From Coemansia sp. RSA 487 (Eukaryota; Kickxellomycota; Kickxellomycetes; Kickxellales; Kickxellaceae): a stretch of 64,000 nucleotides of DNA. Positions 1-64,000 of this stretch are shown piece after piece (position 1 is the stretch's first letter; each line of letters starts with the position of its first letter). A program made the translations under genes and the position numbers. The stretch is from the NCBI GenBank assembly GCA_027577595.1, contig JANBRJ010000078.1:1-64000 (forward strand), given 5' to 3'. Under the pieces are notes generated by a model. It was given only the letters and a program-made list of their open reading frames with translations. It did not search any database and was not told the origin of the DNA.

Positions 1-456
1 GTTTACCACTATTTAACAGCATGCCATGTCATCACAGATAGATGGACTTTTCTCCTCTGGTTTCGGTCTTCAGTTTTGATAATATACTTTTATTCATATT
101 AAATAAATTGTATGCTTACCAATTATTATAAGCCTCCTTAGTAATATTTCAATGGTAATAAAAGCCACTGTTTTTATTGAATAAGTGAATAGGAGGAACT
201 TTAGCTGTCAATATTTCTATTTATAACAGTCCATTATGCTTCAACATAATACAGTGGTATCAACTTTGATGTGCATTGGCACAAATGATTTCCACAACAG
301 GAAACACTGGAAACATCTGGGGTTGCTGATCTGAAGAAGCACTGCCAAGCAATAGAATGCCTTGAAATGCTTTTTGGATGAGCCTTGCTATTTTAATAAA
401 TGCCTTCCTCCTGAAACTTGCAGCTATTGTTTGTTATGCCAGCTTTACATAGAAGA
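1..456. other. AT-rich non-coding start of window
   Basis: AT-rich sequence with no frame that looks coding on either strand. No RNA gene or repeat was recognised. It may belong to the same decayed transposon that leaves a transposase fragment a little further right, but nothing here can be matched to it directly. Confidence 0.5.
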
Positions 457-747
457 TCAACCATATGTCGTATGTCTACATGGATATCTAAATGTTGTCA
501 AATACTCTTTCAGAGATTCCCAGTTTTCAGCACGACTTGATCGGCTTGCCCAGATCGCGAAATCAGCTATAATAGCCATGTCAACAGCCACGAATATAGA
601 AGTGGCCATTAAGTTAGGGCTATTTCGAGCCATTATGTCAATGGCTGCAATCCAAGCTTGCTGTTCGTTGGCGGAAATCGCCCTTAAGTTGTGGGAATCT
701 GTACTGCGTTGTAACAGTGCGTACGTTATTTGCAGAGGAAGCTGGAT
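457..747 (-). other. unidentified open frame, about 96 codons
   Basis: The minus strand is open between two TGA codons with balanced amino-acid composition. It contains segments such as AISANEQQAWIAAIDIMA and FVAVDMAIIADFAIWA, which look like a real protein with one hydrophobic stretch. There is no ATG at the start of the frame, so it could be an internal exon or a gene remnant. It follows the transposase fragment on the same strand and may be cargo of the same decayed element. I do not recognise the family. Chance is possible in DNA of this length. Confidence 0.3.
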
Positions 748-812
748 TCATCTTGAAACTAAATTAGACCTATGTGGTGCTACCAATTGCCATGCTATTG
801 ACGCTAGGGCTG

Positions 813-1290
813 TTACGTAGGAGTATGGTATATATATTCGAAACAGTCCCAGCGTCTATAGTGTAACAACATTACACCCATGGTGGTTGTTGAAATGCTT
901 CTTGTTATAGGCACATTTCCCTTTGCTGGTTTCCCTATCAATGAGCAACCAAAGTTTCTTTGGATGTGCAATTTAAATCCGGCCTTGTGAATGGAAATGC
1001 AGCTTGTGGTAAAGCCAAGACTGGCCATCTTCTCCCACTGCTCAATTATTTCCTTCCTCAATGTAAGTACTCTGTCAAAGTTTTGTTCTGCAGGGAGCTT
1101 TTCTAGTTTATCTAGTGTTAAGCAACATTTTCCAATCAAATGCCTATGTAGTAAACAGCTTTCTCCACAAAGTTCAGCTTGTGCCTCATGCTTCCAAGTG
1201 CAAATATAATGCCAGCTAATGTAAACGACTTGCCACGCCTGTGTAAATGTTTTTTTTTGGAATGCAAAATACAGCATGTGCTTGAAAAGT
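813..1290 (-). pseudogene. decayed Tc1/mariner-like (IS630-type) transposase fragment
   Basis: The minus strand reads through the middle of an IS630/Tc1-type DDE transposase. A helical stretch (LTLDKLEKLP, then RVLTLRKEIIEQWEKM) is followed by the region of the first catalytic aspartate. Relatives usually have a DEAGF-type motif there; here it reads HKAGF followed by KLHIQRN, so the aspartate is gone. The segment PAKGNVPITRSISTTTMG then matches the next conserved strand. No second or third catalytic segment follows within the window. Positions 1155-1229 are about 83% identical by eye to 35875-35949, just inside the left end of the Fanzor-bearing transposon, so the two elements are related. 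This copy is inactive. Confidence 0.7.
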
Positions 1291-1770
1291 GGTTGCGTAT
1301 GTATACTGCAGTGCATAGCTCCACATACTCGTATTTTAACATCTTCGTGCAGATGTTTGGTACCACCAGAGCTAACAGAATGGAATAGAACAGATCCCCC
1401 TCCCCTCGTCCAGCACCGCTTCAGCAAACCAAAGTTACCGAACAATGGGAAGGGGGCGTATACTCTTTCTCGGAACAATCAAAGAAGCCATCCCTACTTT
1501 TGACTTTTGTATCTGACCATCCTTTTTCCGGCTGTGCTCAGCTTTTTTTTTCTTTTAGCTCAGCGTTTTGCGTGTTCCATGCCAACGCAGAAATACTATA
1601 CATTGAGAGCTAGGAATCATCCTCCTTCTCATCCCGTTCAACTGAAAAGTTATTCCAAACAAATAAACACCAGCATATATTTTTATTTCTTGTAATATAT
1701 CTCTTCGAACATTTCTAACCCACCCTCTCAGCCTGTGTGTACACTAGGAAAATCCACACATTTTCCAGAA
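1291..1770. other. non-coding region before the RTA1-like gene
   Basis: Low-complexity, pyrimidine-rich sequence rises toward the start codon at 1771, as is usual for promoters and leaders of the plus-strand genes here. Several short overlapping frames occur but none resembles a protein. A frame open from GTG at 1735 is continuous with the gene below but is probably leader. Confidence 0.5.
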
Positions 1771-2802
1771 ATGTCGTTCGCTGTGTTTGAGCCTACGATT
1801 GGTGGCGCAAACACATACTATCTCCCGGTGCACGGTGACTTTGAGGCATATACGCCGTTCTTGCAGTATGAGCCCAGCAGCAACGTCGCGTATGGCGTGG
1901 GCGGCGTGTTCGCAGCACTGGTCATTGCCACTGCAGCTATCACCGCTTTGGCGCGGGCGCGCGTGTTCTTCGTGGCGTCGGTTGCCAGCGCCAGCCTGAT
2001 GGTCTCGATGTTCCTGCGCGGATCACTGCACGAGGGCAGCGCCACGGGTATATACGTGGCGTCGCTTCTGCTCGACTCGGTGGGCGCCATTCTCCTTCTG
2101 CTATTAACCATGGTGCTTTTGGCTGTATGGATGGCCCAGCAAGCGTCCACAGGGATCTCCGCAGACGAAGGGGTGCCACCGCTTGCGGTGCTTGTGGGCG
2201 TTGTTGCAAGCGTCGTTGCTGTTGGGTGCATTGTGCTCGAGTGCACAGGCGTTCCGCTGACATTCTACCACACCGTGTGGTACCACCGCATCGGCCACCA
2301 GCTGCACATCACTGCGGTTGCCACAGTCCTGGCTGCCAGCGGTCTCGGACTGCTTGTGACTCTGTGGACCGCATCCACCACGCAGTCCGTGATGGCGCCG
2401 CTGGAGCTGGCCAGCCTTGCCGTGCCCTTCGGAATGCTGTGCGTGTGGGCCGCCTATGCGCTTGCCCAGGCAAAGATGCCGCTTGACTCAGTGGCCAACA
2501 CCAGCGAGGTTGCGTGGTACTTGCTTAATGTCCTGCCGCTGGCTATGGTTCTTGTTCTCTGGGTTGTTTCTAACGCTCCCAGGTTCTTTGTCCTGTACCA
2601 GCAGCAAAAGCCGCAAAAGTACCTGAGCGACGCTTACGCAGGCGGTCTTGTCAGGGACAGAAAGTCCCGCCCAGCCAGCTACTACACATATCCGTACGAC
2701 GACGAGCCTCCGTCGTATCCAATGCGACTACCCAGCGGACATGCTCGTAAGGCCGACACCCCCGAGGACAAGATCCAAAGAGCCATTCTGCGCTATGCCT
2801 GA
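1771..2802 (+). CDS. seven-helix membrane protein, RTA1-like (tentative)
   Basis: A 343-residue polytopic membrane protein. After a short N-terminus comes YEPSSNVAYGVGG, similar to the Y-x-PS-x-x-N motif opening the first helix of RTA1-like fungal proteins. About seven hydrophobic helices follow, spread over residues 40-275, with a polar cytoplasmic tail rich in Arg, Tyr and Pro. RTA1-like proteins are plasma-membrane lipid-exporter or resistance proteins that are widespread in fungi. The later family motifs (R-x-x-x-R and HP near the last helix) are not clearly present, so the assignment rests on topology and the first motif. The chosen ATG at 1771 follows a pyrimidine-rich leader and starts MSFAVFEP. 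It could instead be an unrelated 7-TM family. Confidence 0.55.
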   Translation: MSFAVFEPTIGGANTYYLPVHGDFEAYTPFLQYEPSSNVAYGVGGVFAALVIATAAITALARARVFFVASVASASLMVSMFLRGSLHEGSATGIYVASLLLDSVGAILLLLLTMVLLAVWMAQQASTGISADEGVPPLAVLVGVVASVVAVGCIVLECTGVPLTFYHTVWYHRIGHQLHITAVATVLAASGLGLLVTLWTASTTQSVMAPLELASLAVPFGMLCVWAAYALAQAKMPLDSVANTSEVAWYLLNVLPLAMVLVLWVVSNAPRFFVLYQQQKPQKYLSDAYAGGLVRDRKSRPASYYTYPYDDEPPSYPMRLPSGHARKADTPEDKIQRAILRYA

Positions 2803-3384
2803 TGCTGCAACAAACAACAATGGCCCCTCCCCCTGAAGCCAGGCGCTTGGCACGCTTTGTTTGCCGTTTTTCTTCTGTGTGGCTCCCATCAAGGCCACGC
2901 AAACAAAGCATCCAACAAAAACATTGCTTTGCTTTGCTTGTGTTTGTTGATGCTTTTGGTTGGCTGGAATTCGCTCAGACGATGCGCATATACAGTTTTC
3001 CCTGAAAAGCAAAAAAAAAACCATGCACCGCTTCTCCGTTAGTATTCGTGTTCCTTGCTTCTCATAATTTGTCCTTTATTCTCTTTTAAACTTCAATTCG
3101 CTTTACCCACCACCAACCCACCCTTTCCTTGCATCTCGCGCAGAGTTCGTGCCAAAGGTAACTTAATAAACAGACTTTAGCCACCACAAAGCACTCTTCA
3201 CAATAAAGAGTCAGACGTTACTACCTTTTACGTTATTTCTGCCAACTTTACATCTTTTTTAAATTTCGCCGATTGTAGCTTTTCTTTATTATTGCTTAGG
3301 TTTCCGCAGACTTTTCTTTCTCCTGCCTCGGTTTCTTCCACACGCCTTTTTAAATCGCCAATCCCCTCCCCTGCCTCCACAATT
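2803..3384. other. intergenic region and septin leader
   Basis: About 580 bases between two plus-strand genes. The second half is strongly pyrimidine-rich and probably holds the septin promoter and 5' leader. No coding signal or RNA gene was recognised. Confidence 0.5.
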
Positions 3385-4725
3385 ATGCGTTCAGCAGCTA
3401 GCAGCTCTCCGGCACAGCAGCCCGCCACCGGCGCTGGCGCCTCCAAGAAGAAGATGAACGGATACGTCGGGTTCTCCAACTTCCCCAACCAAGAGCACCG
3501 CCGGTCGGTCAAGCGCGGCTTCAACTTTACGCTGATGGTTGTTGGCGAGTCCGGACTGGGAAAAAGCACTCTTGTCAACACGCTGTTTGAAAGCAAGGTG
3601 TATCCGACCAAGGATTCTGACGACAACGGGATGGGCCTGTCCAGCAGCGCAGCGCGCAGCGGAGGTGCAGCGGATGCGCAGAAGCGCACGGTTGAGATCA
3701 CCTCTGTCAGCGCCGACATCCAGGAAAACGGAGTCAAGCTCAGGCTCTCTGTGGTCGACACGCCCGGGTTCGGCGACTCCATCAACAACGAGAGTGCATG
3801 GAGACCCATTTTGGAGAACATTGAGTCCCGCTTCGATGCGTACTTGGCGCAAGAGAACCGTGTCAACCGTAGCAAGATCGTTGACAACCGCGTCAATGCG
3901 CTCCTGTACTTTATCAAGCCTACCGGTCACTCGCTGCGTGCCATCGACATCGAGTTCATGAAGCAGCTGCATACGCGCGTCAACCTTATCCCTGTCATCG
4001 CCAAATCCGATACGCTGACGCCGCGCGAGGTCGAGCTGTTCAAGGCGCGCGTGCTTGCCGACATCAACTACCACGGCATCCACATCTTCAAGCCGGTCTC
4101 GGACCAGTACGACGACCCTGAGACCGTGGCTGACAACAAGGCCATTGCTGCAAAAATCCCGTTTGCCATCGTCGGCAGCGAGAAGCTGGTGGACCGCGCC
4201 GACGGCACGCGTGTGCGTGGCCGCCAGTATCCGTGGGGCGTCATTGAGGTCGAGAACGAGGCACACAACGACTTTGTCTCGCTGCGCCAAATGCTCCTGC
4301 GCACGCATATGGAGGAGCTGCGCGACGAGACCGACGTGTCTCTGTACGAGTCGTACCGCACACAGAAGCTGCTTGCCCTGGGCCATGTGCAAGACAACGG
4401 TGTGTTCCGCGAGTTCAATCCGCGCTTGCAGCTGGAGGAGGAAGAGCGCTTGCACGCCGCCAAGATGACCAAGCTGGAGGCCGAGATGTCTGCGGTGTTC
4501 AGGCAGAAGGTGCAGGAAAAGGAGGAGAAGCTGAAAAAATCCGAGGAGGAGCTGTACTCGCGCCACAAGCAGATGAAGGCTGTGCTGGAGAAGCAGAGGC
4601 GTGATCTGGACGAGAAGAAGACCTCCATTGCGCCCTCTGGCCCGATGCATGGGCACACTGGCGTCCATCTCGATGCCGCCCAGCGCATGCCTTCCAAGGA
4701 CAAGAAGAAGCGGGGCTTCTTCTGA
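3385..4725 (+). CDS. CDC3: septin, Cdc3/Spn1/AspB class
   Basis: A 446-residue septin, a GTP-binding protein that assembles into filaments at the septum and bud neck. The P-loop GESGLGKST is at residues 54-62, the G3 motif DTPGFGD starts at 125 and the G4 motif AKSD at 206. A variable N-terminal extension comes before FNFTLMVVGESG, and WRPILENIESRFDAYL matches the Cdc3/AspB type. The C-terminus (about 355-420) is a charged coiled coil rich in Glu and Lys, used for pairing with a partner septin. The frame is open upstream from a TTG at 3292, but MRSAASSSPAQ at 3385 is the first ATG. Class assignment within septins is by eye. Confidence 0.9.
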   Translation: MRSAASSSPAQQPATGAGASKKKMNGYVGFSNFPNQEHRRSVKRGFNFTLMVVGESGLGKSTLVNTLFESKVYPTKDSDDNGMGLSSSAARSGGAADAQKRTVEITSVSADIQENGVKLRLSVVDTPGFGDSINNESAWRPILENIESRFDAYLAQENRVNRSKIVDNRVNALLYFIKPTGHSLRAIDIEFMKQLHTRVNLIPVIAKSDTLTPREVELFKARVLADINYHGIHIFKPVSDQYDDPETVADNKAIAAKIPFAIVGSEKLVDRADGTRVRGRQYPWGVIEVENEAHNDFVSLRQMLLRTHMEELRDETDVSLYESYRTQKLLALGHVQDNGVFREFNPRLQLEEEERLHAAKMTKLEAEMSAVFRQKVQEKEEKLKKSEEELYSRHKQMKAVLEKQRRDLDEKKTSIAPSGPMHGHTGVHLDAAQRMPSKDKKKRGFF

Positions 4726-5022
4726 GGCTCTGGGCCAGGTGTTCCTCCTCCTCTCTTCCTCCCCCTCTCCTTTCTTTTCTGACGTTTGACACCACTATTA
4801 TGTCCTTTTTCTTTTTGCTACTTTCTGGAATAAACACATACTTTATCGCTTATACTTGTCACATGTACGCCCATATATAACGTGAGTGAGGGGCGATGTC
4901 GATAACTGAAGGGGGACCATGCGCGGGTGGTTTCCAAGTCGCTAGTTACGCTCTATCACTGTTACTTCCATTAGTCAGTTTATATATGCACCTTTTTTTT
5001 TTCCTCAGCGATATCAAAAACA

Positions 5023-5724
5023 ATGAATGTCGTACTTGGTAGCCGAGGCGCCGTTATCGGAGTACGGTTCCTACAAACATTGTCATCCACAACACACCCA
5101 GGAGGACATTTCGGAGCACCCAGGCATAGCCACAGCAGCAACAGTAGCCAAGCAACACGGACATACACTAGCGGTGGGCATAACGGGCATCTGTTCGACA
5201 GCAACCGGCTGGTGGAACGGCTCGAGACACAAGGGTTCAACCAACAACAGTCCGAGGCAATCGTTCAATCTGTCACGGATGTGCTACAGGAAAGCACTAC
5301 ATCGATACTAAGCAACATTGTGACCAAGGCGGAGCAAGACAAAACACTGTACATGTACAAGGTGGATTTTGCGCAACTCAAGTCCGAGATTCAAATGATG
5401 GAAAAGACGGACTTTTCGATGATGAAGGCCGAAAACGAGCGGCTCCAGGGCGAAGTCAACAAGCTCAAGCAAAAGCTGCGCGAGGAAATCACTAGAACGC
5501 AAGCAGGGGTTCGGCTGGATATGAGTTTGGAGAAAGGGAGAGCCAGAGACGAGCAGGCAGTGCACGAGATTAAAATTAGGGAGACCGATGCCAAGATCGA
5601 GCAGGAGATCTCGGGGCTGCGCACGCAAATGGAGAGCATCAAGTTCAGCATCCTCCAGTACATGATCGGTACCATCACGGGTACGGGTGCGCTTATCCTG
5701 GCATACCTGCGCATGTTCAAGTAG
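5023..5724 (+). CDS. FMP32: mitochondrial coiled-coil protein, DUF1640 (Fmp32/CCDC90) family
   Basis: A 233-residue protein. The N-terminus is basic and Ser-rich, consistent with mitochondrial import. The family core starts at FDSNRLVERLETQGFNQQQ (about residue 58). A long coiled coil follows (about 100-205), and a single C-terminal hydrophobic helix near ILQYMIGTITGTGALILAYL ends three residues before the C-terminus. This is the architecture of yeast Fmp32 and animal CCDC90B/MCUR1, inner-membrane proteins tied to cytochrome oxidase assembly and calcium-uniporter regulation. Length is normal for the family and no introns are needed. A T-rich run directly precedes the start. Confidence 0.85.
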   Translation: MNVVLGSRGAVIGVRFLQTLSSTTHPGGHFGAPRHSHSSNSSQATRTYTSGGHNGHLFDSNRLVERLETQGFNQQQSEAIVQSVTDVLQESTTSILSNIVTKAEQDKTLYMYKVDFAQLKSEIQMMEKTDFSMMKAENERLQGEVNKLKQKLREEITRTQAGVRLDMSLEKGRARDEQAVHEIKIRETDAKIEQEISGLRTQMESIKFSILQYMIGTITGTGALILAYLRMFK

Positions 5725-6053
5725 CACAGCTGCTTGCCTTTTTTCTCTCTCTCCCTCTCTCTGTGTGTTTGTCTGATTTCGTTATCAGACGATATACAAA
5801 AAGCGCGGGAAACGATGGCAGAAACGCGTGGGAAAAAAATTAAATGGTACAAGTCCCGCAGACAGCATGGGTTTCAGAGGCCTTTCTGGGAGAATTGGCT
5901 CCTTTCTTCTCTCCTCTTCGCAACTAAAGCTTTAGATGCTCTTTTCCTCTCTTATTATTCAACCTCGAAACGTCCTTGAATACACTTTTTTTTTACCTTA
6001 ATCTCCTCTACTTTTTCTTTTTTAACCCGCACCTCCGAGAAGCTAAAGCAAAA
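5725..6053. other. intergenic region
   Basis: A CT-microsatellite-like stretch around 5740-5770 is followed by a T-rich leader before the next ATG. Nothing else was recognised. Confidence 0.5.
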
Positions 6054-7757
6054 ATGATGATCCGGTCGCTCTGTTCTCGCAGTCTACGACAACAAGTGGC
6101 CGTCGCCACCACGAGAGCAGTAAGAGGGTTTGGCAGCCAGGCTGATATGACGGTTATCAGGGACACAGTGGACGCGAATGCGCAGCAGTTCCGAGACAAC
6201 GCGGCAAGCATGGCGGAGGCTGTTGCGGACCTGGAAGCCAAGGTGGCAAAGGCAGCGCAGGGTGGCAGTGAGCGCGCGCGGCAGAAGCACGTGGGGCGCA
6301 ACAAACTACTGCCGCGAGACCGCGTAGGCAGGCTCCTGGATCCAGGGTCGGGGTTCCTGGAGCTGTCGCAGCTAGCGGGGCATTCGCTGTACAGCGATGA
6401 GATCCCGGGCGGCGGGATAATCACAGGCATCGGGCGCATCAACGGCGTCGAGTGCATGGTTGTTGCCAACGATGCCACCGTCAAGGGCGGCACATACTAC
6501 CCGATCACCGTCAAGAAGCACCTGCGAGCGCAGGAGATTGCGCGCGAGAACAACCTGCCGTGTGTGTACCTGGTGGATTCGGGTGGCGCTAACCTGCCGC
6601 ACCAGTCCGACGTCTTCCCGGACCGCGACCACTTTGGCCGCATCTTCTACAACCAGGCGACGATGTCAGCAATGGCCATTCCGCAGATCGCTGTTGTCAT
6701 GGGGTCGTGCACCGCCGGCGGCGCCTACGTCCCTGCAATGGCCGACGAGAGCATCATTGTGCGCAACCAGGGAACCATCTTCCTCGCCGGCCCGCCGCTG
6801 GTCAAGGCAGCCACCGGTGAGGTCGTCAGCGCCGAGGATCTGGGCGGCGCCGATCTGCACTGCCGCACGTCGGGCGTCACCGACCACTACGCGTCAAGCG
6901 ACGACCACGCGCTGGCGCTTGCGCGTCAGGCCGTCGCCAGCCTCAACTGGACCAAGCCAACCGGCCAGCTCGCCATGCACGCGCCAGAAGACCCGCTGCT
7001 CCCGGCAGAAGACCTTGGCGGCATCGTCGGCACAAACCTCAAGCGCACATTCGATGTCAGGCAGGTCATCGCACGCATTGTCGACGGCAGCAGGTTCCAC
7101 GAGTTCAAGCGCCTGTACGGCACCACGCTTGTGACAGGATTCGCCCACCTGCACGGCCAGCCTGTTGGCATCGTTGCCAACAACGGCATCCTCTTTGCTG
7201 AGTCTGCGCAGAAGGGCGCGCACTTCATCGAGCTCTGCGCGCAGCGTGGCATCCCGCTCATCTTTTTGCAGAACATCACCGGATTCATGGTAGGGTCGTC
7301 GGCTGAGGCCGGCGGCATCGCCAAGCACGGCGCCAAGCTGGTCCCCGCCGTTGCGTGTGCGCGCGTGCCACAGTTCACGGTCCTTATCGGCGGCAGCTTT
7401 GGCGCAGGCAACTACGGCATGTGTGGCCGCGCATACTCGCCGCGCTTCCTTTGGATGTGGCCCAACGCGCGTATCTCCGTTATGGGTGGCGAGCAGGCGT
7501 CCAACGTGCTTGCGCAAGTCAAGCGCGACGGAATGGAGCTGCGCAACCAGGCTTGGTCATCCGAGGAAGAGGAGGCTTTCAAGAAACCCATCGTTGACAA
7601 GTACGAGGCAGAAGGCCACCCGTACTTCTCCACGGCCAGGCTCTGGGACGATGGCGTCATCCGCCCTCACGATACGCGCCGCGTGCTGGCTCTGGCGCTG
7701 TCTGCGTCGCTTAACAAGCCCATTGAGAAGACGAACTTTGGTGTCTTCCGCATGTGA
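6054..7757 (+). CDS. MCCB: 3-methylcrotonyl-CoA carboxylase beta subunit, mitochondrial
   Basis: A 567-residue carboxyltransferase subunit of 3-methylcrotonyl-CoA carboxylase. It moves a carboxyl group from biotin to 3-methylcrotonyl-CoA in leucine breakdown in the mitochondrial matrix. Arg-rich residues 1-30 look like a transit peptide. The N-terminal half has [17 protein letters not shown] and [13 protein letters not shown]. The two glycine-rich oxyanion segments are visible ([13 protein letters not shown] and [16 protein letters not shown]), as is [11 protein letters not shown]. The segment [19 protein letters not shown] fits MCC beta better than propionyl-CoA carboxylase beta. The start is the ATG pair at 6054/6057; the upstream open frame is hydrophobic leader without transit-peptide character. 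Confidence 0.93.
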
Positions 7758-7893
7758 GAACTGATGGGGGAGAGGAGGAGGAGGAGGAGGATGAGTCTTT
7801 CTCAGCCTTACGGACTCGTAAATGTTCTTTCGATTCGATTTAATAATAACTCCTTATTGTTCTATGTTTCAATTCAAGACTGATCGCCTTTCA

Positions 7894-8604
7894 TCAGCTT
7901 TTTGTTCCAGCCGTTGCTATGCTGTCAAGAAACTCCTGGTACCTGGTGCGCCATGCCGCGTTGCACGGGACAAAATGTCCGCCCTCATGCTCCATGACAA
8001 CAGCAGCGTCGCCTGCAAACGCCCTGTCCGCCAGCTCCCTCCCGCGCGCCATCGGCACCACCAGATCAGTTCTTCCCAGCATATGGAGCGACGGCACCAC
8101 GATCCTCCCGGCTCCCTTTATCAGCGCATCGAATTGCGGCACATCCGGGTAAAACCCAGCAAAGAAAAACGCAAATTTCAGTGCCTGCAGTGGCCGCACG
8201 CTGTCTATAAGCGCACGCACATCGCTGTCATATGCTGTATCCTGGGATTGTGAAGCATGCATCAGCGCAGCTATGATGGCTGCCATCCCGGCGCCTTGCG
8301 AAAACCCCACAATCCCGTCAAACGGCCCGTGCTCCTTCATTGCTTGCACAACCGCCTGCGTGCTCTGCTTGATCCCCTCCCACGCTGGCTGCTTTGGGTC
8401 TCCGCGGTTCCACCACGCTGCTGACGACAATCCTTCGTCCTCTACGAGTTCTTCGTCGGTGTTCTGGAACTCTGTTGCTTCAATCGGCGCTGTGATATAC
8501 ACCATCTCCATCCTGCGCTTCATGTTGCGCCGGAACGGGCCTGTGCGATCCCGGAACTTTTTCGCATTCTGTGTGTATCCGTGCAAACAAAGAACCCTGT
8601 ACAT
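7894..8604 (-). CDS. FSH1/OVCA2-type serine hydrolase
   Basis: A 236-residue alpha/beta hydrolase of the FSH1 family. The N-terminus YRVLCLHGYTQNAKKF is the family's oxyanion strand-loop. The nucleophile elbow GFSQGAGM carries Ser102. The acidic residue lies in LGRTDLVVP and the histidine in EGGHFVPC, completing a Ser-Asp-His triad. Substrates of yeast Fsh proteins are poorly known. Only an in-frame TTG lies upstream, so the ATG at 8604 is chosen. It is convergent with MCCB, with only 136 bases between the stop codons. Confidence 0.88.
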   Translation of the reverse strand: MYRVLCLHGYTQNAKKFRDRTGPFRRNMKRRMEMVYITAPIEATEFQNTDEELVEDEGLSSAAWWNRGDPKQPAWEGIKQSTQAVVQAMKEHGPFDGIVGFSQGAGMAAIIAALMHASQSQDTAYDSDVRALIDSVRPLQALKFAFFFAGFYPDVPQFDALIKGAGRIVVPSLHMLGRTDLVVPMARGRELADRAFAGDAAVVMEHEGGHFVPCNAAWRTRYQEFLDSIATAGTKS

Positions 8605-8887
8605 GCCTTTTTTTCCTACCAAGAAGTCTATGAAAATGATAAGGAATCAAAGGAAGAGAAAAAGAGATAGCACTCGTTGTATGCGCAATCGACTTTGAGA
8701 AGAGCAAAATATTAGCTAACTACTGATCAAACAAATATTTCTGTAATCTGATCAACGCCATTTTTTGTAGGCAGGCAGGCATTTCCATTTCCCAGCCATT
8801 CTTTTTTTTTTTTTTTTTTTTTTGCTGAAAAGGATATAATGGAATTGAATGTGTGCATTAAAAGAGAAGAAAGAAAAAGGAATGCTT
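8605..8887. repeat. intergenic region with poly-T run
   Basis: A short spacer between two minus-strand genes. It holds an uninterrupted run of over 20 T around 8802-8823, read as poly-A on the minus strand and probably in the 3' region of the UAP1 transcript. Confidence 0.6.
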
Positions 8888-10378
8888 CTAGACAGTGACA
8901 ACATCGTCGATACTTGTGATCTGCTGGTCGGCAGCAAGCGTCTTGCCGCGGAGGCTCTCCAGACCCTCGCCGGCGTACGACACAAGCGGCGAGATCTCAA
9001 AGCTCGGTTCCTGACCATCGATGACCTGTACTGTGGCACCTGCCGCCTCGGCAAAACGGATGCACTGCGCAATCAGATCGCTGCGCGACGTCTCGGGGCA
9101 GTCGACGCCGGTGCCTGGCGCGTTCTTGAGCGGCGAGAACTGGTCCTTGCGGTCGACCTCGAGAATGGCCATGCGCTGGACAAATGGGAAGACGTCAAAC
9201 ACGAAGCGCTCAAGCTTGATGCCGTTTGGCTTCGTCGGGCTGAGCTGCTCGCCGGTCTCGAGATCCACGCACTTGATCTTCTTCCTTGCGATGTGGTGCT
9301 CCAGCCTGGCCTCGATCTCCGGCACGCGCTTCTGCAAAAAGTCGAGCGAGTAGTAGTGGTTGCAGATGTTGCCTGCGTTGTACGCAAGCTCCGACGTGCC
9401 ATCGCGCGTCATCTTGGCCATCTCCTCGCTGATCTCGGAGTACTCAACCACTCCATGCTCGCCGTCGCGCAGGCAGATCACTCCCACCGGCTCGTTCCAC
9501 GCCTTCTTCGGCACCACCAGCGCTCCGCACTCGGCGCCACGCAGCGCCGCGTAGCCTACGAACACTGGGTCTGCCACACGCACAAGGCAGTTATCGACGC
9601 AGTGCGAGTGAATGTGCTCTACGCCGCGCTCGCGCAGCCAGTCAAGGGCCCCGCTGATGCGCAGCGCCTCGTAGATGCCGCCGTTGCCGTCTGGCGCAAC
9701 CGCAACCTTGCCTGGGTTTTCGAGGATGATCTTTCCGTCGAGCCCAAAGCACGGCAGGACGCCCTGGTTGAAGAAGAAAACGTCCTCCTTCTTGAACCCA
9801 AAGTAGTCGCTTTCGGCAAACTTCCTTTGCGTCGCGGCGCTTGTCGGGCCAGATGTCATCACCAGCCACGGAATCGTAATGGTCTGCTGCTCGCCGCTCA
9901 CTGCAAGCTGCTGCAGCCGGCGGATGCGCTGCGCCTGGAGCTCAAACAGGCACTTGTGCGACGGCAGCCCAATGTCGTAGCAGCCCTTTGGCTCGGACGA
10001 GCCCAGGCGCGAGCCCTGGCCGCCGGCCAGCAGGATCACGGCCACTTTGTTCTCGCGGATAAGGCGCATTCCCTCCTCAGACCACTTGGCAATGTCAGCT
10101 GCGTTGCCGCTGCCGAGCGTCGACGCAAACGAGGCGGACGGAAGCGGCTCAATCTTTGACGAGCCCTCCTTCTGAGCCGCAGGCGTGCGGGTCGTGCGTT
10201 CAAAGAACTCGTTGCAGCGCTCGACATCAATCTCGCTGAGCTGCTCGAACAGCGCCGCTGCTTTGTCGTCGCTGAGGTCGTCAAAGTACTTGAAGACCTG
10301 CGACTGGTTGGCTGCAGCATATCGCTGCTTCAGAGCCGCAAGGCTTTCTGAGGTGAAAGAGGGCGTGCTTTGGACCAT
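8888..10378 (-). CDS. UAP1: UDP-N-acetylglucosamine pyrophosphorylase
   Basis: A 496-residue enzyme that makes UDP-GlcNAc from GlcNAc-1-phosphate and UTP in the cytosol, the last step before chitin, N-glycan and GPI synthesis. The nucleotide-binding signature LAGGQGSRLGSSEPKG is followed by IGLPSHKCLFELQAQRI. PDGNGGIYEAL, NAGNICNHYYSLDFL and KLERFVFDVFPF are the usual UAP active-site segments. Length matches yeast Qri1 (about 480 residues). The first ATG gives MVQSTPSFTS; upstream codons in frame begin at TTG inside a TGTGC microsatellite. A long pyrimidine-rich upstream region suggests an extended promoter or leader. Confidence 0.95.
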   Translation of the reverse strand: MVQSTPSFTSESLAALKQRYAAANQSQVFKYFDDLSDDKAAALFEQLSEIDVERCNEFFERTTRTPAAQKEGSSKIEPLPSASFASTLGSGNAADIAKWSEEGMRLIRENKVAVILLAGGQGSRLGSSEPKGCYDIGLPSHKCLFELQAQRIRRLQQLAVSGEQQTITIPWLVMTSGPTSAATQRKFAESDYFGFKKEDVFFFNQGVLPCFGLDGKIILENPGKVAVAPDGNGGIYEALRISGALDWLRERGVEHIHSHCVDNCLVRVADPVFVGYAALRGAECGALVVPKKAWNEPVGVICLRDGEHGVVEYSEISEEMAKMTRDGTSELAYNAGNICNHYYSLDFLQKRVPEIEARLEHHIARKKIKCVDLETGEQLSPTKPNGIKLERFVFDVFPFVQRMAILEVDRKDQFSPLKNAPGTGVDCPETSRSDLIAQCIRFAEAAGATVQVIDGQEPSFEISPLVSYAGEGLESLRGKTLAADQQITSIDDVVTV

Positions 10379-12243
10379 TGTTGGCTGGATGGTTGTTTGA
10401 AGAGAAGACGTGTGTGTGCTGTGCTGTGCTGTGCTGTGCTTCAAGCTATGCGAATGCTAAAGAGGAGCTAGAGTGTGTGCTCTACAAACAAAAAGATAGT
10501 GCAGGCCGTTAATAAGAGCTGGGCTAGTCAAATAAAAAAGAATGGAAAGGCAAGAAAAAAAAGCAAGCACCACCTCGTGGTTGGACTGTGGAGAAAAAAG
10601 GGCGGAATGACGAGGGGGACATGGCGAGAAAAAGAGTGAGGAAAAAGGCGGCACGGAATGAATGCAGAAATTATATCCCACAAAGATAATAATACAACGA
10701 CAACGGAACAAGTCAGAACGACTGTTGCTGTGGAAAGAATAAAAATGGAATGAATGCCAATTCTGGCGAATAGAAGCCGCAATGCCACCAGAAGATGAAG
10801 GACATGCTAATATACGCACGCCTTTAGCTACTTTTAGCTACTGTTTCTGGATTTCCTCTGTTGAAAGAATGCAACTGGCTGAGAAGAAAAGGAGCGGCGG
10901 CTTGTGTCTTGTATCGGCCGAGGGAGCAAAAGCAGCAAGGACCCAGATCCCACACGCATACGCCAAAGGATACCCTTATTGTTTGTCTGCAGGCCATTTA
11001 TTGCCCATGGGCAAGAAAGGAAAGATCCAAGCCGCAACCACACGACACGACACAACACAGCACAACAAAGGCGTATCTGCGTGACTGAGCTCACACGAAT
11101 CTACGTGGGAGCCACCCGTCACAACGCCTCTTTTGTCTTGGATGGTGCCAGGCGCGGCATAAAAATCGGGAAGGCTTGTGGCTCTCCCCCTCCACATCGT
11201 TTCCGTGTTTTGTGCCTGGCAGCACGACAGACAAAGAAAGCCAGACGAGGAAAAGCTCCACAAGGGAATTGAATTTATGCTGACTTGGCTTACCTTTGAA
11301 GTAGAGTCAACAGCGTGTGCGTCTGGTGTTGAAGCAAGAAGAAAGCGAGATGTGTGCTGCAATGCGATGTAGGATGCTACAATTGAAGAGTAGATAAGAA
11401 AGGGAGAGAAAGAAAGGGGGAAAAAGAACCTGAAGAGAAGAGACAGAGCCAGGGGCGGCTGACAAAAGTTATTTATAGTCGAAAGTGTTGTGCAAATGCG
11501 TGCTGTCGCCTGGTGGTGGCACAATCGTCATTGCCAGCAGCAGTCCCGCCAGAGCTAAAAATAAACACCATGCTACACCAGCCCAACAATTTGTGCAGCT
11601 GCTGACTGTTACAGTTCCTAACTTTTCGCCGTACCAGTGTCCGCACAAATGCCCTTTTCCTGCCGAGCCATCCCCGTCACCAGACACAGCTCTCTTTTAT
11701 CACCGTCTATTTTTAACTGGCGTAAAAATAAACGGCCCAAGACAACACCTGTGCAGATCCTGAAGAAAAGATATGTTGATTTGCTCTCTGTGCTCAGCGA
11801 CGTCATTCGATTGACCTTTTCGTCAAAGAAAGAGATGGGAGGGGGCTGTTTCAGCTGAAAAGACCAGTTTGTCTGCCAACACGTGGAGTGAACTATATCA
11901 ACCAGCAGCCGCTGGACTGCAAAAACATACAATCTTCCAAGTCTGTGGGATCGGCTTTCACCACATTGGCTGAGCAGAGACATGCCAAGACAGTATTACA
12001 CACGTTGTTTTCAATTTTTTTTTACAAACGACGACAAAAGCTGCCATGGTGCACATGCTCCAGAAATGCAAGTCAAACCAACACAAGCCGCATTACACAT
12101 CGGTGGCAACAACTGCACTGCGAAACGCACTACGAATAGCAGAAATATTGTATTGCAATGGCTTCTAATGAACAATGGAAATGCGCTGAAAAATTATACT
12201 GGAAAAGGGTGTCTAGAACTGGCGGTTACGAAAGAGCTGGAGT
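10379..12243. other. 1.9 kb non-coding region upstream of UAP1
   Basis: A long gap between two minus-strand genes. A TGTGC pentanucleotide repeat lies at about 10413-10440. Purine-rich tracts on the plus strand (10530-10660 and 11390-11455) are CT-rich on the minus strand, as in fungal promoters. Overlapping frames in several phases have no protein-like content. It probably holds the UAP1 promoter and leader and the 3' end of the next gene. Confidence 0.5.
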
Positions 12244-12819
12244 CTACTGCCCAGAAGAAGGAGAAGCAGAATGCATGCCACGAGCCGTCTGTGGCGGACT
12301 GTCGACCAGGATCTCGTCGAGCTCCACGTCAAGATCATCGTCCTCGCCAAGAGATTCCCGAGGCGACCCGTCGCCCCTGCTATTGAGCACCCAGTATCGC
12401 GTACTGTCGCGGTACTGTGTGCCCAACCCCCCGTTGCTGCCGACGCGCGGCTGGATAATCCACCTGTCAGCCATCCATGCTGCAAACAGAAACATGGACG
12501 CGCCGAGGAAGTTGCACACAATGTCGCTCCACTCAAACGCACGCGTCGTCAGCATCCACTGCAGAACTTCACTGAAAAGGCAAACCACAGCCATGCTTGC
12601 GCCTGTCAGCGCCCACGCTTTGCGCCGCGGGACTGTCGCCTGAAATGAGAAAAACACCAGCACCGCCATCACCCCGAACCCGACGAAATGGAGCGCCTTG
12701 TCCGATGCCGGAACCGCTATAAACTGTGTGAACCCGAGTATTGCAAGAAATGCCATCCATACTGCCAGCAGTCCCAGCATTGGCACTCGCAGCCCATTGG
12801 TCAAGGGTATTCGCCACAT
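12244..12819 (-). CDS. VanZ-like integral membrane protein
   Basis: A 191-residue membrane protein with four or so helices in residues 8-125. The VanZ-like pattern is clear: DKALHFVGFGVMAVLVF, then after one helix SEVLQWMLTTRAFEWSD and CNFLGASMFLFAAW. These fit the family's D-K-x-x-HF, E-x-x-Q and D-x-x-x-N-x-x-G positions. The C-terminal third is polar and acidic (residues about 150-180). VanZ domains are mostly bacterial, but short VanZ-like proteins occur in fungi; their function is unknown. The ATG at 12819 begins MWRIPLTNG; the upstream open frame starts at TTG and lacks family character. Confidence 0.75.
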   Translation of the reverse strand: MWRIPLTNGLRVPMLGLLAVWMAFLAILGFTQFIAVPASDKALHFVGFGVMAVLVFFSFQATVPRRKAWALTGASMAVVCLFSEVLQWMLTTRAFEWSDIVCNFLGASMFLFAAWMADRWIIQPRVGSNGGLGTQYRDSTRYWVLNSRGDGSPRESLGEDDDLDVELDEILVDSPPQTARGMHSASPSSGQ

Positions 12820-13601
12820 TTGTCTGTTTTTACCTTTTGGCACTGGGCTTAGTCTTTGCAAGCGGTGCTGTTGTACACGTAAATTATATTGAAATGAGTG
12901 CAAAATGAAATGAGAAAGTAAAAATGGAGTAGAAAGACAAGGCAAGAAAAGAAAAACAGCTAGCCTTTGAATCCAAAAAGTGTGGATAGTCCTACACTAT
13001 TTGGGAGAAAGGGAGGTTTGTAAAAGACAAGCGCCGACAAAGTAGGTTTTCAGCGATGTGCGAAAGTCGTGTGTTTTCCGTTGTTTGCAAAAGAAAGCAT
13101 TGTTTGCAGCCGCCAATACACAATGTGAAAAAGCAGGAGAAAAAGAAACTATGATAAGCATTAGTAAAAAGTAATCAATCAGAAACACAAAAAACCGGCA
13201 AGCACCGTTTAGTAGAAACCGCAATAAATGCAAAAGAGCAGCAGAATGCTTGCAACGTAGGGCTTAAGCTTCTTAAATGTCACCACCTTACCACTGCCTA
13301 ATGACAGTGTACCAGACGGGCAAGATACATACAGTCAGGAATAACGTTCCCTGTCGTATGTATCGATGAAGCAATAGCTAAGCCGGAATTCGCTATTCAC
13401 CGAAACCAACCTCCTTTGGGATCCGTCTTGAATATTATCTAGTTAATTGGCAGTGCATGAACTTGTGAAAGCACTAATGGTTTATTTATTGTACTGGGGC
13501 AGCTCCGGTAAACCAAATCTGCCTAACTGTAGATAAGTTTTATAGTTGAAGATATCATCCTCCACTATGCAAAATACTAATAATGTATGTAAATGTGTTG
13601 G
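12820..13601. other. non-coding region
   Basis: AT-rich spacer between the VanZ-like gene and the end of the ABCC pseudogene. No coding frame, RNA gene or repeat was recognised on either strand. Confidence 0.5.
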
Positions 13602-16600
13602 TTAGCAACCATAAGCAGCAGCAGTGGACAAATATTCATATTCACCAGACTTTTCGCACATGCTCCTAAATATCCCGTTCTCATTTTGAAGCAAGCTGCA
13701 AGGTGTGCCAAACTCGATGACTTTGCCTTTATCCAGAACAAGAACCCGATCATAGTCAATGATTGTGCGCAGGCGATGCGCAACACAGAAAAGTGTCGAG
13801 TTTGCAAACTCTGGCCCACGGATCGTGCGCTGGATCCTGCCATCAGTGTCAAAGTCAACCGATGCCGTTGCCTCATCCATAACGATCAGCTTGGATCTCC
13901 TGACAAGTGCACGCGCAAGCGACACAAGCTGTCGCTGGCCCAATTACAGGCTCTGTCCGTTTTCCTTGATCTCGGCATCAGGGCTAGTGAATATCCCAGC
14001 CATGTGCTCAAGCATTGGTGCTCCATCGTTGGCATCTTCTGCAACACCAGCTGCAGTGCTAGCTGTCTGGCTTCCACGCTCACGTACCAGATGAGTGCGC
14101 TTCAAGGCGTCCCACAAAAGCTCGTCAGGATGCTCGTCAAACGGATCCAAGTTGAAGCGGATTGTGCCGTTGAACAGCACCGGATCCTGCGGAATAATTG
14201 TGACATTGCGGCGGAGATCCTCCAGCCCAATCTTTGAAATGTCAACACCATCCAAAACAATACGTCCTTTGCTTGCCTCGATAAACCGCAGCAGCGCGAG
14301 AGACATTGTGCTCTTTCCAGCGCCTGTGCGACCAACAACGCCAACCTTCTCGCCGTGCTTTGCCGAAAGCGAAACATCATGCAATACAGGAACACCCGGA
14401 ACATATTCCACAACTAGATCCTCGATCTGCACATCGCCCTTTCTTGGCCACAGAGCAGATGGGTTATTCCCCGGATCCGATTCCAGTGCTGCCTCCTGCT
14501 CAACCTTTAGATATTGCATTATGCGCTCAATTGAATTCATATTCATCTCGTTGGTGCTATGGTCCCGGACCACCCCAACCATGTTGTCTGTGAATGCCAT
14601 TGTATATGAAAGAATAAACCCGGCCATACCAGCATCAACCCAATCGAGATTGAAAAGAACAAACGCTGCTGTTGTAGCTGATATCATGGCGCTTACAGCA
14701 TCAACTCGTATATTCAGCCACCTGTTGGCTGCCCAAACAGTGTAGAATGTCCGGTTGTGTGCACTAATGCGATTGATAGCCTCCTTGATGTAGTAGTGCT
14801 TGGCACCAAACGCACGGATAGTCGTGGCACCTTGGATAAGCTCGCCAAACAATGAAAGGAGGGGAGACATGCTGTTTGATTCTAGGCGCTTGAGCTCGCG
14901 GGATGTGCTTAGGTAATAAAACGTAACCACAAGGAATATACCAATTGTGAGAATCGCTGCTATGGAAAATGCTGGAAAGGCTACGGATATGACAAAATAG
15001 ATTGCCAGTACACCAACAATTTCTCTAAATCACACCATTATAGATTCAAGTGCATCTTCCGTGCCATTTTGAGCCTACTTGTGAACATCGAGCACCACAA
15101 AAGCACTGTCCACGCTACGCTAATAAAGCCTAGAAGAGTGTAAATTCCCAGCCAATACATGGATGAGTGGTGGCTCGACAACATGCTGTTATTCATAATC
15201 CCATCTCTATTCGGACCGTTAATACGCGGGATCAATGGCGAAAGCCAAAGTAAGTATCTTGAAGCATAAGCTGGTGATTCTGCTGGAGCTAAAGCAAACG
15301 ATGGGCTGCTTAGAATGCTAAGGTCGGAAGCATTGCTGCCTGCTGAAGCCACCCAGAGCCTAATCCAGTAACTTCTTAGTGCAGTTATTGCCTCATTAAC
15401 AAGGATGATAGAGACGAGGTATCCCCAAAACACCTTGCTACCACAAGCAAGCATAAACGTCTTCCATACCTCAAGCTTGACATATCCCTCTTCACGCTCT
15501 TCGTCCTTGATGAGGATCCCTTGAAGCACGGAAAGGTCGCTGTTTGGATCGATGCCCCTTTTCTCTGCAAGCTTTCTCAAATGCTCTTTGTTGTATTCAC
15601 CCTCTGGCTTTGTGTCGTTGACAGCATTTGTAGTGCTATCATCGCTATCCTGTTCAATGTTGGATGATATCCCTTTGCCTTTGCTGGCGCTGCTTGCTTC
15701 ATTTCTCTGCTTATCTGCGTTTGAATCGTCCTTATCGCCTTGGCTTTCCAGCAGAGCAAGTGATAGAGTGCTCTTGTTTTTGAGCTCTGCTGGTGTGCCC
15801 TTTAGCGTGATCTGGTCCTCGTGCATCATAACCATGTACTGAGCATAGGGAAGACACATTGCAACATGATGAGTTACCAGAACACGAGTTCGGCCCTGCA
15901 TTAGCTTTGTCTTGCTCAACAGACACTCCATCAATATGTGCCTTGCGGTGTGTGCATCAACTGCCGACAGACAGTCGTCAGTGAGAAGGATGCGGCGACT
16001 GGAATACACAGCACGCGCCAACGCAACACGCTGCTTCTGTCCGCCAGAAAGAGTCACACCACGCTCGCCAATCTCAGTCATATCGCCAGCGACCAAGATA
16101 CGCAGATCGGGCTTCAGCGCACATACACGCAGCACCTCTTCGTATCTTTCCTGGTCGTATGGTTCTCCAAACAGGATGTTTTCGCGAATAGTAGAATTGC
16201 GCAGCCACGACTCTTGCGCAATATAGGCAATGTCGCGGATTGCAAGACCTTCGCTTGAAAGCTCAATGATGTCTCTGTACTTTTCATTATCATCTGCGAG
16301 TGTACTCGAGTCAATGGTTGGAAGCAGAACACGTCCACGAACCAAAGTCATTTCGCCAACAAGCGCGGACAGGAGTGACGATTTTCCACTTCCTGTCGGC
16401 CCAGCAACGATTGACAGGTCTCCACGCGGGAACCGTACATCAACATCCTTTAGTGAAAATCTGGCAACGCCCTCCTGGTCAGTAATATTAGTAGCTGATG
16501 ATCTCGCAGACAGTGTGGTCTGTATCTGGGATATTCCTGCTAGTAGCGGCGTGATTTCCGTTGTCTGGTTGCTATCAGCAGCCGAATCTGTGCTTTTAGT

Positions 16601-18850
16601 CGCAATAGAATCGATTTTCACTGTATCTTTGGTGGTTTCAGGGCTGTTCCATTCCAAGTCTGCGCAGTCGAATCCCAGTTCATCGCTAAATACTTGTGCT
16701 GATGTACGCTCTTCGAGATCCTGAACTTGAGGCTGCCTCAAGAACGAATCTATACGCTTGAGAGCCACATATCCACCAATGCCTTTGTTTATGTTAACTG
16801 GAATGCGGCGTAGGGCAGTGCGAACGATTTCAAAGACAGCAATTGACGTAAAAGCAACCTCGGCATTTAATGTGTTGCCAAACACAACGACATACGATGT
16901 AAACATAATGGCTAGCGTAATAATTGGATTTAAAAATGCAACTGCATTAATACCTGTAGACCATAGGAATACTTTCCATGAATAGTCCAACTGATGTTCA
17001 CGGCGCTCATCCACTTTCTCCAGAAAGCGCGACTCCCACCCAAACAGTTTGACTGCCTTGATGCCCTGCAAAAGCTCTGTTATTGTTGCAATCCGCTTGT
17101 CGCTGGCAGCACTCTTCTGTTCGTTTAGCCTTCTGAGTAGAGCGAACAAAATCTTTGACAGAGGAATGTATAATGCGGTGACTATCAGACCAATTAGTGC
17201 TGAGATCCTAAGGATATTATACGTATACCAAATGCCAATTGCTAGCATTATGGATGGACTGTACATGCTGTCCAAATATGAGCAGACAAACACTATTTTC
17301 TGTAAATCGGCAGTGATAATATTCATTACTTTGCCGTCAGTGGCAGCGACGGAATCCTCTCCCATACCATCATTGCTGCCCTTGTCTGTTTGCTTTTTCT
17401 CATCTGACAAGCCCTTTCCACGACGACGCAATGTTTTTGTAGAAAGTTCAGCAACAATAAGTCCTTTCAGACGAATGCTCATGTGACACCCAATCCGCAG
17501 CATCTGGCTAAATAACACCGAGGCAAGCATAGTGAAAAACAGCAATCCAAACACATCGAGATAGCTGCTGCGTGTATTGTTCACTGACAACCGATCCTGT
17601 GGGACTTCAATGGACCGAAGTATACGCTGGAGAAAGAATGGGCCAGTAAATCGCATGAAACAGCGAGCTACGACCAGCATAAATTGGGTAAGTAGCTCTG
17701 GAAAATAAGTCAATGCCAGTGCCACGAACAAAGAGCGCCCTGGCTTGCGGTAGCGCTGGTATCTTTTCCAATTGAGCACAGGCATGTCTTTTCCTTGTAA
17801 AAGGTATAAATCTGAATAGCTGACATTGGTTGCCGCTCCTCTCTTAAGAAGCTCACCTAGCCAGGAGAACGTTATCTTGTCAAACAACGAGGAATTCTGC
17901 TCAGGAGTATCCACAAGCTCAGCTGTCTTTTGGTCGTTCATATGCGCGAGAGGAGTGGAGTCGTCATCTGAGGTATCGTTGCCAGTCTCTGAGACTGGGA
18001 TATAGGATGAGTCTATAGAGTTTCTTTGGCTGTTGGCAAGAGACCGAAAGAAAATTGGGCGCCACTGCACAAGTGAGAACAGCGCCAAAAGAACCAAGTT
18101 AAAAATGGTGGTAAGAACCAAAATGTTGGAACGTATAAAGTCATTAGTTCCTACGATTGGGACATTGGCGTTTTTGTCTGTGAAAAAGGAGGCGTAGACT
18201 TCGCACAGGCCAGAAAAGAGCTGGAAACCAACGGCAGCCGGAAGAACCCAAAGAAAGAGTCCAGCATAGGCCATACGGTTGCTCCGCCAAAGTGTGGTCA
18301 AACAAAAAACAGAAAGCAGCAAATCAACTGCCGAGAGCTGTTGCATTGCGGTAGAATACAGAGAGTCATTTATACCGCCGTCCTTTGTATCACTTTCAGC
18401 ATTTGTCCACACGGAAAACAGCACTGTCTGAACAGTAAGCAAAAGAACGGCACAAGTTCCTACGCGTATCCTGTTATCAACTATAATTGTTTGGCCGGGA
18501 GGACGGCGTACTGGAGTGGGCTTGTTTTCAACCGACAGACGCGAGAAAGGCGAACTGCTATCGCTGGTAAACCCGTTTGAATCGCTGGGTGGAAGCACAT
18601 AGCAAAGACAAAAGGAAAGAGCAACCATTCCTCCAAATGCTAAAAACAAAGCTGGCGACAGAAAACCGAGGCGGAAGAAGTCGTTTTCAAGAGACGCTTT
18701 CCACTCTGTATTGCCACACAAGGCTCTGCAGTCTCTTAGCATAAAGTTTAAGGAATGGACATACAGCTGGCGTACGCAATATACCACGACAGCAGAAAAT
18801 CCAGCTGCAGAAATGGCTGCCTTTGGCGACCTAAATGCCAATAGCGGCAT
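13602..18850 (-). pseudogene. ABCC (MRP/Ycf1-type) transporter, broken
   Basis: A full ABCC layout on the minus strand. An N-terminal TMD0 and first membrane domain lead to NBD1 with Walker A GPTGSGKSS, signature LSGGQKQRVALARA and Walker B ILLTDDCLSAVDAH. The second membrane domain and NBD2 follow, with Walker A GRTGAGKST and Walker B LIVMDEATASVD. The first 1270 codons (18850-15038) are intact from an ATG. The rest is damaged in three ways. The frame shifts at about 15045, right after ARKMH. About 40 residues are missing where DALESIMV meets FREIVGVLAIYF, judged against Ycf1. TAA at 13944-13946 replaces the Ser of the NBD2 signature (NGQSL, stop, LGQRQLVSL). Most likely a pseudogene; a truncated one-NBD protein could still be made. 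Ycf1-type pumps move glutathione conjugates into the vacuole. Confidence 0.85.
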
Positions 18851-20637
18851 TGTACTAGTATTGCTATAGCTTGCAAGTATATAATTAGTACTTGGAGAGT
18901 CTCTTGTTTCCTCTTGGTTTCAAAGCTATGGAAATGAAGAAATGCATATATGTATAATGTTAAAAAGTATGTTTTAGTGAAGAAGAGATGTAAAATGCAA
19001 GCACACCTGCGGTTGACAGGTGCGTTGCACAGAAACTATATGCATGGGAGCATTGCTAAACGTTAAACAGGAGAAACAGAGCTAAAAGAAATGGCTTTAT
19101 TTAGCAAAAAAGGTATAGTATAAAATAGTCATGGCAGCTTACCTTTTGAAATGGAAAATAGCCAGGAGTGTAAAGGCTAATAGATAATAGTACAAGAGAA
19201 AAGAAAATATTGGTGAGCAAGAACAGCAGTTTATTATATAGTCATGGAACAAATAGGACTGAACTTTTCGCTTGCACTTACTGGTATTTTCTTTGCTCTA
19301 TCATGAATTCAGATAGCATTAGCTTTCCAGTAATGCTTGTTTATTGTGCTGCCTACAAATGATCACATCTCCAAACCTAAAAGAACGAAAACCCGCTTGG
19401 AAGTCACTTTGTCTGGGCTAATGTACAAAGAGGCAAAGCGGTTCAAAGGCAAAGCTACAGCTTATATATATATATATATATACATAAAGCGGCTTCTAAT
19501 ATTTTACTAAAAGAGGGCCTCCTTGCAAAGCATAAAGCATAAGCAGTGCTGCGGAAGTGCTGTGATTGTTTCGTTCTAATATTTAAGCTTCCACGCACCT
19601 AAAAGGCGAGTGTCAACTAAAATTCGAGAGAGAGTCAAAATGTAATTTAGGCTATATCAACAGCGCTCCGTGTGTCTAAAAAGCAATTTAAGCCACTATT
19701 TCACGAGCTGCGAGAACTCCCTAAGTGACACCCTTGTGACAGTTTCAATAACTTTGCTAAAATACGCAAGATCCTTGGGTAGATGCCAGGGATTATCCTT
19801 CCCTATGGCTATACCATGTCATATTCGGGAAAAGATAAGCATAGCGTAGTTACCTGGCATGACAATTTCTAATTTTCACTTTTCAAGTATAACATTTGAG
19901 TTGGGTAAACGGAACCAAAGTTCCTCGTTTTATTCAAACAACAGCTTGCCTTTTATGGCCATTAAAACATTATGTAAAACATTCTGATAATGATGGCGGC
20001 TCGGCAGCTCGAGAGCTTAATCGTTAGCACACTTGCTGTTCATTAGCTAGGACCTTCTTAGAAAAAGCTCATTTAGTTTTATAAAAAAGGGTCTACTCAC
20101 ACAGTGAACGACCAGCGTTTATTGCTTAAAAAGAAAAGAAAACACCATGCTTTTTCCTGGCATAACATTCAAATCAATCAAGTCGGGGATTAAATAGCCA
20201 TTACATAGCACATATACTCCCACTTTTATCAAAGTAAACGCAAACTCTTGGCGTTTTCCTAAGCAAGCAAGACGCAGCAATAATGTATTATATAAAGTCC
20301 CCGAATGCAAAGGACTCAACATGCTTGACTAGAGACCACATCATTCCATATCAATTAATATCATAATATTGAGTATATCATGGAGTGCCCATACATGTCC
20401 GGATTGTTTTTTCTTTGCTTTCTGCCAAAGCTTAACATCATATTGCCGCTGCTTTTTGTTGATATCAAAAGATAATGAGTAGAAAAACGATTTTGCTGCA
20501 CAGAGCCATATTGGAAATTTCAAGGTATAAAAAACAAACCAGTGGGGTCTCTCCAAACATTTCACGCTTTTTTTGTTTACTTCCGTAAGAGCAAGTAAGC
20601 ACAATAGAGCACTTTGGCGCTTTTAACATCCATATAG
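18851..20637. other. AT-rich region with decayed coding traces
   Basis: No intact gene. A (TA)n microsatellite lies at about 19460-19482. On the plus strand between about 19680 and 19880 one frame keeps protein-like content (FHELRELPK, SFNNFAKIRKILG, ILPYGYTMSYSGKDKHSV) but is interrupted, which looks like decayed coding DNA of unknown family. The minus strand at 20341-20630 is open for nearly 100 codons without an ATG and with no recognisable family. Confidence 0.45.
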
Positions 20638-20812
20638 TCGTCAGATACCAGAATTGCCACGAGTAAAGGCAAGGATAAGGGCAAAGGTAGCAAAAAGGCA
20701 GGGCCCAAAGAAGTAAAGGGCAACAGCGACTCCAAGAAAGACAAGCTGCAGCAGGAGTAAACTCAAGGCCAAGAGCAACGCCAAGTCATCTGAAAACGCG
20801 GTCAAAATCTAA
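20638..20812 (+). pseudogene. remnant of a lysine-rich protein tail
   Basis: Forty codons rich in Lys, Gly and Ser (including KGKDKGKGSKKAGPKE) run to a TAA at 20758. The same composition continues in a neighbouring frame (SKLKAKSNAKSSENAVKI) to another stop at 20810. This looks like the C-terminal tail of a Lys-rich protein with one frame slip. Upstream exons were not found. An AG at 20636-20637 could have been a splice acceptor. Confidence 0.4.
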
Positions 20813-21021
20813 GCTTCCAGGAATACATACTCTCCTAGTTTCTGCCAGCATTTCACATAACTGTTCCATGCAACGTATATATCTCTAACCGGATGGCAGT
20901 GGGTTTATTGGTTGCTCTTATGTTAGTCAATACACTACTCCTCTCGCCAGCGAAAGAAAAGAATAAGGAGAAAAGAGGCAAATATTTTGTCCATCCGTGG
21001 TACAGAATGTCTTAAAGTTAG

Positions 21022-21267
21022 CTAGCAACCAGCCCCGCATCCCAAGTACGTCGAGCCACCGCGAGAGCTCTCAGCTGACTGGATTTCGCCCTGGCAGCAG
21101 CAGCAACAAATGCTGCAGCACCATATGGTAAACGAGCGAAAGCATCCCTTGTCATTCTCAACAAGGTCGGTGCTGGTGCTGGACGCTGCGCTCGATGGCC
21201 GCCGGCCATACTTGCTGTTTGTGTTGGGCGCCTGCGGCGGATAGTATGCGCCTTTGCCCTCGTCCAT
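21022..21267 (-). CDS. small Cys-rich protein, CYSTM-like (tentative)
   Basis: An 81-residue frame from an ATG. A polar N-terminus with GAYYPPQAP is followed by a cysteine cluster, CFRSFTIWCCSICCCCC, near residue 45-60, then a short polar tail. This resembles the layout of CYSTM-type stress-related membrane proteins (Pro/Tyr/Gln-rich head, Cys-rich hydrophobic tail), though here the cluster is not at the very end. A second frame (21018-21509) begins MWFLVTAKQVENLEELAKRM and could be an upstream exon or leader. Expression evidence would be needed to settle the structure. Confidence 0.4.
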   Translation of the reverse strand: MDEGKGAYYPPQAPNTNSKYGRRPSSAASSTSTDLVENDKGCFRSFTIWCCSICCCCCQGEIQSAESSRGGSTYLGCGAGC

Positions 21268-21814
21268 ATCGCTAAAGCGTAGTGCACCTTGCTATAAGGA
21301 TGACAAAAGTAAAATGCAATAGAAATTGGTGTGCGAATTGAAAAAGAGGAAAATAAGTGAGCGAAAGAGAAAACTAAAAGCAGAACACTGAAAATCCAAA
21401 TTATGCCGCCTTTCTTTCGTTTTTTAGTGGCTGATTGTTGTGCTTTGTCCATTCGCTTGGCCAGCTCTTCCAAATTCTCAACCTGCTTGGCCGTTACAAG
21501 AAACCACATGGAAAATGTAATGATCTTGAGTGATGCTCCCGTAATTCATGATCTAAAGGAACCCTGATGCACGAAAACGCAAAAACCATGCCTGCCAAAC
21601 AACCAAATCGTTTTCCCCTAGCTTTATTCTTTATATCAAATTAATACATCACAAAAACATAGGCAGACAGCCATAATAGCGCGCCAGATGTTTTCTGCCG
21701 AGCTTGAACTACAAAGCTGAACTTGGGCACACCAAGAGAAAAAACCACCCCTCAACTGGATGCACTTGAAAACCACCCGCTGGGCTTCCATCCTCTCTTG
21801 TATAACATATTCCC
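21268..21814. other. divergent intergenic region
   Basis: Lies between the small Cys-rich frame (minus) and the WSS1-like gene (plus). It contains a minus-strand frame from an ATG at 21509 (MWFLVTAKQVENLEEL) whose first 30 codons look coding and could be an exon; the rest looks like intron or leader. Confidence 0.4.
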
Positions 21815-22684
21815 ATGACGAACCCGCTGATTGGAAGTATCCACACGCTCAAGCGGGAGCCAAAGAAGGATGAGGCGCAGCTGCTGCTCCAGCGTATTGC
21901 AGCGCTGGTCCGGCCGATCATGCAGAAGCGCGGGTGGAAAGTGACAAGGCTGCGCGAGTTCTACCCACGCAACGCCAATCTCCTGGGCCTCAATGTCAAC
22001 CAAGGGATGGAGATACGGATACGGCTGCGTCCGGCACACGATAACTCACAGTTCCTCAGGTACGAGGACCTGTTGGGCACCATGCTACATGAGCTGGTTC
22101 ACATCGTGCGCAGTCCACACGATGCCGAATTCTACAGGACCCTCGATGAGCTGAAGGCAGAGGCCGAGATTTTGCTTGCCAGGGGATACACAGGCGATGG
22201 CTTCTACTCGGCTGGCCACAAGCTCGGTGCAGGTCTACCGCACAGCGTGTCATTGCACATGCGACGCGAGGAAGCTTTGCAGGCAATCGAGGCACGCAAG
22301 CGGCTCCAGAAGCTGGGTCTTGGTGGGCCGCCTCGCAAACTTGGTGGCGAATTGGGCATTCCAGGCACACCGCTGGCTGCAGCACAGAAGCAGCGCTACA
22401 CGCCGGCGCAGATGGCGGCAATGGCTGCGGAGCAAAGGCGGAGAGACGAGAAATGGTGTGGCGAAGCAATAGCTGGGATTGTTGAGGAAACCCAGCCGCG
22501 TGGTAGCGATGACGATGTCGTAGTAGTAGTTGCTGTTGCTGCTGGCGGAACAAGCACTACGTCCGACCGCGGCAGTAGCAACCGAAGCAACAAGCCTCGT
22601 GTAATCGTTGTCTCGGATTCCGACTCGGACTCAGAGACTGCCGCAACAGCAGATTGTGCCCTTGTAGTTGTCGATGATGATTGA
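21815..22684 (+). CDS. WSS1: WLM-domain metalloprotease, Wss1-like
   Basis: A 289-residue WLM-domain protein. Wss1 cleaves proteins crosslinked to DNA and works with SUMO and Cdc48 in the nucleus. The zinc-protease motif HELVH is at residues 92-96, with the third ligand at His102 (IVRSPHDAEFY), so the active site is complete. GSIHTLKREPKKDEAQ and NLLGLNVNQG are typical of the domain. The C-terminal tail carries three hydrophobic-acidic stretches that fit SUMO-interacting motifs: DDDVVVVVAV, RVIVVSDSDSDSE and CALVVVDDD at the very end. Length is close to yeast Wss1 (269 residues). It lies 168 bases upstream of COG1 on the same strand. Confidence 0.9.
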   Translation: MTNPLIGSIHTLKREPKKDEAQLLLQRIAALVRPIMQKRGWKVTRLREFYPRNANLLGLNVNQGMEIRIRLRPAHDNSQFLRYEDLLGTMLHELVHIVRSPHDAEFYRTLDELKAEAEILLARGYTGDGFYSAGHKLGAGLPHSVSLHMRREEALQAIEARKRLQKLGLGGPPRKLGGELGIPGTPLAAAQKQRYTPAQMAAMAAEQRRRDEKWCGEAIAGIVEETQPRGSDDDVVVVVAVAAGGTSTTSDRGSSNRSNKPRVIVVSDSDSDSETAATADCALVVVDDD

Positions 22685-22852
22685 CTGGTGTCTGCACACA
22701 CCTCTTAAAAAAGCATATTTCTCTCTCCTGCTCTGTCTATACGTTTTCCTCTTTTTCTTTTTAATTTTGCATTTATTTGTGTTTTTAAAATTCGGTTTAT
22801 CGCCAACGCCCTGTGCTCTTGTTCGATTGACAATTAGCTGTCACGTAACAAA

Positions 22853-25800
22853 ATGTCCTGGCTCAAACGCAATCTGTTTTCGCGAAAACGAACTGGGTCG
22901 CAGGCAAAAGACGACGAAAAGACCGCACAGTCAGCACCGGAAATACATACCAAACCTGCAAACACAGATCATATCAATAGCGAAAAGGCTACTCTTCATA
23001 GAGCCACTCTTACATACGATGTTGAAGCAGAGTCTGGGTCTGAGTCTGAGTCTGAGCCCGAGACCGGGCAGGACCATCTAGAAGTAGGCAAGGAGAGCGT
23101 CGACGACCTATTTGCCCGGCTAAGTGTGGCAGAAGTGCGGCAGTACGAGAAAACTCTGCAGAGCCATGTCGACAAGATCCAGAGGCGGATGCGCAGAGTC
23201 GCTACAAAGCACTACCATGATCTGATCAATGCAGCCGATTCTGTCGTATCAATGGATGCATCGTCTGTAAACATAAGCATGAAGCTAACAGACCTCAAGT
23301 CTATGCTAGACGATGCATTGGCTGCAAACAGCAAAGGTACGGTAGTGCAGAATGCCGCACTGGCACCAGCTGATGCGCACGAGGATCCACAGACGGCCGT
23401 TTACGCTGCTGCGGCTCAGATCAAGGTGCTTATAGATACACCCGAGCAGATCTGGAAGGCACTCGAGGCGCGACACTTTCTTCAGGCCGCGCTGCTGTAC
23501 ATGATTGCTTGCAAAATCCACCAGAAACTCAGCGCCGAGCATCGCGCGAGCACGCCATCTTCTGGGCGTAGATCCGAGTTTGGAGACGTACAAACAAAGG
23601 CTAATCCACTGCCGGCGTTTCCGGTAGTCGAGCGGCAGTGGGCGGCAATCGCATCGTTCCGCGAGCAGATAACCGCAAAGGCGCACCAGCTGCTGGAGAC
23701 TGCCGACGGCGTCTCAGTTGAGGCCAATGCGAGCGCCATTTGCGCAATTGCGCTGCTGGAGGATGTCGATGCCGAGATGGCGTGCACGCTGTTTCTCACT
23801 CGTCGCGGACAGTCGCTTGCGCCGCTGCTGGAGCGAATTGGTGCATTCTCAGGCGAGTCAGCCGACTTGCCAGTGCTTCTGCAGGAGCTGCTTGGCCGTG
23901 TATGGCAGGTCCTGGCAGACTTTGTAATTATCTTTGGCGTACCTGATGACGAAGCCGACCCTGTTCGCTGGCAGGCCACGGCGAATTCCGGAACACATAG
24001 ACAGCAACACCAACAACAGCAGCAGTATGCATCATGGATGCTCACAACGCTTGCTAGTCTGAGCGCAGATTCCGATCTTCCAGTCTCGCCCTCATTACAA
24101 CCGCTCTGGCAGGACCGGACTGCAGCAAGGAATTCAGGCATTGCATACGACGAGAAGCGTACCGCTGTTGCAAACGACGCGCCAGAAAGCGCAGATTCAG
24201 AAACACCCAAAGCGCCACCACGGCGTCTGCGGCCTGGAAGAAGCGGCAGCAGCAGCAGCATCAGGGCTCGGCGCAGAAAATCCTCGATTGCAGGCTCCGT
24301 GCTGTCGTCGACACTGACAGTCAGCCCGCTGTCTGAAAGCTTCCACTTTGACACGCTACGCAGCCCAATAACACCGACTGAAAAGACGTGGAGCTCCCGA
24401 CCCCAGAGCATGGTGGGGGGATCCACACCATCGGACTGGGTCGGCGCACATGCTCTGAGCGACACTCAGAAGCCATGGCAGCTTAGTGCGCAGCCTGGAT
24501 CGCGCACTAGTGGGATGTTTATTATCTCAAAATATCTGCCTGAGGAGATCGCGCAGTATCGGCCACCGCTGGCACGCATTCTTGATTCCGAAGCAGTGCA
24601 TTCGGATGCTACTATGCTGGACGAGGCTGCAGAAGACGAGAACAATGGAGAAACAGGGCTAGAGCGATTCCTAGATAACCCGCGCACGCTTCTCAAGGTA
24701 CTTGCTACACAAATTCAGCCGAGGCTGGATTACACTGCTGCCGAGGCGCTTAGGCTGTGGTGGGCTAGCATTGCAGACAACATTTGTGCGGCAGCAACAC
24801 GCGCTGTCAAGCAGCGGGTGCTCAGCGTAGCCGAAGCAGCACAGATCGGCTCAGTCATGCACAAGTGGGAGTCGGCTAACACGCGCATCTGGCTGCGCGG
24901 CTTCTCTTTGGTTGCAGTTGGCGCAAATGCTGTGCTCTCGGGTGTGATGGCAGATGGGGGTTCGCTATATGAGTCGCTTATAGAGCCCCTGCTGCGCAGT
25001 CGTGCCAAGATGCTGCTTTGTGCAGCCATGGATCGCACGCTGTCAGGCGTGGATTCGTTTGTGCAGTCAGCCACAGAGTCGGATGTTGTCGCTGGAGCAT
25101 TGCCGTGGCGCCCGCTCCCGCTGGATGGCGGAAGCCGTCCGCTGGAATTGGCAGCAGACGCTGAGGTGTCCACAGCTCTTGCGATGGATGAGCTGGTCGA
25201 GGACATTCGCGGCGCAGTGAATGCCGAGCCGCTAGCAGCGAGCACCTTCAAGCATGGCATCATCGCCGGTTTGCAGGAACCATGGCGGGACGGCGAGCGC
25301 TGGTGGATGCAGATCAGCGGCCAGGCCGCCTTTGCAGAGGCAATGGAGTGCAGCCGCCACTTTGTGCATAAGTGGCGTGAGATGGCCGAGCGCTTGGACC
25401 AGTGGGCGGTTAGCTCCACGGCAGATGCACGCAAGACACTTACCGACATTGAAAGCGCATCTATAGCATCGGGCTTGCACGGCGGCGCCGATGTTCCAGC
25501 AGAGGTGCTGCTGTGCATCAAGGGAGCATGGGCTGCAACCGCACTGGCTGACGTTGCACACGCACTATCCAACGACGGCACTCCGGCGCTAGTGCGCGAA
25601 TGCTGGCAACAGCTGGATATCACTCCAAGCGTCCTGAGCGCCACGCTGCAAGCGACTGGGCGTGCGCTGCTAGAGCCGTGGCTGCAGTTTCTTGGAACGG
25701 CTATGGCGCTTACGTGGGCAGCCGAGTTTGATACCCTCTACTACATGATCCCGCACAATCTGCGAGCCGATGTGGCGGCAACCCGAAGCGACGTTGTCGA

Positions 25801-26281
25801 GGCATGGACAACTGCCTCGCAAAACACAGGCCAGACAGCATGGGCCACGCGCTACTCTGCACTGCGCCGGATCTCTGCGACCATGGCTGCTGAGGCAGCT
25901 GGGGAGCGCAGAGCCAGCACGCCGAGCACGGCGGTGCGTGGACTGGCAATTGCGCATCGGATGCGCGTGCAGGCGGTTGCGGGCGGACTCGGGGTACTTG
26001 GACGCGGCGGCGGCGGCAGCAGCAGCAGCGCAAATCTGCAACAGCGCAGCGTCACTCGGGCATTTGCACGCACAATGTGTGCGGTGGTTGACGCGAGGCA
26101 GCCCAGTCCAGATGCGGCCAGCAGCGGCCCTGAGTGGGACATTTCCCAGCTCTCGACCGATGTCGACTTTGCGCTTCAGCAGCTTGGACAGTCGGTGTCG
26201 CCGCCGCCTTCAGCCCACGAAGCTGGCTGCAGTTTGCTTGAAGCGCCGTGCTATCGGCGGCTAGCAGACATGGCAAGATAG
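22853..26281 (+). CDS. COG1: conserved oligomeric Golgi complex subunit 1
   Basis: A 1142-residue Cog1 orthologue, a lobe-linking subunit of the COG tether for retrograde vesicles at the Golgi. After a Lys-rich start and a Glu/Ser repeat (residues about 60-75) comes the family signature VRQYEKTLQSHVDKIQRRM followed by ATKHYHDLINAADSVVSMD (about 98-145). This is the Vps51/Cog1 N-terminal coiled region that contacts other subunits. A Ser/Arg-rich disordered insert lies near residues 440-500. The remainder is helical, and the protein ends YRRLADMAR. No introns are needed. Identification rests mainly on the N-terminal signature. Confidence 0.85.
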   Translation: MSWLKRNLFSRKRTGSQAKDDEKTAQSAPEIHTKPANTDHINSEKATLHRATLTYDVEAESGSESESEPETGQDHLEVGKESVDDLFARLSVAEVRQYEKTLQSHVDKIQRRMRRVATKHYHDLINAADSVVSMDASSVNISMKLTDLKSMLDDALAANSKGTVVQNAALAPADAHEDPQTAVYAAAAQIKVLIDTPEQIWKALEARHFLQAALLYMIACKIHQKLSAEHRASTPSSGRRSEFGDVQTKANPLPAFPVVERQWAAIASFREQITAKAHQLLETADGVSVEANASAICAIALLEDVDAEMACTLFLTRRGQSLAPLLERIGAFSGESADLPVLLQELLGRVWQVLADFVIIFGVPDDEADPVRWQATANSGTHRQQHQQQQQYASWMLTTLASLSADSDLPVSPSLQPLWQDRTAARNSGIAYDEKRTAVANDAPESADSETPKAPPRRLRPGRSGSSSSIRARRRKSSIAGSVLSSTLTVSPLSESFHFDTLRSPITPTEKTWSSRPQSMVGGSTPSDWVGAHALSDTQKPWQLSAQPGSRTSGMFIISKYLPEEIAQYRPPLARILDSEAVHSDATMLDEAAEDENNGETGLERFLDNPRTLLKVLATQIQPRLDYTAAEALRLWWASIADNICAAATRAVKQRVLSVAEAAQIGSVMHKWESANTRIWLRGFSLVAVGANAVLSGVMADGGSLYESLIEPLLRSRAKMLLCAAMDRTLSGVDSFVQSATESDVVAGALPWRPLPLDGGSRPLELAADAEVSTALAMDELVEDIRGAVNAEPLAASTFKHGIIAGLQEPWRDGERWWMQISGQAAFAEAMECSRHFVHKWREMAERLDQWAVSSTADARKTLTDIESASIASGLHGGADVPAEVLLCIKGAWAATALADVAHALSNDGTPALVRECWQQLDITPSVLSATLQATGRALLEPWLQFLGTAMALTWAAEFDTLYYMIPHNLRADVAATRSDVVEAWTTASQNTGQTAWATRYSALRRISATMAAEAAGERRASTPSTAVRGLAIAHRMRVQAVAGGLGVLGRGGGGSSSSANLQQRSVTRAFARTMCAVVDARQPSPDAASSGPEWDISQLSTDVDFALQQLGQSVSPPPSAHEAGCSLLEAPCYRRLADMAR

Positions 26282-26542
26282 CTCGATGGCTGATGCTTTG
26301 AAGGATGATTTCCGGCGCTGTGATTGGCCGGATAATCGGCGGCGCTAGTTGTTGCAGGGCTGACACGTGCAAGCAAGGCACAGCAGCTGCAATTTCTGCT
26401 TCCAACACATGCAGCCGTTTACCCCCAACTTTTGCCCCTGTCCTGAAAGCAGTGGAGCTGATATCAAAGTCTCTTCTGCTTTTCATTCAGCTTTAGTTTT
26501 TTTTGCTCTTACTTAGTACCTGTTTGAGAATAACAACGCACA

Positions 26543-27814
26543 ATGCTTTCGTCAGCCACGAGGACTTTGCTCCGCCGCAGCGCGGCAGCCCAGGCACCAG
26601 CACGCACGCTCTCGACATGGGCGCAGGTCGAGATGGGGCCGCCCGATGCGATTCTGGGCATCACCGAGGCGTTCAAGCGCGACACCGACCCACGCAAGAT
26701 GAATCTCGGCGTTGGCGCGTATCGCACCGACGAGGGCAAGCCATATGTGCTGGGCGCAGTCCGCAAAGCAGAGGAGCTCCTGCTGGCGAAGGGGCTGGAT
26801 AAGGAGTATCTGCCCATCACCGGCCTGGCCAAGTTCACTACCGCCGCGTCTGAGCTTGCGTACGGCGCCGACAGCCCTGCCCTCGAGCGCCTCGCCATTA
26901 CGCAGACGATCTCCGGCACGGGTGCCCTGCGCATCGGCGGCGCCTTCCTGCAGCGCTTCCACAAGACGCAGCAAACCGTCTATCTCCCGACGCCCAGCTG
27001 GGGAAACCACGCTGCTGTGTTCCGCGACTGCGGACTCAAGGTCGCCAGCTACCGCTACTACGACCCCGCCACTCGTGGCCTGAATCTGGGTGCCATGCTT
27101 GAGGACATCCGCGCCCTGCCATGCGGCAGCATTGTCCTTCTGCATGCCTGCGCGCACAACCCAACTGGCGTCGATCCAACCCCTGCGCAGTGGCAGGAAA
27201 TCCAGCGCGTCGTCGAGGAGCGCGAGCACGTTGCGTTCTTTGATATGGCATACCAGGGCTTTGCATCTGGCAACGCCGACCGCGATGCCGCTGCGCTGCG
27301 GTCGTTTGTTGCGTCGGGCAAAGCGCCCGTCGTTCTGTCGCAGTCGTTTGCCAAGAATATGGGTCTCTATGGCGAGCGTGTCGGGACGTTCAGCATTGTT
27401 GGCGCAGACGCCGGCGAGAGCGACCGCCTTCTGTCGCAGGTCAAGATCCTGGTGCGGCCGCTGTACTCAAATCCACCGCTCAACGGTGCGCGCATTGCAG
27501 CCGAGGTGCTGACCAACAACCAGCTGCGCACAGAGTGGCTAGGCGAGGTCAAGCAGATGGCCGACCGCATCATCGGCATGCGCACTGCTCTGCGTTCGCG
27601 CCTCGAGGAGCTTGGCTCTGCCCAGTCGTGGAACCACATCACCGACCAGATCGGCATGTTCTGCTACACCGGGCTCAAGCCCGAGCAGGTCGACCGCCTG
27701 GCAAAGGAGTTCCACATCTACCTCACGCGCGACGGCCGCGTCTCGGTTGCTGGCATCACAAGCTCCAATGTCAACTATCTTGCAGAATCGATTCACAACG
27801 TCACCAAGGATTAG
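26543..27814 (+). CDS. AAT1: aspartate aminotransferase, mitochondrial
   Basis: A 423-residue PLP enzyme that interconverts aspartate and 2-oxoglutarate with oxaloacetate and glutamate; it is part of the malate-aspartate shuttle. Residues 1-25 are Arg/Ala-rich and look like a transit peptide. The core starts [50 protein letters not shown] and [11 protein letters not shown] are family hallmarks, and the PLP lysine is K271 in [16 protein letters not shown]. The C-terminal [16 protein letters not shown] holds the substrate-carboxylate arginine region. Length is normal. Confidence 0.95.
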
Positions 27815-28246
27815 AGCGCCCTTATCCCTTTAAACTTTTTTGTTTGCAGGTTTACCAAGAAAACGTCTGTTCTTTTCTGCAAAGCTAGCTCAGCATCTTT
27901 AATAACAACAGTAATGCCGGTCAGATCTTGCTGAAACGAGTCCATCCGATCGTCTAAATGGTTTCATTGTTTTTGGCGGTCTATAATTGGTCCAGCGCAA
28001 GGATCCCCACTGTAATCCCATTTTGTGCTGCCCAGTTTTAGCAGTAGGGCTGAAGAATTGCATACCTGCCACACAGCATATTCATGCTCTCTGGCACACG
28101 TTGTCTCCCTCCAGCGCCTTTGTCTTCATTCTTTGGTCCAGTTCCTATTCTATTCGTCTCTGCTGCTATTTCTTTTGAATTGGCTTTACTTGCGTGTCGG
28201 TCTACTCTTTTGTCAAGCGATTTTCTCTTTTTTCCTCTCATCTGAA
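27815..28246. other. intergenic region and SCP160 leader
   Basis: The second half is pyrimidine-rich up to the ATG at 28247 and is probably a leader. A frame open from GTG at 28025 runs into the gene but codes for a hydrophobic, Cys-rich sequence unlike the family. Confidence 0.5.
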
Positions 28247-31200
28247 ATGTCGGATCTCTCTCCTGCCGCTCAGTTTGCCGCCGCCGCTGCTGCTGCTGCT
28301 TCTGCTTCTGCTTCTGCCGCTACTGTCACCCCAACTGAAGTTGCCGAGTCTGACGCCAGCAGCACTGTTACAACCTCCATTGACAAAGCTGTGTCAGAAT
28401 TCCCCCCAGTCTCGCCTTCCACGAATGCTTCCACTGCCGCTGCTGCAACTGCAGCCGGCTATGCTGCCTCTGTTGCGGCTGTTGTTGCCTCGAAGCCAGC
28501 CGATGCTCCCGAGCCTGCCGTCAGCGACACAATGGCTACATCATCGGCCGCCGTGTTTGGCTCCTCCTTTGTCTCTGCTGCCAGCATGGTAACTGATGCC
28601 GTCACAGGTCTTTCTGTGGCCAACGTGCCTCCTCCGTCAACCAACGCGGCGCCTGCCACTACGGAAAACATTGCTCCTTTGCCTGAAAAGAGCGCTGCCG
28701 ACGAATCCCACGTGTCTGCTGCTGCCATGTTCGAGAGTGCTGTCGATTCAGCAGTATCTAGCAATTTTGGCGACAGCGAGGATGTGCCTGCCGAGAAGAG
28801 GGCTGTTGCAACCCCCAAGACAAGAAAGCCCATCGATCTTGCAGACGAAGAGCTGTTTCCGTCGCTCAGCAGCACGGCGCCACCAAGGCCAGCGCCTGCG
28901 TCCTGGGGCGCCAGATCAGGATCTGCTGCTGCCTCTGCGAGCGGTGGTGGCGGTAGAGCATCGGGCCTATCTTCAGCTGCAGTGCCTGGCCCACAGTCGA
29001 TGGCACAGCAGCTCAAGCTTAACCAGACCACAGAGATCATCGATCTTCCAATGATGCAGGACTCTGTGGCAGACACAGCGCGCAAGATCATGGAGCGCAC
29101 CAAGACGCGCATCGAGATCTCGCACAACAAGGTCCTCAAAACTTCAACATACCTTATCACAGGCAAGCCCGACAATGTTGCGCGCGCCAAGCGTGAAGTG
29201 TGCTCGAAGCTGTCGCCGCGCATAACAAAGATCCTGCAGATCCCAGCATCGGTTCGTGCGCAGGTTGTTGGCGTGCGCGGGCGGACCCTGCAGACGATTC
29301 AGACACAGACCGGCACCGTTATTGCACTCCCCAAGATGGCAACCAAGAGCATGCATGGCGACGGTGATGACGACATCTTTGCGCTAGCGGACATCAGTAT
29401 CACAGGCGACAGCATCGGAGTCCACTCGGCGATTGCGCAGATCGAGGAGCTTGTCGACAAGCGCACGACAAAGCGCGCGATGCGCCTTGCCGACATACCA
29501 CGCGAGGCGTACGCCCTGCTTGTTGGAAAGAATGGCGAGACGCTGCAGGTGTTCCAACAGGCGCACCCAGGCGTTCGCATGCGCATCCCAGGCCCTTTGG
29601 CAACCGGCGAGGTCATCTGTGTAGCTGGCGAGCGCAGCGCTGTCCAAGCAGCAGCAGCAGACTTGCAGACGGCAGCACTCACTCTTATTGACAAGTCACA
29701 GATAGTGACGGTCGCGATCCCCAAGCGCCAGCACCAGTTCATTGTTGGCAGCGGGGGCCAGACGCTAAGCGAGATCATGCGTGCCAGTGGATGCCATGTC
29801 AGCATTCCGCCGCCACGCAGCGCCTCGGACCAGATTGTAGTGCGTGGGCCTGAGAGCAGCCTTGTGCAAGCGCTTGGGCTGGTCATGGCCAAGGCAAACT
29901 CAGCTGTGGTCGAGACAGTCGATCCAACTGCAATCCACACGTACGGGCGCCCGCTGCTGTACGTCAACCGCGCTCTGCAGTACTTCCACAACCGCAACCG
30001 CTTCCGGCGCATCGAGAGCGAGCACGGCGTTGTTCTGCGCGTGCCCTCTGTTGCTGCTGCGGCTGCCGCCACATCACCGAACGCAGTGCTGATCGAGATT
30101 CAAGGGAAGGACGCCCAGTCGGTCGCTGCTGCTCGCGACGCCGTATCTGCTCTGTTTGTCGCGTTTCCTCCATACCACTTCAACAGCATCGATGTTGAGC
30201 CGCACCTGTTCCCGCTGCTTGCTGGCCGCGACGGTGCAAACACTGCTCGGCTGCAGGCTGCGCGGTCTGTGTACACGCTTTTCCCGAGCGATCCGTCCTC
30301 GCACGCGGTTCTGGTTGTCTACGAAGGCTTCAACCCCGATATCGACCGCATAGTCGACGCCAGCACTCGCGAGGGCGCAACGCGCGACCTTCTGCGCAAG
30401 ACGCTCGAGGAGTTCCGCACAACAATCCAAAGCGACGACTCGCACACGACGCGCACAACCAAGATCCCGCCTGCCCTGCAGCGCACGCTTTGCAAGGAGT
30501 CGGAGATTGGTGCTATCCTTAAGGCAGCCAACGCGCAGGACGTGGTTGTGCGCTTTGGCAGCGCTACGCTGGCGCAGGCAGAGCCCGAAAGTACACGCAC
30601 AGTGCTTCCACGAAACGCTAAGCTGGAGGAAGACGACGTTGAAGTCAAAGGCCTGGCGCACTCCGTCGACGCTGTTGTGTCTGCTCTTGCCGCCCGTATC
30701 AAGGATCACGAGGAGTACCAACGCCTGCACTCGTTTACTGGTGAGGTAGCCGTCCCGCAACAGCAAATGGCACGCGTCATTGGGCGCGGTGGCGACAACA
30801 TCAAGCGCATGCGCGACGCCCATGATGTCACAATCGACATAACTGACGGGACCGGAAGCGGACCAGGAGCCGTGCATGTTCGTGGTACGCGTGAGGGCGT
30901 CAGTGCGGCTGTTGCCGAGCTGCAGGAGTTTGTCGAGCGTATGGCTGACCAGACATCCGACACCGTCACTGTTCCAGCCGCCATCCACAAGTCGCTGATC
31001 GGCACAGGCGGCCGCTATGTCAAGAAGCTGGAGGACAAGTACGCTGTGCGTATCCAGTTCCCATCTGCACGGCGCGACGCAGGCGATGACTCGCCAGCCC
31101 TGAGCGCAGACGAGATTCGCATCCGTGGCGGCCGCAAGGGCGTCGAGGGCGCCAAGGCCGAGCTGCTGGAGCTTGCGGCATACGAGGCAGAGCACAACCA

Positions 31201-32410
31201 CACCGTGCGCTTCACGGTGCCTGCAGAGTGCCTGCCACACGTGGTTGGTCGCGCAGGAGCAAACATCAACGAGATCAAAGACGACAGCAACACGCGCATC
31301 AACTTTGGCGACGCGCTTGACGGGCGTGTCGAGGCCACCGTTGTCGGCACACGCGCTGGCGTGCGGCTGGCGCGCGAGGCCATCGAGGCTGTGGTCGCCG
31401 AGCACGAGGCGCAGGTTGATGTTGTTGTTCAGGTGCCTGTGCGCCACCATCGCTTCCTGATCGGGTCGCAGGGCTCGCGCGTGCGGGAGCTTGTTCAGAG
31501 CGCTGGCGGAAACCCCGACGCTACAACCGGCGCTTCGGCGTGCCGCGTGCAATTCCCGCGTGCCTCTGAAAACTCCGACTCTATTCGCATCAGGGGTGAC
31601 CGCTCCATTGTCGAGGCTGTGCGCGAGCGCCTTGAGCAGCTTGTTGCCGAGCGCGAACGTATGACTACCGTTGCTGTTAGCATCCCGATCTCACAGCACG
31701 CTTTCGTCATCGGTCGTGGCGGTGCTCACCTCAAGCAGCTCCAGGACGAGCACTCTGTCGAGATCCACTTCCGCTCGCGGGGGCCTTCTCGTGTCGAGCC
31801 TTCCAGCGAGGGCACGGATCCTAGCACCGTACGCATTACCGGTCTTCCGGAGAACTGCGACGCATGCAAGACTGCTCTGCTTGCGCTTGTGCGCGACGAG
31901 GCGCGCCTTTCTGTACCACTGGCCATTCACCAGCGCCTCGGCGGCCGCACAGGCATGCTCTGGCGCCGCATGCGCAACGAGTTTGACGTCCAAGTCGACG
32001 CTGCGAGTGTCGACAAGGCACCGCCGAGCCGCATTGACGAATCCACCGACACATCTGCCGATACTGACGTTGTTTTCAACGATCCCACTGCTCGTCTTGC
32101 AGGGCTTAGCGCAGAATGGGTGCTGCGTGGCGAAAAGACCAAGCTTGCAAGCGCGCTCGATCTGATCAATGCCCAGATCAAGGCTGCCGAACACACCACT
32201 GAAGCACGCGTGCGATTGGAGCAGCGATTCCATAAGCTTGTTATCGGCAAGCAGGGCGCCAACATTGCCCGCATTCGCGAGGCTTCTGGCTGCGAAATTA
32301 CCGTTCCCAAGCGTGGAAGCAGCTCGCAGTGGATTGTGGTTACTGGTGACCGTACTGGTGCTGACCACGCTATTGAGATGATTCGTGAGAGCATCGATGA
32401 GCGTGATTAA
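28247..32410 (+). CDS. SCP160: multi-KH RNA-binding protein, vigilin/Scp160
   Basis: A 1387-residue vigilin orthologue. Scp160 binds mRNA on ER and free polysomes and affects translation and mRNA localisation. The N-terminal 270 residues are low-complexity Ala/Ser. The rest is a chain of KH domains. Clear GxxG loops include GVRGRTLQ, GKNGETLQ, GSGGQTLS, GRGGDNIK, GTGGRYVK, GRAGANIN, GSQGSRVR, GRGGAHLK and, near the end, GKQGANIA. Several domains between them lack a clear GxxG, as in yeast Scp160. A segment with ELFPSLSSTAPP precedes the first KH. The start MSDLSPAAQ at 28247 is the first ATG. No intron is needed. Confidence 0.93.
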   Translation: MSDLSPAAQFAAAAAAAASASASAATVTPTEVAESDASSTVTTSIDKAVSEFPPVSPSTNASTAAAATAAGYAASVAAVVASKPADAPEPAVSDTMATSSAAVFGSSFVSAASMVTDAVTGLSVANVPPPSTNAAPATTENIAPLPEKSAADESHVSAAAMFESAVDSAVSSNFGDSEDVPAEKRAVATPKTRKPIDLADEELFPSLSSTAPPRPAPASWGARSGSAAASASGGGGRASGLSSAAVPGPQSMAQQLKLNQTTEIIDLPMMQDSVADTARKIMERTKTRIEISHNKVLKTSTYLITGKPDNVARAKREVCSKLSPRITKILQIPASVRAQVVGVRGRTLQTIQTQTGTVIALPKMATKSMHGDGDDDIFALADISITGDSIGVHSAIAQIEELVDKRTTKRAMRLADIPREAYALLVGKNGETLQVFQQAHPGVRMRIPGPLATGEVICVAGERSAVQAAAADLQTAALTLIDKSQIVTVAIPKRQHQFIVGSGGQTLSEIMRASGCHVSIPPPRSASDQIVVRGPESSLVQALGLVMAKANSAVVETVDPTAIHTYGRPLLYVNRALQYFHNRNRFRRIESEHGVVLRVPSVAAAAAATSPNAVLIEIQGKDAQSVAAARDAVSALFVAFPPYHFNSIDVEPHLFPLLAGRDGANTARLQAARSVYTLFPSDPSSHAVLVVYEGFNPDIDRIVDASTREGATRDLLRKTLEEFRTTIQSDDSHTTRTTKIPPALQRTLCKESEIGAILKAANAQDVVVRFGSATLAQAEPESTRTVLPRNAKLEEDDVEVKGLAHSVDAVVSALAARIKDHEEYQRLHSFTGEVAVPQQQMARVIGRGGDNIKRMRDAHDVTIDITDGTGSGPGAVHVRGTREGVSAAVAELQEFVERMADQTSDTVTVPAAIHKSLIGTGGRYVKKLEDKYAVRIQFPSARRDAGDDSPALSADEIRIRGGRKGVEGAKAELLELAAYEAEHNHTVRFTVPAECLPHVVGRAGANINEIKDDSNTRINFGDALDGRVEATVVGTRAGVRLAREAIEAVVAEHEAQVDVVVQVPVRHHRFLIGSQGSRVRELVQSAGGNPDATTGASACRVQFPRASENSDSIRIRGDRSIVEAVRERLEQLVAERERMTTVAVSIPISQHAFVIGRGGAHLKQLQDEHSVEIHFRSRGPSRVEPSSEGTDPSTVRITGLPENCDACKTALLALVRDEARLSVPLAIHQRLGGRTGMLWRRMRNEFDVQVDAASVDKAPPSRIDESTDTSADTDVVFNDPTARLAGLSAEWVLRGEKTKLASALDLINAQIKAAEHTTEARVRLEQRFHKLVIGKQGANIARIREASGCEITVPKRGSSSQWIVVTGDRTGADHAIEMIRESIDERD

Positions 32411-33166
32411 CCAACAGCCCTTTCCCTTTTTAGCCTATATTATTATCTTTCGATGACTCTTGCTTCAATCGCTAGCTATCCTAACCGCAGACTGTAATTG
32501 ATGCCTGGTGTTGTTGGTCAGCAACAGAGCAAACCGACTTGGACACACCCTTGTTCAGCCTTTTGTGTTGGAATGTACGCTGCTTAAAGAAGCTCTAACT
32601 TGCAAATCCAGCCAATGACAGGCCGTCATAGCAATTCCACAAACAGTATAGCTATTTCACGTATAAGGCATATTTTGACAGGTCCCACCACTGCTATCCG
32701 GTAAGGAAACCAAAAGCAAACATTTAGAGGATAACTACAGCATTAAATTTTATTAATAAAGAGAAGAGAAAATGCCTCTGGGAAACGCAAAGCTGCTATA
32801 TTTTTTGTATGGGAGCGGCTTCTGAAATGTGGTTCAGCATTGTCATAATTAAACTCCGTCTTAGTACTCTGATCAAGCCAACCTTGATTCAGCATATTGT
32901 AAAGGATTTGGTAGTCTTGCCCTTTGTATAAACTGTACGTGCCTTTATTTCGGATTTTCTGTCAATTAAGGACGCTGCGTTTGATACAATATTTTGGCTT
33001 CAATCGTTTTTCATTAAACATTCCTAAAATGTGCAAATAAATGCATCCCATCCATGGTAAATTAGGATATGGCCAATATGATGATTTATACTACGCAAAT
33101 GAGAGAAAGTTAGAAAAGAGAAAATTGAAGAGATGGATAATGAAATCAATATGATGAAAGAGAAAT
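32411..33166. other. AT-rich intergenic region
   Basis: AT-rich spacer after SCP160. No coding frame or RNA gene was recognised. Confidence 0.5.
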
Positions 33167-33514
33167 TTATTTATCAAGAGGCACGTGCAGCTCCTCAAAC
33201 CTGTCCAAGAGGTATTGGGTTCTAATCCCGCGAGGCCTATAATATGGTACTGCCCTGAGCACTGGCAGCCTTTCCAAAAGACTATCACTGCGAATACAAA
33301 TGTTTTGCGTGGTTGTAGCATCTGTTGCTGAGGATCCGCCAAATATAGCATCCATGCTAGTTCCGGCGTCGCAGATTGTCCTGGCTAATACACTCAAGTT
33401 CACCAGTAAATCGTTGGTGCAATTGCTGCTGTTATCGAATTCCTCTTCTGTTGCAAGGTCGACCTTATCTATCCCAAGTTTAAAGCTAGCCTCCTCCAGT
33501 ATGACAATTGAGCG
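33167..33514 (-). other. unidentified coding-like frame, possible last exon
   Basis: The minus strand is open for 115 codons ending in TAA. It has protein-like composition, with segments such as IVILEEASFKLGIDKVDLA and SDSLLERLPVLRAVPYY. The open frame begins after a TGA with no ATG near its start, so it looks like the last exon of a gene or a remnant. AT-rich sequence upstream on the minus strand shows no clear partner exon. The family is not recognised. It lies downstream of, and on the same strand as, the F-box-like gene, but has no similarity to it that I can see. Confidence 0.35.
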
Positions 33515-33978
33515 TCACACCATCGTAACTTTCTTATATCTTTACAGTTTTTCTTTCATTGATTTTTAGTCGTATATTCATCATTCTGTCAATACAAGTT
33601 GACAAGCCACTTCTTCAGAAATTTAAACGCTGATTGAAAAATGACAGAGTAATCGTAATATGAGCAAGCTTGCATATACAAAACATGGGTAGTTGAATTA
33701 TTATGTTGTAACCAGCAAAATCATATTCGTTCCTCTTGATTTATAGAATTGCTAGCTCACCTTGATTTTGTGGGCTTTGTTCCAACGCTCGGCCCGAAAA
33801 TATAGACTTGCAACCTATAAATAAAAAAGTATCTTAACACTTTGTTGATAATATTTTTGAATTAAGTAGATCCTTAACAGCTCACGGTTTCCCCATGTGT
33901 GATTTGGTTTAACTAAATCTTAAATACGCGAAATAAATAGCAGAGATAAATGAATTTTATCAGCTGTTGCCGAATATC
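33515..33978. other. AT-rich intergenic region
   Basis: AT-rich DNA downstream of the minus-strand F-box-like gene. No exon that would join the frame at 33167-33514 could be defined. Confidence 0.4.
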
Positions 33979-35670
33979 CTACTCGTTATATAATAGCCGT
34001 CTTATTTTGTCGGCATAATTGTCGTATAAACCACTGTCCAGAGCTTTACGTAGCTCATTATCATAGACACTAGTCTGGCTAAAGTACACATTGACGAATA
34101 TAAATCTGGGACATAGAACTGCTAGCGCTATTGCTGAAATTGCTAAAGACTCCGTTGAAATATCAGGTGAAAGACGCATATGCCAAAATCGAAGTTGACA
34201 GTTAAGCGGATAGTAACAAGCGTAGAGACTATCAGTAATTGTTCTGCTTTGCATTATTCTCAGCTCAGGGTCAGCTTCTCTGATGCGGCAAGTAAAATCC
34301 GTCATATTTGGAAAGAGTTTAACAATATTAAGCATCTCAAGCAGGTTTAGCGCAGTTACGTCAAGAGTGAAGATTCGGATATCCTCTGCGTAAGAACACG
34401 AGCGAACGGCATCGATGAGATACTGATATGAATCCTTGGCGAGTATAGATAGAATCTGCGTCGCTGGAGAAATAATACCAATGACAAACTCAATAAAATC
34501 CTTAACAGAAAACCCCATATGAGATCCAGGCATATGTTGTATGGAAAGGTTGCGGAGCTTTGGGTATTTTTCTTTTGAAAACACTTTGTATTTTTGAAGC
34601 ATACGGACGGTATCAGCGTCAAGTTCAATATCCAAGTGTTCTAAGGTGTCGCTGTTTCCTCTAAATAGCGTATCGTCTGAGAATATGTAGTCGGTGTATA
34701 GTCTAAGGTACTGTAGTACCGGAAACGGGGCTATTGACTTGTCCACTTTGATTTTACCATCGTCTCCAGAGCCACCAAGAATCTCCAGCTCTGTAAGTTC
34801 TGGATATACCTTCCAGCAGCCATCGTCACGATAAACAAGATGTTTGAAAATTTCACTACCCTGATCCTCAATAACCAATGATTCCAATGTAGCTGCCGAT
34901 TTTCTTACAATCTTGTGAGAAAATTCATTATCGTAAGGGTGGTCGGAACTGATGCGAGAAAGTTCAGGGATATATTGCTCGAATAATCTTTCGTTAGCTA
35001 TGTAACTGGGACATGAGACATAGCTCCTAAACTCAGCTTTTCTAAAAAGGATTGAGAGAAACAGGCCAGCATCCCATTCGTTGGATAATAAAGTTTGAGG
35101 GCTTGTCGAAAACTTTGTGTCATAACAAAACCAGAATTCGGCCTTTTGAAGATTCGATAACGATAGTCTCATGCGCTGTGCAATCCAGTTGAAATATCTG
35201 TCCTCGTCTGCACTTCTGGTAACAACTGTCTTCTTTACACTGTTTGTTATGCGAAAGTGCAATGATCGAGCTTTGGGGAATACGAGATCTTCTGGCCAGA
35301 TCTGATCGAGCGTCTGGAACTTCTCGTCATTCAGCTGGTCGACTATGTCGTCAATTACAATATTGACTTTTTTAACATAGGGAACAAGCTCTGCACGCTT
35401 TTTCGTGATACTGTACGATACGTGCGTAGAAGCGAATTCACTTTTGTCAATATGTGCTGCCAAGGCCAAGGTCGCTTCTCCATAGAGATACTCAAGCGCA
35501 AGTATCCTCCAAGAATAGCTAACGTCGTGGAGCACATGCCATCTCTCTTTCGTCTTTTTGTCCTTCGAATTTGTATATTCGCGAAGACGATAGCTTGGAC
35601 TAACGCAGTAGCTAACAATTGTTTCAGCGATATGAAGTGGTAGTTTTTTGAATGGAGACAAAGCAGGCAT
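33979..35670 (-). CDS. F-box-like / leucine-rich-repeat protein of Kickxellales type
   Basis: A 563-residue soluble protein. The start MPALSPFKKLPLHIAETIV matches the N-terminal F-box-like helix (SPF-x-x-LP-x-x-V) that opens a very large family of uncharacterised Kickxellales proteins, as I recall it. Irregular leucine-rich repeats follow, for example LTELEILGG, LQYLRLYTDYIF, LEHLDIELD and LRNLSIQHM (about residues 300-400). F-box/LRR proteins often act as substrate receptors of SCF ubiquitin ligases, but no function is known for this family. Its GC content is lower than that of neighbouring housekeeping genes. The ATG at 35670 fits the family start; upstream codons begin at TTG. The left end of the Fanzor transposon lies about 108 bases upstream. 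Confidence 0.65.
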   Translation of the reverse strand: MPALSPFKKLPLHIAETIVSYCVSPSYRLREYTNSKDKKTKERWHVLHDVSYSWRILALEYLYGEATLALAAHIDKSEFASTHVSYSITKKRAELVPYVKKVNIVIDDIVDQLNDEKFQTLDQIWPEDLVFPKARSLHFRITNSVKKTVVTRSADEDRYFNWIAQRMRLSLSNLQKAEFWFCYDTKFSTSPQTLLSNEWDAGLFLSILFRKAEFRSYVSCPSYIANERLFEQYIPELSRISSDHPYDNEFSHKIVRKSAATLESLVIEDQGSEIFKHLVYRDDGCWKVYPELTELEILGGSGDDGKIKVDKSIAPFPVLQYLRLYTDYIFSDDTLFRGNSDTLEHLDIELDADTVRMLQKYKVFSKEKYPKLRNLSIQHMPGSHMGFSVKDFIEFVIGIISPATQILSILAKDSYQYLIDAVRSCSYAEDIRIFTLDVTALNLLEMLNIVKLFPNMTDFTCRIREADPELRIMQSRTITDSLYACYYPLNCQLRFWHMRLSPDISTESLAISAIALAVLCPRFIFVNVYFSQTSVYDNELRKALDSGLYDNYADKIRRLLYNE

Positions 35671-35777
35671 AATTACAGCTGAAGTGAAATCTATATATAA
35701 ATTGGAAAGAGCTGGAAATGGAAAAGCTAAACAACAGCGCATAAGTTGGAGGGAACCTCCCATGCACAACTGACATG

Positions 35778-35884
35778 CAGTGTTTTGCAAAACTAATTAC
35801 ATCAAACAGATGTATACGCGGCGAATGGTGAAAGATTTGCGGTGGCAATAATGCATCTTGCATTTCGAGAAAAAGTCACTTACG
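35778..35884 (+). repeat. left terminal inverted repeat
   Basis: Starts CAGTGTTTTGCAAA and pairs with the reverse complement of 39603-39710, which starts CTGTGTTTTGCAAA. Shared blocks include AATGGTGAAAG, TTGCGGTGGCAATAA and GAAAAAGTC, in the same order and spacing with one single-base gap. Beyond about 35885 the match weakens. Confidence 0.85.
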
Positions 35885-36076
35885 TCAGCTGGCGTTATAC
35901 TTGCGCTTGGAAGCAAGAGGCGCAAACGGAGCTTTGTGGAGAAGGCTGTCCTGCTACACACCTATTATTTTACACTAAAACAGATTGGCTTCTTGGTCAC
36001 TGTCTGTGCTTTCAATGTGGTTAGTTAATATTGGCCCTAATAAAACCTAGCAATATGAAGAAATACTGCCACTACC

Positions 36077-36656
36077 TTGAACAAGAACAACAACCAAGCC
36101 ATGCACTCTTTGCCAGACGTAAACATATTGGAAGAAGACCGTCACTCAAATAAAGAGCCAGAGAACATGTTTGCATGCATGCGCATGTTGATGGATGCTT
36201 CATTGAGAAAGCCTCAAGCCGTTTCTGCTGCCAAAAAGAGAAAAGCCAATGGCAACGAGATCAGGATTAGTGGGCGTGTTGGCACACGAACAGAGCACTT
36301 GCTGGCCTACATTTCAAATGCAATCGATGTACTGAGTGGCAAAGAGTATGAAAAGCTACCATCTTGTGCTGGACAATGCTCCAATCCATACGCCATTAGC
36401 CATTCGAGACCTAATATAAAACAGACGATACAAGCGCCTATATCTGCCTCCATACTCACCCTTTCTATATCCCATTGAGGAGCTTTGGTTCAAGGTAAAA
36501 TCGGGGTTGCACAGAACAGCGCTTATAGCAAAAGTCAGACTCAGTGATAGAATATGCAAGGCAGCCAACAAAGTGACAACATCAGACTGCCAAGGCTACA
36601 TCAGACATTTCATGGCATTCTTCTCTCGCTGCAAAGACGGAGAAACAAATCTTTAA
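36077..36656 (+). pseudogene. decayed Tc1/mariner-like transposase, C-terminal half
   Basis: The plus strand reads through the second half of an IS630/Tc1-type transposase in two frames. The first frame covers KKRKANGNEIRISGRVGTRT and HLLAYISNAIDVL. The frame then shifts near 36345 to SYHLVLDNAPIHTP, with the second catalytic aspartate at 36372-36374. After a TAA it continues as LYLPPYSPFLYPIEELWFK, with the third catalytic residue, and ends CKDGETNL plus stop at 36654. The first catalytic region (DEAGF) is missing between the left repeat and 36077. It is inactive. The family's ending (YLPPYSP-x-x-NPIEE-x-W) makes the assignment secure. Confidence 0.85.
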
Positions 36657-36660
36657 ATCT

Positions 36661-37200
36661 CCTTTTTTGACAAACAAAGCTTGTACTCAATCCTCTGATT
36701 GCTGTGGATAGTTTGAAACCCCCTTCCTTCAGTTAAAATAGCCAACGTTTCCGATTTTCTTTTGTAACTGTGATAACGATTAGGCTTGAGGCAATCATAT
36801 TTCAATGGTGGGTTGGCAACTCGCATGTTGGAACAATCGTATTGTTGGAAAGCATATATCATATGCTTCCAAATTACCTAGTTCAATTGTTGTGGTGTTT
36901 GTACGGCTATAAAAGTCAGGCTGTGTATGAAAAATAAAGACGAGGAACTTTAGCTCCGTCTGCTCTCTTGATATTCTTGTGAAAAGTGATATATCAGTAT
37001 CACAAGTGTTCCCAAGCAAGCTAAAGAACGAAAAGAGAATGTGTGCCTGGTTAGGAAAGACAGCGTGAGGGCGCTTGTTTTCCTTTTCGCTTTTGTTTCT
37101 CCTTGGATTTCATTTGACATTTTATTTCTAGTGGTAACGCCAAATACACCTTTCAGTGCATATATTATATTATCTGCTCTTGTTTGCTCACCCATCACCA
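36661..37200 (+). promoter_or_regulatory. Fanzor upstream region with TATA-like box and hairpin
   Basis: Non-coding sequence between the transposase remnant and the Fanzor start. A near-perfect palindrome at 36845-36872 (TTGGAAAGCATAT, three-base loop, ATATGCTTCCAA) could form a hairpin. TATAAAAG at 36907-36914 would be a suitable TATA box, about 290 bases before the ATG. A T-rich tract follows around 37075-37135. Promoter function is inferred. Confidence 0.4.
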
Positions 37201-39404
37201 ATGGGCAACGAGAATACATCAGACACAGGGACACGCGTTATAAAGTGCCCCCTAGAATCCTTGGCGAATGACAGAAATGACATTACCAAGGTAAACGACT
37301 ATGTTGTAGTAGCCAACACAGCTTCTGCACACATGTATGGGCTAGCTCGGTGGATATTTGTCCATGAGCTGGCTACTCACAAGCAGTTCGATCCCTCTGT
37401 GTACCTGGAAAAGAGGTTTTTTGGTGGGGTATTCCTGCACCTCACCAAGCGGAAAGCCAGGCCGAATGTCAAGGCTGAAATCCAGGAGTACAGGAGGGTC
37501 ATACGCAAGCACCTGGATGCGTACAAGGAGGCTGCTGGCATCACAGAGTTTGATATAGTCAACCCAAACCAGACAGCACAGTTCGAGGCAGCAAGAGTTT
37601 ACACTGCGTATGTAAATAATATACAGACCAAGTTTGGTCAGTACCTTCGGCATGCAGTAAATGTTTTGCTGAAAACTCGGGAGCGCAAGAGGGACCTTGA
37701 GGATGCAATGAAGGGCAGAACAACGGATGAGATAAAGGAAGTGTATGAAGACCAGATTTGGAAGCCTGGGTTGGAGTTGAAAGAGGCGATAAAGCACCGC
37801 AATACTGTTCTTCCAGTTATCACTGTGGGCGACAAGAACATCGGGGACATGCTTGAACCTGTGTTGACAGCATACGACAACGACTACGAGTTTGAGGAGG
37901 AAGGCATTTATTACGATATCAAAGCGCATCCAAAAAAGCACTTCAAAGCATTCTGCTGCTTGGCAGTGCTTCTTGAGATGAACGACTACAAATCTTTCCA
38001 GTGTTCCCCATTGCGGAAGTCGTTTGTGCCGGTGCACATCGAGATTGACACCGTGGTATTATGTCGAAGCATAATAGGCTGGAGCTATAACGCGAAGTCC
38101 CCCATTGAAAGCTATTGGTATAGATTTCTCAACGAAAAATCGAGGGTGCTACGGATAAGAAACGGCTTCAGATTCTATGGCACAATACAGACTGACGGCG
38201 TGTCTGTGTCAGTGATCAAAAAGACCACAGCGGCAAAAGAAAAAAGCAGCAGGAAAGCGAAGAAAAGGGACACTGAGGCAAATGCTGCCATCGAGACCAG
38301 CGGAAGTGGGCTGACAGCTCCAGCTGAGAGTGCAGCTACTGGCTCATTGCCAGAGGACCAGCCCAAAAAGCCCAAGCAGCCCAAGAAGCGAGAAAAGCCA
38401 GGAGAAAAGAAGTCGGGTGGGTTCGCATATATCCACGAGCTTTCGCCAGAGCAGCTGGCCAACATGAAAAACCCAATTTTCATGGATCCGGGTCGCAAGG
38501 ACATCGTCTTCGGCATGACGGATAAGAGCACCTCTGAGGAAAAAGCACTTTTCCGATACACACGGAGCCAGAAGGCCAAAGAAACCCGGACAACCTGCTA
38601 CCGCAAGCTGAGAGAAAAGCTCAAGAAAAAGCATCCAGACAGCAACGAGATCAAGGCTGCCGAGGCTAGATTGGCTACTTTTTCGTGCACATCGATATTG
38701 CCAGATAAATATGAGCAATATGTCAGGACGCGTGCTGCTGTTTGGCCAGTGCTGAGTAGATTCTACACGAACACCATGACCACCAGCAAGAATGGGAACA
38801 GCCCTCAGCCAATTCATCGCAAGCTTCGGCAATCTGCCCACATCAAGCAGCAACAAGCCGATGAGCGGCTAGCAAAGAGGATTCGGGTGACATGCGACGA
38901 TGAAAAACCCACTGTGGTCCTAGGCAATTGGAGTGCGCCAATGGCTCACTACCATAAGCCTATACGGGGGGTCGGATTCCGGCGAATTCTGAGGAAGAAA
39001 GGGTGCCAAGTCTATCTTGTTGGCGAATTCAGAACGTCAAAGGCTTGCCCAAACTGCCTCACTGGCACTCTCAAGAAGTTCATGAAAGTACCCAACCCCC
39101 GCCCCTACCAACGGAATAAGATGAAAGAAGTCCTCTGCCACGGTCTCCTTAAGTGCACCAACGAACTATGTATGGGGCCGTGGAAGCGGATGGCGTTTTA
39201 ACTCCTCGTTCACGCATGTACAACCGAGACCTCGCAGCCGTTCTCAACTTTAGGCATATTTTCCATGACCTTCGCGATAACGGCGAGACTCCAGTGCGCT
39301 TTTGTCGCAGTCAGCCTGTAGCCGTTGCTACCACTGATGAGCAGCTGCCCAAGAAGAAAAGGAAGACGGCTGCGGCAAAGAAGCCGGCGAGGACGAACAA
39401 ATAA
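37201..39404 (+). CDS. Fanzor1 (eukaryotic TnpB-like RNA-guided nuclease), frame break near C-terminus
   Basis: The 0 frame codes for 666 residues (37201-39201). The N-terminal half has the Fanzor1 helical domain, with SFVPVHIEIDT and then TIQTDGVSVSV near residue 330. A Lys/Pro-rich linker follows. RuvC-I is MDPGRKDIVFG with D429. VVLGNWSAP is the usual strand before the last third. GEFRTSKACPNC carries E609, the likely relocated RuvC-II glutamate. The zinc-finger cysteines are C616, C619, C652 and C657. The final aspartate (MYNRDLAAVLNFRHI, codon at 39228) lies in the -1 frame, open 39153-39404, so one base appears lost near 39180. That tail ends with an SV40-like nuclear signal, PKKKRK, and more Lys. 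TnpB and Fanzor cut DNA guided by RNA encoded at the element's 3' end. Probably inactive unless the frame change is a sequencing error or is bypassed. Confidence 0.88.
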
Positions 39405-39434
39405 CAACCACCACGACATTCAGCCAAGGTTATA

Positions 39435-39483
39435 GCCGCGGCAAATCCTAGTTCTAGGATAGGACATGCTGTCCCTTTTGCAG
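39435..39483 (+). ncRNA. candidate Fanzor guide-RNA (fRNA/omega-RNA) scaffold segment
   Basis: Thirty bases after the Fanzor stop, two hairpins lie side by side. ATCCTAG/CTAGGAT (39445-39460) has six or seven pairs, and GGACA-TGC-TGTCC (39462-39474) has five. GCAAA (39441-39445) and TTTGC (39477-39481) can pair outside both and close a three-way junction. TnpB and Fanzor guide RNAs start near the 3' end of the nuclease gene and run toward the element end, so the place fits. The structure was found by eye, without folding energies, and could be chance. Confidence 0.35.
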
Positions 39484-39602
39484 GTAGGTGCTCAAACAAG
39501 AGCTGAAGAGATAAACATCTGCGGCTGCTTCTAGACAACAGTACTAATCATTTGTACTTTCTCGTGTTTTCCTGCTTTGCACTGACGCATATGCCATGCC
39601 TG

Positions 39603-39710
39603 CGCAAACGACTTTTTCTTGGATCGCAAAATGCGTTATTGCCACCGCAACCCTTTCACCATTCAACGCGTGCACATCTTATTTAGCGCAATTAGCTTTG
39701 CAAAACACAG
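39603..39710 (-). repeat. right terminal inverted repeat
   Basis: The reverse complement matches 35778-35884 in order and spacing (see the left repeat). Its outer edge, at 39710, is 146 bases before the PRP46 start codon, so the end of the transposon is part of that gene's upstream region. Confidence 0.85.
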
Positions 39711-39856
39711 TGTGCAACCCATACTACGCATTATTTGTGCTGACAACACTGCAAAAATATTTTAAAGAAAATAGTTACGCGAAATCATGAAATATTTAAA
39801 CACAATAGTCCTTCAAGTTTGTGTGTCATCTATATTCAATCATCAATTTTCGAATA

Positions 39857-41380
39857 ATGACAGAAAGACACCCCCAGCCAGAGGAAATTGAAACTAGCAG
39901 CCATTTACTTGAGCCGCTAATGCAAAGCGTAGTCAACACCACGCATGGTTTGTTTCGTGGGACTCCAACACCACCTAGAGCAGCGGATATAAACCCCAAG
40001 GGAATGTCATTGAAAATAGCGAGCAAATACCGCGACGAATATTTGTCTTCGCGCAATCTTCCACAGGTAGTTGAACAGCCTATTGGCACTAAAAACGGCG
40101 TTAGCTCAACAACGCCGCTTTCTCTTACGAGGGTTTCAACACAAAAGCTTATTACTGCAGGAGATCAGTCCAAAGACAGCAGAAGCATTGCCATTGATGT
40201 AGCTAATGTGGACGAGGAGGTACAAAAGGTTCTAGAGGGGCTTTCTGGCAAGCAGACAAAAGTAAAAGCAAAGAAAGCAAAGAAACCAACACGGGAATTG
40301 GTTTTGGCAGCAGCAGAAAAAGGCGCGCAAGAAGCTAGCAACCTGTCTCCACCTCTTGGCCAACAGATCGTGCGAAAACGAGTATACGAGCCGGTAAAAC
40401 CCGAATGGCACGCGCCATGGAAGCTTATGCGCGTAATCAGCGGCCATATTGGCTGGGTGCGGTCGCTTGCGGTTGAGCCTGGGAACAAGTGGTTTGCTTC
40501 GGGATCGGTCGATAGAACAATAAAGATCTGGGATCTGGCATCAGGCACACTAAAGCTGACACTGACTGGACACATTTCGCCAGTTCGTGGACTGGCGGTC
40601 TCGTCTCGCCACCCGTATCTATTTTCGTGCGGCGAAGACAAGCAGGTCAAATGTTGGGATCTAGAAACCAACAAGGTGGTGCGGCAGTACCACGGGCATC
40701 TGTCAGGGGTCTATTCGCTTGCGCTCCATCCGGTGCTAGATGTTCTGGTCACTGCAGGTCGCGATTCGGTTGCGCGTGTCTGGGATATGCGTACAAAGAA
40801 GCAAGTACACGTTCTGGCAGGGCACAAGTCGACGATATCGTCAGTGCAGTGCCAGGAGGCCGATCCGCAAGTGATATCAGCGTCTATGGACTGGACTGTG
40901 AGGCTGTGGGACCTGGCGGCAGGAAAGTCGATGAACACACTGACACACCACAAGAAATCGGTACGTGCACTGGCGCTGCATCCGACAGAGTTTGGATTTG
41001 CCAGTGGCGGTGCCGACTGCATCAAGCAATGGAGATGTCCAAGGGGCGATTTTGTTCAGAATTTTGAGGGGCATAATTCGATTATAAACACCTTGTCTGC
41101 GAACAGCGACGGCGTTCTTTTCTCTGGGGGCGACAACGGTTCGATGCGGTTCTGGGATTGGAAGAGCGGACATTGCTTCCAAGAGGCAGATACCATTGTG
41201 CAGCCTGGATCGCTTGATAGCGAAGCCGGAATATTCTGCTCGACGTTTGATCGCACAGGGTTCCGCCTGCTTACTGGTGAAGCAGACAAAACTATCAAGA
41301 TCTGGAAGGAGGACGAAGAGGCAACCGAAGAGTCCTACCCGCTCGACTTTAGGCCCAGCCTAAGCCGCCGGCACCATTAG
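39857..41380 (+). CDS. PRP46: WD40 splicing factor Prp46/PRL1/PLRG1
   Basis: A 507-residue WD40 protein of the Prp19-related spliceosome complex, needed for activation of the spliceosome. The charged N-terminal 185 residues are followed by [20 protein letters not shown], a family hallmark, and seven WD repeats (from about residue 190 to 480). Repeats include [42 protein letters not shown] and [14 protein letters not shown]. The last repeat ([20 protein letters not shown]) matches the PLRG1 C-terminus. The ATG at 39857 gives [10 protein letters not shown]; the open frame further upstream starts without an ATG. The Fanzor transposon's right end is close upstream. Confidence 0.95.
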
Positions 41381-41464
41381 CAAATCTTCTGCTAGTGCAG
41401 GTTTATGACCAAATAAATACAGGGCTTCTCGTTTTAACGGTTGTTTTTGTAAAGAAAAAAAAGC

Positions 41465-43342
41465 TCAACATGACTTCAAGAAGGCTGCAGTCACATCTGG
41501 GCCTGCAATGAATGCTTGCTCTACTAGATACTTTTTACAGTGACCGCTCTGTGACTCAAAACCATTGAAACTGGCGCTTGGTACCCACTGCTTTGGTGCG
41601 GCCTGTAGCCTGGGCGCTGTTATATCGTCGCCCAAGTCAGGCAAAGACCTACCAGCGTCCTGTGCTGGCGTTTCGCCGATCGTTTTGAAGAGAGGCAGTG
41701 GGTGAGCAGGCACAGAGAACCGATGCTTGCGATCAGGGATGCACTGACCGCTTGCGTTGTTGCCCCAAACAAGCACATCGTGGCCATAGAGGGGGTACTT
41801 GCCTACCGAGTTCCCGGATCTGTCAAGGGAGGCATTGGATTGGTTGTCGCACACCACCACAATGTGGTCGCCCGATGCAGACATCGACCGGGTTCCCAGC
41901 GGCTGCTGCTTCTGGCTGGCCGGATCGTGCTCTTGTCTGCCTGAAAGCGCAGAGACAACGACAGGTGTCCCTTGCATGTGCGTCAAATTTCCATTTCCCA
42001 GCTGGCCATCGATGCCGCGCCCAAACGAGACCAGCTTTCTGTCTGAGCCCTCCCTGATCTGCACGTACGACGTTGCAGCGCTTGCAGCGATGCGCTCTGC
42101 GTGCGCGCTGTCCTTGTCGAAGATGCTGTTGGTCCAGAGTTTTCTCAGCGGTGTCAGTTGGCGCACGGTTGCGTTGTCTTTCGTATATGGTCCTATTGCC
42201 AACTGCCCAAAGTCGTTTGCTCCACAGCCGTAGATTTCGCCGCCTGTTGTTTGCAACAAAGTATGGCGACCGCCGCATACCGCAGACGAAAACCTGTGCT
42301 TGGACTGGATCCGCTTCAACACGAATGGCTTGACATCTGACGGCGTGTCAGCGGCACCATGCCCAAGCTGGTGCCGGTCGTTGCCATTGGCACCAAGAGA
42401 GCATGTGTACACATTTCCGCTGCTGGTCGTAGCAGCAAGGTGGTTCTCGCCAGCAGAGACTGATACCACATGTTCGCGCCACCCAAGACGGGGCTCAAAT
42501 TCAACGAATCCAGTCGGAGCACTGGTTGCAGCAGGCATATGGTCCGTCAGGCCATTGTCGCCACGAAGAATGCGCATCCTGCTCTTGCTATCTAGCACAG
42601 CAACATAAGCGTTGCTGGCAGCTATCTCGCGTATTGCAGAGTCCTGTAGTGTGCACACAGGCTTGTGGGGTAAGTTTCCGCCAACAAATCCAGTACCCCA
42701 TTGGTAGAGGTTGCCTTCAGTGTCCACTGCTGCTGCGTGCGTCTTTGAGAATGCAGCGCTACGAAGCAGCTTCCCCTCAAGTCCAGGAACCGCAGCCTTG
42801 TATCCAATGCCGCTGCTCGGATGCAGCGGATCAATAAGCCCATGCTCGTTGGATCCCGTCAAATACAAACCTGGGTTTATCCATGCCCAGTTCACTTGCT
42901 GCATTGATGTCATATTGGACTTTGGTACCATATCAGCACGCTTGCGGCGCTGGGAACGCGTCTGCTTTTCCCTCGCACTAATCTCGGCCTCGGCCAGCTT
43001 TTCCTTGTTGCCTGCCAGCGTCAGATAGTCCAACCATGGCACATACTTGTGGATGGTGGGCTTATACAAGCCGTACATGTAATACGCGAGACCTCCCGCA
43101 CAAAGCGCAATTGCTCCTCCGACATATGGAGATACCTCTGGGTCGACACCAATGTGGTGATACTCAGGCTCTTCTTCATCCTGTTTGTCCTTGGTATGGC
43201 TCTTGTTGTTTGTCGAAAACGTCCTTTTGCTAATGATAGCAGCAGCAGCAGCAGCAGCAGAATATGGCAGACGTTGCCTTTCTCCTCTTATGGCCGCTAA
43301 TGCACCAGTCCACGCTGTTTTTCGTATAAATCGTTTCTGCAT
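41465..43342 (-). CDS. FMP25: mitochondrial RCC1-repeat protein, Fmp25
   Basis: A 625-residue protein. A basic N-terminus with a poly-Ala run (residues 28-35) looks like a mitochondrial signal. One membrane helix, YVGGAIALCAGGLAYYMYG, lies near residues 73-92. RCC1-type repeats follow, for example NLYQWGTGFVGG, GEIYGCGANDFGQLAIGPY, LVSFGRGIDGQLGNG and DVLVWGNNASGQC. Yeast Fmp25 has the same layout and is needed for assembly of the cytochrome bc1 complex in the inner membrane. The poly-Ala run is coded by a GCA/GCT repeat. It is convergent with PRP46, 84 bases apart. Confidence 0.85.
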   Translation of the reverse strand: MQKRFIRKTAWTGALAAIRGERQRLPYSAAAAAAAIISKRTFSTNNKSHTKDKQDEEEPEYHHIGVDPEVSPYVGGAIALCAGGLAYYMYGLYKPTIHKYVPWLDYLTLAGNKEKLAEAEISAREKQTRSQRRKRADMVPKSNMTSMQQVNWAWINPGLYLTGSNEHGLIDPLHPSSGIGYKAAVPGLEGKLLRSAAFSKTHAAAVDTEGNLYQWGTGFVGGNLPHKPVCTLQDSAIREIAASNAYVAVLDSKSRMRILRGDNGLTDHMPAATSAPTGFVEFEPRLGWREHVVSVSAGENHLAATTSSGNVYTCSLGANGNDRHQLGHGAADTPSDVKPFVLKRIQSKHRFSSAVCGGRHTLLQTTGGEIYGCGANDFGQLAIGPYTKDNATVRQLTPLRKLWTNSIFDKDSAHAERIAASAATSYVQIREGSDRKLVSFGRGIDGQLGNGNLTHMQGTPVVVSALSGRQEHDPASQKQQPLGTRSMSASGDHIVVVCDNQSNASLDRSGNSVGKYPLYGHDVLVWGNNASGQCIPDRKHRFSVPAHPLPLFKTIGETPAQDAGRSLPDLGDDITAPRLQAAPKQWVPSASFNGFESQSGHCKKYLVEQAFIAGPDVTAAFLKSC

Positions 43343-43601
43343 TTACCTATACGATTTATTTTGCAAAAAAATCAAAAATAAACCAAATCTCAAAAAGGGG
43401 AAAACACGATGTTTCCAAATAAAAAACTTTACAAACAAAATACAGTCAAAGCAATTCAACTTTTCTGATTTCGTTCTCTTTTCTTTTTTTTTCTCATTTG
43501 AAACTTTATGCATTTAGCCTCCTCTCTCGCCTGCCCAAGCCAACTTTATTTAACATTCGGTTTCCATATTTTCAAACTTTATCTTACAGCTGGGCCATTG
43601 A

Positions 43602-46600
43602 ATGCGCGATCCCGTGTACACGTATTGCCGCGAGGCACTACCGCCTAGTACCGTTGACAAGGCGGTGAGCCTGAGCTTTACGCGGCCAGGCGCCAGCAAT
43701 CTTGCGCTGGCCCGAGGAAATGTGCTGGAGCTGTACGAGGTTGAGCTGGTTATGAAGGAGGCAAGCGGTGGCGATGGCGAAGTCCTAACCGACGACTATC
43801 TCTACAGCAACCCTAATTCTGAGGAGGTAAGTATTGGCGAGAACAATGTGTGCATTCCGATGGCTAGCTCTCCTCCCCATGTAGCTACTGGTGCTAATTT
43901 ACTTGTGCAAAGAGTCATTTTTTGCTATCTTGACTGGCTGCTGATAGTTTGATCTTCCGATGATCACAGACGACGCACACGCGCGCAGCGAGAACGGGAG
44001 ACGAGCGCAGACAAAGCAACCACGCCTTCATTTAATAAACCGCTGGAGCCTGCACGGCCGGATCATGGACATACAAGCTGTAAGCTGCAACAAAAGCAGA
44101 AAGGGAGCAGATCGACTGCTTCTTTCCTTCACCGAAGCAAAGATGTCGCTTGTGGCGTTTGATGTAGGCACGCAGTCGCTTGTTACCGAATCCATTCATT
44201 ACTATGAGCACGAGCACCTAATGCAAAAGTCCTTTGACGCAAACCAGGCGTGCGTGCTTCGCTTGGATCCCGAAGGCCGCTGTGTGGCCATGCGCATCTA
44301 TGGTGACCAGGTCGCCATCCTGCCGCTGGTTGCATCAAACGACCCCATCAGCGCAGACGGCGCAAAGCCCTACGCATCCAGCTTTGTGGTCGACCTGCAG
44401 GTCGAGGATGTCGATGTGCGCAACATTCACGATTTTGTATTCCTCAAGGGATATCTCGAACCCACGCTTGCCATTCTGCACGAGCAGGATCCTACCTGGC
44501 CCGGCTTGCTCGAATCAGAGCACGACACCAGCTCGCTTACAGTCGTCTCGCTCGATCTGTCCAGCCAGTCGGTGTCTGTATTGAATTCAGCAAGCAGACT
44601 CCCCAGCGACAGCCAAACCCTGGCTCCAATCCCAGAGCCAATCGGCGGAGTGCTTGTTTTTGCGACAAACTCCATATCACATGTCGTCAATGGTGCAATA
44701 TCGTGCTTGTGTACTTTGAACAAGGCAGCAGTCCGTGGAATAGGCGTGCAGATGAGCAACTACATCGATCCAGAGTCCGAATATCTGGGGCTTGTTCTCA
44801 GCCCGCGCGCGTCCACGTGTGTACTTATAAGCCCAAATACCCTGACGATGTGGACCCAGCACGGAAGTGTTTTTCTGCTGCAGCTTGTCGGCGACGGCAG
44901 GCTCGTGAAGCGCATCCGGATCCAGCAAATCGCTGGCCCTAATGTTTCCAGTGGCATTAAATCCCCAATTGCAGATTCATTTGACGACTTTAGCCTGCTT
45001 CCATCATGCTCGACCGAGCTAAGGCCGGTAGCCAACGACGAGAGCGAGTTTTCGTCAGGCGTGTCGCTTTTCTTTGTCGGTGGAAGATCTGGGCGCTCTC
45101 TGCTTTTGGGGATCGAGCGGAGTGGCCAGTCAGCACCAAACATTGATGAGGCACAAAAGAACACACATCATACTGACGATAGCATGGATATTGATGCAGA
45201 GCTGTATGGCACTGCGTCTTCAGTGCAATCGAACCACCGACAGCGCGACAGTGCCTCAGGCAGGGATGGTAAAGACGGACACAGTACGCAGGGGCTTGCA
45301 TCTACAAAGTGGACTGACGAGTACCGTATATCTGTTCACGATGAGCTGCTTGGAACGGGACCCATTGTCAGCATGGAGATGGGCCATGCAATGGCAGCAA
45401 CAAATATATCTGCATCCCCAAGCGATGAGGACCTGGAGCTAGTTACGTGCACCGGAAACGAGTGGCGGGGGTGCCTGCGAGTGCAGCAGCGACATATCCG
45501 CCCGGACACTGTTGCTTCGTTTGAGCTTCCCGGTCCGCCAGTGCGCAAAGTGTGGACCGTTCGCTGCCTAAAGGAGTACAACATTGGCGGAGTTATGCAA
45601 GCAACAGACAGCGGCTCACTGGCGGATCTCAATGACACGTTCATGGTTATATCTCGAGATGACAGCTCGGCAGTTTTTGCAGCTGGAGATGAACTTTGCG
45701 AGATGGAGCGCACTGGCTTTTACACCTCAGGACCAACAATCGAGGTTGGCGAGATCTTCGACAACGCACGAGCCGTGCAAGTCTACGCAAGCGGCTTGCG
45801 GTTGCTTAACTCTTCTGGACGTGAGATGCAGTCGATCGCGTTTGATGGAGACCAAATGGTTGTTTCGGCAGAGATTTCGGACCCCTATGTTTTGCTGAGG
45901 ATGGAAAATGGACTGTTTTTGTTCTACGAGGCCAAAAGAGACACTGGCAAACTCGAAGAAGCGACTGTTCCACAGCCACTCAGACATGGACACGTTGCGT
46001 ATGCATCGTTTTTCCGAGACAAGCACCGCGTGCTGGTAAGTAACAAAGATTGGGCCGAGCGCAACAAAGATATGCTCGATGAGCAAGCTATGGCAAAGGG
46101 AGGTAACACCGCCGCTGACGAGGACTTTGACAGCCTTTACGCCGATGCTTCGGCAGCAAGGCGCCGCAAGCGAATGCATGGACGTAGTACCGCAAAACGC
46201 CGTGCCAAGCGCAAGCGCGGCGGCGATATATTTGATGAGCTGTATGAAGAAGATGACGACGACGAGTTTGGCGGTAAGAACCAGGATACCAGAATGCAGC
46301 GCCGCAACAAATCAGGCGAGAGGGGGGGTGATAGGGCAGATGATGGCAATGAGAAGATCGCTCGCATCGACAGAGAAGAAGAAATCACTCAGGAAGCTAG
46401 AGGCGAAGATCCAAGGTATTTGCTTGTGCTGTTTACAAATGGTAACCTCAGCATCTTTCGGCTGCCACATTTTGACCTTTTATGGACGACCCCTAGATTC
46501 AACTATCTTTTGGAGGTGCTATCTTCTGTTTTACCTTCAGCGGATACGCCCGGCCGTCTGTCCTCGATACAGGCAAATAATCAACTGGGCGATGACGGCA

Positions 46601-49368
46601 GCAGCAGCAGCGGCAGCGGCAGCAGTAGCAGTAGCGATAGTGAGAGCGATGGAGAGGATTTGAAAGCGAGCGGTCCTGCCATTGGCCGCCATCGCTCTGG
46701 ACCTGGCGGATCTGCAGGAACACACGGCAAAAGCGGGAGGGAACCAGCAAATGGATCGAGTGGAAGACAAGCAGCCGGAATGCATAGCCATTCAAAGCGC
46801 ATTGACCAGTTCCAACTGGTACAGCTGGGTGGCAGCACAATTACAAATCTGCATCTTGTAACTCTGACTGCAGTTGGCGAAATCGCTGTGTATAGGGCAT
46901 TCGAGTTTTGCCCCAAGGAATATATTAACAAGCTGGCCATCAGAGAGAGCAGTGGCAGCGATGCGATAACCAAACAACCAGCTACCACGCTTTCTGACGA
47001 TGCAATCTTAGCCTTGCGTTTTACTCGCGTGCAGCATGATGTTCTTGCATACGAGCCTGACTATGAGCGCAAAGTGCAACAGGTTCAGGCAAAGCAAAAA
47101 GATGCGTATTTCGCGTGGGAGGCGCTAAATGAGTCCAAACTTGCCGAGCGCATTCAAGAAGAAAAGCTTGTTCGAGAGCGCGCCAGGATCAACCAGCAAC
47201 ACGAGGATCCAGCAGTCATTGTCGACTGGGATGAAGATTCTGAGAACGAGCAGCAGGATGATAATGCCCATCGCATCGGCAGCAGCAGCAGCAGCAACTC
47301 GGCTATGGGCGTGGATAGCCATGAGAATCGCACAACTGAGAGCAGTCTGGAAATGGTGACATCGTTTGCTGAGCAGCCAGTCGTCGATGATTTGTACGCT
47401 GACCCCGGTTTTGGACTAACGAGTGCGGGCAGCACAATAAACCCTGTCGCGGTAGATCCAGCTGCAGCGACAACTACCACAGATGAAAATGAAACAGAGC
47501 AAGCAAACTCTGGCGAGTATGAAACACAAGAAGGCGGAGCCAGTGGCAGCAATCTAGACCAGGCCCCCAATCCATCTGCTCCTCTTGCGTGGACGCGCAA
47601 GCTTGTTGCGCTAGACAACGTTGGCGGATATCCAGCGGTTTTTATCTCTGGGCTCCGTCCTGTGCTTGTCGTTGTTGGCACAAAGCGCTATGCCCGCGTG
47701 CATCCATTGCGTGCGCTGACTAGGCTTCCGAAGACTCTTCTGCCCGAAAATGCGCCTAAAGACTTTGATGCCAAAGCTAGTGGGCTTCTAACATCGTTCA
47801 GGCCAATAGTTGGGCTTGCGCGCTTCCATAGCTCATCGTGCCAGCATGGATTTGTGGCACTCACGCAGGCAGGGGCGCTTGCCATTTCAATGCTACCGAC
47901 GTCTGTGCGGGCAGCGCGTGGAGGCATCGAGTATGATGCACCATGGCCAGTGCGCTGCATTCCCGTCGGCACCGCCCATCCTGGCATCAGCACACTTGGT
48001 GGAGTCGCCTTCCACCCAACGTCAGGCAGCTACGCTGCAATCTCAACGACCATGGTGCCGTTCTTTATCAAGGAGCCATACGTTGAGATCGCTGCAAGGC
48101 ATGCCAAGGAGCTGGAAGAGGAGAGTCTGCTAGCTGCTGGCAAGGATCCGTCGGCTTTTCAGAGCCAGCTGGACAGCCAGCAGCTGATTCCAGAACACAG
48201 CCGCAATGATCTGCACACAACGTCCGCACCGCCACTGGTGCCTCATTTCTACATGGACCTACTTAGCCCTGTGACATGGGAAACGGTGGACTCTTTCGAG
48301 TTTGGCGAGAACGAGCACATTGTAGAGATGCGTACACTTGTTCTTGAGTCATCGCAGGCCCTGAGCGGCAGCAAGCCGTTCCTATGCGTTGCTACAGGCT
48401 TTGTCCTAGGCGAGGACGTTTCTTCTCGTGGCAGGGTCTACATATTCGATATCATCGACGTTATTCCCCTGCCTGGACGGCCGCAGACCAACCGCAAGCT
48501 AAAGCTGCTGCTGAAGGAAGAGATGCGTGGCACAATCAGCGCACTGGGCGAGCTTCGGGGAAATCTGGTTATTTCAGTTGGATCCAAGATATTTGTGCGG
48601 TCATTCTCCAACAACGATTCCCTTATCAGCATTGCCTTCATGGACTGTCAGAGCTGGGTCAGATCGTTAACGGGCTTCAAAAACTATCTACTAATTGGCG
48701 ATCTGATCAACAGCATATGGTTTGCTGGGTTCCAAGAGGATGGTCCCACCAAAGTACAAGTCATTGGGCGCGACTATCACAACAGACTCCCTGTCGAATA
48801 CACTGATCTGGTTGTGCGCGGCCAACAAATGCAAATCCTGGCCGCTGACTCTCATGGCAACATGCACTTTTTCCAGTATGCGCCACGCGATGTGCACTCA
48901 TCCAGCGGGCTAAAGCTGATGCGGCGCGGCGAATACAATCTGAGATCGCGCATAACCGGTGTCAAGCGCTTGGTGGTGCCAAGCACGGCTGCAGAGACTG
49001 TCGGCGAAAACGCAGTTACCCCTTTGCAGCAGCAGGTGTGCATGGTTGCGACTGAGGCTGGGTCCGTTTATGCGGTGACGATAATACCTGAGAAGATGTT
49101 CAAGCGACTGCACCGGATCAACACGCAGCTAGTGCATGGAATCCCACCGCTTGCTGGGCTGAACCCCAGGGAATATCGCTCGGTGCCGCTGAACCAGCGC
49201 CAGCACCAAGCACCGCGGCGTACAGTGCTGGACGGCGACCTACTTGTTCCATTCTATGCTCATGGGCCAATCTCGCGCCAGCGCGAGGCTGCACAGCGCG
49301 ACGGCACCAGCGCAGACCGGGTTTTGCGAGACATTGTTGATGCAGAGCTAAAGTTTGCGTTTTTCTAG
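43602..49368 (+). CDS. CFT1: cleavage and polyadenylation factor subunit Cft1/CPSF160
   Basis: Two exons, 43602-43826 and 43948-49368, give 1881 residues. The intron has GTAAGT at 43827 and ends TAG at 43947, which joins NSEE to FDLPMITDD in frame. Cft1/CPSF160 scaffolds recognition of the poly(A) signal in the nuclear cleavage and polyadenylation complex. The start (DPVYTYCREALPPSTVDKAV) and SLHGRIMDIQAV match the N-terminal beta-propeller. The C-terminal CPSF_A region includes ISVGSKIFVRSF, SWVRSLTGFKNYLLIGDLIN and HGNMHFFQYAPRD. It is about 440 residues longer than human CPSF160. The extra length lies in low-complexity inserts: basic/acidic near 45-46.4 kb, poly-Ser/Gly at 46.6 kb, and acidic at 47.2-47.5 kb. 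Confidence 0.93.
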
Positions 49369-49551
49369 CATGTGCTACCATCACATGGACACAAGTGGCC
49401 TTCCCCATAGTAATTTGCTCGTTGATGTGACGTAAATTAGTTTTTCTTCTTCGCTTTAGTTGTGCAATTTTTTAATTGAAGTAAAGTCACGCCCTTTTTG
49501 TACAAATTTTTCTACCCCCTTTCGATTGAACCATTATACCTTGAGCTAGAA

Positions 49552-50877
49552 ATGAGCAACGTTGGCGGTCAACGCACCCCTGCTGATACTACAAGTAGAC
49601 AGCACCAGGATGGCAAGGACGGGCTTTCGCTGCTCCAACGGCGGGCCATTGCTGCCTCTGAGCATGCACACAGAATACGTCACTCGTCGCCCATGTACCA
49701 TGAGTCAAACGACCCGACGCTAGAGTTCTTTTACCATCCACGCACACTGTCCGTTCTGACCATACTTCTTGCGGGCTTCCTTTATGTCGCGCTCTACGTC
49801 GACCCATCAAACGACATGTTAAACACAAAATGGGGGCTTGTTGCGCTGTGTTCGGTGTTTGTGGTTGTTTCGGTAGTCCTCTTTAGAGACGGCCCATTCA
49901 TTCGGCCGCACCCAGCCTTCTGGCGTGGGGTCCTCGGGCTGAACGTCTTGTATGAAATGTTTCTGGTGTTTCTTCTGTTCCAGAGCAAGCAGACGGGGCG
50001 CCAAATAATGACGTTCTTTGACCCTACTCTGGGAGTGGTGCTTCCAGAGCGCTCGTATGGTGACAAGTGTGAGCTGACCTGGGCCAACGTGAGCGAGGGC
50101 ATCGACATATTTGTCTTGGCGCACTCACTTGGTTGGTTTTGCAAGGCACTTATTATTCGCAATCACACAATGTGTTGGATTTTGTCAATTACCTTTGAGC
50201 TGTCAGAGTATTCGCTTGCGCACCACCTTCCAAACTTTAACGAGTGCTGGTGGGACCACTGGCTTCTCGATGTGCTAATCTGTAACTGGCTTGGCATCTA
50301 CATTGGGATGAAGTGGTGCGAGTATTTCAAAATGAAGACGTACACATGGCATGGGATCCGGGAGATCCCGTCCATCAAAGGAAAGATCAGCCGGGCCGGC
50401 GCGCAATTTACCCCGCATAGCTGGACGGTATATGAGTGGGCTCCGACACGTCGCTTCAAGAGCTTTGCCGGGTTTGTTCTGTTTGCAGTGCTCATTATGC
50501 TTGCCGAGCTGAATGTGTTCTATCTCAAGTCTCTTTTGTGGATCCCGCCAGAGCACCCGCTTGTTATCTCACGGCTGTCGCTGCTCTTTCTGTTTGCCCT
50601 GCCCAGCGCACGCGAGTATTATGAATACTACTCGAATCCGCACTGCAAGCGCATGGGTGCACACTGTTGGATGCTTATTGCTACACTGATCACAGAGCTG
50701 TTGATCATCGTCAAATTTGCGCGAGGGGAGTTTTCTGAGCCGTTCCCGACGCCAGTCATCGTGTTCTGGTCGCTTGTGGCGAGCGCAGTTGCTGGGTTCT
50801 CGCTGTGGCGGTTTGTGGTTATTCCCAAGCTGCAGAAACAGTCATTTGATCAAAACGGCCGTGCAAAGGTGGAATAA
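49552..50877 (+). CDS. phosphatidylserine synthase, base-exchange type (PSS1/PSS2)
   Basis: A 441-residue polytopic membrane protein of the PSS family. These enzymes swap the head group of phosphatidylcholine or phosphatidylethanolamine for serine, in the ER and mitochondria-associated membranes. Family hallmarks: a first helix after EFFYHPRTLSVLTILLAG, then FRDGPFIRPHPAFWR, the active-site block HHLPNFNECWWDHWLLDVL and CNWLGIYIGM with MKTYTWHGI, and several further helices. Dikarya make PS from CDP-diacylglycerol with the unrelated Cho1, so a base-exchange enzyme marks a different lipid route or an early-diverging lineage. The ATG at 49552 (MSNVGGQRTP) is the first in frame. Confidence 0.93.
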   Translation: MSNVGGQRTPADTTSRQHQDGKDGLSLLQRRAIAASEHAHRIRHSSPMYHESNDPTLEFFYHPRTLSVLTILLAGFLYVALYVDPSNDMLNTKWGLVALCSVFVVVSVVLFRDGPFIRPHPAFWRGVLGLNVLYEMFLVFLLFQSKQTGRQIMTFFDPTLGVVLPERSYGDKCELTWANVSEGIDIFVLAHSLGWFCKALIIRNHTMCWILSITFELSEYSLAHHLPNFNECWWDHWLLDVLICNWLGIYIGMKWCEYFKMKTYTWHGIREIPSIKGKISRAGAQFTPHSWTVYEWAPTRRFKSFAGFVLFAVLIMLAELNVFYLKSLLWIPPEHPLVISRLSLLFLFALPSAREYYEYYSNPHCKRMGAHCWMLIATLITELLIIVKFARGEFSEPFPTPVIVFWSLVASAVAGFSLWRFVVIPKLQKQSFDQNGRAKVE

Positions 50878-51208
50878 AATAACAACATCCAGCTCGAAAC
50901 AGTGCCAGAACTCCAATTGTCTGTTTTGTAGTCTACATATTGAGCTGGATCATTCAAATTAAATAATGGTTTTGGACTTTTTTTTTCTGTCTTGCGCATA
51001 CAAAGAGCACAAACTGCCGTGTCACCAGATTGCTAGGCTCCAAGCGCTGATATTGCTGTTGATATGCCAAATCAAGGTTTTGCGTGCAAGCGATAATTAC
51101 AACAACTGCAGAAACCGTGAGAATGTAGGTCTTGTCTCTTTCCTTTAAAGTTGGTTTTTTTTTTCATTATAGTAATATTTATATTTTGAAAACGTTCACC
51201 GCTAAACC
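50878..51208. other. intergenic region
   Basis: A 330-base AT-rich spacer between two plus-strand genes, with T-runs around 50978 and 51155. Nothing else was recognised. Confidence 0.5.
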
Positions 51209-53126
51209 ATGCAATCACTGCCGAACATTAATATCTATACCGATCTGTCTGCCTTGAGTGTAGACAGTCACGATGCGCTCGTTGTCGTCTATACGGATAC
51301 CAAGGCGCTTGCGTTGCTTGGAGGACCAGCGTTGACTGTGGTATCAGCGATCCAGCCGTATGTCCAGATAGACAAGGAGTTCGGAAAGACAGTTGCTCTT
51401 GTTCCGGCAGCGTCTGTTGGCGGCGGGCGTCTTGTGCTGTCTCCAATCGGATCTCTCGACAACGACACCGACGATGTGCGCAAGATAGCTGACGCTGTCA
51501 AGGCGGGGATAGCAAGAGCCATTGACGCTGGATCAACGCATCCTGCCGTTTTCCTTGCAGAGGCACCGCCCAGCGAGGACATTGGCCCGGACACAGACTA
51601 CTCCCGGTGGATAGAGGTTGCGGTGCTGGCAGCGCTTGATTCATCGTACACGACGCTTGTTGTGCGCGAGCATCTTACAGCTATACATGGCGCCGATGCG
51701 GTTCTAGAAAAAGTCGCGTCAATTGACTTTGTAGTCCATGGATCTGCAGCCAGCAAGGCTGATCTGGATGTAGTGATCAAGCGCGCACAGGCAATCGAGC
51801 AAGGGCGTCGCCTAGCTGTCGACATAGGATACGGCGACGCTGAGCGCATGACGCCGTACAAGTGTGCTGAGACGATTAAGGCAGCGGTTGACTCTATACC
51901 TGGCGTATCGTATGAGGAGATCAAGGATCTGGATGTGATCAAGCGCGAATATCCCCTGCTCTACAACTCTGCGCGTGCATCTTTCTCAGGTAAGCGTTGT
52001 TTTGTTTTGTATTGTTGTGTATATGGTTGACTGGGGGAGGTGATTGGTGCTAATCTGTGCCCAAGTGGTTCTGCTGATATTGATCAGCTGGATGTAGAGG
52101 AGCGCACGCGGCCCTGTGTTGTCAAGCTCGAGTACAAATCACCCGAGCCGAAGCAAGTGAAGGAACAGTAAGTAGTGCCAAAGCAACCAACGGCATCCAT
52201 GTCCGCAACACAACTGCTGCCACTTGATTGCTTGTATGTATTCCCTGCGTAAAAAGTAACAGGCAGATCAGACGTGCTTAGCGCGTTGCCTTTGTGATTC
52301 AATTGCACAATATAGCTTGTACTTTGTCGGAAAGGGTGTCACGTATGACACGGGAGGTATCTCGCTCAAGATCGGAGGTGCCATGCGTGGGATGTCACGC
52401 GACAAGCTCGGTGCTTGCGGGGTTGCAGGCTTTGTCGCAGCGACTGGCGTGGTGCAGGAGAAAGCAGTTAACATCAGCAGCATCCTGGCATTTGAGCGCA
52501 ACTCGATAGGCCCAAACTCGCTGCTACCTGACGAGGTCGTTGTGTCCCGCGCTGGCGTGCGTGTTTTGATTAACGACACCGACGCCGAGGGGCGGTTGGT
52601 GATGACCGACCCCATTGCAGAGTGCCGCGAGCGCATTATGGCGGCGCGCGCTGCCGGCGACAAAACACCTGCGGCCATATACACAGCAGCAACACTGACT
52701 GGCCACGTCATTCGCGCGTACGGGTGGTATGGCGCTACAGTCGCGAACGGACCGGCGCGCAAGGGCGGTTACGACCGGCGGCTGGCGGTGTCTGGGCTGG
52801 CGTACGGCGATCCGTTCGAAAATAGTGTTATGCGCCGTGAGGACCACCGGTTCGTGGCTGCCAGGACGGACCGTGAGGATGTCTACCAGAGTAACGACAG
52901 GGCTAGCACTATGACCGACCGAGGCCATCAATACCCAGCTGCGTTTATAATCAAGGCGTCGGGTCTGGATAAGCACAGCCTTGCGTCGGGCTGCGATGCT
53001 GCCATTCCGTTTGTGCATGTTGACGTGGCAGGCAGCGCAGAGGATGGCTGCGAACCCGGACTGGGTCTTTGCGCCATCACTGGCAGCCCCGTGGCAACAT
53101 TTGCAGGCGCGTTTTGGGCACTGTAG
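51209..53126 (+). CDS. M17 leucine aminopeptidase-like peptidase, three exons
   Basis: Exons 51209-51989, 52098-52167 and 52316-53126 give 553 residues. Introns start GTAAGC and GTAAGT and end GTAG and ATAG; joins read FS-EERTRPCV and VKE-HLYFVGKG, both in frame. It is a cytosolic metallo-aminopeptidase of family M17. The catalytic C-terminal domain has FVGKGVTYDTGGISLK (first metal-binding Lys and Asp) and NDTDAEGRLVM, the family signature with Asp, Glu and Arg. The N-terminal domain resembles the W07G4.4-like subgroup better than classical LAP3. The residues needed for two-metal catalysis appear to be present. Confidence 0.88.
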
Positions 53127-53771
53127 ACAAGGCTCGTCATGTTGCATGTTTTCTCTGTCTTTTGTTGCACAGGCGACATTAATTCATATATAGATGGCTG
53201 GGCTGTGTAATAGCAGTGCAAGCGTGCTGCAGAAACCCACCTGGTTCTGTGGTCAACAATAACAGAGAGACTGATTTTATTTCCCAGGTGGGATGTCCAG
53301 ACAATATTGACAAAGCGTGGGATGAAAAAGCGTATTTTGGCTAGGCGTCTACAAAAGTCGACCAGTAGAGAAAAAGGGGGAGGCGTTGGTGTTGGTGTTG
53401 GTGTTGGCGTTGGTGTTGGTGTTGGAGCTGTGGGCTTGCATGAGCCTGCCAAATGGCTGTTGGGCTCTTTCCATTTCTGACCAGGCAAACCGTCATCGGC
53501 TTTTTCTTCGTTTGTTTGGAAAGGAGCGAAACAATGCTTCCTCAATACCTTTTTTGCGTTGGAACAATTCAGGCTAGACTAGCTGACTGTTTGCACCTTT
53601 GGCCTGTTTTAGGTAGATATAACACATTAGGTGTTTTTGTTTTGCTTTTGCATTGCTTCGCTTTGTATGCGCTGTTAATGCTTAAAGGCGATGATTGTTG
53701 CATGATTACACAATGCCAAAAATAAAGGGCACAGACGCTCGGATTCAAAGTCCTGTGTCAGACATAGCTGG
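53127..53771. repeat. non-coding region with GGTGTT microsatellite
   Basis: Downstream of the aminopeptidase. A hexanucleotide repeat of GGTGTT, with GGCGTT variants, runs from about 53381 to 53427. It creates a Pro-Thr frame on the minus strand that is not a gene. Nothing else was recognised. Confidence 0.55.
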
Positions 53772-54302
53772 CTAGTCATCAATGTGCAAAAAAACAAGGT
53801 TGTCTGTTTGAGGAATGTTGCTTGGGATCGACTCAAGATGGATGCTTCTTATTGTTGATGGAGGATATTGGTGGAGTGAGATACCAATGCCAATTGTTAG
53901 CACGGCCTTGAATGCAGAGCTCCAGATTAGTTGGATTCCAAATGTCTTGATAATTATCTGCAAGCCTGTCTGCATGGCGTACACTTGCTCTACATAGTTT
54001 TTTTTGGACGAATATTGCACAAAGCCTGCAAACGACAGATGTAAAATTGCCAGACTTGCGACGCACAGACACTTGTTTGTTTGTTTGTTTGTTTGTTTGT
54101 TTTTCTCCTTTGGCCCCATGTGTTGTCTTTGCAAAGGCTTGCTGGCCATGTGCATCAAGAACGAGGAATAGAAAAACGATGGACGCAGCAAGTAGTCACT
54201 ATTCATACTATGCAAGGGGCAGATGCGCACAACACATGAGGTTTGCAGCACATGGTGTGTGGAGTCGATGCTCCTCATAATACTCCACCTTTCCCAGTAC
54301 AT
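53772..54302 (-). other. unidentified membrane-protein-like frame
   Basis: A 176-codon frame from ATG. Its second half looks coding, with hydrophobic stretches (LAILHLSFAGFVQY and SAFKAVLTIGIGISLH) and the tail IPSNIPQTDNLVFLHIDD. The first half contains a Lys/Asn/Thr tract coded by a TTTG repeat (about 54074-54102), which looks more like intron or spacer. A possible intron ends TTTGCAG just before GFVQY. A neighbouring frame (54208-54438) also looks partly coding. It may be a multi-exon gene or a remnant; family unknown. Confidence 0.3.
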
Positions 54303-54953
54303 TCGCTCTCACACATTTTCTTGTTCCGTGCAGCAACGGCTCCCACATGCCGTCTATACCCGCGCAATATGGCGACACAGCAAGGGGTGGATTCAAAAAG
54401 AAGGATATGCTTTTCATGATTCGATAGATGCTTGACATGTGCTACATACTCCCTCCTCTGCAACAATCGAAACAATGGCTAGAAACCACAAGGAAAGCTT
54501 TTTCACACCCGAGCCAAGCGGCATCCTGTGTATTACAGCAATTATTAGACGCATTCATCTGCGCTGACCTAGATATAACGAAACTCAGCAGATAGCACAA
54601 AGCAAAATGCGTTTTTTTAATTACAAGAATATGAAATGTTTTCAAATTCGGTGTATTAATGCCATGTCGAGAAGGATAGCGAGTGCCTTTCTTTATGCAC
54701 GTGAATATAAGCGTTATTAGCTTATATTATTCGAGCATCTATAGTGATAACGTTCTTAATTCTGTATTATATTTTCCAAACGTCCGTAAACGAGCACTCT
54801 TTGTTATCTAGCGGTCTATATCGACCAAGAATCGAAAGACTCTTTGGACTGATGCATATCGAAAGTGTCATAAAAAGAACATACATTGTGGTTGTCCTTT
54901 GTACGGACATTATCTAGCTATGAGCAAAGCATAACTGAAATGCAGTGAGCAAA
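54303..54953. other. non-coding region
   Basis: AT-rich toward the right. Short partly coding-like minus-strand frames near 54303-54440 may belong to the frame at 53772-54302. Otherwise nothing was recognised. Confidence 0.4.
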
Positions 54954-55274
54954 ATGGCAGAAGAGGGGGTATTTATTTCTTCAATTGCCTCCGAAGCTCG
55001 GAAACAGTCGGAAATAACTAGCAAGCAGCGGCTGGAAGAGAGACATGTGCTCTTGTTAAACACCGAACAGCGCCAACTCAAACGCAAATGAAGACGATGC
55101 AGCAAGACCGATTTGGAAGATAGTGGCAAGCATTGGAAATTAAAAATGCGGCAGCAGCTTTTGTTTTTGGGAAACCCGCTAAATGAAAGTGGTGTAGATT
55201 ATACAGATATTAAGGTGCAATGTGAAGACGTTTTTTGTTTTGTTTGGCAAGCATTGCTTGGTGAAAGCAAATAA
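54954..55274 (+). pseudogene. unidentified small protein with one in-frame TGA
   Basis: ATG at 54954 opens 45 charged, helical codons (MAEEGVFISSIASEARKQ, then ITSKQRLEERHVLLLNTEQ). A TGA follows at 55089-55091. The same frame then stays open for 60 codons (CSKTDLEDSGKHWKLKMRQQ, then PLNESGVDYTDIKVQCED) to TAA at 55272. Both halves look like one soluble helical protein, so a gene with a nonsense change is likely. A short intron across the TGA is possible (for example GTGCTC to GCAG) but weak. I do not recognise the family. Confidence 0.4.
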
Positions 55275-57925
55275 AAAAAGCGCGATTGGCATCAACACCA
55301 AGGCAATGTGGCCAACAACAAACCGCATTTCCTTGTTTTGGGCACCGGCGAATCTTGGGAGAGCGATATATGTATGTGCATTTTACCGAAACGCCATCTC
55401 CACGCTCGCGCGGCCAGAGCTTCCAGAAGAGGAAAGGGGAGGTCTGCTGGAAGACGAAGTTGCCAAAAGAAAAAACAATGGAGGCGCGGTTGCGGGCGCA
55501 CGCACCCACGCCTTGGCGTGGAGAGCGGATGAGGAAAGCACCAACAATCAGAACAACGCGCTTGTTCTTGGAGCAGTTGTGCATTTCTTTCAAGTGCAGA
55601 GGCGACAGACGAGCAATATTTGCTGGACTTTTTGAATGGGGGTGGGGAGACAAGGCCGAGGCAAGACAAAGGCGTCTGTTGCTGAATACATGGGATTACT
55701 CTATCCTGCACACAAAAAAGGCTGCTTTTTCTCTTGGTCCAAATCCTCACGATGTGTCTTGTCTTCGTGGTCGCATGCGTGTTCCCGGCTGGTGCCTGTG
55801 CGCCCCCGGGGTAGCCAAATTCCTCCTTTGTTGGTGGCCAGCTCCGGGCTTTCTTGCTGGCTTGCTTTAAAAGTCTCCTGGCTCCTTGTCTGTCGGCTGC
55901 TGTATCTTACACCTTTCCTTGACTTGTGCTTCTCCTAGCTCCGGACTTCTTTTTTATCTCGCCTGTTCTTTCATCGCAAGACTAAGCTGCATTCGTCGTC
56001 ACGATACACACAAGCTACCTAGACGCGACATATTCTGACCTCCTTCTGCTTCGCTTGACGCTCACTGCATCTAAGAAATACGCCTTTGCAAATCTCGCTG
56101 ATTCACGATACAATTGCGCATTCGCCTCGGCTTGGAAGCATTAGCGCAAACGAGCCATTCTTTATCCGTGTCTAGCTGCTGGACAGAAGACCATACCAAG
56201 GTAAGCCCGGCGACTATGTATATCGCCTCTCTACTTGATAGCGTGTCCATCGTCGATGCCGATGCCGATGCCGATGTCGATGTCGACATCGATGTAATTG
56301 CTAGTACCGAGCAAGATGGCGCTTCCGTGTTGCTGCCTCTCTTTCATCAAATTCCCACACCTCAACCACCTTACCCGCTTCCTATATACATGCACACCGG
56401 TCACATATATTGAACGGCGTTCGTACCAGAAGCGCCATATTGAGCAAGCTGTCTCGGCTCACAAGGCACACCCAATGCATCCCAGGATCTGGCAACCAAG
56501 CTCTCCATTTGGCTTCAGCAAACCCCGCCTGCTTTCCCAGGACTGATGGGGCTGCTGATGCTGATACTGATGCTGGTACTGATGCTGATGCTGATGCTGA
56601 TGCTGATTGCGATTCCCTGCACTCGTCCAGATTCTATCTTGCATGTTTATGTCATGGGAACTGCACCTATATTCTCATCTGCACCTGGCTCCGCACTCTG
56701 TCCCTTTGTCCCACACGTCTTCCATCCGGGCATCAGCTCATCCTTTATTTGGGATGCTGCTCTTGTCTGATCTGATCTGATTGCGCCTTTTCAGTAGCAA
56801 CGCTCGGCTAGTGCATGGTGGGTGGGCGGATGAAAGCACTTTTTGGGTAACATCACCACTTGCTGACATCCTGTTTGCTGCAGCAACTGTATTCGGATTA
56901 AGCCACAGAAACTCAGCAAGCAGATGCGCAAATGCAGTGTTTAAGCTTGGGGTAGAAAGCGGAAGGAGGAGCGGCAGGGCTGGGAGATTCGCAAGAGCAT
57001 GGGTTGGCTGGCAGGCAAGCCGATCTGCAGCATGCACAATCCAGATTGCGCCGAACAGCAGAGATTTGCACGGTGTTCAAATACAGGTCCAGCAGCACCC
57101 CCTCCTCCCTTTTGCGGATCGCACGCGCGCACTTGAGCATTAGCCCGGCGGCGCTGGAACGGCGGCTGCATGCGGCCTTTTGCAAAGCTGTGCTGTTCGA
57201 TTTCCTTTCTCGCATTCATCCACAGCTCTGGATGCTGCATGTCTTGCCCCTTCTTTGTGGCGGGTTTGTGCTTGCGCGGGTGATATCTACATACACGCAC
57301 TTGTTGCTGGTTATTTATACATTTTCTGCATCCGCCAGCCGCCCCGCCCTCTCGCCCATCCATGGTCTTGCGTGCAAACCATCGATGCATCCCACCGATG
57401 GTCCTTTTTCTCCTCCATTCCTCTCTGCATCCAGCGGATCCTGCTACGCGAACCACCCTATTTCTGCCTTCTTGTATCTATATATCCCCTGCCAAACCCT
57501 CCTCTCCCCTTCCTGTCCTTCTGCGACGCCTGTCCACCTAGCCAGCAAAGCAGCCGTTGCCTGCTTTCCAGCGGCCCCTTCAGCCAGCGGGCTTCCCGAC
57601 AAGCACCCAGGCTCATCCCAAGCACATCCACACATACAATCACCGCATTCATATTTTAAGCTTGCGATCTCCTCCGTGCTTTGGTCGCATCAGCAACGGC
57701 AGCAGTAGCTACTGGATCCGCTACCGCCGCAAAAAGCAAATAAATAGATCCAGTCGTGGCGTGAATCGCCCAGCGCACATCCATCAAGAGTACACGCACT
57801 CAACCACCGCTCTTCTGCACTCTCCACCCAACAGGGCGTCTTTCTCCTTTCTCTCCTTTCTCTCTGCTTCTGGTGTAGTCCAAGGCACATCTTGCCGAAT
57901 CCACAGCACACAACAGCACGACCAG
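55275..57925. other. 2.65 kb non-coding region upstream of the trihelix gene
   Basis: Many overlapping open frames in all phases but no protein-like content. Two microsatellite-like tracts occur: GATGCC/GATGTC at about 56253-56292 and GATGCT/GATACT at about 56545-56608. From about 57300 on, the plus strand is rich in C and T, as in fungal promoters and long leaders. It probably holds the regulatory region of the trihelix factor. Confidence 0.45.
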
Positions 57926-58972
57926 ATGGGCAGCAGCCCACATAGCTACCACGCTCACTACGCCCACTACGCCCACCACCCACTCCCGTCAATGTCGGTG
58001 CCTGAGGCTGCGCACGCTCTGCTCCCACACCACACCGCCACGCCAGACCCACCATCGCCCGAAGCAGCCGCGCACTACGTCTGCCGCACCGCCGCATACG
58101 ACCCAGTGCGCGTGTGCTCGTCGCAGTCGCCGCCCTCCACCCCTCGCCAGCAGACCTCAATGCATCCTCCTGCAGACCGCCAGCCAGCCCCTGCGCACCC
58201 TCCCGCAGACCACCAGCAGAATCCCGCCCAGCCGCCTGCCACGCAGAGCGCAGCCATGCCTCCGCCGCGCTCGATTCCGCCGCCGCCGTCGCCAGCGTAT
58301 GCATTCCACCCGAACATGCTGACCTCTGAGGCGCACGACCGCCACCACCGCATCCCAGCCCAACAGCCAGCTCAGCCACAGCCACGGCCAATGCATCCGC
58401 CTGCAGCGCAGTCTCTGCGCCGACAGCAGACATACCACTACACCCAGCATCAAGCGCAGTACCAGTACCATCCCGGCACACACGCGTACCGCCACAACGC
58501 TCCCCATTCGGCTGCAAATCAACCGCCCACCAGCTACCACCAGCCACAGGCAGCTCAACAACTATCCCTTGCACAGCGTCAAGCCGATCGCCCGTCGATG
58601 GTCGCCGCACACCCAAAGCCGGAGCCCTCGCAGCACCCACCGCCAACACATGTATCGCCGTCGCATCTCCACCACCACCGCCCCTACGAGCTGCAGCCCA
58701 CCGCGCCGGCCTCACGCACGTTCTGGAACCACTACGAAACCGGGCTTCTAGTGCAGCTGTGGCTGGAGTTTGAGGCCCAGTTCCTGGCCAACAAGCGCAA
58801 CGCCGGCGTGTGGGCGCAGCTGGCGCAGCTGCTGACTGAGCGGTCCGGGCGGCACCGCACCGTACGAGAGTGCCGCATCAAGTGGAAGAATATGTGGGCC
58901 AAGCACAGGGTGAGTATAACCACGCCGACCAGGCTCTCTGTCTGTCCTTCTGCCTGTCTATCTATCTATCTA

Positions 58973-59004
<32 letters not shown>

Positions 59005-60923
59005 ACCCCACCTTGCTTATGTACGCCAGGGGACGCCTCCTTCTGCGCCGTCCATTGTCCTTGGTTTCTAGACAATGGCTCTTTCTTTTGTGCTGCGGGC
59101 GTCTCTTGTGGGGGGACGACCAAGCTTCTTTATCTGGGCGCCCATTCTTCTTACAAATCATGCTGAGCCCCTTTTTGGATCTTGGTGTCTGTAGGATCTC
59201 GCAAATGCATCGCACATGAGCCTCGATGCAAAACTGCGCGAATTCCCGCACTTTTCGCAGTTCACCGCCATCCGCCAGCGCGGCTCTCAGCAGCATCCCA
59301 CGCACCCAAATGAGTAAGTACAAACAACTAGTTGATGACAACTTGCCGATATAAAAAACGTGTAGCTGCACAAAACGCTGTGGCCTTTGCGAAAAGGGAA
59401 AACATTCTGCATGCCATGCAGGCCACAAATGGCCTTGTTTGTGTGGCACAGCAAGCCTTCCAAAACAAATTTCCACCTGCACGCAGACTTAAGGTTTGTC
59501 TGTTTGCGATGTTTGTGGTTTATCCTCCAGATACGCTGCATGGCAAAGCGCAAACAATGCAGGCCAGTGCAAAGCAGATCAGGCGCCTGCAGACTTTGGG
59601 GATGTATGCTGCGGTCTATGAGAGACACATGGTCTGTGTGGACCGCCAGCCGCCTCGGTGCTTCCTGGATGTTGTGCACCGATCTCTATCCCTGCAAAAA
59701 CCACTAACTCTGCCTCTGTGTCTCACGCTTTCACTTGTAGAGGACCCGAAGGAAAGCTGATGCCGTCCGAAGACGACTGCCGTGCGTCTGCCTCCGCCCC
59801 GTCCGATACGCCGCAGTCCAAGTGGGCCTATCGCGAGCCGCCAACCGCAGTCGCTGGTCCCGCCGCCCACAGCCCCCGCCATGCGTACCACTACAAACCC
59901 GACCAGGTTGCATTCGGCGTCGAGCTGCCACCCATGCAGCATGCATTTGCGACTGCTCCAGCGCCAAAAGACCACGACGAGCGCAGATCATCGCTTGCGT
60001 CAATTCTAATCACCGACCGCCACAGCGACCATGAGAATCACCGCTACAAGTCGCCCAGCGTGACATACGCAGCTGCTCCCAGTGATACACGGTCTTTGTC
60101 ACAGGCACGCCGCACGCCGTCAAGCCTCACAGAGGCGGTTTCGTCAATGGCCGTCAACACAGAACCAGCCCTTGCAGACTCCCGTGGCAGCTCTGCAAGT
60201 CAGGATCATGCTGTTAGAGCAACGTCGATCACCGACATCCCTCTGCTCTTGCGCCAAGTCGACAGCTCCACCAGTTGCTATTCTGCGCTCGATGGCGACG
60301 AGTATAGCCAAGACAGCCATATCCCCAGCAGCATGCGGCATAGAGACTATGACGACGGCCATTCCAAACCGCTGCGCAGCGTTACAGGCTCACTGTCCAT
60401 GGACAACGTCATCGAGCGCATGTGGGTTCTGGCAGGCATATCCACGTCGGCTGACGTTTCAGCCGCTGCGCAGCGGATCATGAGCTATGTCGAGAGGGAG
60501 AGCAAGCGGAGGCAGATCCAGAGCGAGCGCCACTACCGCGTTGTCACTGAGCTTGCTGAGATCCTGACCCGATCAAGCGTAGATACAACAGCAGCGCCGT
60601 CAGCGTCAACAAGCAGGCGCTCGTCAGGGCCTGCACACGAGCTCCTGTCGCATTCAGCCGCTCGGCCTTGCGCTGACTTGCATATGATCCACGAAGCGAC
60701 TTCGCCAGTCGGCCACGACGTTGGCAGCGATAGCGCCTGCAGATTCAATGAACACCCAGATGATAATGGCGATTCTAGCAATGGAGCTGCCGCCTACGAC
60801 AGTAATGCTCCACTTCATAGAGCAGAGACACATACACCACCAGCAAAACCCGGTTTGGAGCCGCCGTCCCAGCCAACAGCCACCAGTCCAATGGATACCA
60901 CCAGAGCCGACTCTCCCCTGTGA
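57926..60923 (+). CDS. trihelix (Myb/SANT-like) transcription factor, three exons
   Basis: Exons 57926-58909, 59195-59313 and 59741-60923 give 761 residues. Introns start GTGAGT and GTAAGT and end GTAG; the joins (AKHR-DLANAS and HPNE-GPEGKL) keep the frame. The N-terminal 260 residues are Pro/His/Gln-rich. A trihelix domain follows at about residues 262-360: FWNHYETGLLVQLWLEFEAQ, VWAQLAQLLTERSG and RECRIKWKNMWAKH, with the three tryptophan-type core positions of Myb_DNA-bind_4. The rest is Ser-rich and probably disordered, with a helix near FIERMWVLAGIST-like sequence (residue 590). It likely binds DNA in the nucleus; targets unknown. Intron 1 contains a TCTA/TCTG repeat (58955-59002). Confidence 0.75.
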
Positions 60924-61292
60924 GCAACATGTACCTTTTTCTTCTCCTTCATCCTTGCTTTCTCGTACTTCGCATTTCTCTGCAATATAAACATTTAGTA
61001 ATTGTGCACTCCCAGAGTTACTAATGACCTCCAGTCTCTGATCAGCGCAACCGCAATGTGACAATGCGTAAAATGCCATCGAACCGTCACAGGGGTGAGC
61101 CGCAGTGGCTGGCACCGCCGGTTCGTTTGAGCAGCTCTACCCAGTCAGCTCGCATCTGGTTGGCTTTCGTTAAAAAGGCGAAAGGCAAAAAAAGTGCATT
61201 GCCTTGGATCCTTTTCTCCTCTTTAACTCGTAATTCCCAACGCATTAGTTTTTTTTTGTTACGCTTTCTGCCCAGCAGCTAGATTCGCACAA
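60924..61292. other. intergenic region
   Basis: The 3' region of the trihelix gene and the leader of eIF2A. An AATATAAA-like sequence near 60983 may be a polyadenylation signal. A T-rich run lies just before the eIF2A start. Confidence 0.45.
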
Positions 61293-63116
61293 ATGGCAAC
61301 ACGAGAGGCTACCCAGTTTGCGTTCCGCGCACAGAAGGAGATGGGTGTGTGCAATGCGCCGCCTGCCAGCACCGCCGCCGTTGCGCTGCCAGCCAAGCCC
61401 ACCGAGGAGGTGCGTTCCCTCGCGTACAGCGCCAACGGCCAGCGCCTGGCATGGTCTGTTGCAGACCACGTGCACATTGCCGACGCGCACTCGCTAGCGG
61501 CTGTCGCACAGGTAGCTAGCCCCGGCATACTGGATGTGCGGTTCTCGCCCAAGGGAACATACCTGATCACGTGGGAGCGGCTGGTGCGGGCGGCTGGTGC
61601 AGAGCCCACGCCGAACCTCAAGGTGTGGGACGCAGCCACTGGCGAGCTCCGCGGCAGCTTTGTGCAGTCGTCTTTTGCGACGACGGCGCTGCAGTGGACG
61701 GATGACGAGAAATACTGCGCCAAGCTATTCCCTGGACAAGTGCGCTTCTACACGCCAGAGGCAATGAGTAAGGCTGCGCTGACACTGAAGCTGGAGGGCG
61801 TCGCAGCCTTCTCGGTGTCGCCCGGGCTGTCGCCGTCGGTTGCAGTGTTTGTGCCTGAGCGCAAATCAAAGCCGGCGCTGGTGCGCATGTATTCGCTGGG
61901 CAGCTTCACCAGCCCCGTCGCCAATAAGTCGTTCTTCAAGGCCGAAAAGGTCGAGTTCTTCTGGCACAGGCTAGGCACCAACGTTCTGGTACTGACGCAA
62001 ACCGACGTCGACAAGACTGGCCGCAGCTACTATGGCGAATCCAGTCTGTACTTCATGGCGGCAGCTGGCAACTTTGACTGCCGCGTGCCTCTAGATCGCG
62101 AGGGCCCTATCCACGATGTCGCGTGGAGCCCCACTGATAAGGAGTTTGCAGTCGTGTACGGCTTCATGCCTGCGAAGGCTGCGCTGTTCAACCATCGCGT
62201 GGAGGTTACGTTCGACTTTGGCGTTGCGCCGCGCAACTTTGTGCGCTTCAACCCTCACGGGCGCGTGGTTGCCCTTGCTGGCTTCGGAAACCTCTCGGGG
62301 CAGGTGGACATGTGGGACCGCAAGACCCTCAAGAAGCTCTGCTCTGTGGACGCCCACGGCGCATCGTTCTGTGAGTGGGGCCCCGACGGCCGCTATCTGA
62401 TGGCCGCCACGCTGTCGCCGCGCCTGCGTGTCGATAACGGCATCCGCATTTGGCACTACTCCGGTGCCCTTGTCTACAACAAGGAGATCAGCGAGCTGTA
62501 TCAGGTCGACTGGCGTCCGGCTCCCGCGTCGCTGTTCCCACAGCGGTCAGCGCTTAGCCCCGTCCCCGACGGCATTGCCCTCGCTGCCAGTTCTTCCTCC
62601 GAGAAGGATGCAAAGCCCGCCGGCGCCTACCGCCCGCCGCACGCGCGCTCCAGGAACGCCGACAACAACTCGCCGCGATCGCTGTACGACATGGCTGAAC
62701 AAAAGTCATTTGGCGGAGCCGCAACCCAGCGCACCGTGCCTGGCGCTGCCCCCAAGCTCCCTGTTGGCGCAAGCCCAAACGCTGTGTCGAACTCCAGCGA
62801 GAAAAAGCGCCGCCGCAACCGCAAGAAATCCTCCAAGAACGACGCTGACACCGACGCTGACAAGGCAAGTGAAAAGGACGCTGGCCCCAACGCTTCCGCG
62901 CCTGCCAGTGATGCACCACCAGCAACCGACATCGACGTGCTGAAGAAGATCAGGCAGCTGAACAAGAAGCTCGTCCAGATCGAGACACTGACCAAGAAGC
63001 GAGACCAGGGCGAGTCACTTGAAGACAACCAGATCTCAAAGATCGAGTCGAGGCCACAGATCGAATCAGAAATCGCCACTCTGACCGCCCGCCTCTCGAA
63101 TCTTCCTCCTTCATAG
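61293..63116 (+). CDS. EIF2A: eukaryotic translation initiation factor 2A
   Basis: A 607-residue eIF2A, a non-canonical initiation factor that can deliver initiator tRNA to the 40S subunit without GTP. The N-terminal two-thirds is a WD40-like beta-propeller, seen in VRSLAYSANGQRLAWSVADH, PNLKVWDAATGEL, VPLDREGPIHDVAWSPTDKE and GQVDMWDRKTLKKL. The signature YRPPHARSRN lies near residue 450. The C-terminus is Lys-rich (KKRRRNRKKSSK) and ends in a coiled coil from IDVLKKIRQLNKKLVQIE. Length is close to human eIF2A (585). Confidence 0.93.
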   Translation: MATREATQFAFRAQKEMGVCNAPPASTAAVALPAKPTEEVRSLAYSANGQRLAWSVADHVHIADAHSLAAVAQVASPGILDVRFSPKGTYLITWERLVRAAGAEPTPNLKVWDAATGELRGSFVQSSFATTALQWTDDEKYCAKLFPGQVRFYTPEAMSKAALTLKLEGVAAFSVSPGLSPSVAVFVPERKSKPALVRMYSLGSFTSPVANKSFFKAEKVEFFWHRLGTNVLVLTQTDVDKTGRSYYGESSLYFMAAAGNFDCRVPLDREGPIHDVAWSPTDKEFAVVYGFMPAKAALFNHRVEVTFDFGVAPRNFVRFNPHGRVVALAGFGNLSGQVDMWDRKTLKKLCSVDAHGASFCEWGPDGRYLMAATLSPRLRVDNGIRIWHYSGALVYNKEISELYQVDWRPAPASLFPQRSALSPVPDGIALAASSSSEKDAKPAGAYRPPHARSRNADNNSPRSLYDMAEQKSFGGAATQRTVPGAAPKLPVGASPNAVSNSSEKKRRRNRKKSSKNDADTDADKASEKDAGPNASAPASDAPPATDIDVLKKIRQLNKKLVQIETLTKKRDQGESLEDNQISKIESRPQIESEIATLTARLSNLPPS

Positions 63117-63572
63117 AGCTTTATTTCTAACTTGCCTTTACTTGTGTTTTCATACAGCTGGTTCAAAATGGCGCGTGCTGCTGGATCTGGCTTGCAGTAG
63201 AATAGTCCTGACTTCAAAGAAGCTCTGCATAAATTGACAAGATGCTCAGTAATTTGCTGAGGCTATGTGCATGTGATCAAGGGCATGATTAACGCTGAAG
63301 AAAAAATTTCTGTAGGGAGAGGGAGTCCAACCACAATACAATATACAATATTCAACTTTCCAGAAAGAAGCACGATTACGTGAAATCGAGCAACACAAAA
63401 GTCCACTTAAGCCTGTGCCTGCACTTTTCGCTTTCTTCTTTTCTTTGCTCATTTACCAGAGAATCAAAACATCTACCACACTTGCAATCAGAATTGCCTT
63501 TTAACCTTCTTTCCTCTGAACACCACCCGCTGACTACTTTTGCTTCTAAGCAACGTTTTTTTGGAAGAAAAA
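63117..63572. other. intergenic region
   Basis: Spacer between eIF2A and the next plus-strand gene, pyrimidine-rich from about 63405. Nothing else was recognised. Confidence 0.5.
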
Positions 63573-64000
63573 ATGTCCACAATGAAATTTGGCCCCCAAT
63601 GGATGCGCAATGCATCGTCGCAAACCAAGCCTCCAGGCGCTGGCGAACAACCTTCGTTCGGTGGTACGCTGGAAGGAGTGTCTGGATCCGACCCCAGGAA
63701 CGTACCTGTGGATGACACTACCACTGCAGCCGCTGTGCCAAACCCGCTCAGGTACTCGCGCGAAATGATGCTCGAGCTGTTCACGCCGTCGGACTTGGCT
63801 GATGGCTTCATTGTCAATGAGATTGTGTTTTCTAGCGAATCTCTTGTACCCGTTTGCTTTACCGAGCCCTCAGAGAAAGAGCACGAGCTCCTCGCCGGCC
63901 CCATCAACAGTGGCTCCGCCAAGCGCTACAACAACGCCAGCAGCGCCAGCAACGCCAGCCATTACCAGCCCGGGCGCCAGCAGTCGTCACTGAACTACCA
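63573..64000 (+). CDS. GIGYF/Smy2-type protein, N-terminal part (runs off window)
   Basis: An open frame from ATG at 63573 to the window end (142 codons, no stop). MKFGPQWMRN resembles the NFGPEWLRAL start of animal GIGYF proteins. LRYSREMMLELF (about residue 69) resembles their Y-x-Y-x-R-E-E-M-L-x-L-Y 4EHP-binding region. A Ser/Asn-rich disordered stretch follows. GIGYF and Smy2 proteins repress translation and take part in ribosome-associated quality control through a GYF domain, which would lie beyond this window. Confidence 0.6.
   Translation, partial: MSTMKFGPQWMRNASSQTKPPGAGEQPSFGGTLEGVSGSDPRNVPVDDTTTAAAVPNPLRYSREMMLELFTPSDLADGFIVNEIVFSSESLVPVCFTEPSEKEHELLAGPINSGSAKRYNNASSASNASHYQPGRQQSSLNY

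Follow-up and report, generated by a model that had tools for sequence, protein, structure and literature searches.

A Fanzor1 transposon with a disrupted nuclease gene, and its family, in Coemansia sp. RSA 487

Our analysis of a 64,000-nucleotide stretch of DNA from the fungus Coemansia sp. RSA 487 (hereafter the window) identifies positions 35778-39710 as a real copy of a Fanzor1 transposon in which the reading frame of the nuclease is broken. We consider it likely that this element is a non-autonomous member of a family of DNA transposons that carry Fanzor1 together with a Tc1/IS630-type transposase. Fanzor is a CRISPR-like nuclease that cuts DNA under RNA guidance, and in the copies that we compared it evolves under constraint and the transposase does not. 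Fanzor1 transposons of this kind are already known; the family itself is new, and the contrast in constraint between nuclease and transposase is the interesting part of it.

Architecture of the window element

An earlier note, made from the sequence alone, had described a complete-looking element, which is right for the architecture but not for the nuclease, since a frameshift breaks its reading frame. The features of the element and its flanks are as follows.

35773-35777, plus strand: ACATG in the left flank, fitting A[AC]AT[AG]; predicted TAM
35776-35777, no strand: TG left of the element, repeated at 39711-39712 past the right end; 2-bp direct repeat and possible target duplication
35778-35877, plus strand: left terminal inverted repeat, from the repeat alignment and the ends of other copies
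36077-36655, plus strand: Tc1/IS630-type (DDE_3) transposase remnant with broken frames, matching from residue 134 of the frame in copy L021 onward
37201-39201, plus strand: Fanzor1 frame up to a stop made by the frameshift, with the RuvC-I DPG near 38485, TSxxC and a zinc finger, from open reading frame and homology
39025-39027, plus strand: glutamate codon within VGEFRTS, assigned as the RuvC glutamate from the PpFz1 alignment
39153-39404, plus strand: end of Fanzor1 in the shifted frame, with the RuvC-III YNRD (39219-39230) and a PKKKRK motif (39348-39365)
39405-39712, plus strand: Fanzor stop to right end, putative omegaRNA scaffold, judged by position and by its retention in short elements
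39610-39710, minus strand: right terminal inverted repeat, from the repeat alignment and the ends of other copies
39713-39732, plus strand: right flank and would-be guide, a role suggested by published Fanzor1 loci

The inverted repeats align at 35780-35877 and 39610-39708 with identity in 80 of 99 columns (81%), at a local score of 101 where 500 shuffles reached at most 29, and contain an ungapped core of 77 nt at 81%. In other copies the repeat starts two bases further outward (C[A/T]GT...), which sets the window element at 35778-39710, and the ends of the window element agree with the outward pattern of those copies, T[A/G]C[A/T]GT[A/G]TTTTGCAAAACTA. Repeat alignment and the ends of other copies thus bear out both of the ends that had been proposed. 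The left neighbour is a minus-strand gene that matches no Pfam family and has its in-frame ATG (~35670) ~107 bases away; to the right is a plus-strand WD40 gene with its ATG (~39857) ~146 bases away.

The Fanzor1 frame of the window encodes 681 aa and matches the Fanzor1 of Parasitella (PpFz1, 9cf0) at a phmmer E of 7.5e-89 and SpuFz1 (8gkh) at 1.4e-36; the protein of the better-preserved copy L022 reaches 1.8e-99 and 1.4e-42, respectively, and also matches the Guillardia Fanzor1 (2.7e-5). Homology extends over most of the length of characterized Fanzor1 proteins, and the expected residues (D, [TS][TS]xx[C4 zinc finger], RD and DPG) are present, with the NRD of the window in another frame. The motifs MDPGR, EFRTSKACPNC, NELC and NRD are found in the window and in most of 21 copies fetched from the genome, and most other copies read IDEFRTS where the window has VGEFRTS. 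The phmmer matches to PpFz1 and SpuFz1 and the motif residues kept bear out the Fanzor1 identity. A Pfam scan of the window Fanzor returned only Cas12f1-like_TNB at 0.011, below the cut-off, and an NCBIfam scan of the protein gave no relevant match. Precomputed annotation assigns Pfam PF26935 to many similar Coemansia proteins, and this family is absent from the Pfam scans of the window and L022 Fanzors. PKKKRK lies close to the Fanzor C-terminus in most of the 21 copies as in the window, and we take it to resemble a classical nuclear localization signal.

The frameshift is a single-base lesion at ~39177, between the zinc finger and RuvC-III, and because of it the frame stops at 39201. The same lesion (Fanzor base 1967 in L022 numbering) is carried by three of the 21 copies, namely the window copy, L024 and L036. 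Of these, L024 has a Gypsy junction (see below) that the window copy lacks, yet both carry the lesion; its presence in three copies of differing architecture may reflect common ancestry, conversion or a slippage-prone site. The window copy has lost the ability to make a normal Fanzor, and it retains its two ends together with the putative guide region.

Copies in the genome and selection on their two genes

As the earlier note had anticipated, the repeats serve to find other copies in the same genome, and the ends found in this way coincide with those of the window element. With up to 3 mismatches the terminal repeat pattern occurs at 73 + 76 places (control 0), giving at least 149 ends. The window Fanzor protein yields 74 match rows, 50 at ≥65% identity and 24 at 32-56%, these figures being rows counted by eye rather than copies. 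At least 12 contigs start or finish inside Fanzor copies (C81:1, C54:1, C151:1, C170:1, C41:3, C144:3, C92:3, C108:3, C61:3 and the ends of C140, C22 and C148), so the assembly breaks at these elements and understates their copy number. A second, more distant Fanzor1 group comprises six full-length, stop-free matches that are 38-39% identical to the window protein (C113:40304, C101:54372, C81:58882, C23:54933, C66:76139 and C54:63632). The genome also holds short "ghost" elements besides the Fanzor copies; 19 further elements (L041-L059, 0.56-3.9 kb) were fetched via paired ends, and ten of them have the same junction at Fanzor base 1904. The expectation of better-preserved relatives was likewise correct, as five of the 21 copies (L021, L022, L023, L026 and L028) are free of stops and frameshifts across the 95-100% of Fanzor that aligns; in L026 the Fanzor start differs, because the first 36 residues are unaligned (row 37-676).

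The transposase is less intact. A Tc1/mariner-type remnant had been recognized from the sequence, and DDE_3 (PF13358) confirms it in the window at 50.3 bits (36345-36527, with a stop inside the match); the match to the L021 frame begins only at residue 134, so that the first catalytic D is gone. This N-terminal deletion is widely shared, since 21 of 128 transposase match rows in the genome, counted by eye, begin at residue 134 or 135. The L021 frame itself (298 aa) matches DDE_3 at 3.5e-19 with DD34E spacing as counted by eye, and NCBIfam IS630 at 62 bits, below the cut-off of 100. A DDE_3 search gave 51 matches, and the longest open transposase frames listed are 383 aa (C28), 338 aa (C140) and 317 aa (C81:4366-5046). 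A working transposase is possible given the 317- and 383-aa frames, of which the former is stop-free over residues 17-243 and the latter is covered by match rows only at residues 1-24 and 223-281, where stops interrupt the match. Transposase relatives elsewhere measure 402-467 aa in 15 of the best 20, and Coemansia is absent from the named rows among the best 120 of 553.

In nine copies (L021, L023, L024, L025, L027, L030, L031, L032 and L033) the transposase passes into a Gypsy fragment at an identical junction, which is absent from the window copy, L026, L029 and L038. The fragment in L021 is a reverse transcriptase (RVT_1, 5.7e-32). At L021:5914-6620, and in about nine more of the fetched copies, this Ty3/Gypsy fragment lies in reverse orientation between transposase and Fanzor.

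Taking the family consensus as reference, we calculated omega over transition-weighted sites, projecting frames, ignoring indels and assuming a star-like history. For Fanzor it is 0.46 (0.40-0.53) over 21 copies, 0.39 (0.32-0.47) in the five undamaged copies, and 0.43 (0.37-0.50) in the ten copies assigned to the Gypsy lineage, which are the nine junction copies and L022, whose junction is not preserved. For codons 1-235 of the transposase it is 1.15 (0.90-1.46), a value given for 14 copies, a smaller sample than that for Fanzor, and including L022 and L032, which match little or nothing there. Median pairwise dN/dS is 0.287 for Fanzor (210 pairs) versus 0.736 for the transposase (66 pairs, in a frame that takes in ~57 codons past the transposase). 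In-frame Fanzor stops number 11 altogether and are absent from 16 of the 21 copies; for six copies chosen for having none, neutral simulation gives 2.4-3.9 per copy, with P(0) of 0.015-0.072.

These values bear on a serious possibility, to which we would give somewhat less than an even chance, that this is an ordinary cut-and-paste DNA transposon carrying Fanzor as a passenger, in which the omega contrast would stem from past selection on source copies and Fanzor would have no current role. Since the 16 copies outside the undamaged five are also at a pooled omega of 0.48, part of the constraint on Fanzor predates breakage, and the one frameshift common to three copies indicates that copies also spread in a damaged state, or that they converted one another. 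Such a passenger is harder to reconcile with the lack of constraint on the transposase in the same copies, with the omega of the undamaged five, and with the asymmetry of flanks at near-identical ends, which is difficult for a transposase alone to produce.

Flanks and the right-end region

For the flanks we used 107 ends (≤3 mismatches), of which 41 were assigned left and 54 right, and 12 fell to neither and were dropped. A[AC]AT[AG] occurs in 17 of 41 left and 3 of 54 right flanks (p=2.6e-5), and ATR in 26 of 41 and 17 of 54 (p=0.0033). By batch, the longer motif stands at 9/28 left versus 2/34 right (p=0.016) and then at 8/13 versus 1/20 (p=0.0007), the second batch being no clean hold-out because all flanks had been seen before the motif was settled on; plain ATR in that batch does not differ significantly (8/13 left versus 7/20 right, p=0.17). 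Unassigned ends carry the motif in 1/5 and 0/7 cases by batch. Position by position, left and right differ with p=0.001 at -4 and -3 and 0.04 at -5; at control positions -6 to -28, three of 23 fall below 0.05, the lowest at 0.009.

Both repeats have nearly the same consensus across ~110 nt, so a transposase should barely distinguish the ends. Given this asymmetry and the published TAMs, ATN for PpFz1 (PMC11423790) and CATA for SpuFz1 (PMC10432273), the left-flank motif is best read as a putative TAM. The end frequencies differ at base -1, which is A in 22 and G in 16 left ends (after T) and A in 15 and G in 29 right ends, and at base 5 (left 23 A, 18 G; right 15 A, 39 G), with A favored on the left and G on the right at both; a transposase might distinguish the ends in this way after all. 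In the Tc1/mariner superfamily, target preference commonly reaches into the bases around TA, and the motif was defined after inspection, with 12 of 107 ends unassigned. Even so, we think it unlikely that the motif reflects transposase target preference or an artefact of end assignment, in view of the near-identical repeats and the resemblance to two TAMs. RIP-like C-to-T mutation was rejected as the source of the A/G variation at the ends, the changes being transition-biased, with the highest rate at CpG and no excess at CpA. In a nearest-neighbour analysis of the inheritance of end variants, even bases inside the repeat were without significant concordance.

Flanking dinucleotides in 30 pairs are TA/TA in 7, otherwise identical in 3 (TG in the window, GA in L056, CA in L057) and not identical in 20, and a left TR pairs almost freely with a right YA. 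The seven TA/TA pairs and the three other perfect repeats hint at a 2-bp duplication. The window element has terminal inverted repeats and TG/TG rather than a TA target-site duplication, and we therefore call the element "Tc1/mariner-like". A longer target duplication was rejected, the flank scan of the 30 pairs giving weak signals only (z 3.2 for the 2-bp TR position, 2.6 for an overlapping 4-bp frame), and comparison of element flanks with the fetched loci found no empty sites.

The earlier note had also proposed a guide-RNA region at the right end, for which position, retention in many short elements and the flank motif speak, and folding does not. The 308-nt 3' region is matched nearly end to end by 12 of the 19 end-fetched elements and partly by seven (L041, L043, L046, L049, L054, L056 and L058). 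Six single-sequence folds of the right end gave z of +0.07 to +1.42, with no support for structure, and the sense-strand alignment of right ends gave no convincing consensus structure; one 120-nt window has z -4.1 with a helix of -0.8 kcal/mol, and control strands are stronger, down to z -14.7. The sole Rfam match is Sphinx_2 (E 0.89, below the gathering score). In the would-be guide, the 16-mer at 39714-39729 has only its own perfect match and 6 places with 2 mismatches, against 15 for a reversed-pattern control. Target duplications are predicted to form part of the Fanzor1 guide-RNA scaffold (PMC10711439), from which a guide would start after YA at the right end.

A possible role of the nuclease in retention

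The explanation that we favor is that better-preserved copies would make the Fanzor protein, which would load an RNA transcribed from the right end, with the last bases of this RNA, reading into the right flank, serving as the guide. Movement would be by transposase acting in trans on the common inverted repeats. If A[AC]AT[AG] is the TAM, cleavage of the empty donor site by the ribonucleoprotein would favor retention of the element. Tentatively, and at rather less than even confidence, we suggest that selection in the family keeps the RNA-guided nuclease rather than the transposase, such that copies with a transposase inactivated by shared lesions spread and their Fanzor stays under constraint, and that TAM-bearing sites are over-represented because insertions there are rescued when Fanzor cuts the empty site. 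It is improbable that the host has instead domesticated Fanzor copies apart from transposition, for example against other mobile DNA: the five fetched loci free of stops and frameshifts, the six distant full-length matches and closely similar proteins under several Coemansia strains would fit, but the copies still lie within transposon ends, among decayed siblings.

Fanzor1 with a mariner-like transposase, or alone, within shared terminal inverted repeats was described by Bao and Jurka 2013 (PMC3627910), and the Coemansia elements are the same in combining the two genes inside common repeats; the relevant section of that paper names no elements from Coemansia, and its Fanzor-only elements are all reported to be TA-flanked, whereas TA/TA is found here in 7 of 30 pairs. 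As in the account of Spizellomyces Spu-1 (Saito 2023, PMC10432273), there are many Fanzor copies, ghosts that keep the ends and the (here putative) RNA region at the right end, base conservation just outside the left end, and Gypsy/Ty3 in some loci. That account reports no transposase inside the Spu-1 repeats, in contrast to the decayed DDE_3 transposase here, and the Coemansia family differs further in the one Gypsy-fragment junction common to nine copies. PpFz1 of Parasitella parasitica (PDB 9cf0-9cf3, PMC11423790) is the best-scoring solved protein, and its TAM ATN fits the ATR found here. Its FRI insertion, for which cyclophilin binding is described (PMC11423790), spans ~109 chain residues that align to 11 in the window Fanzor1, so this domain is presumably absent from the latter. 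Our literature search, with most subscription papers and bioRxiv outside its scope, found no paper naming both "Fanzor" and "Coemansia".

According to PMC10432273, it is not yet known what purpose the nuclease activity of Fanzor serves in biology. With many better-preserved and broken copies alongside ghosts in one fungal genome, the retention hypothesis becomes testable by strain comparison. If true, such retention would be a eukaryotic counterpart of TnpB-driven retention.
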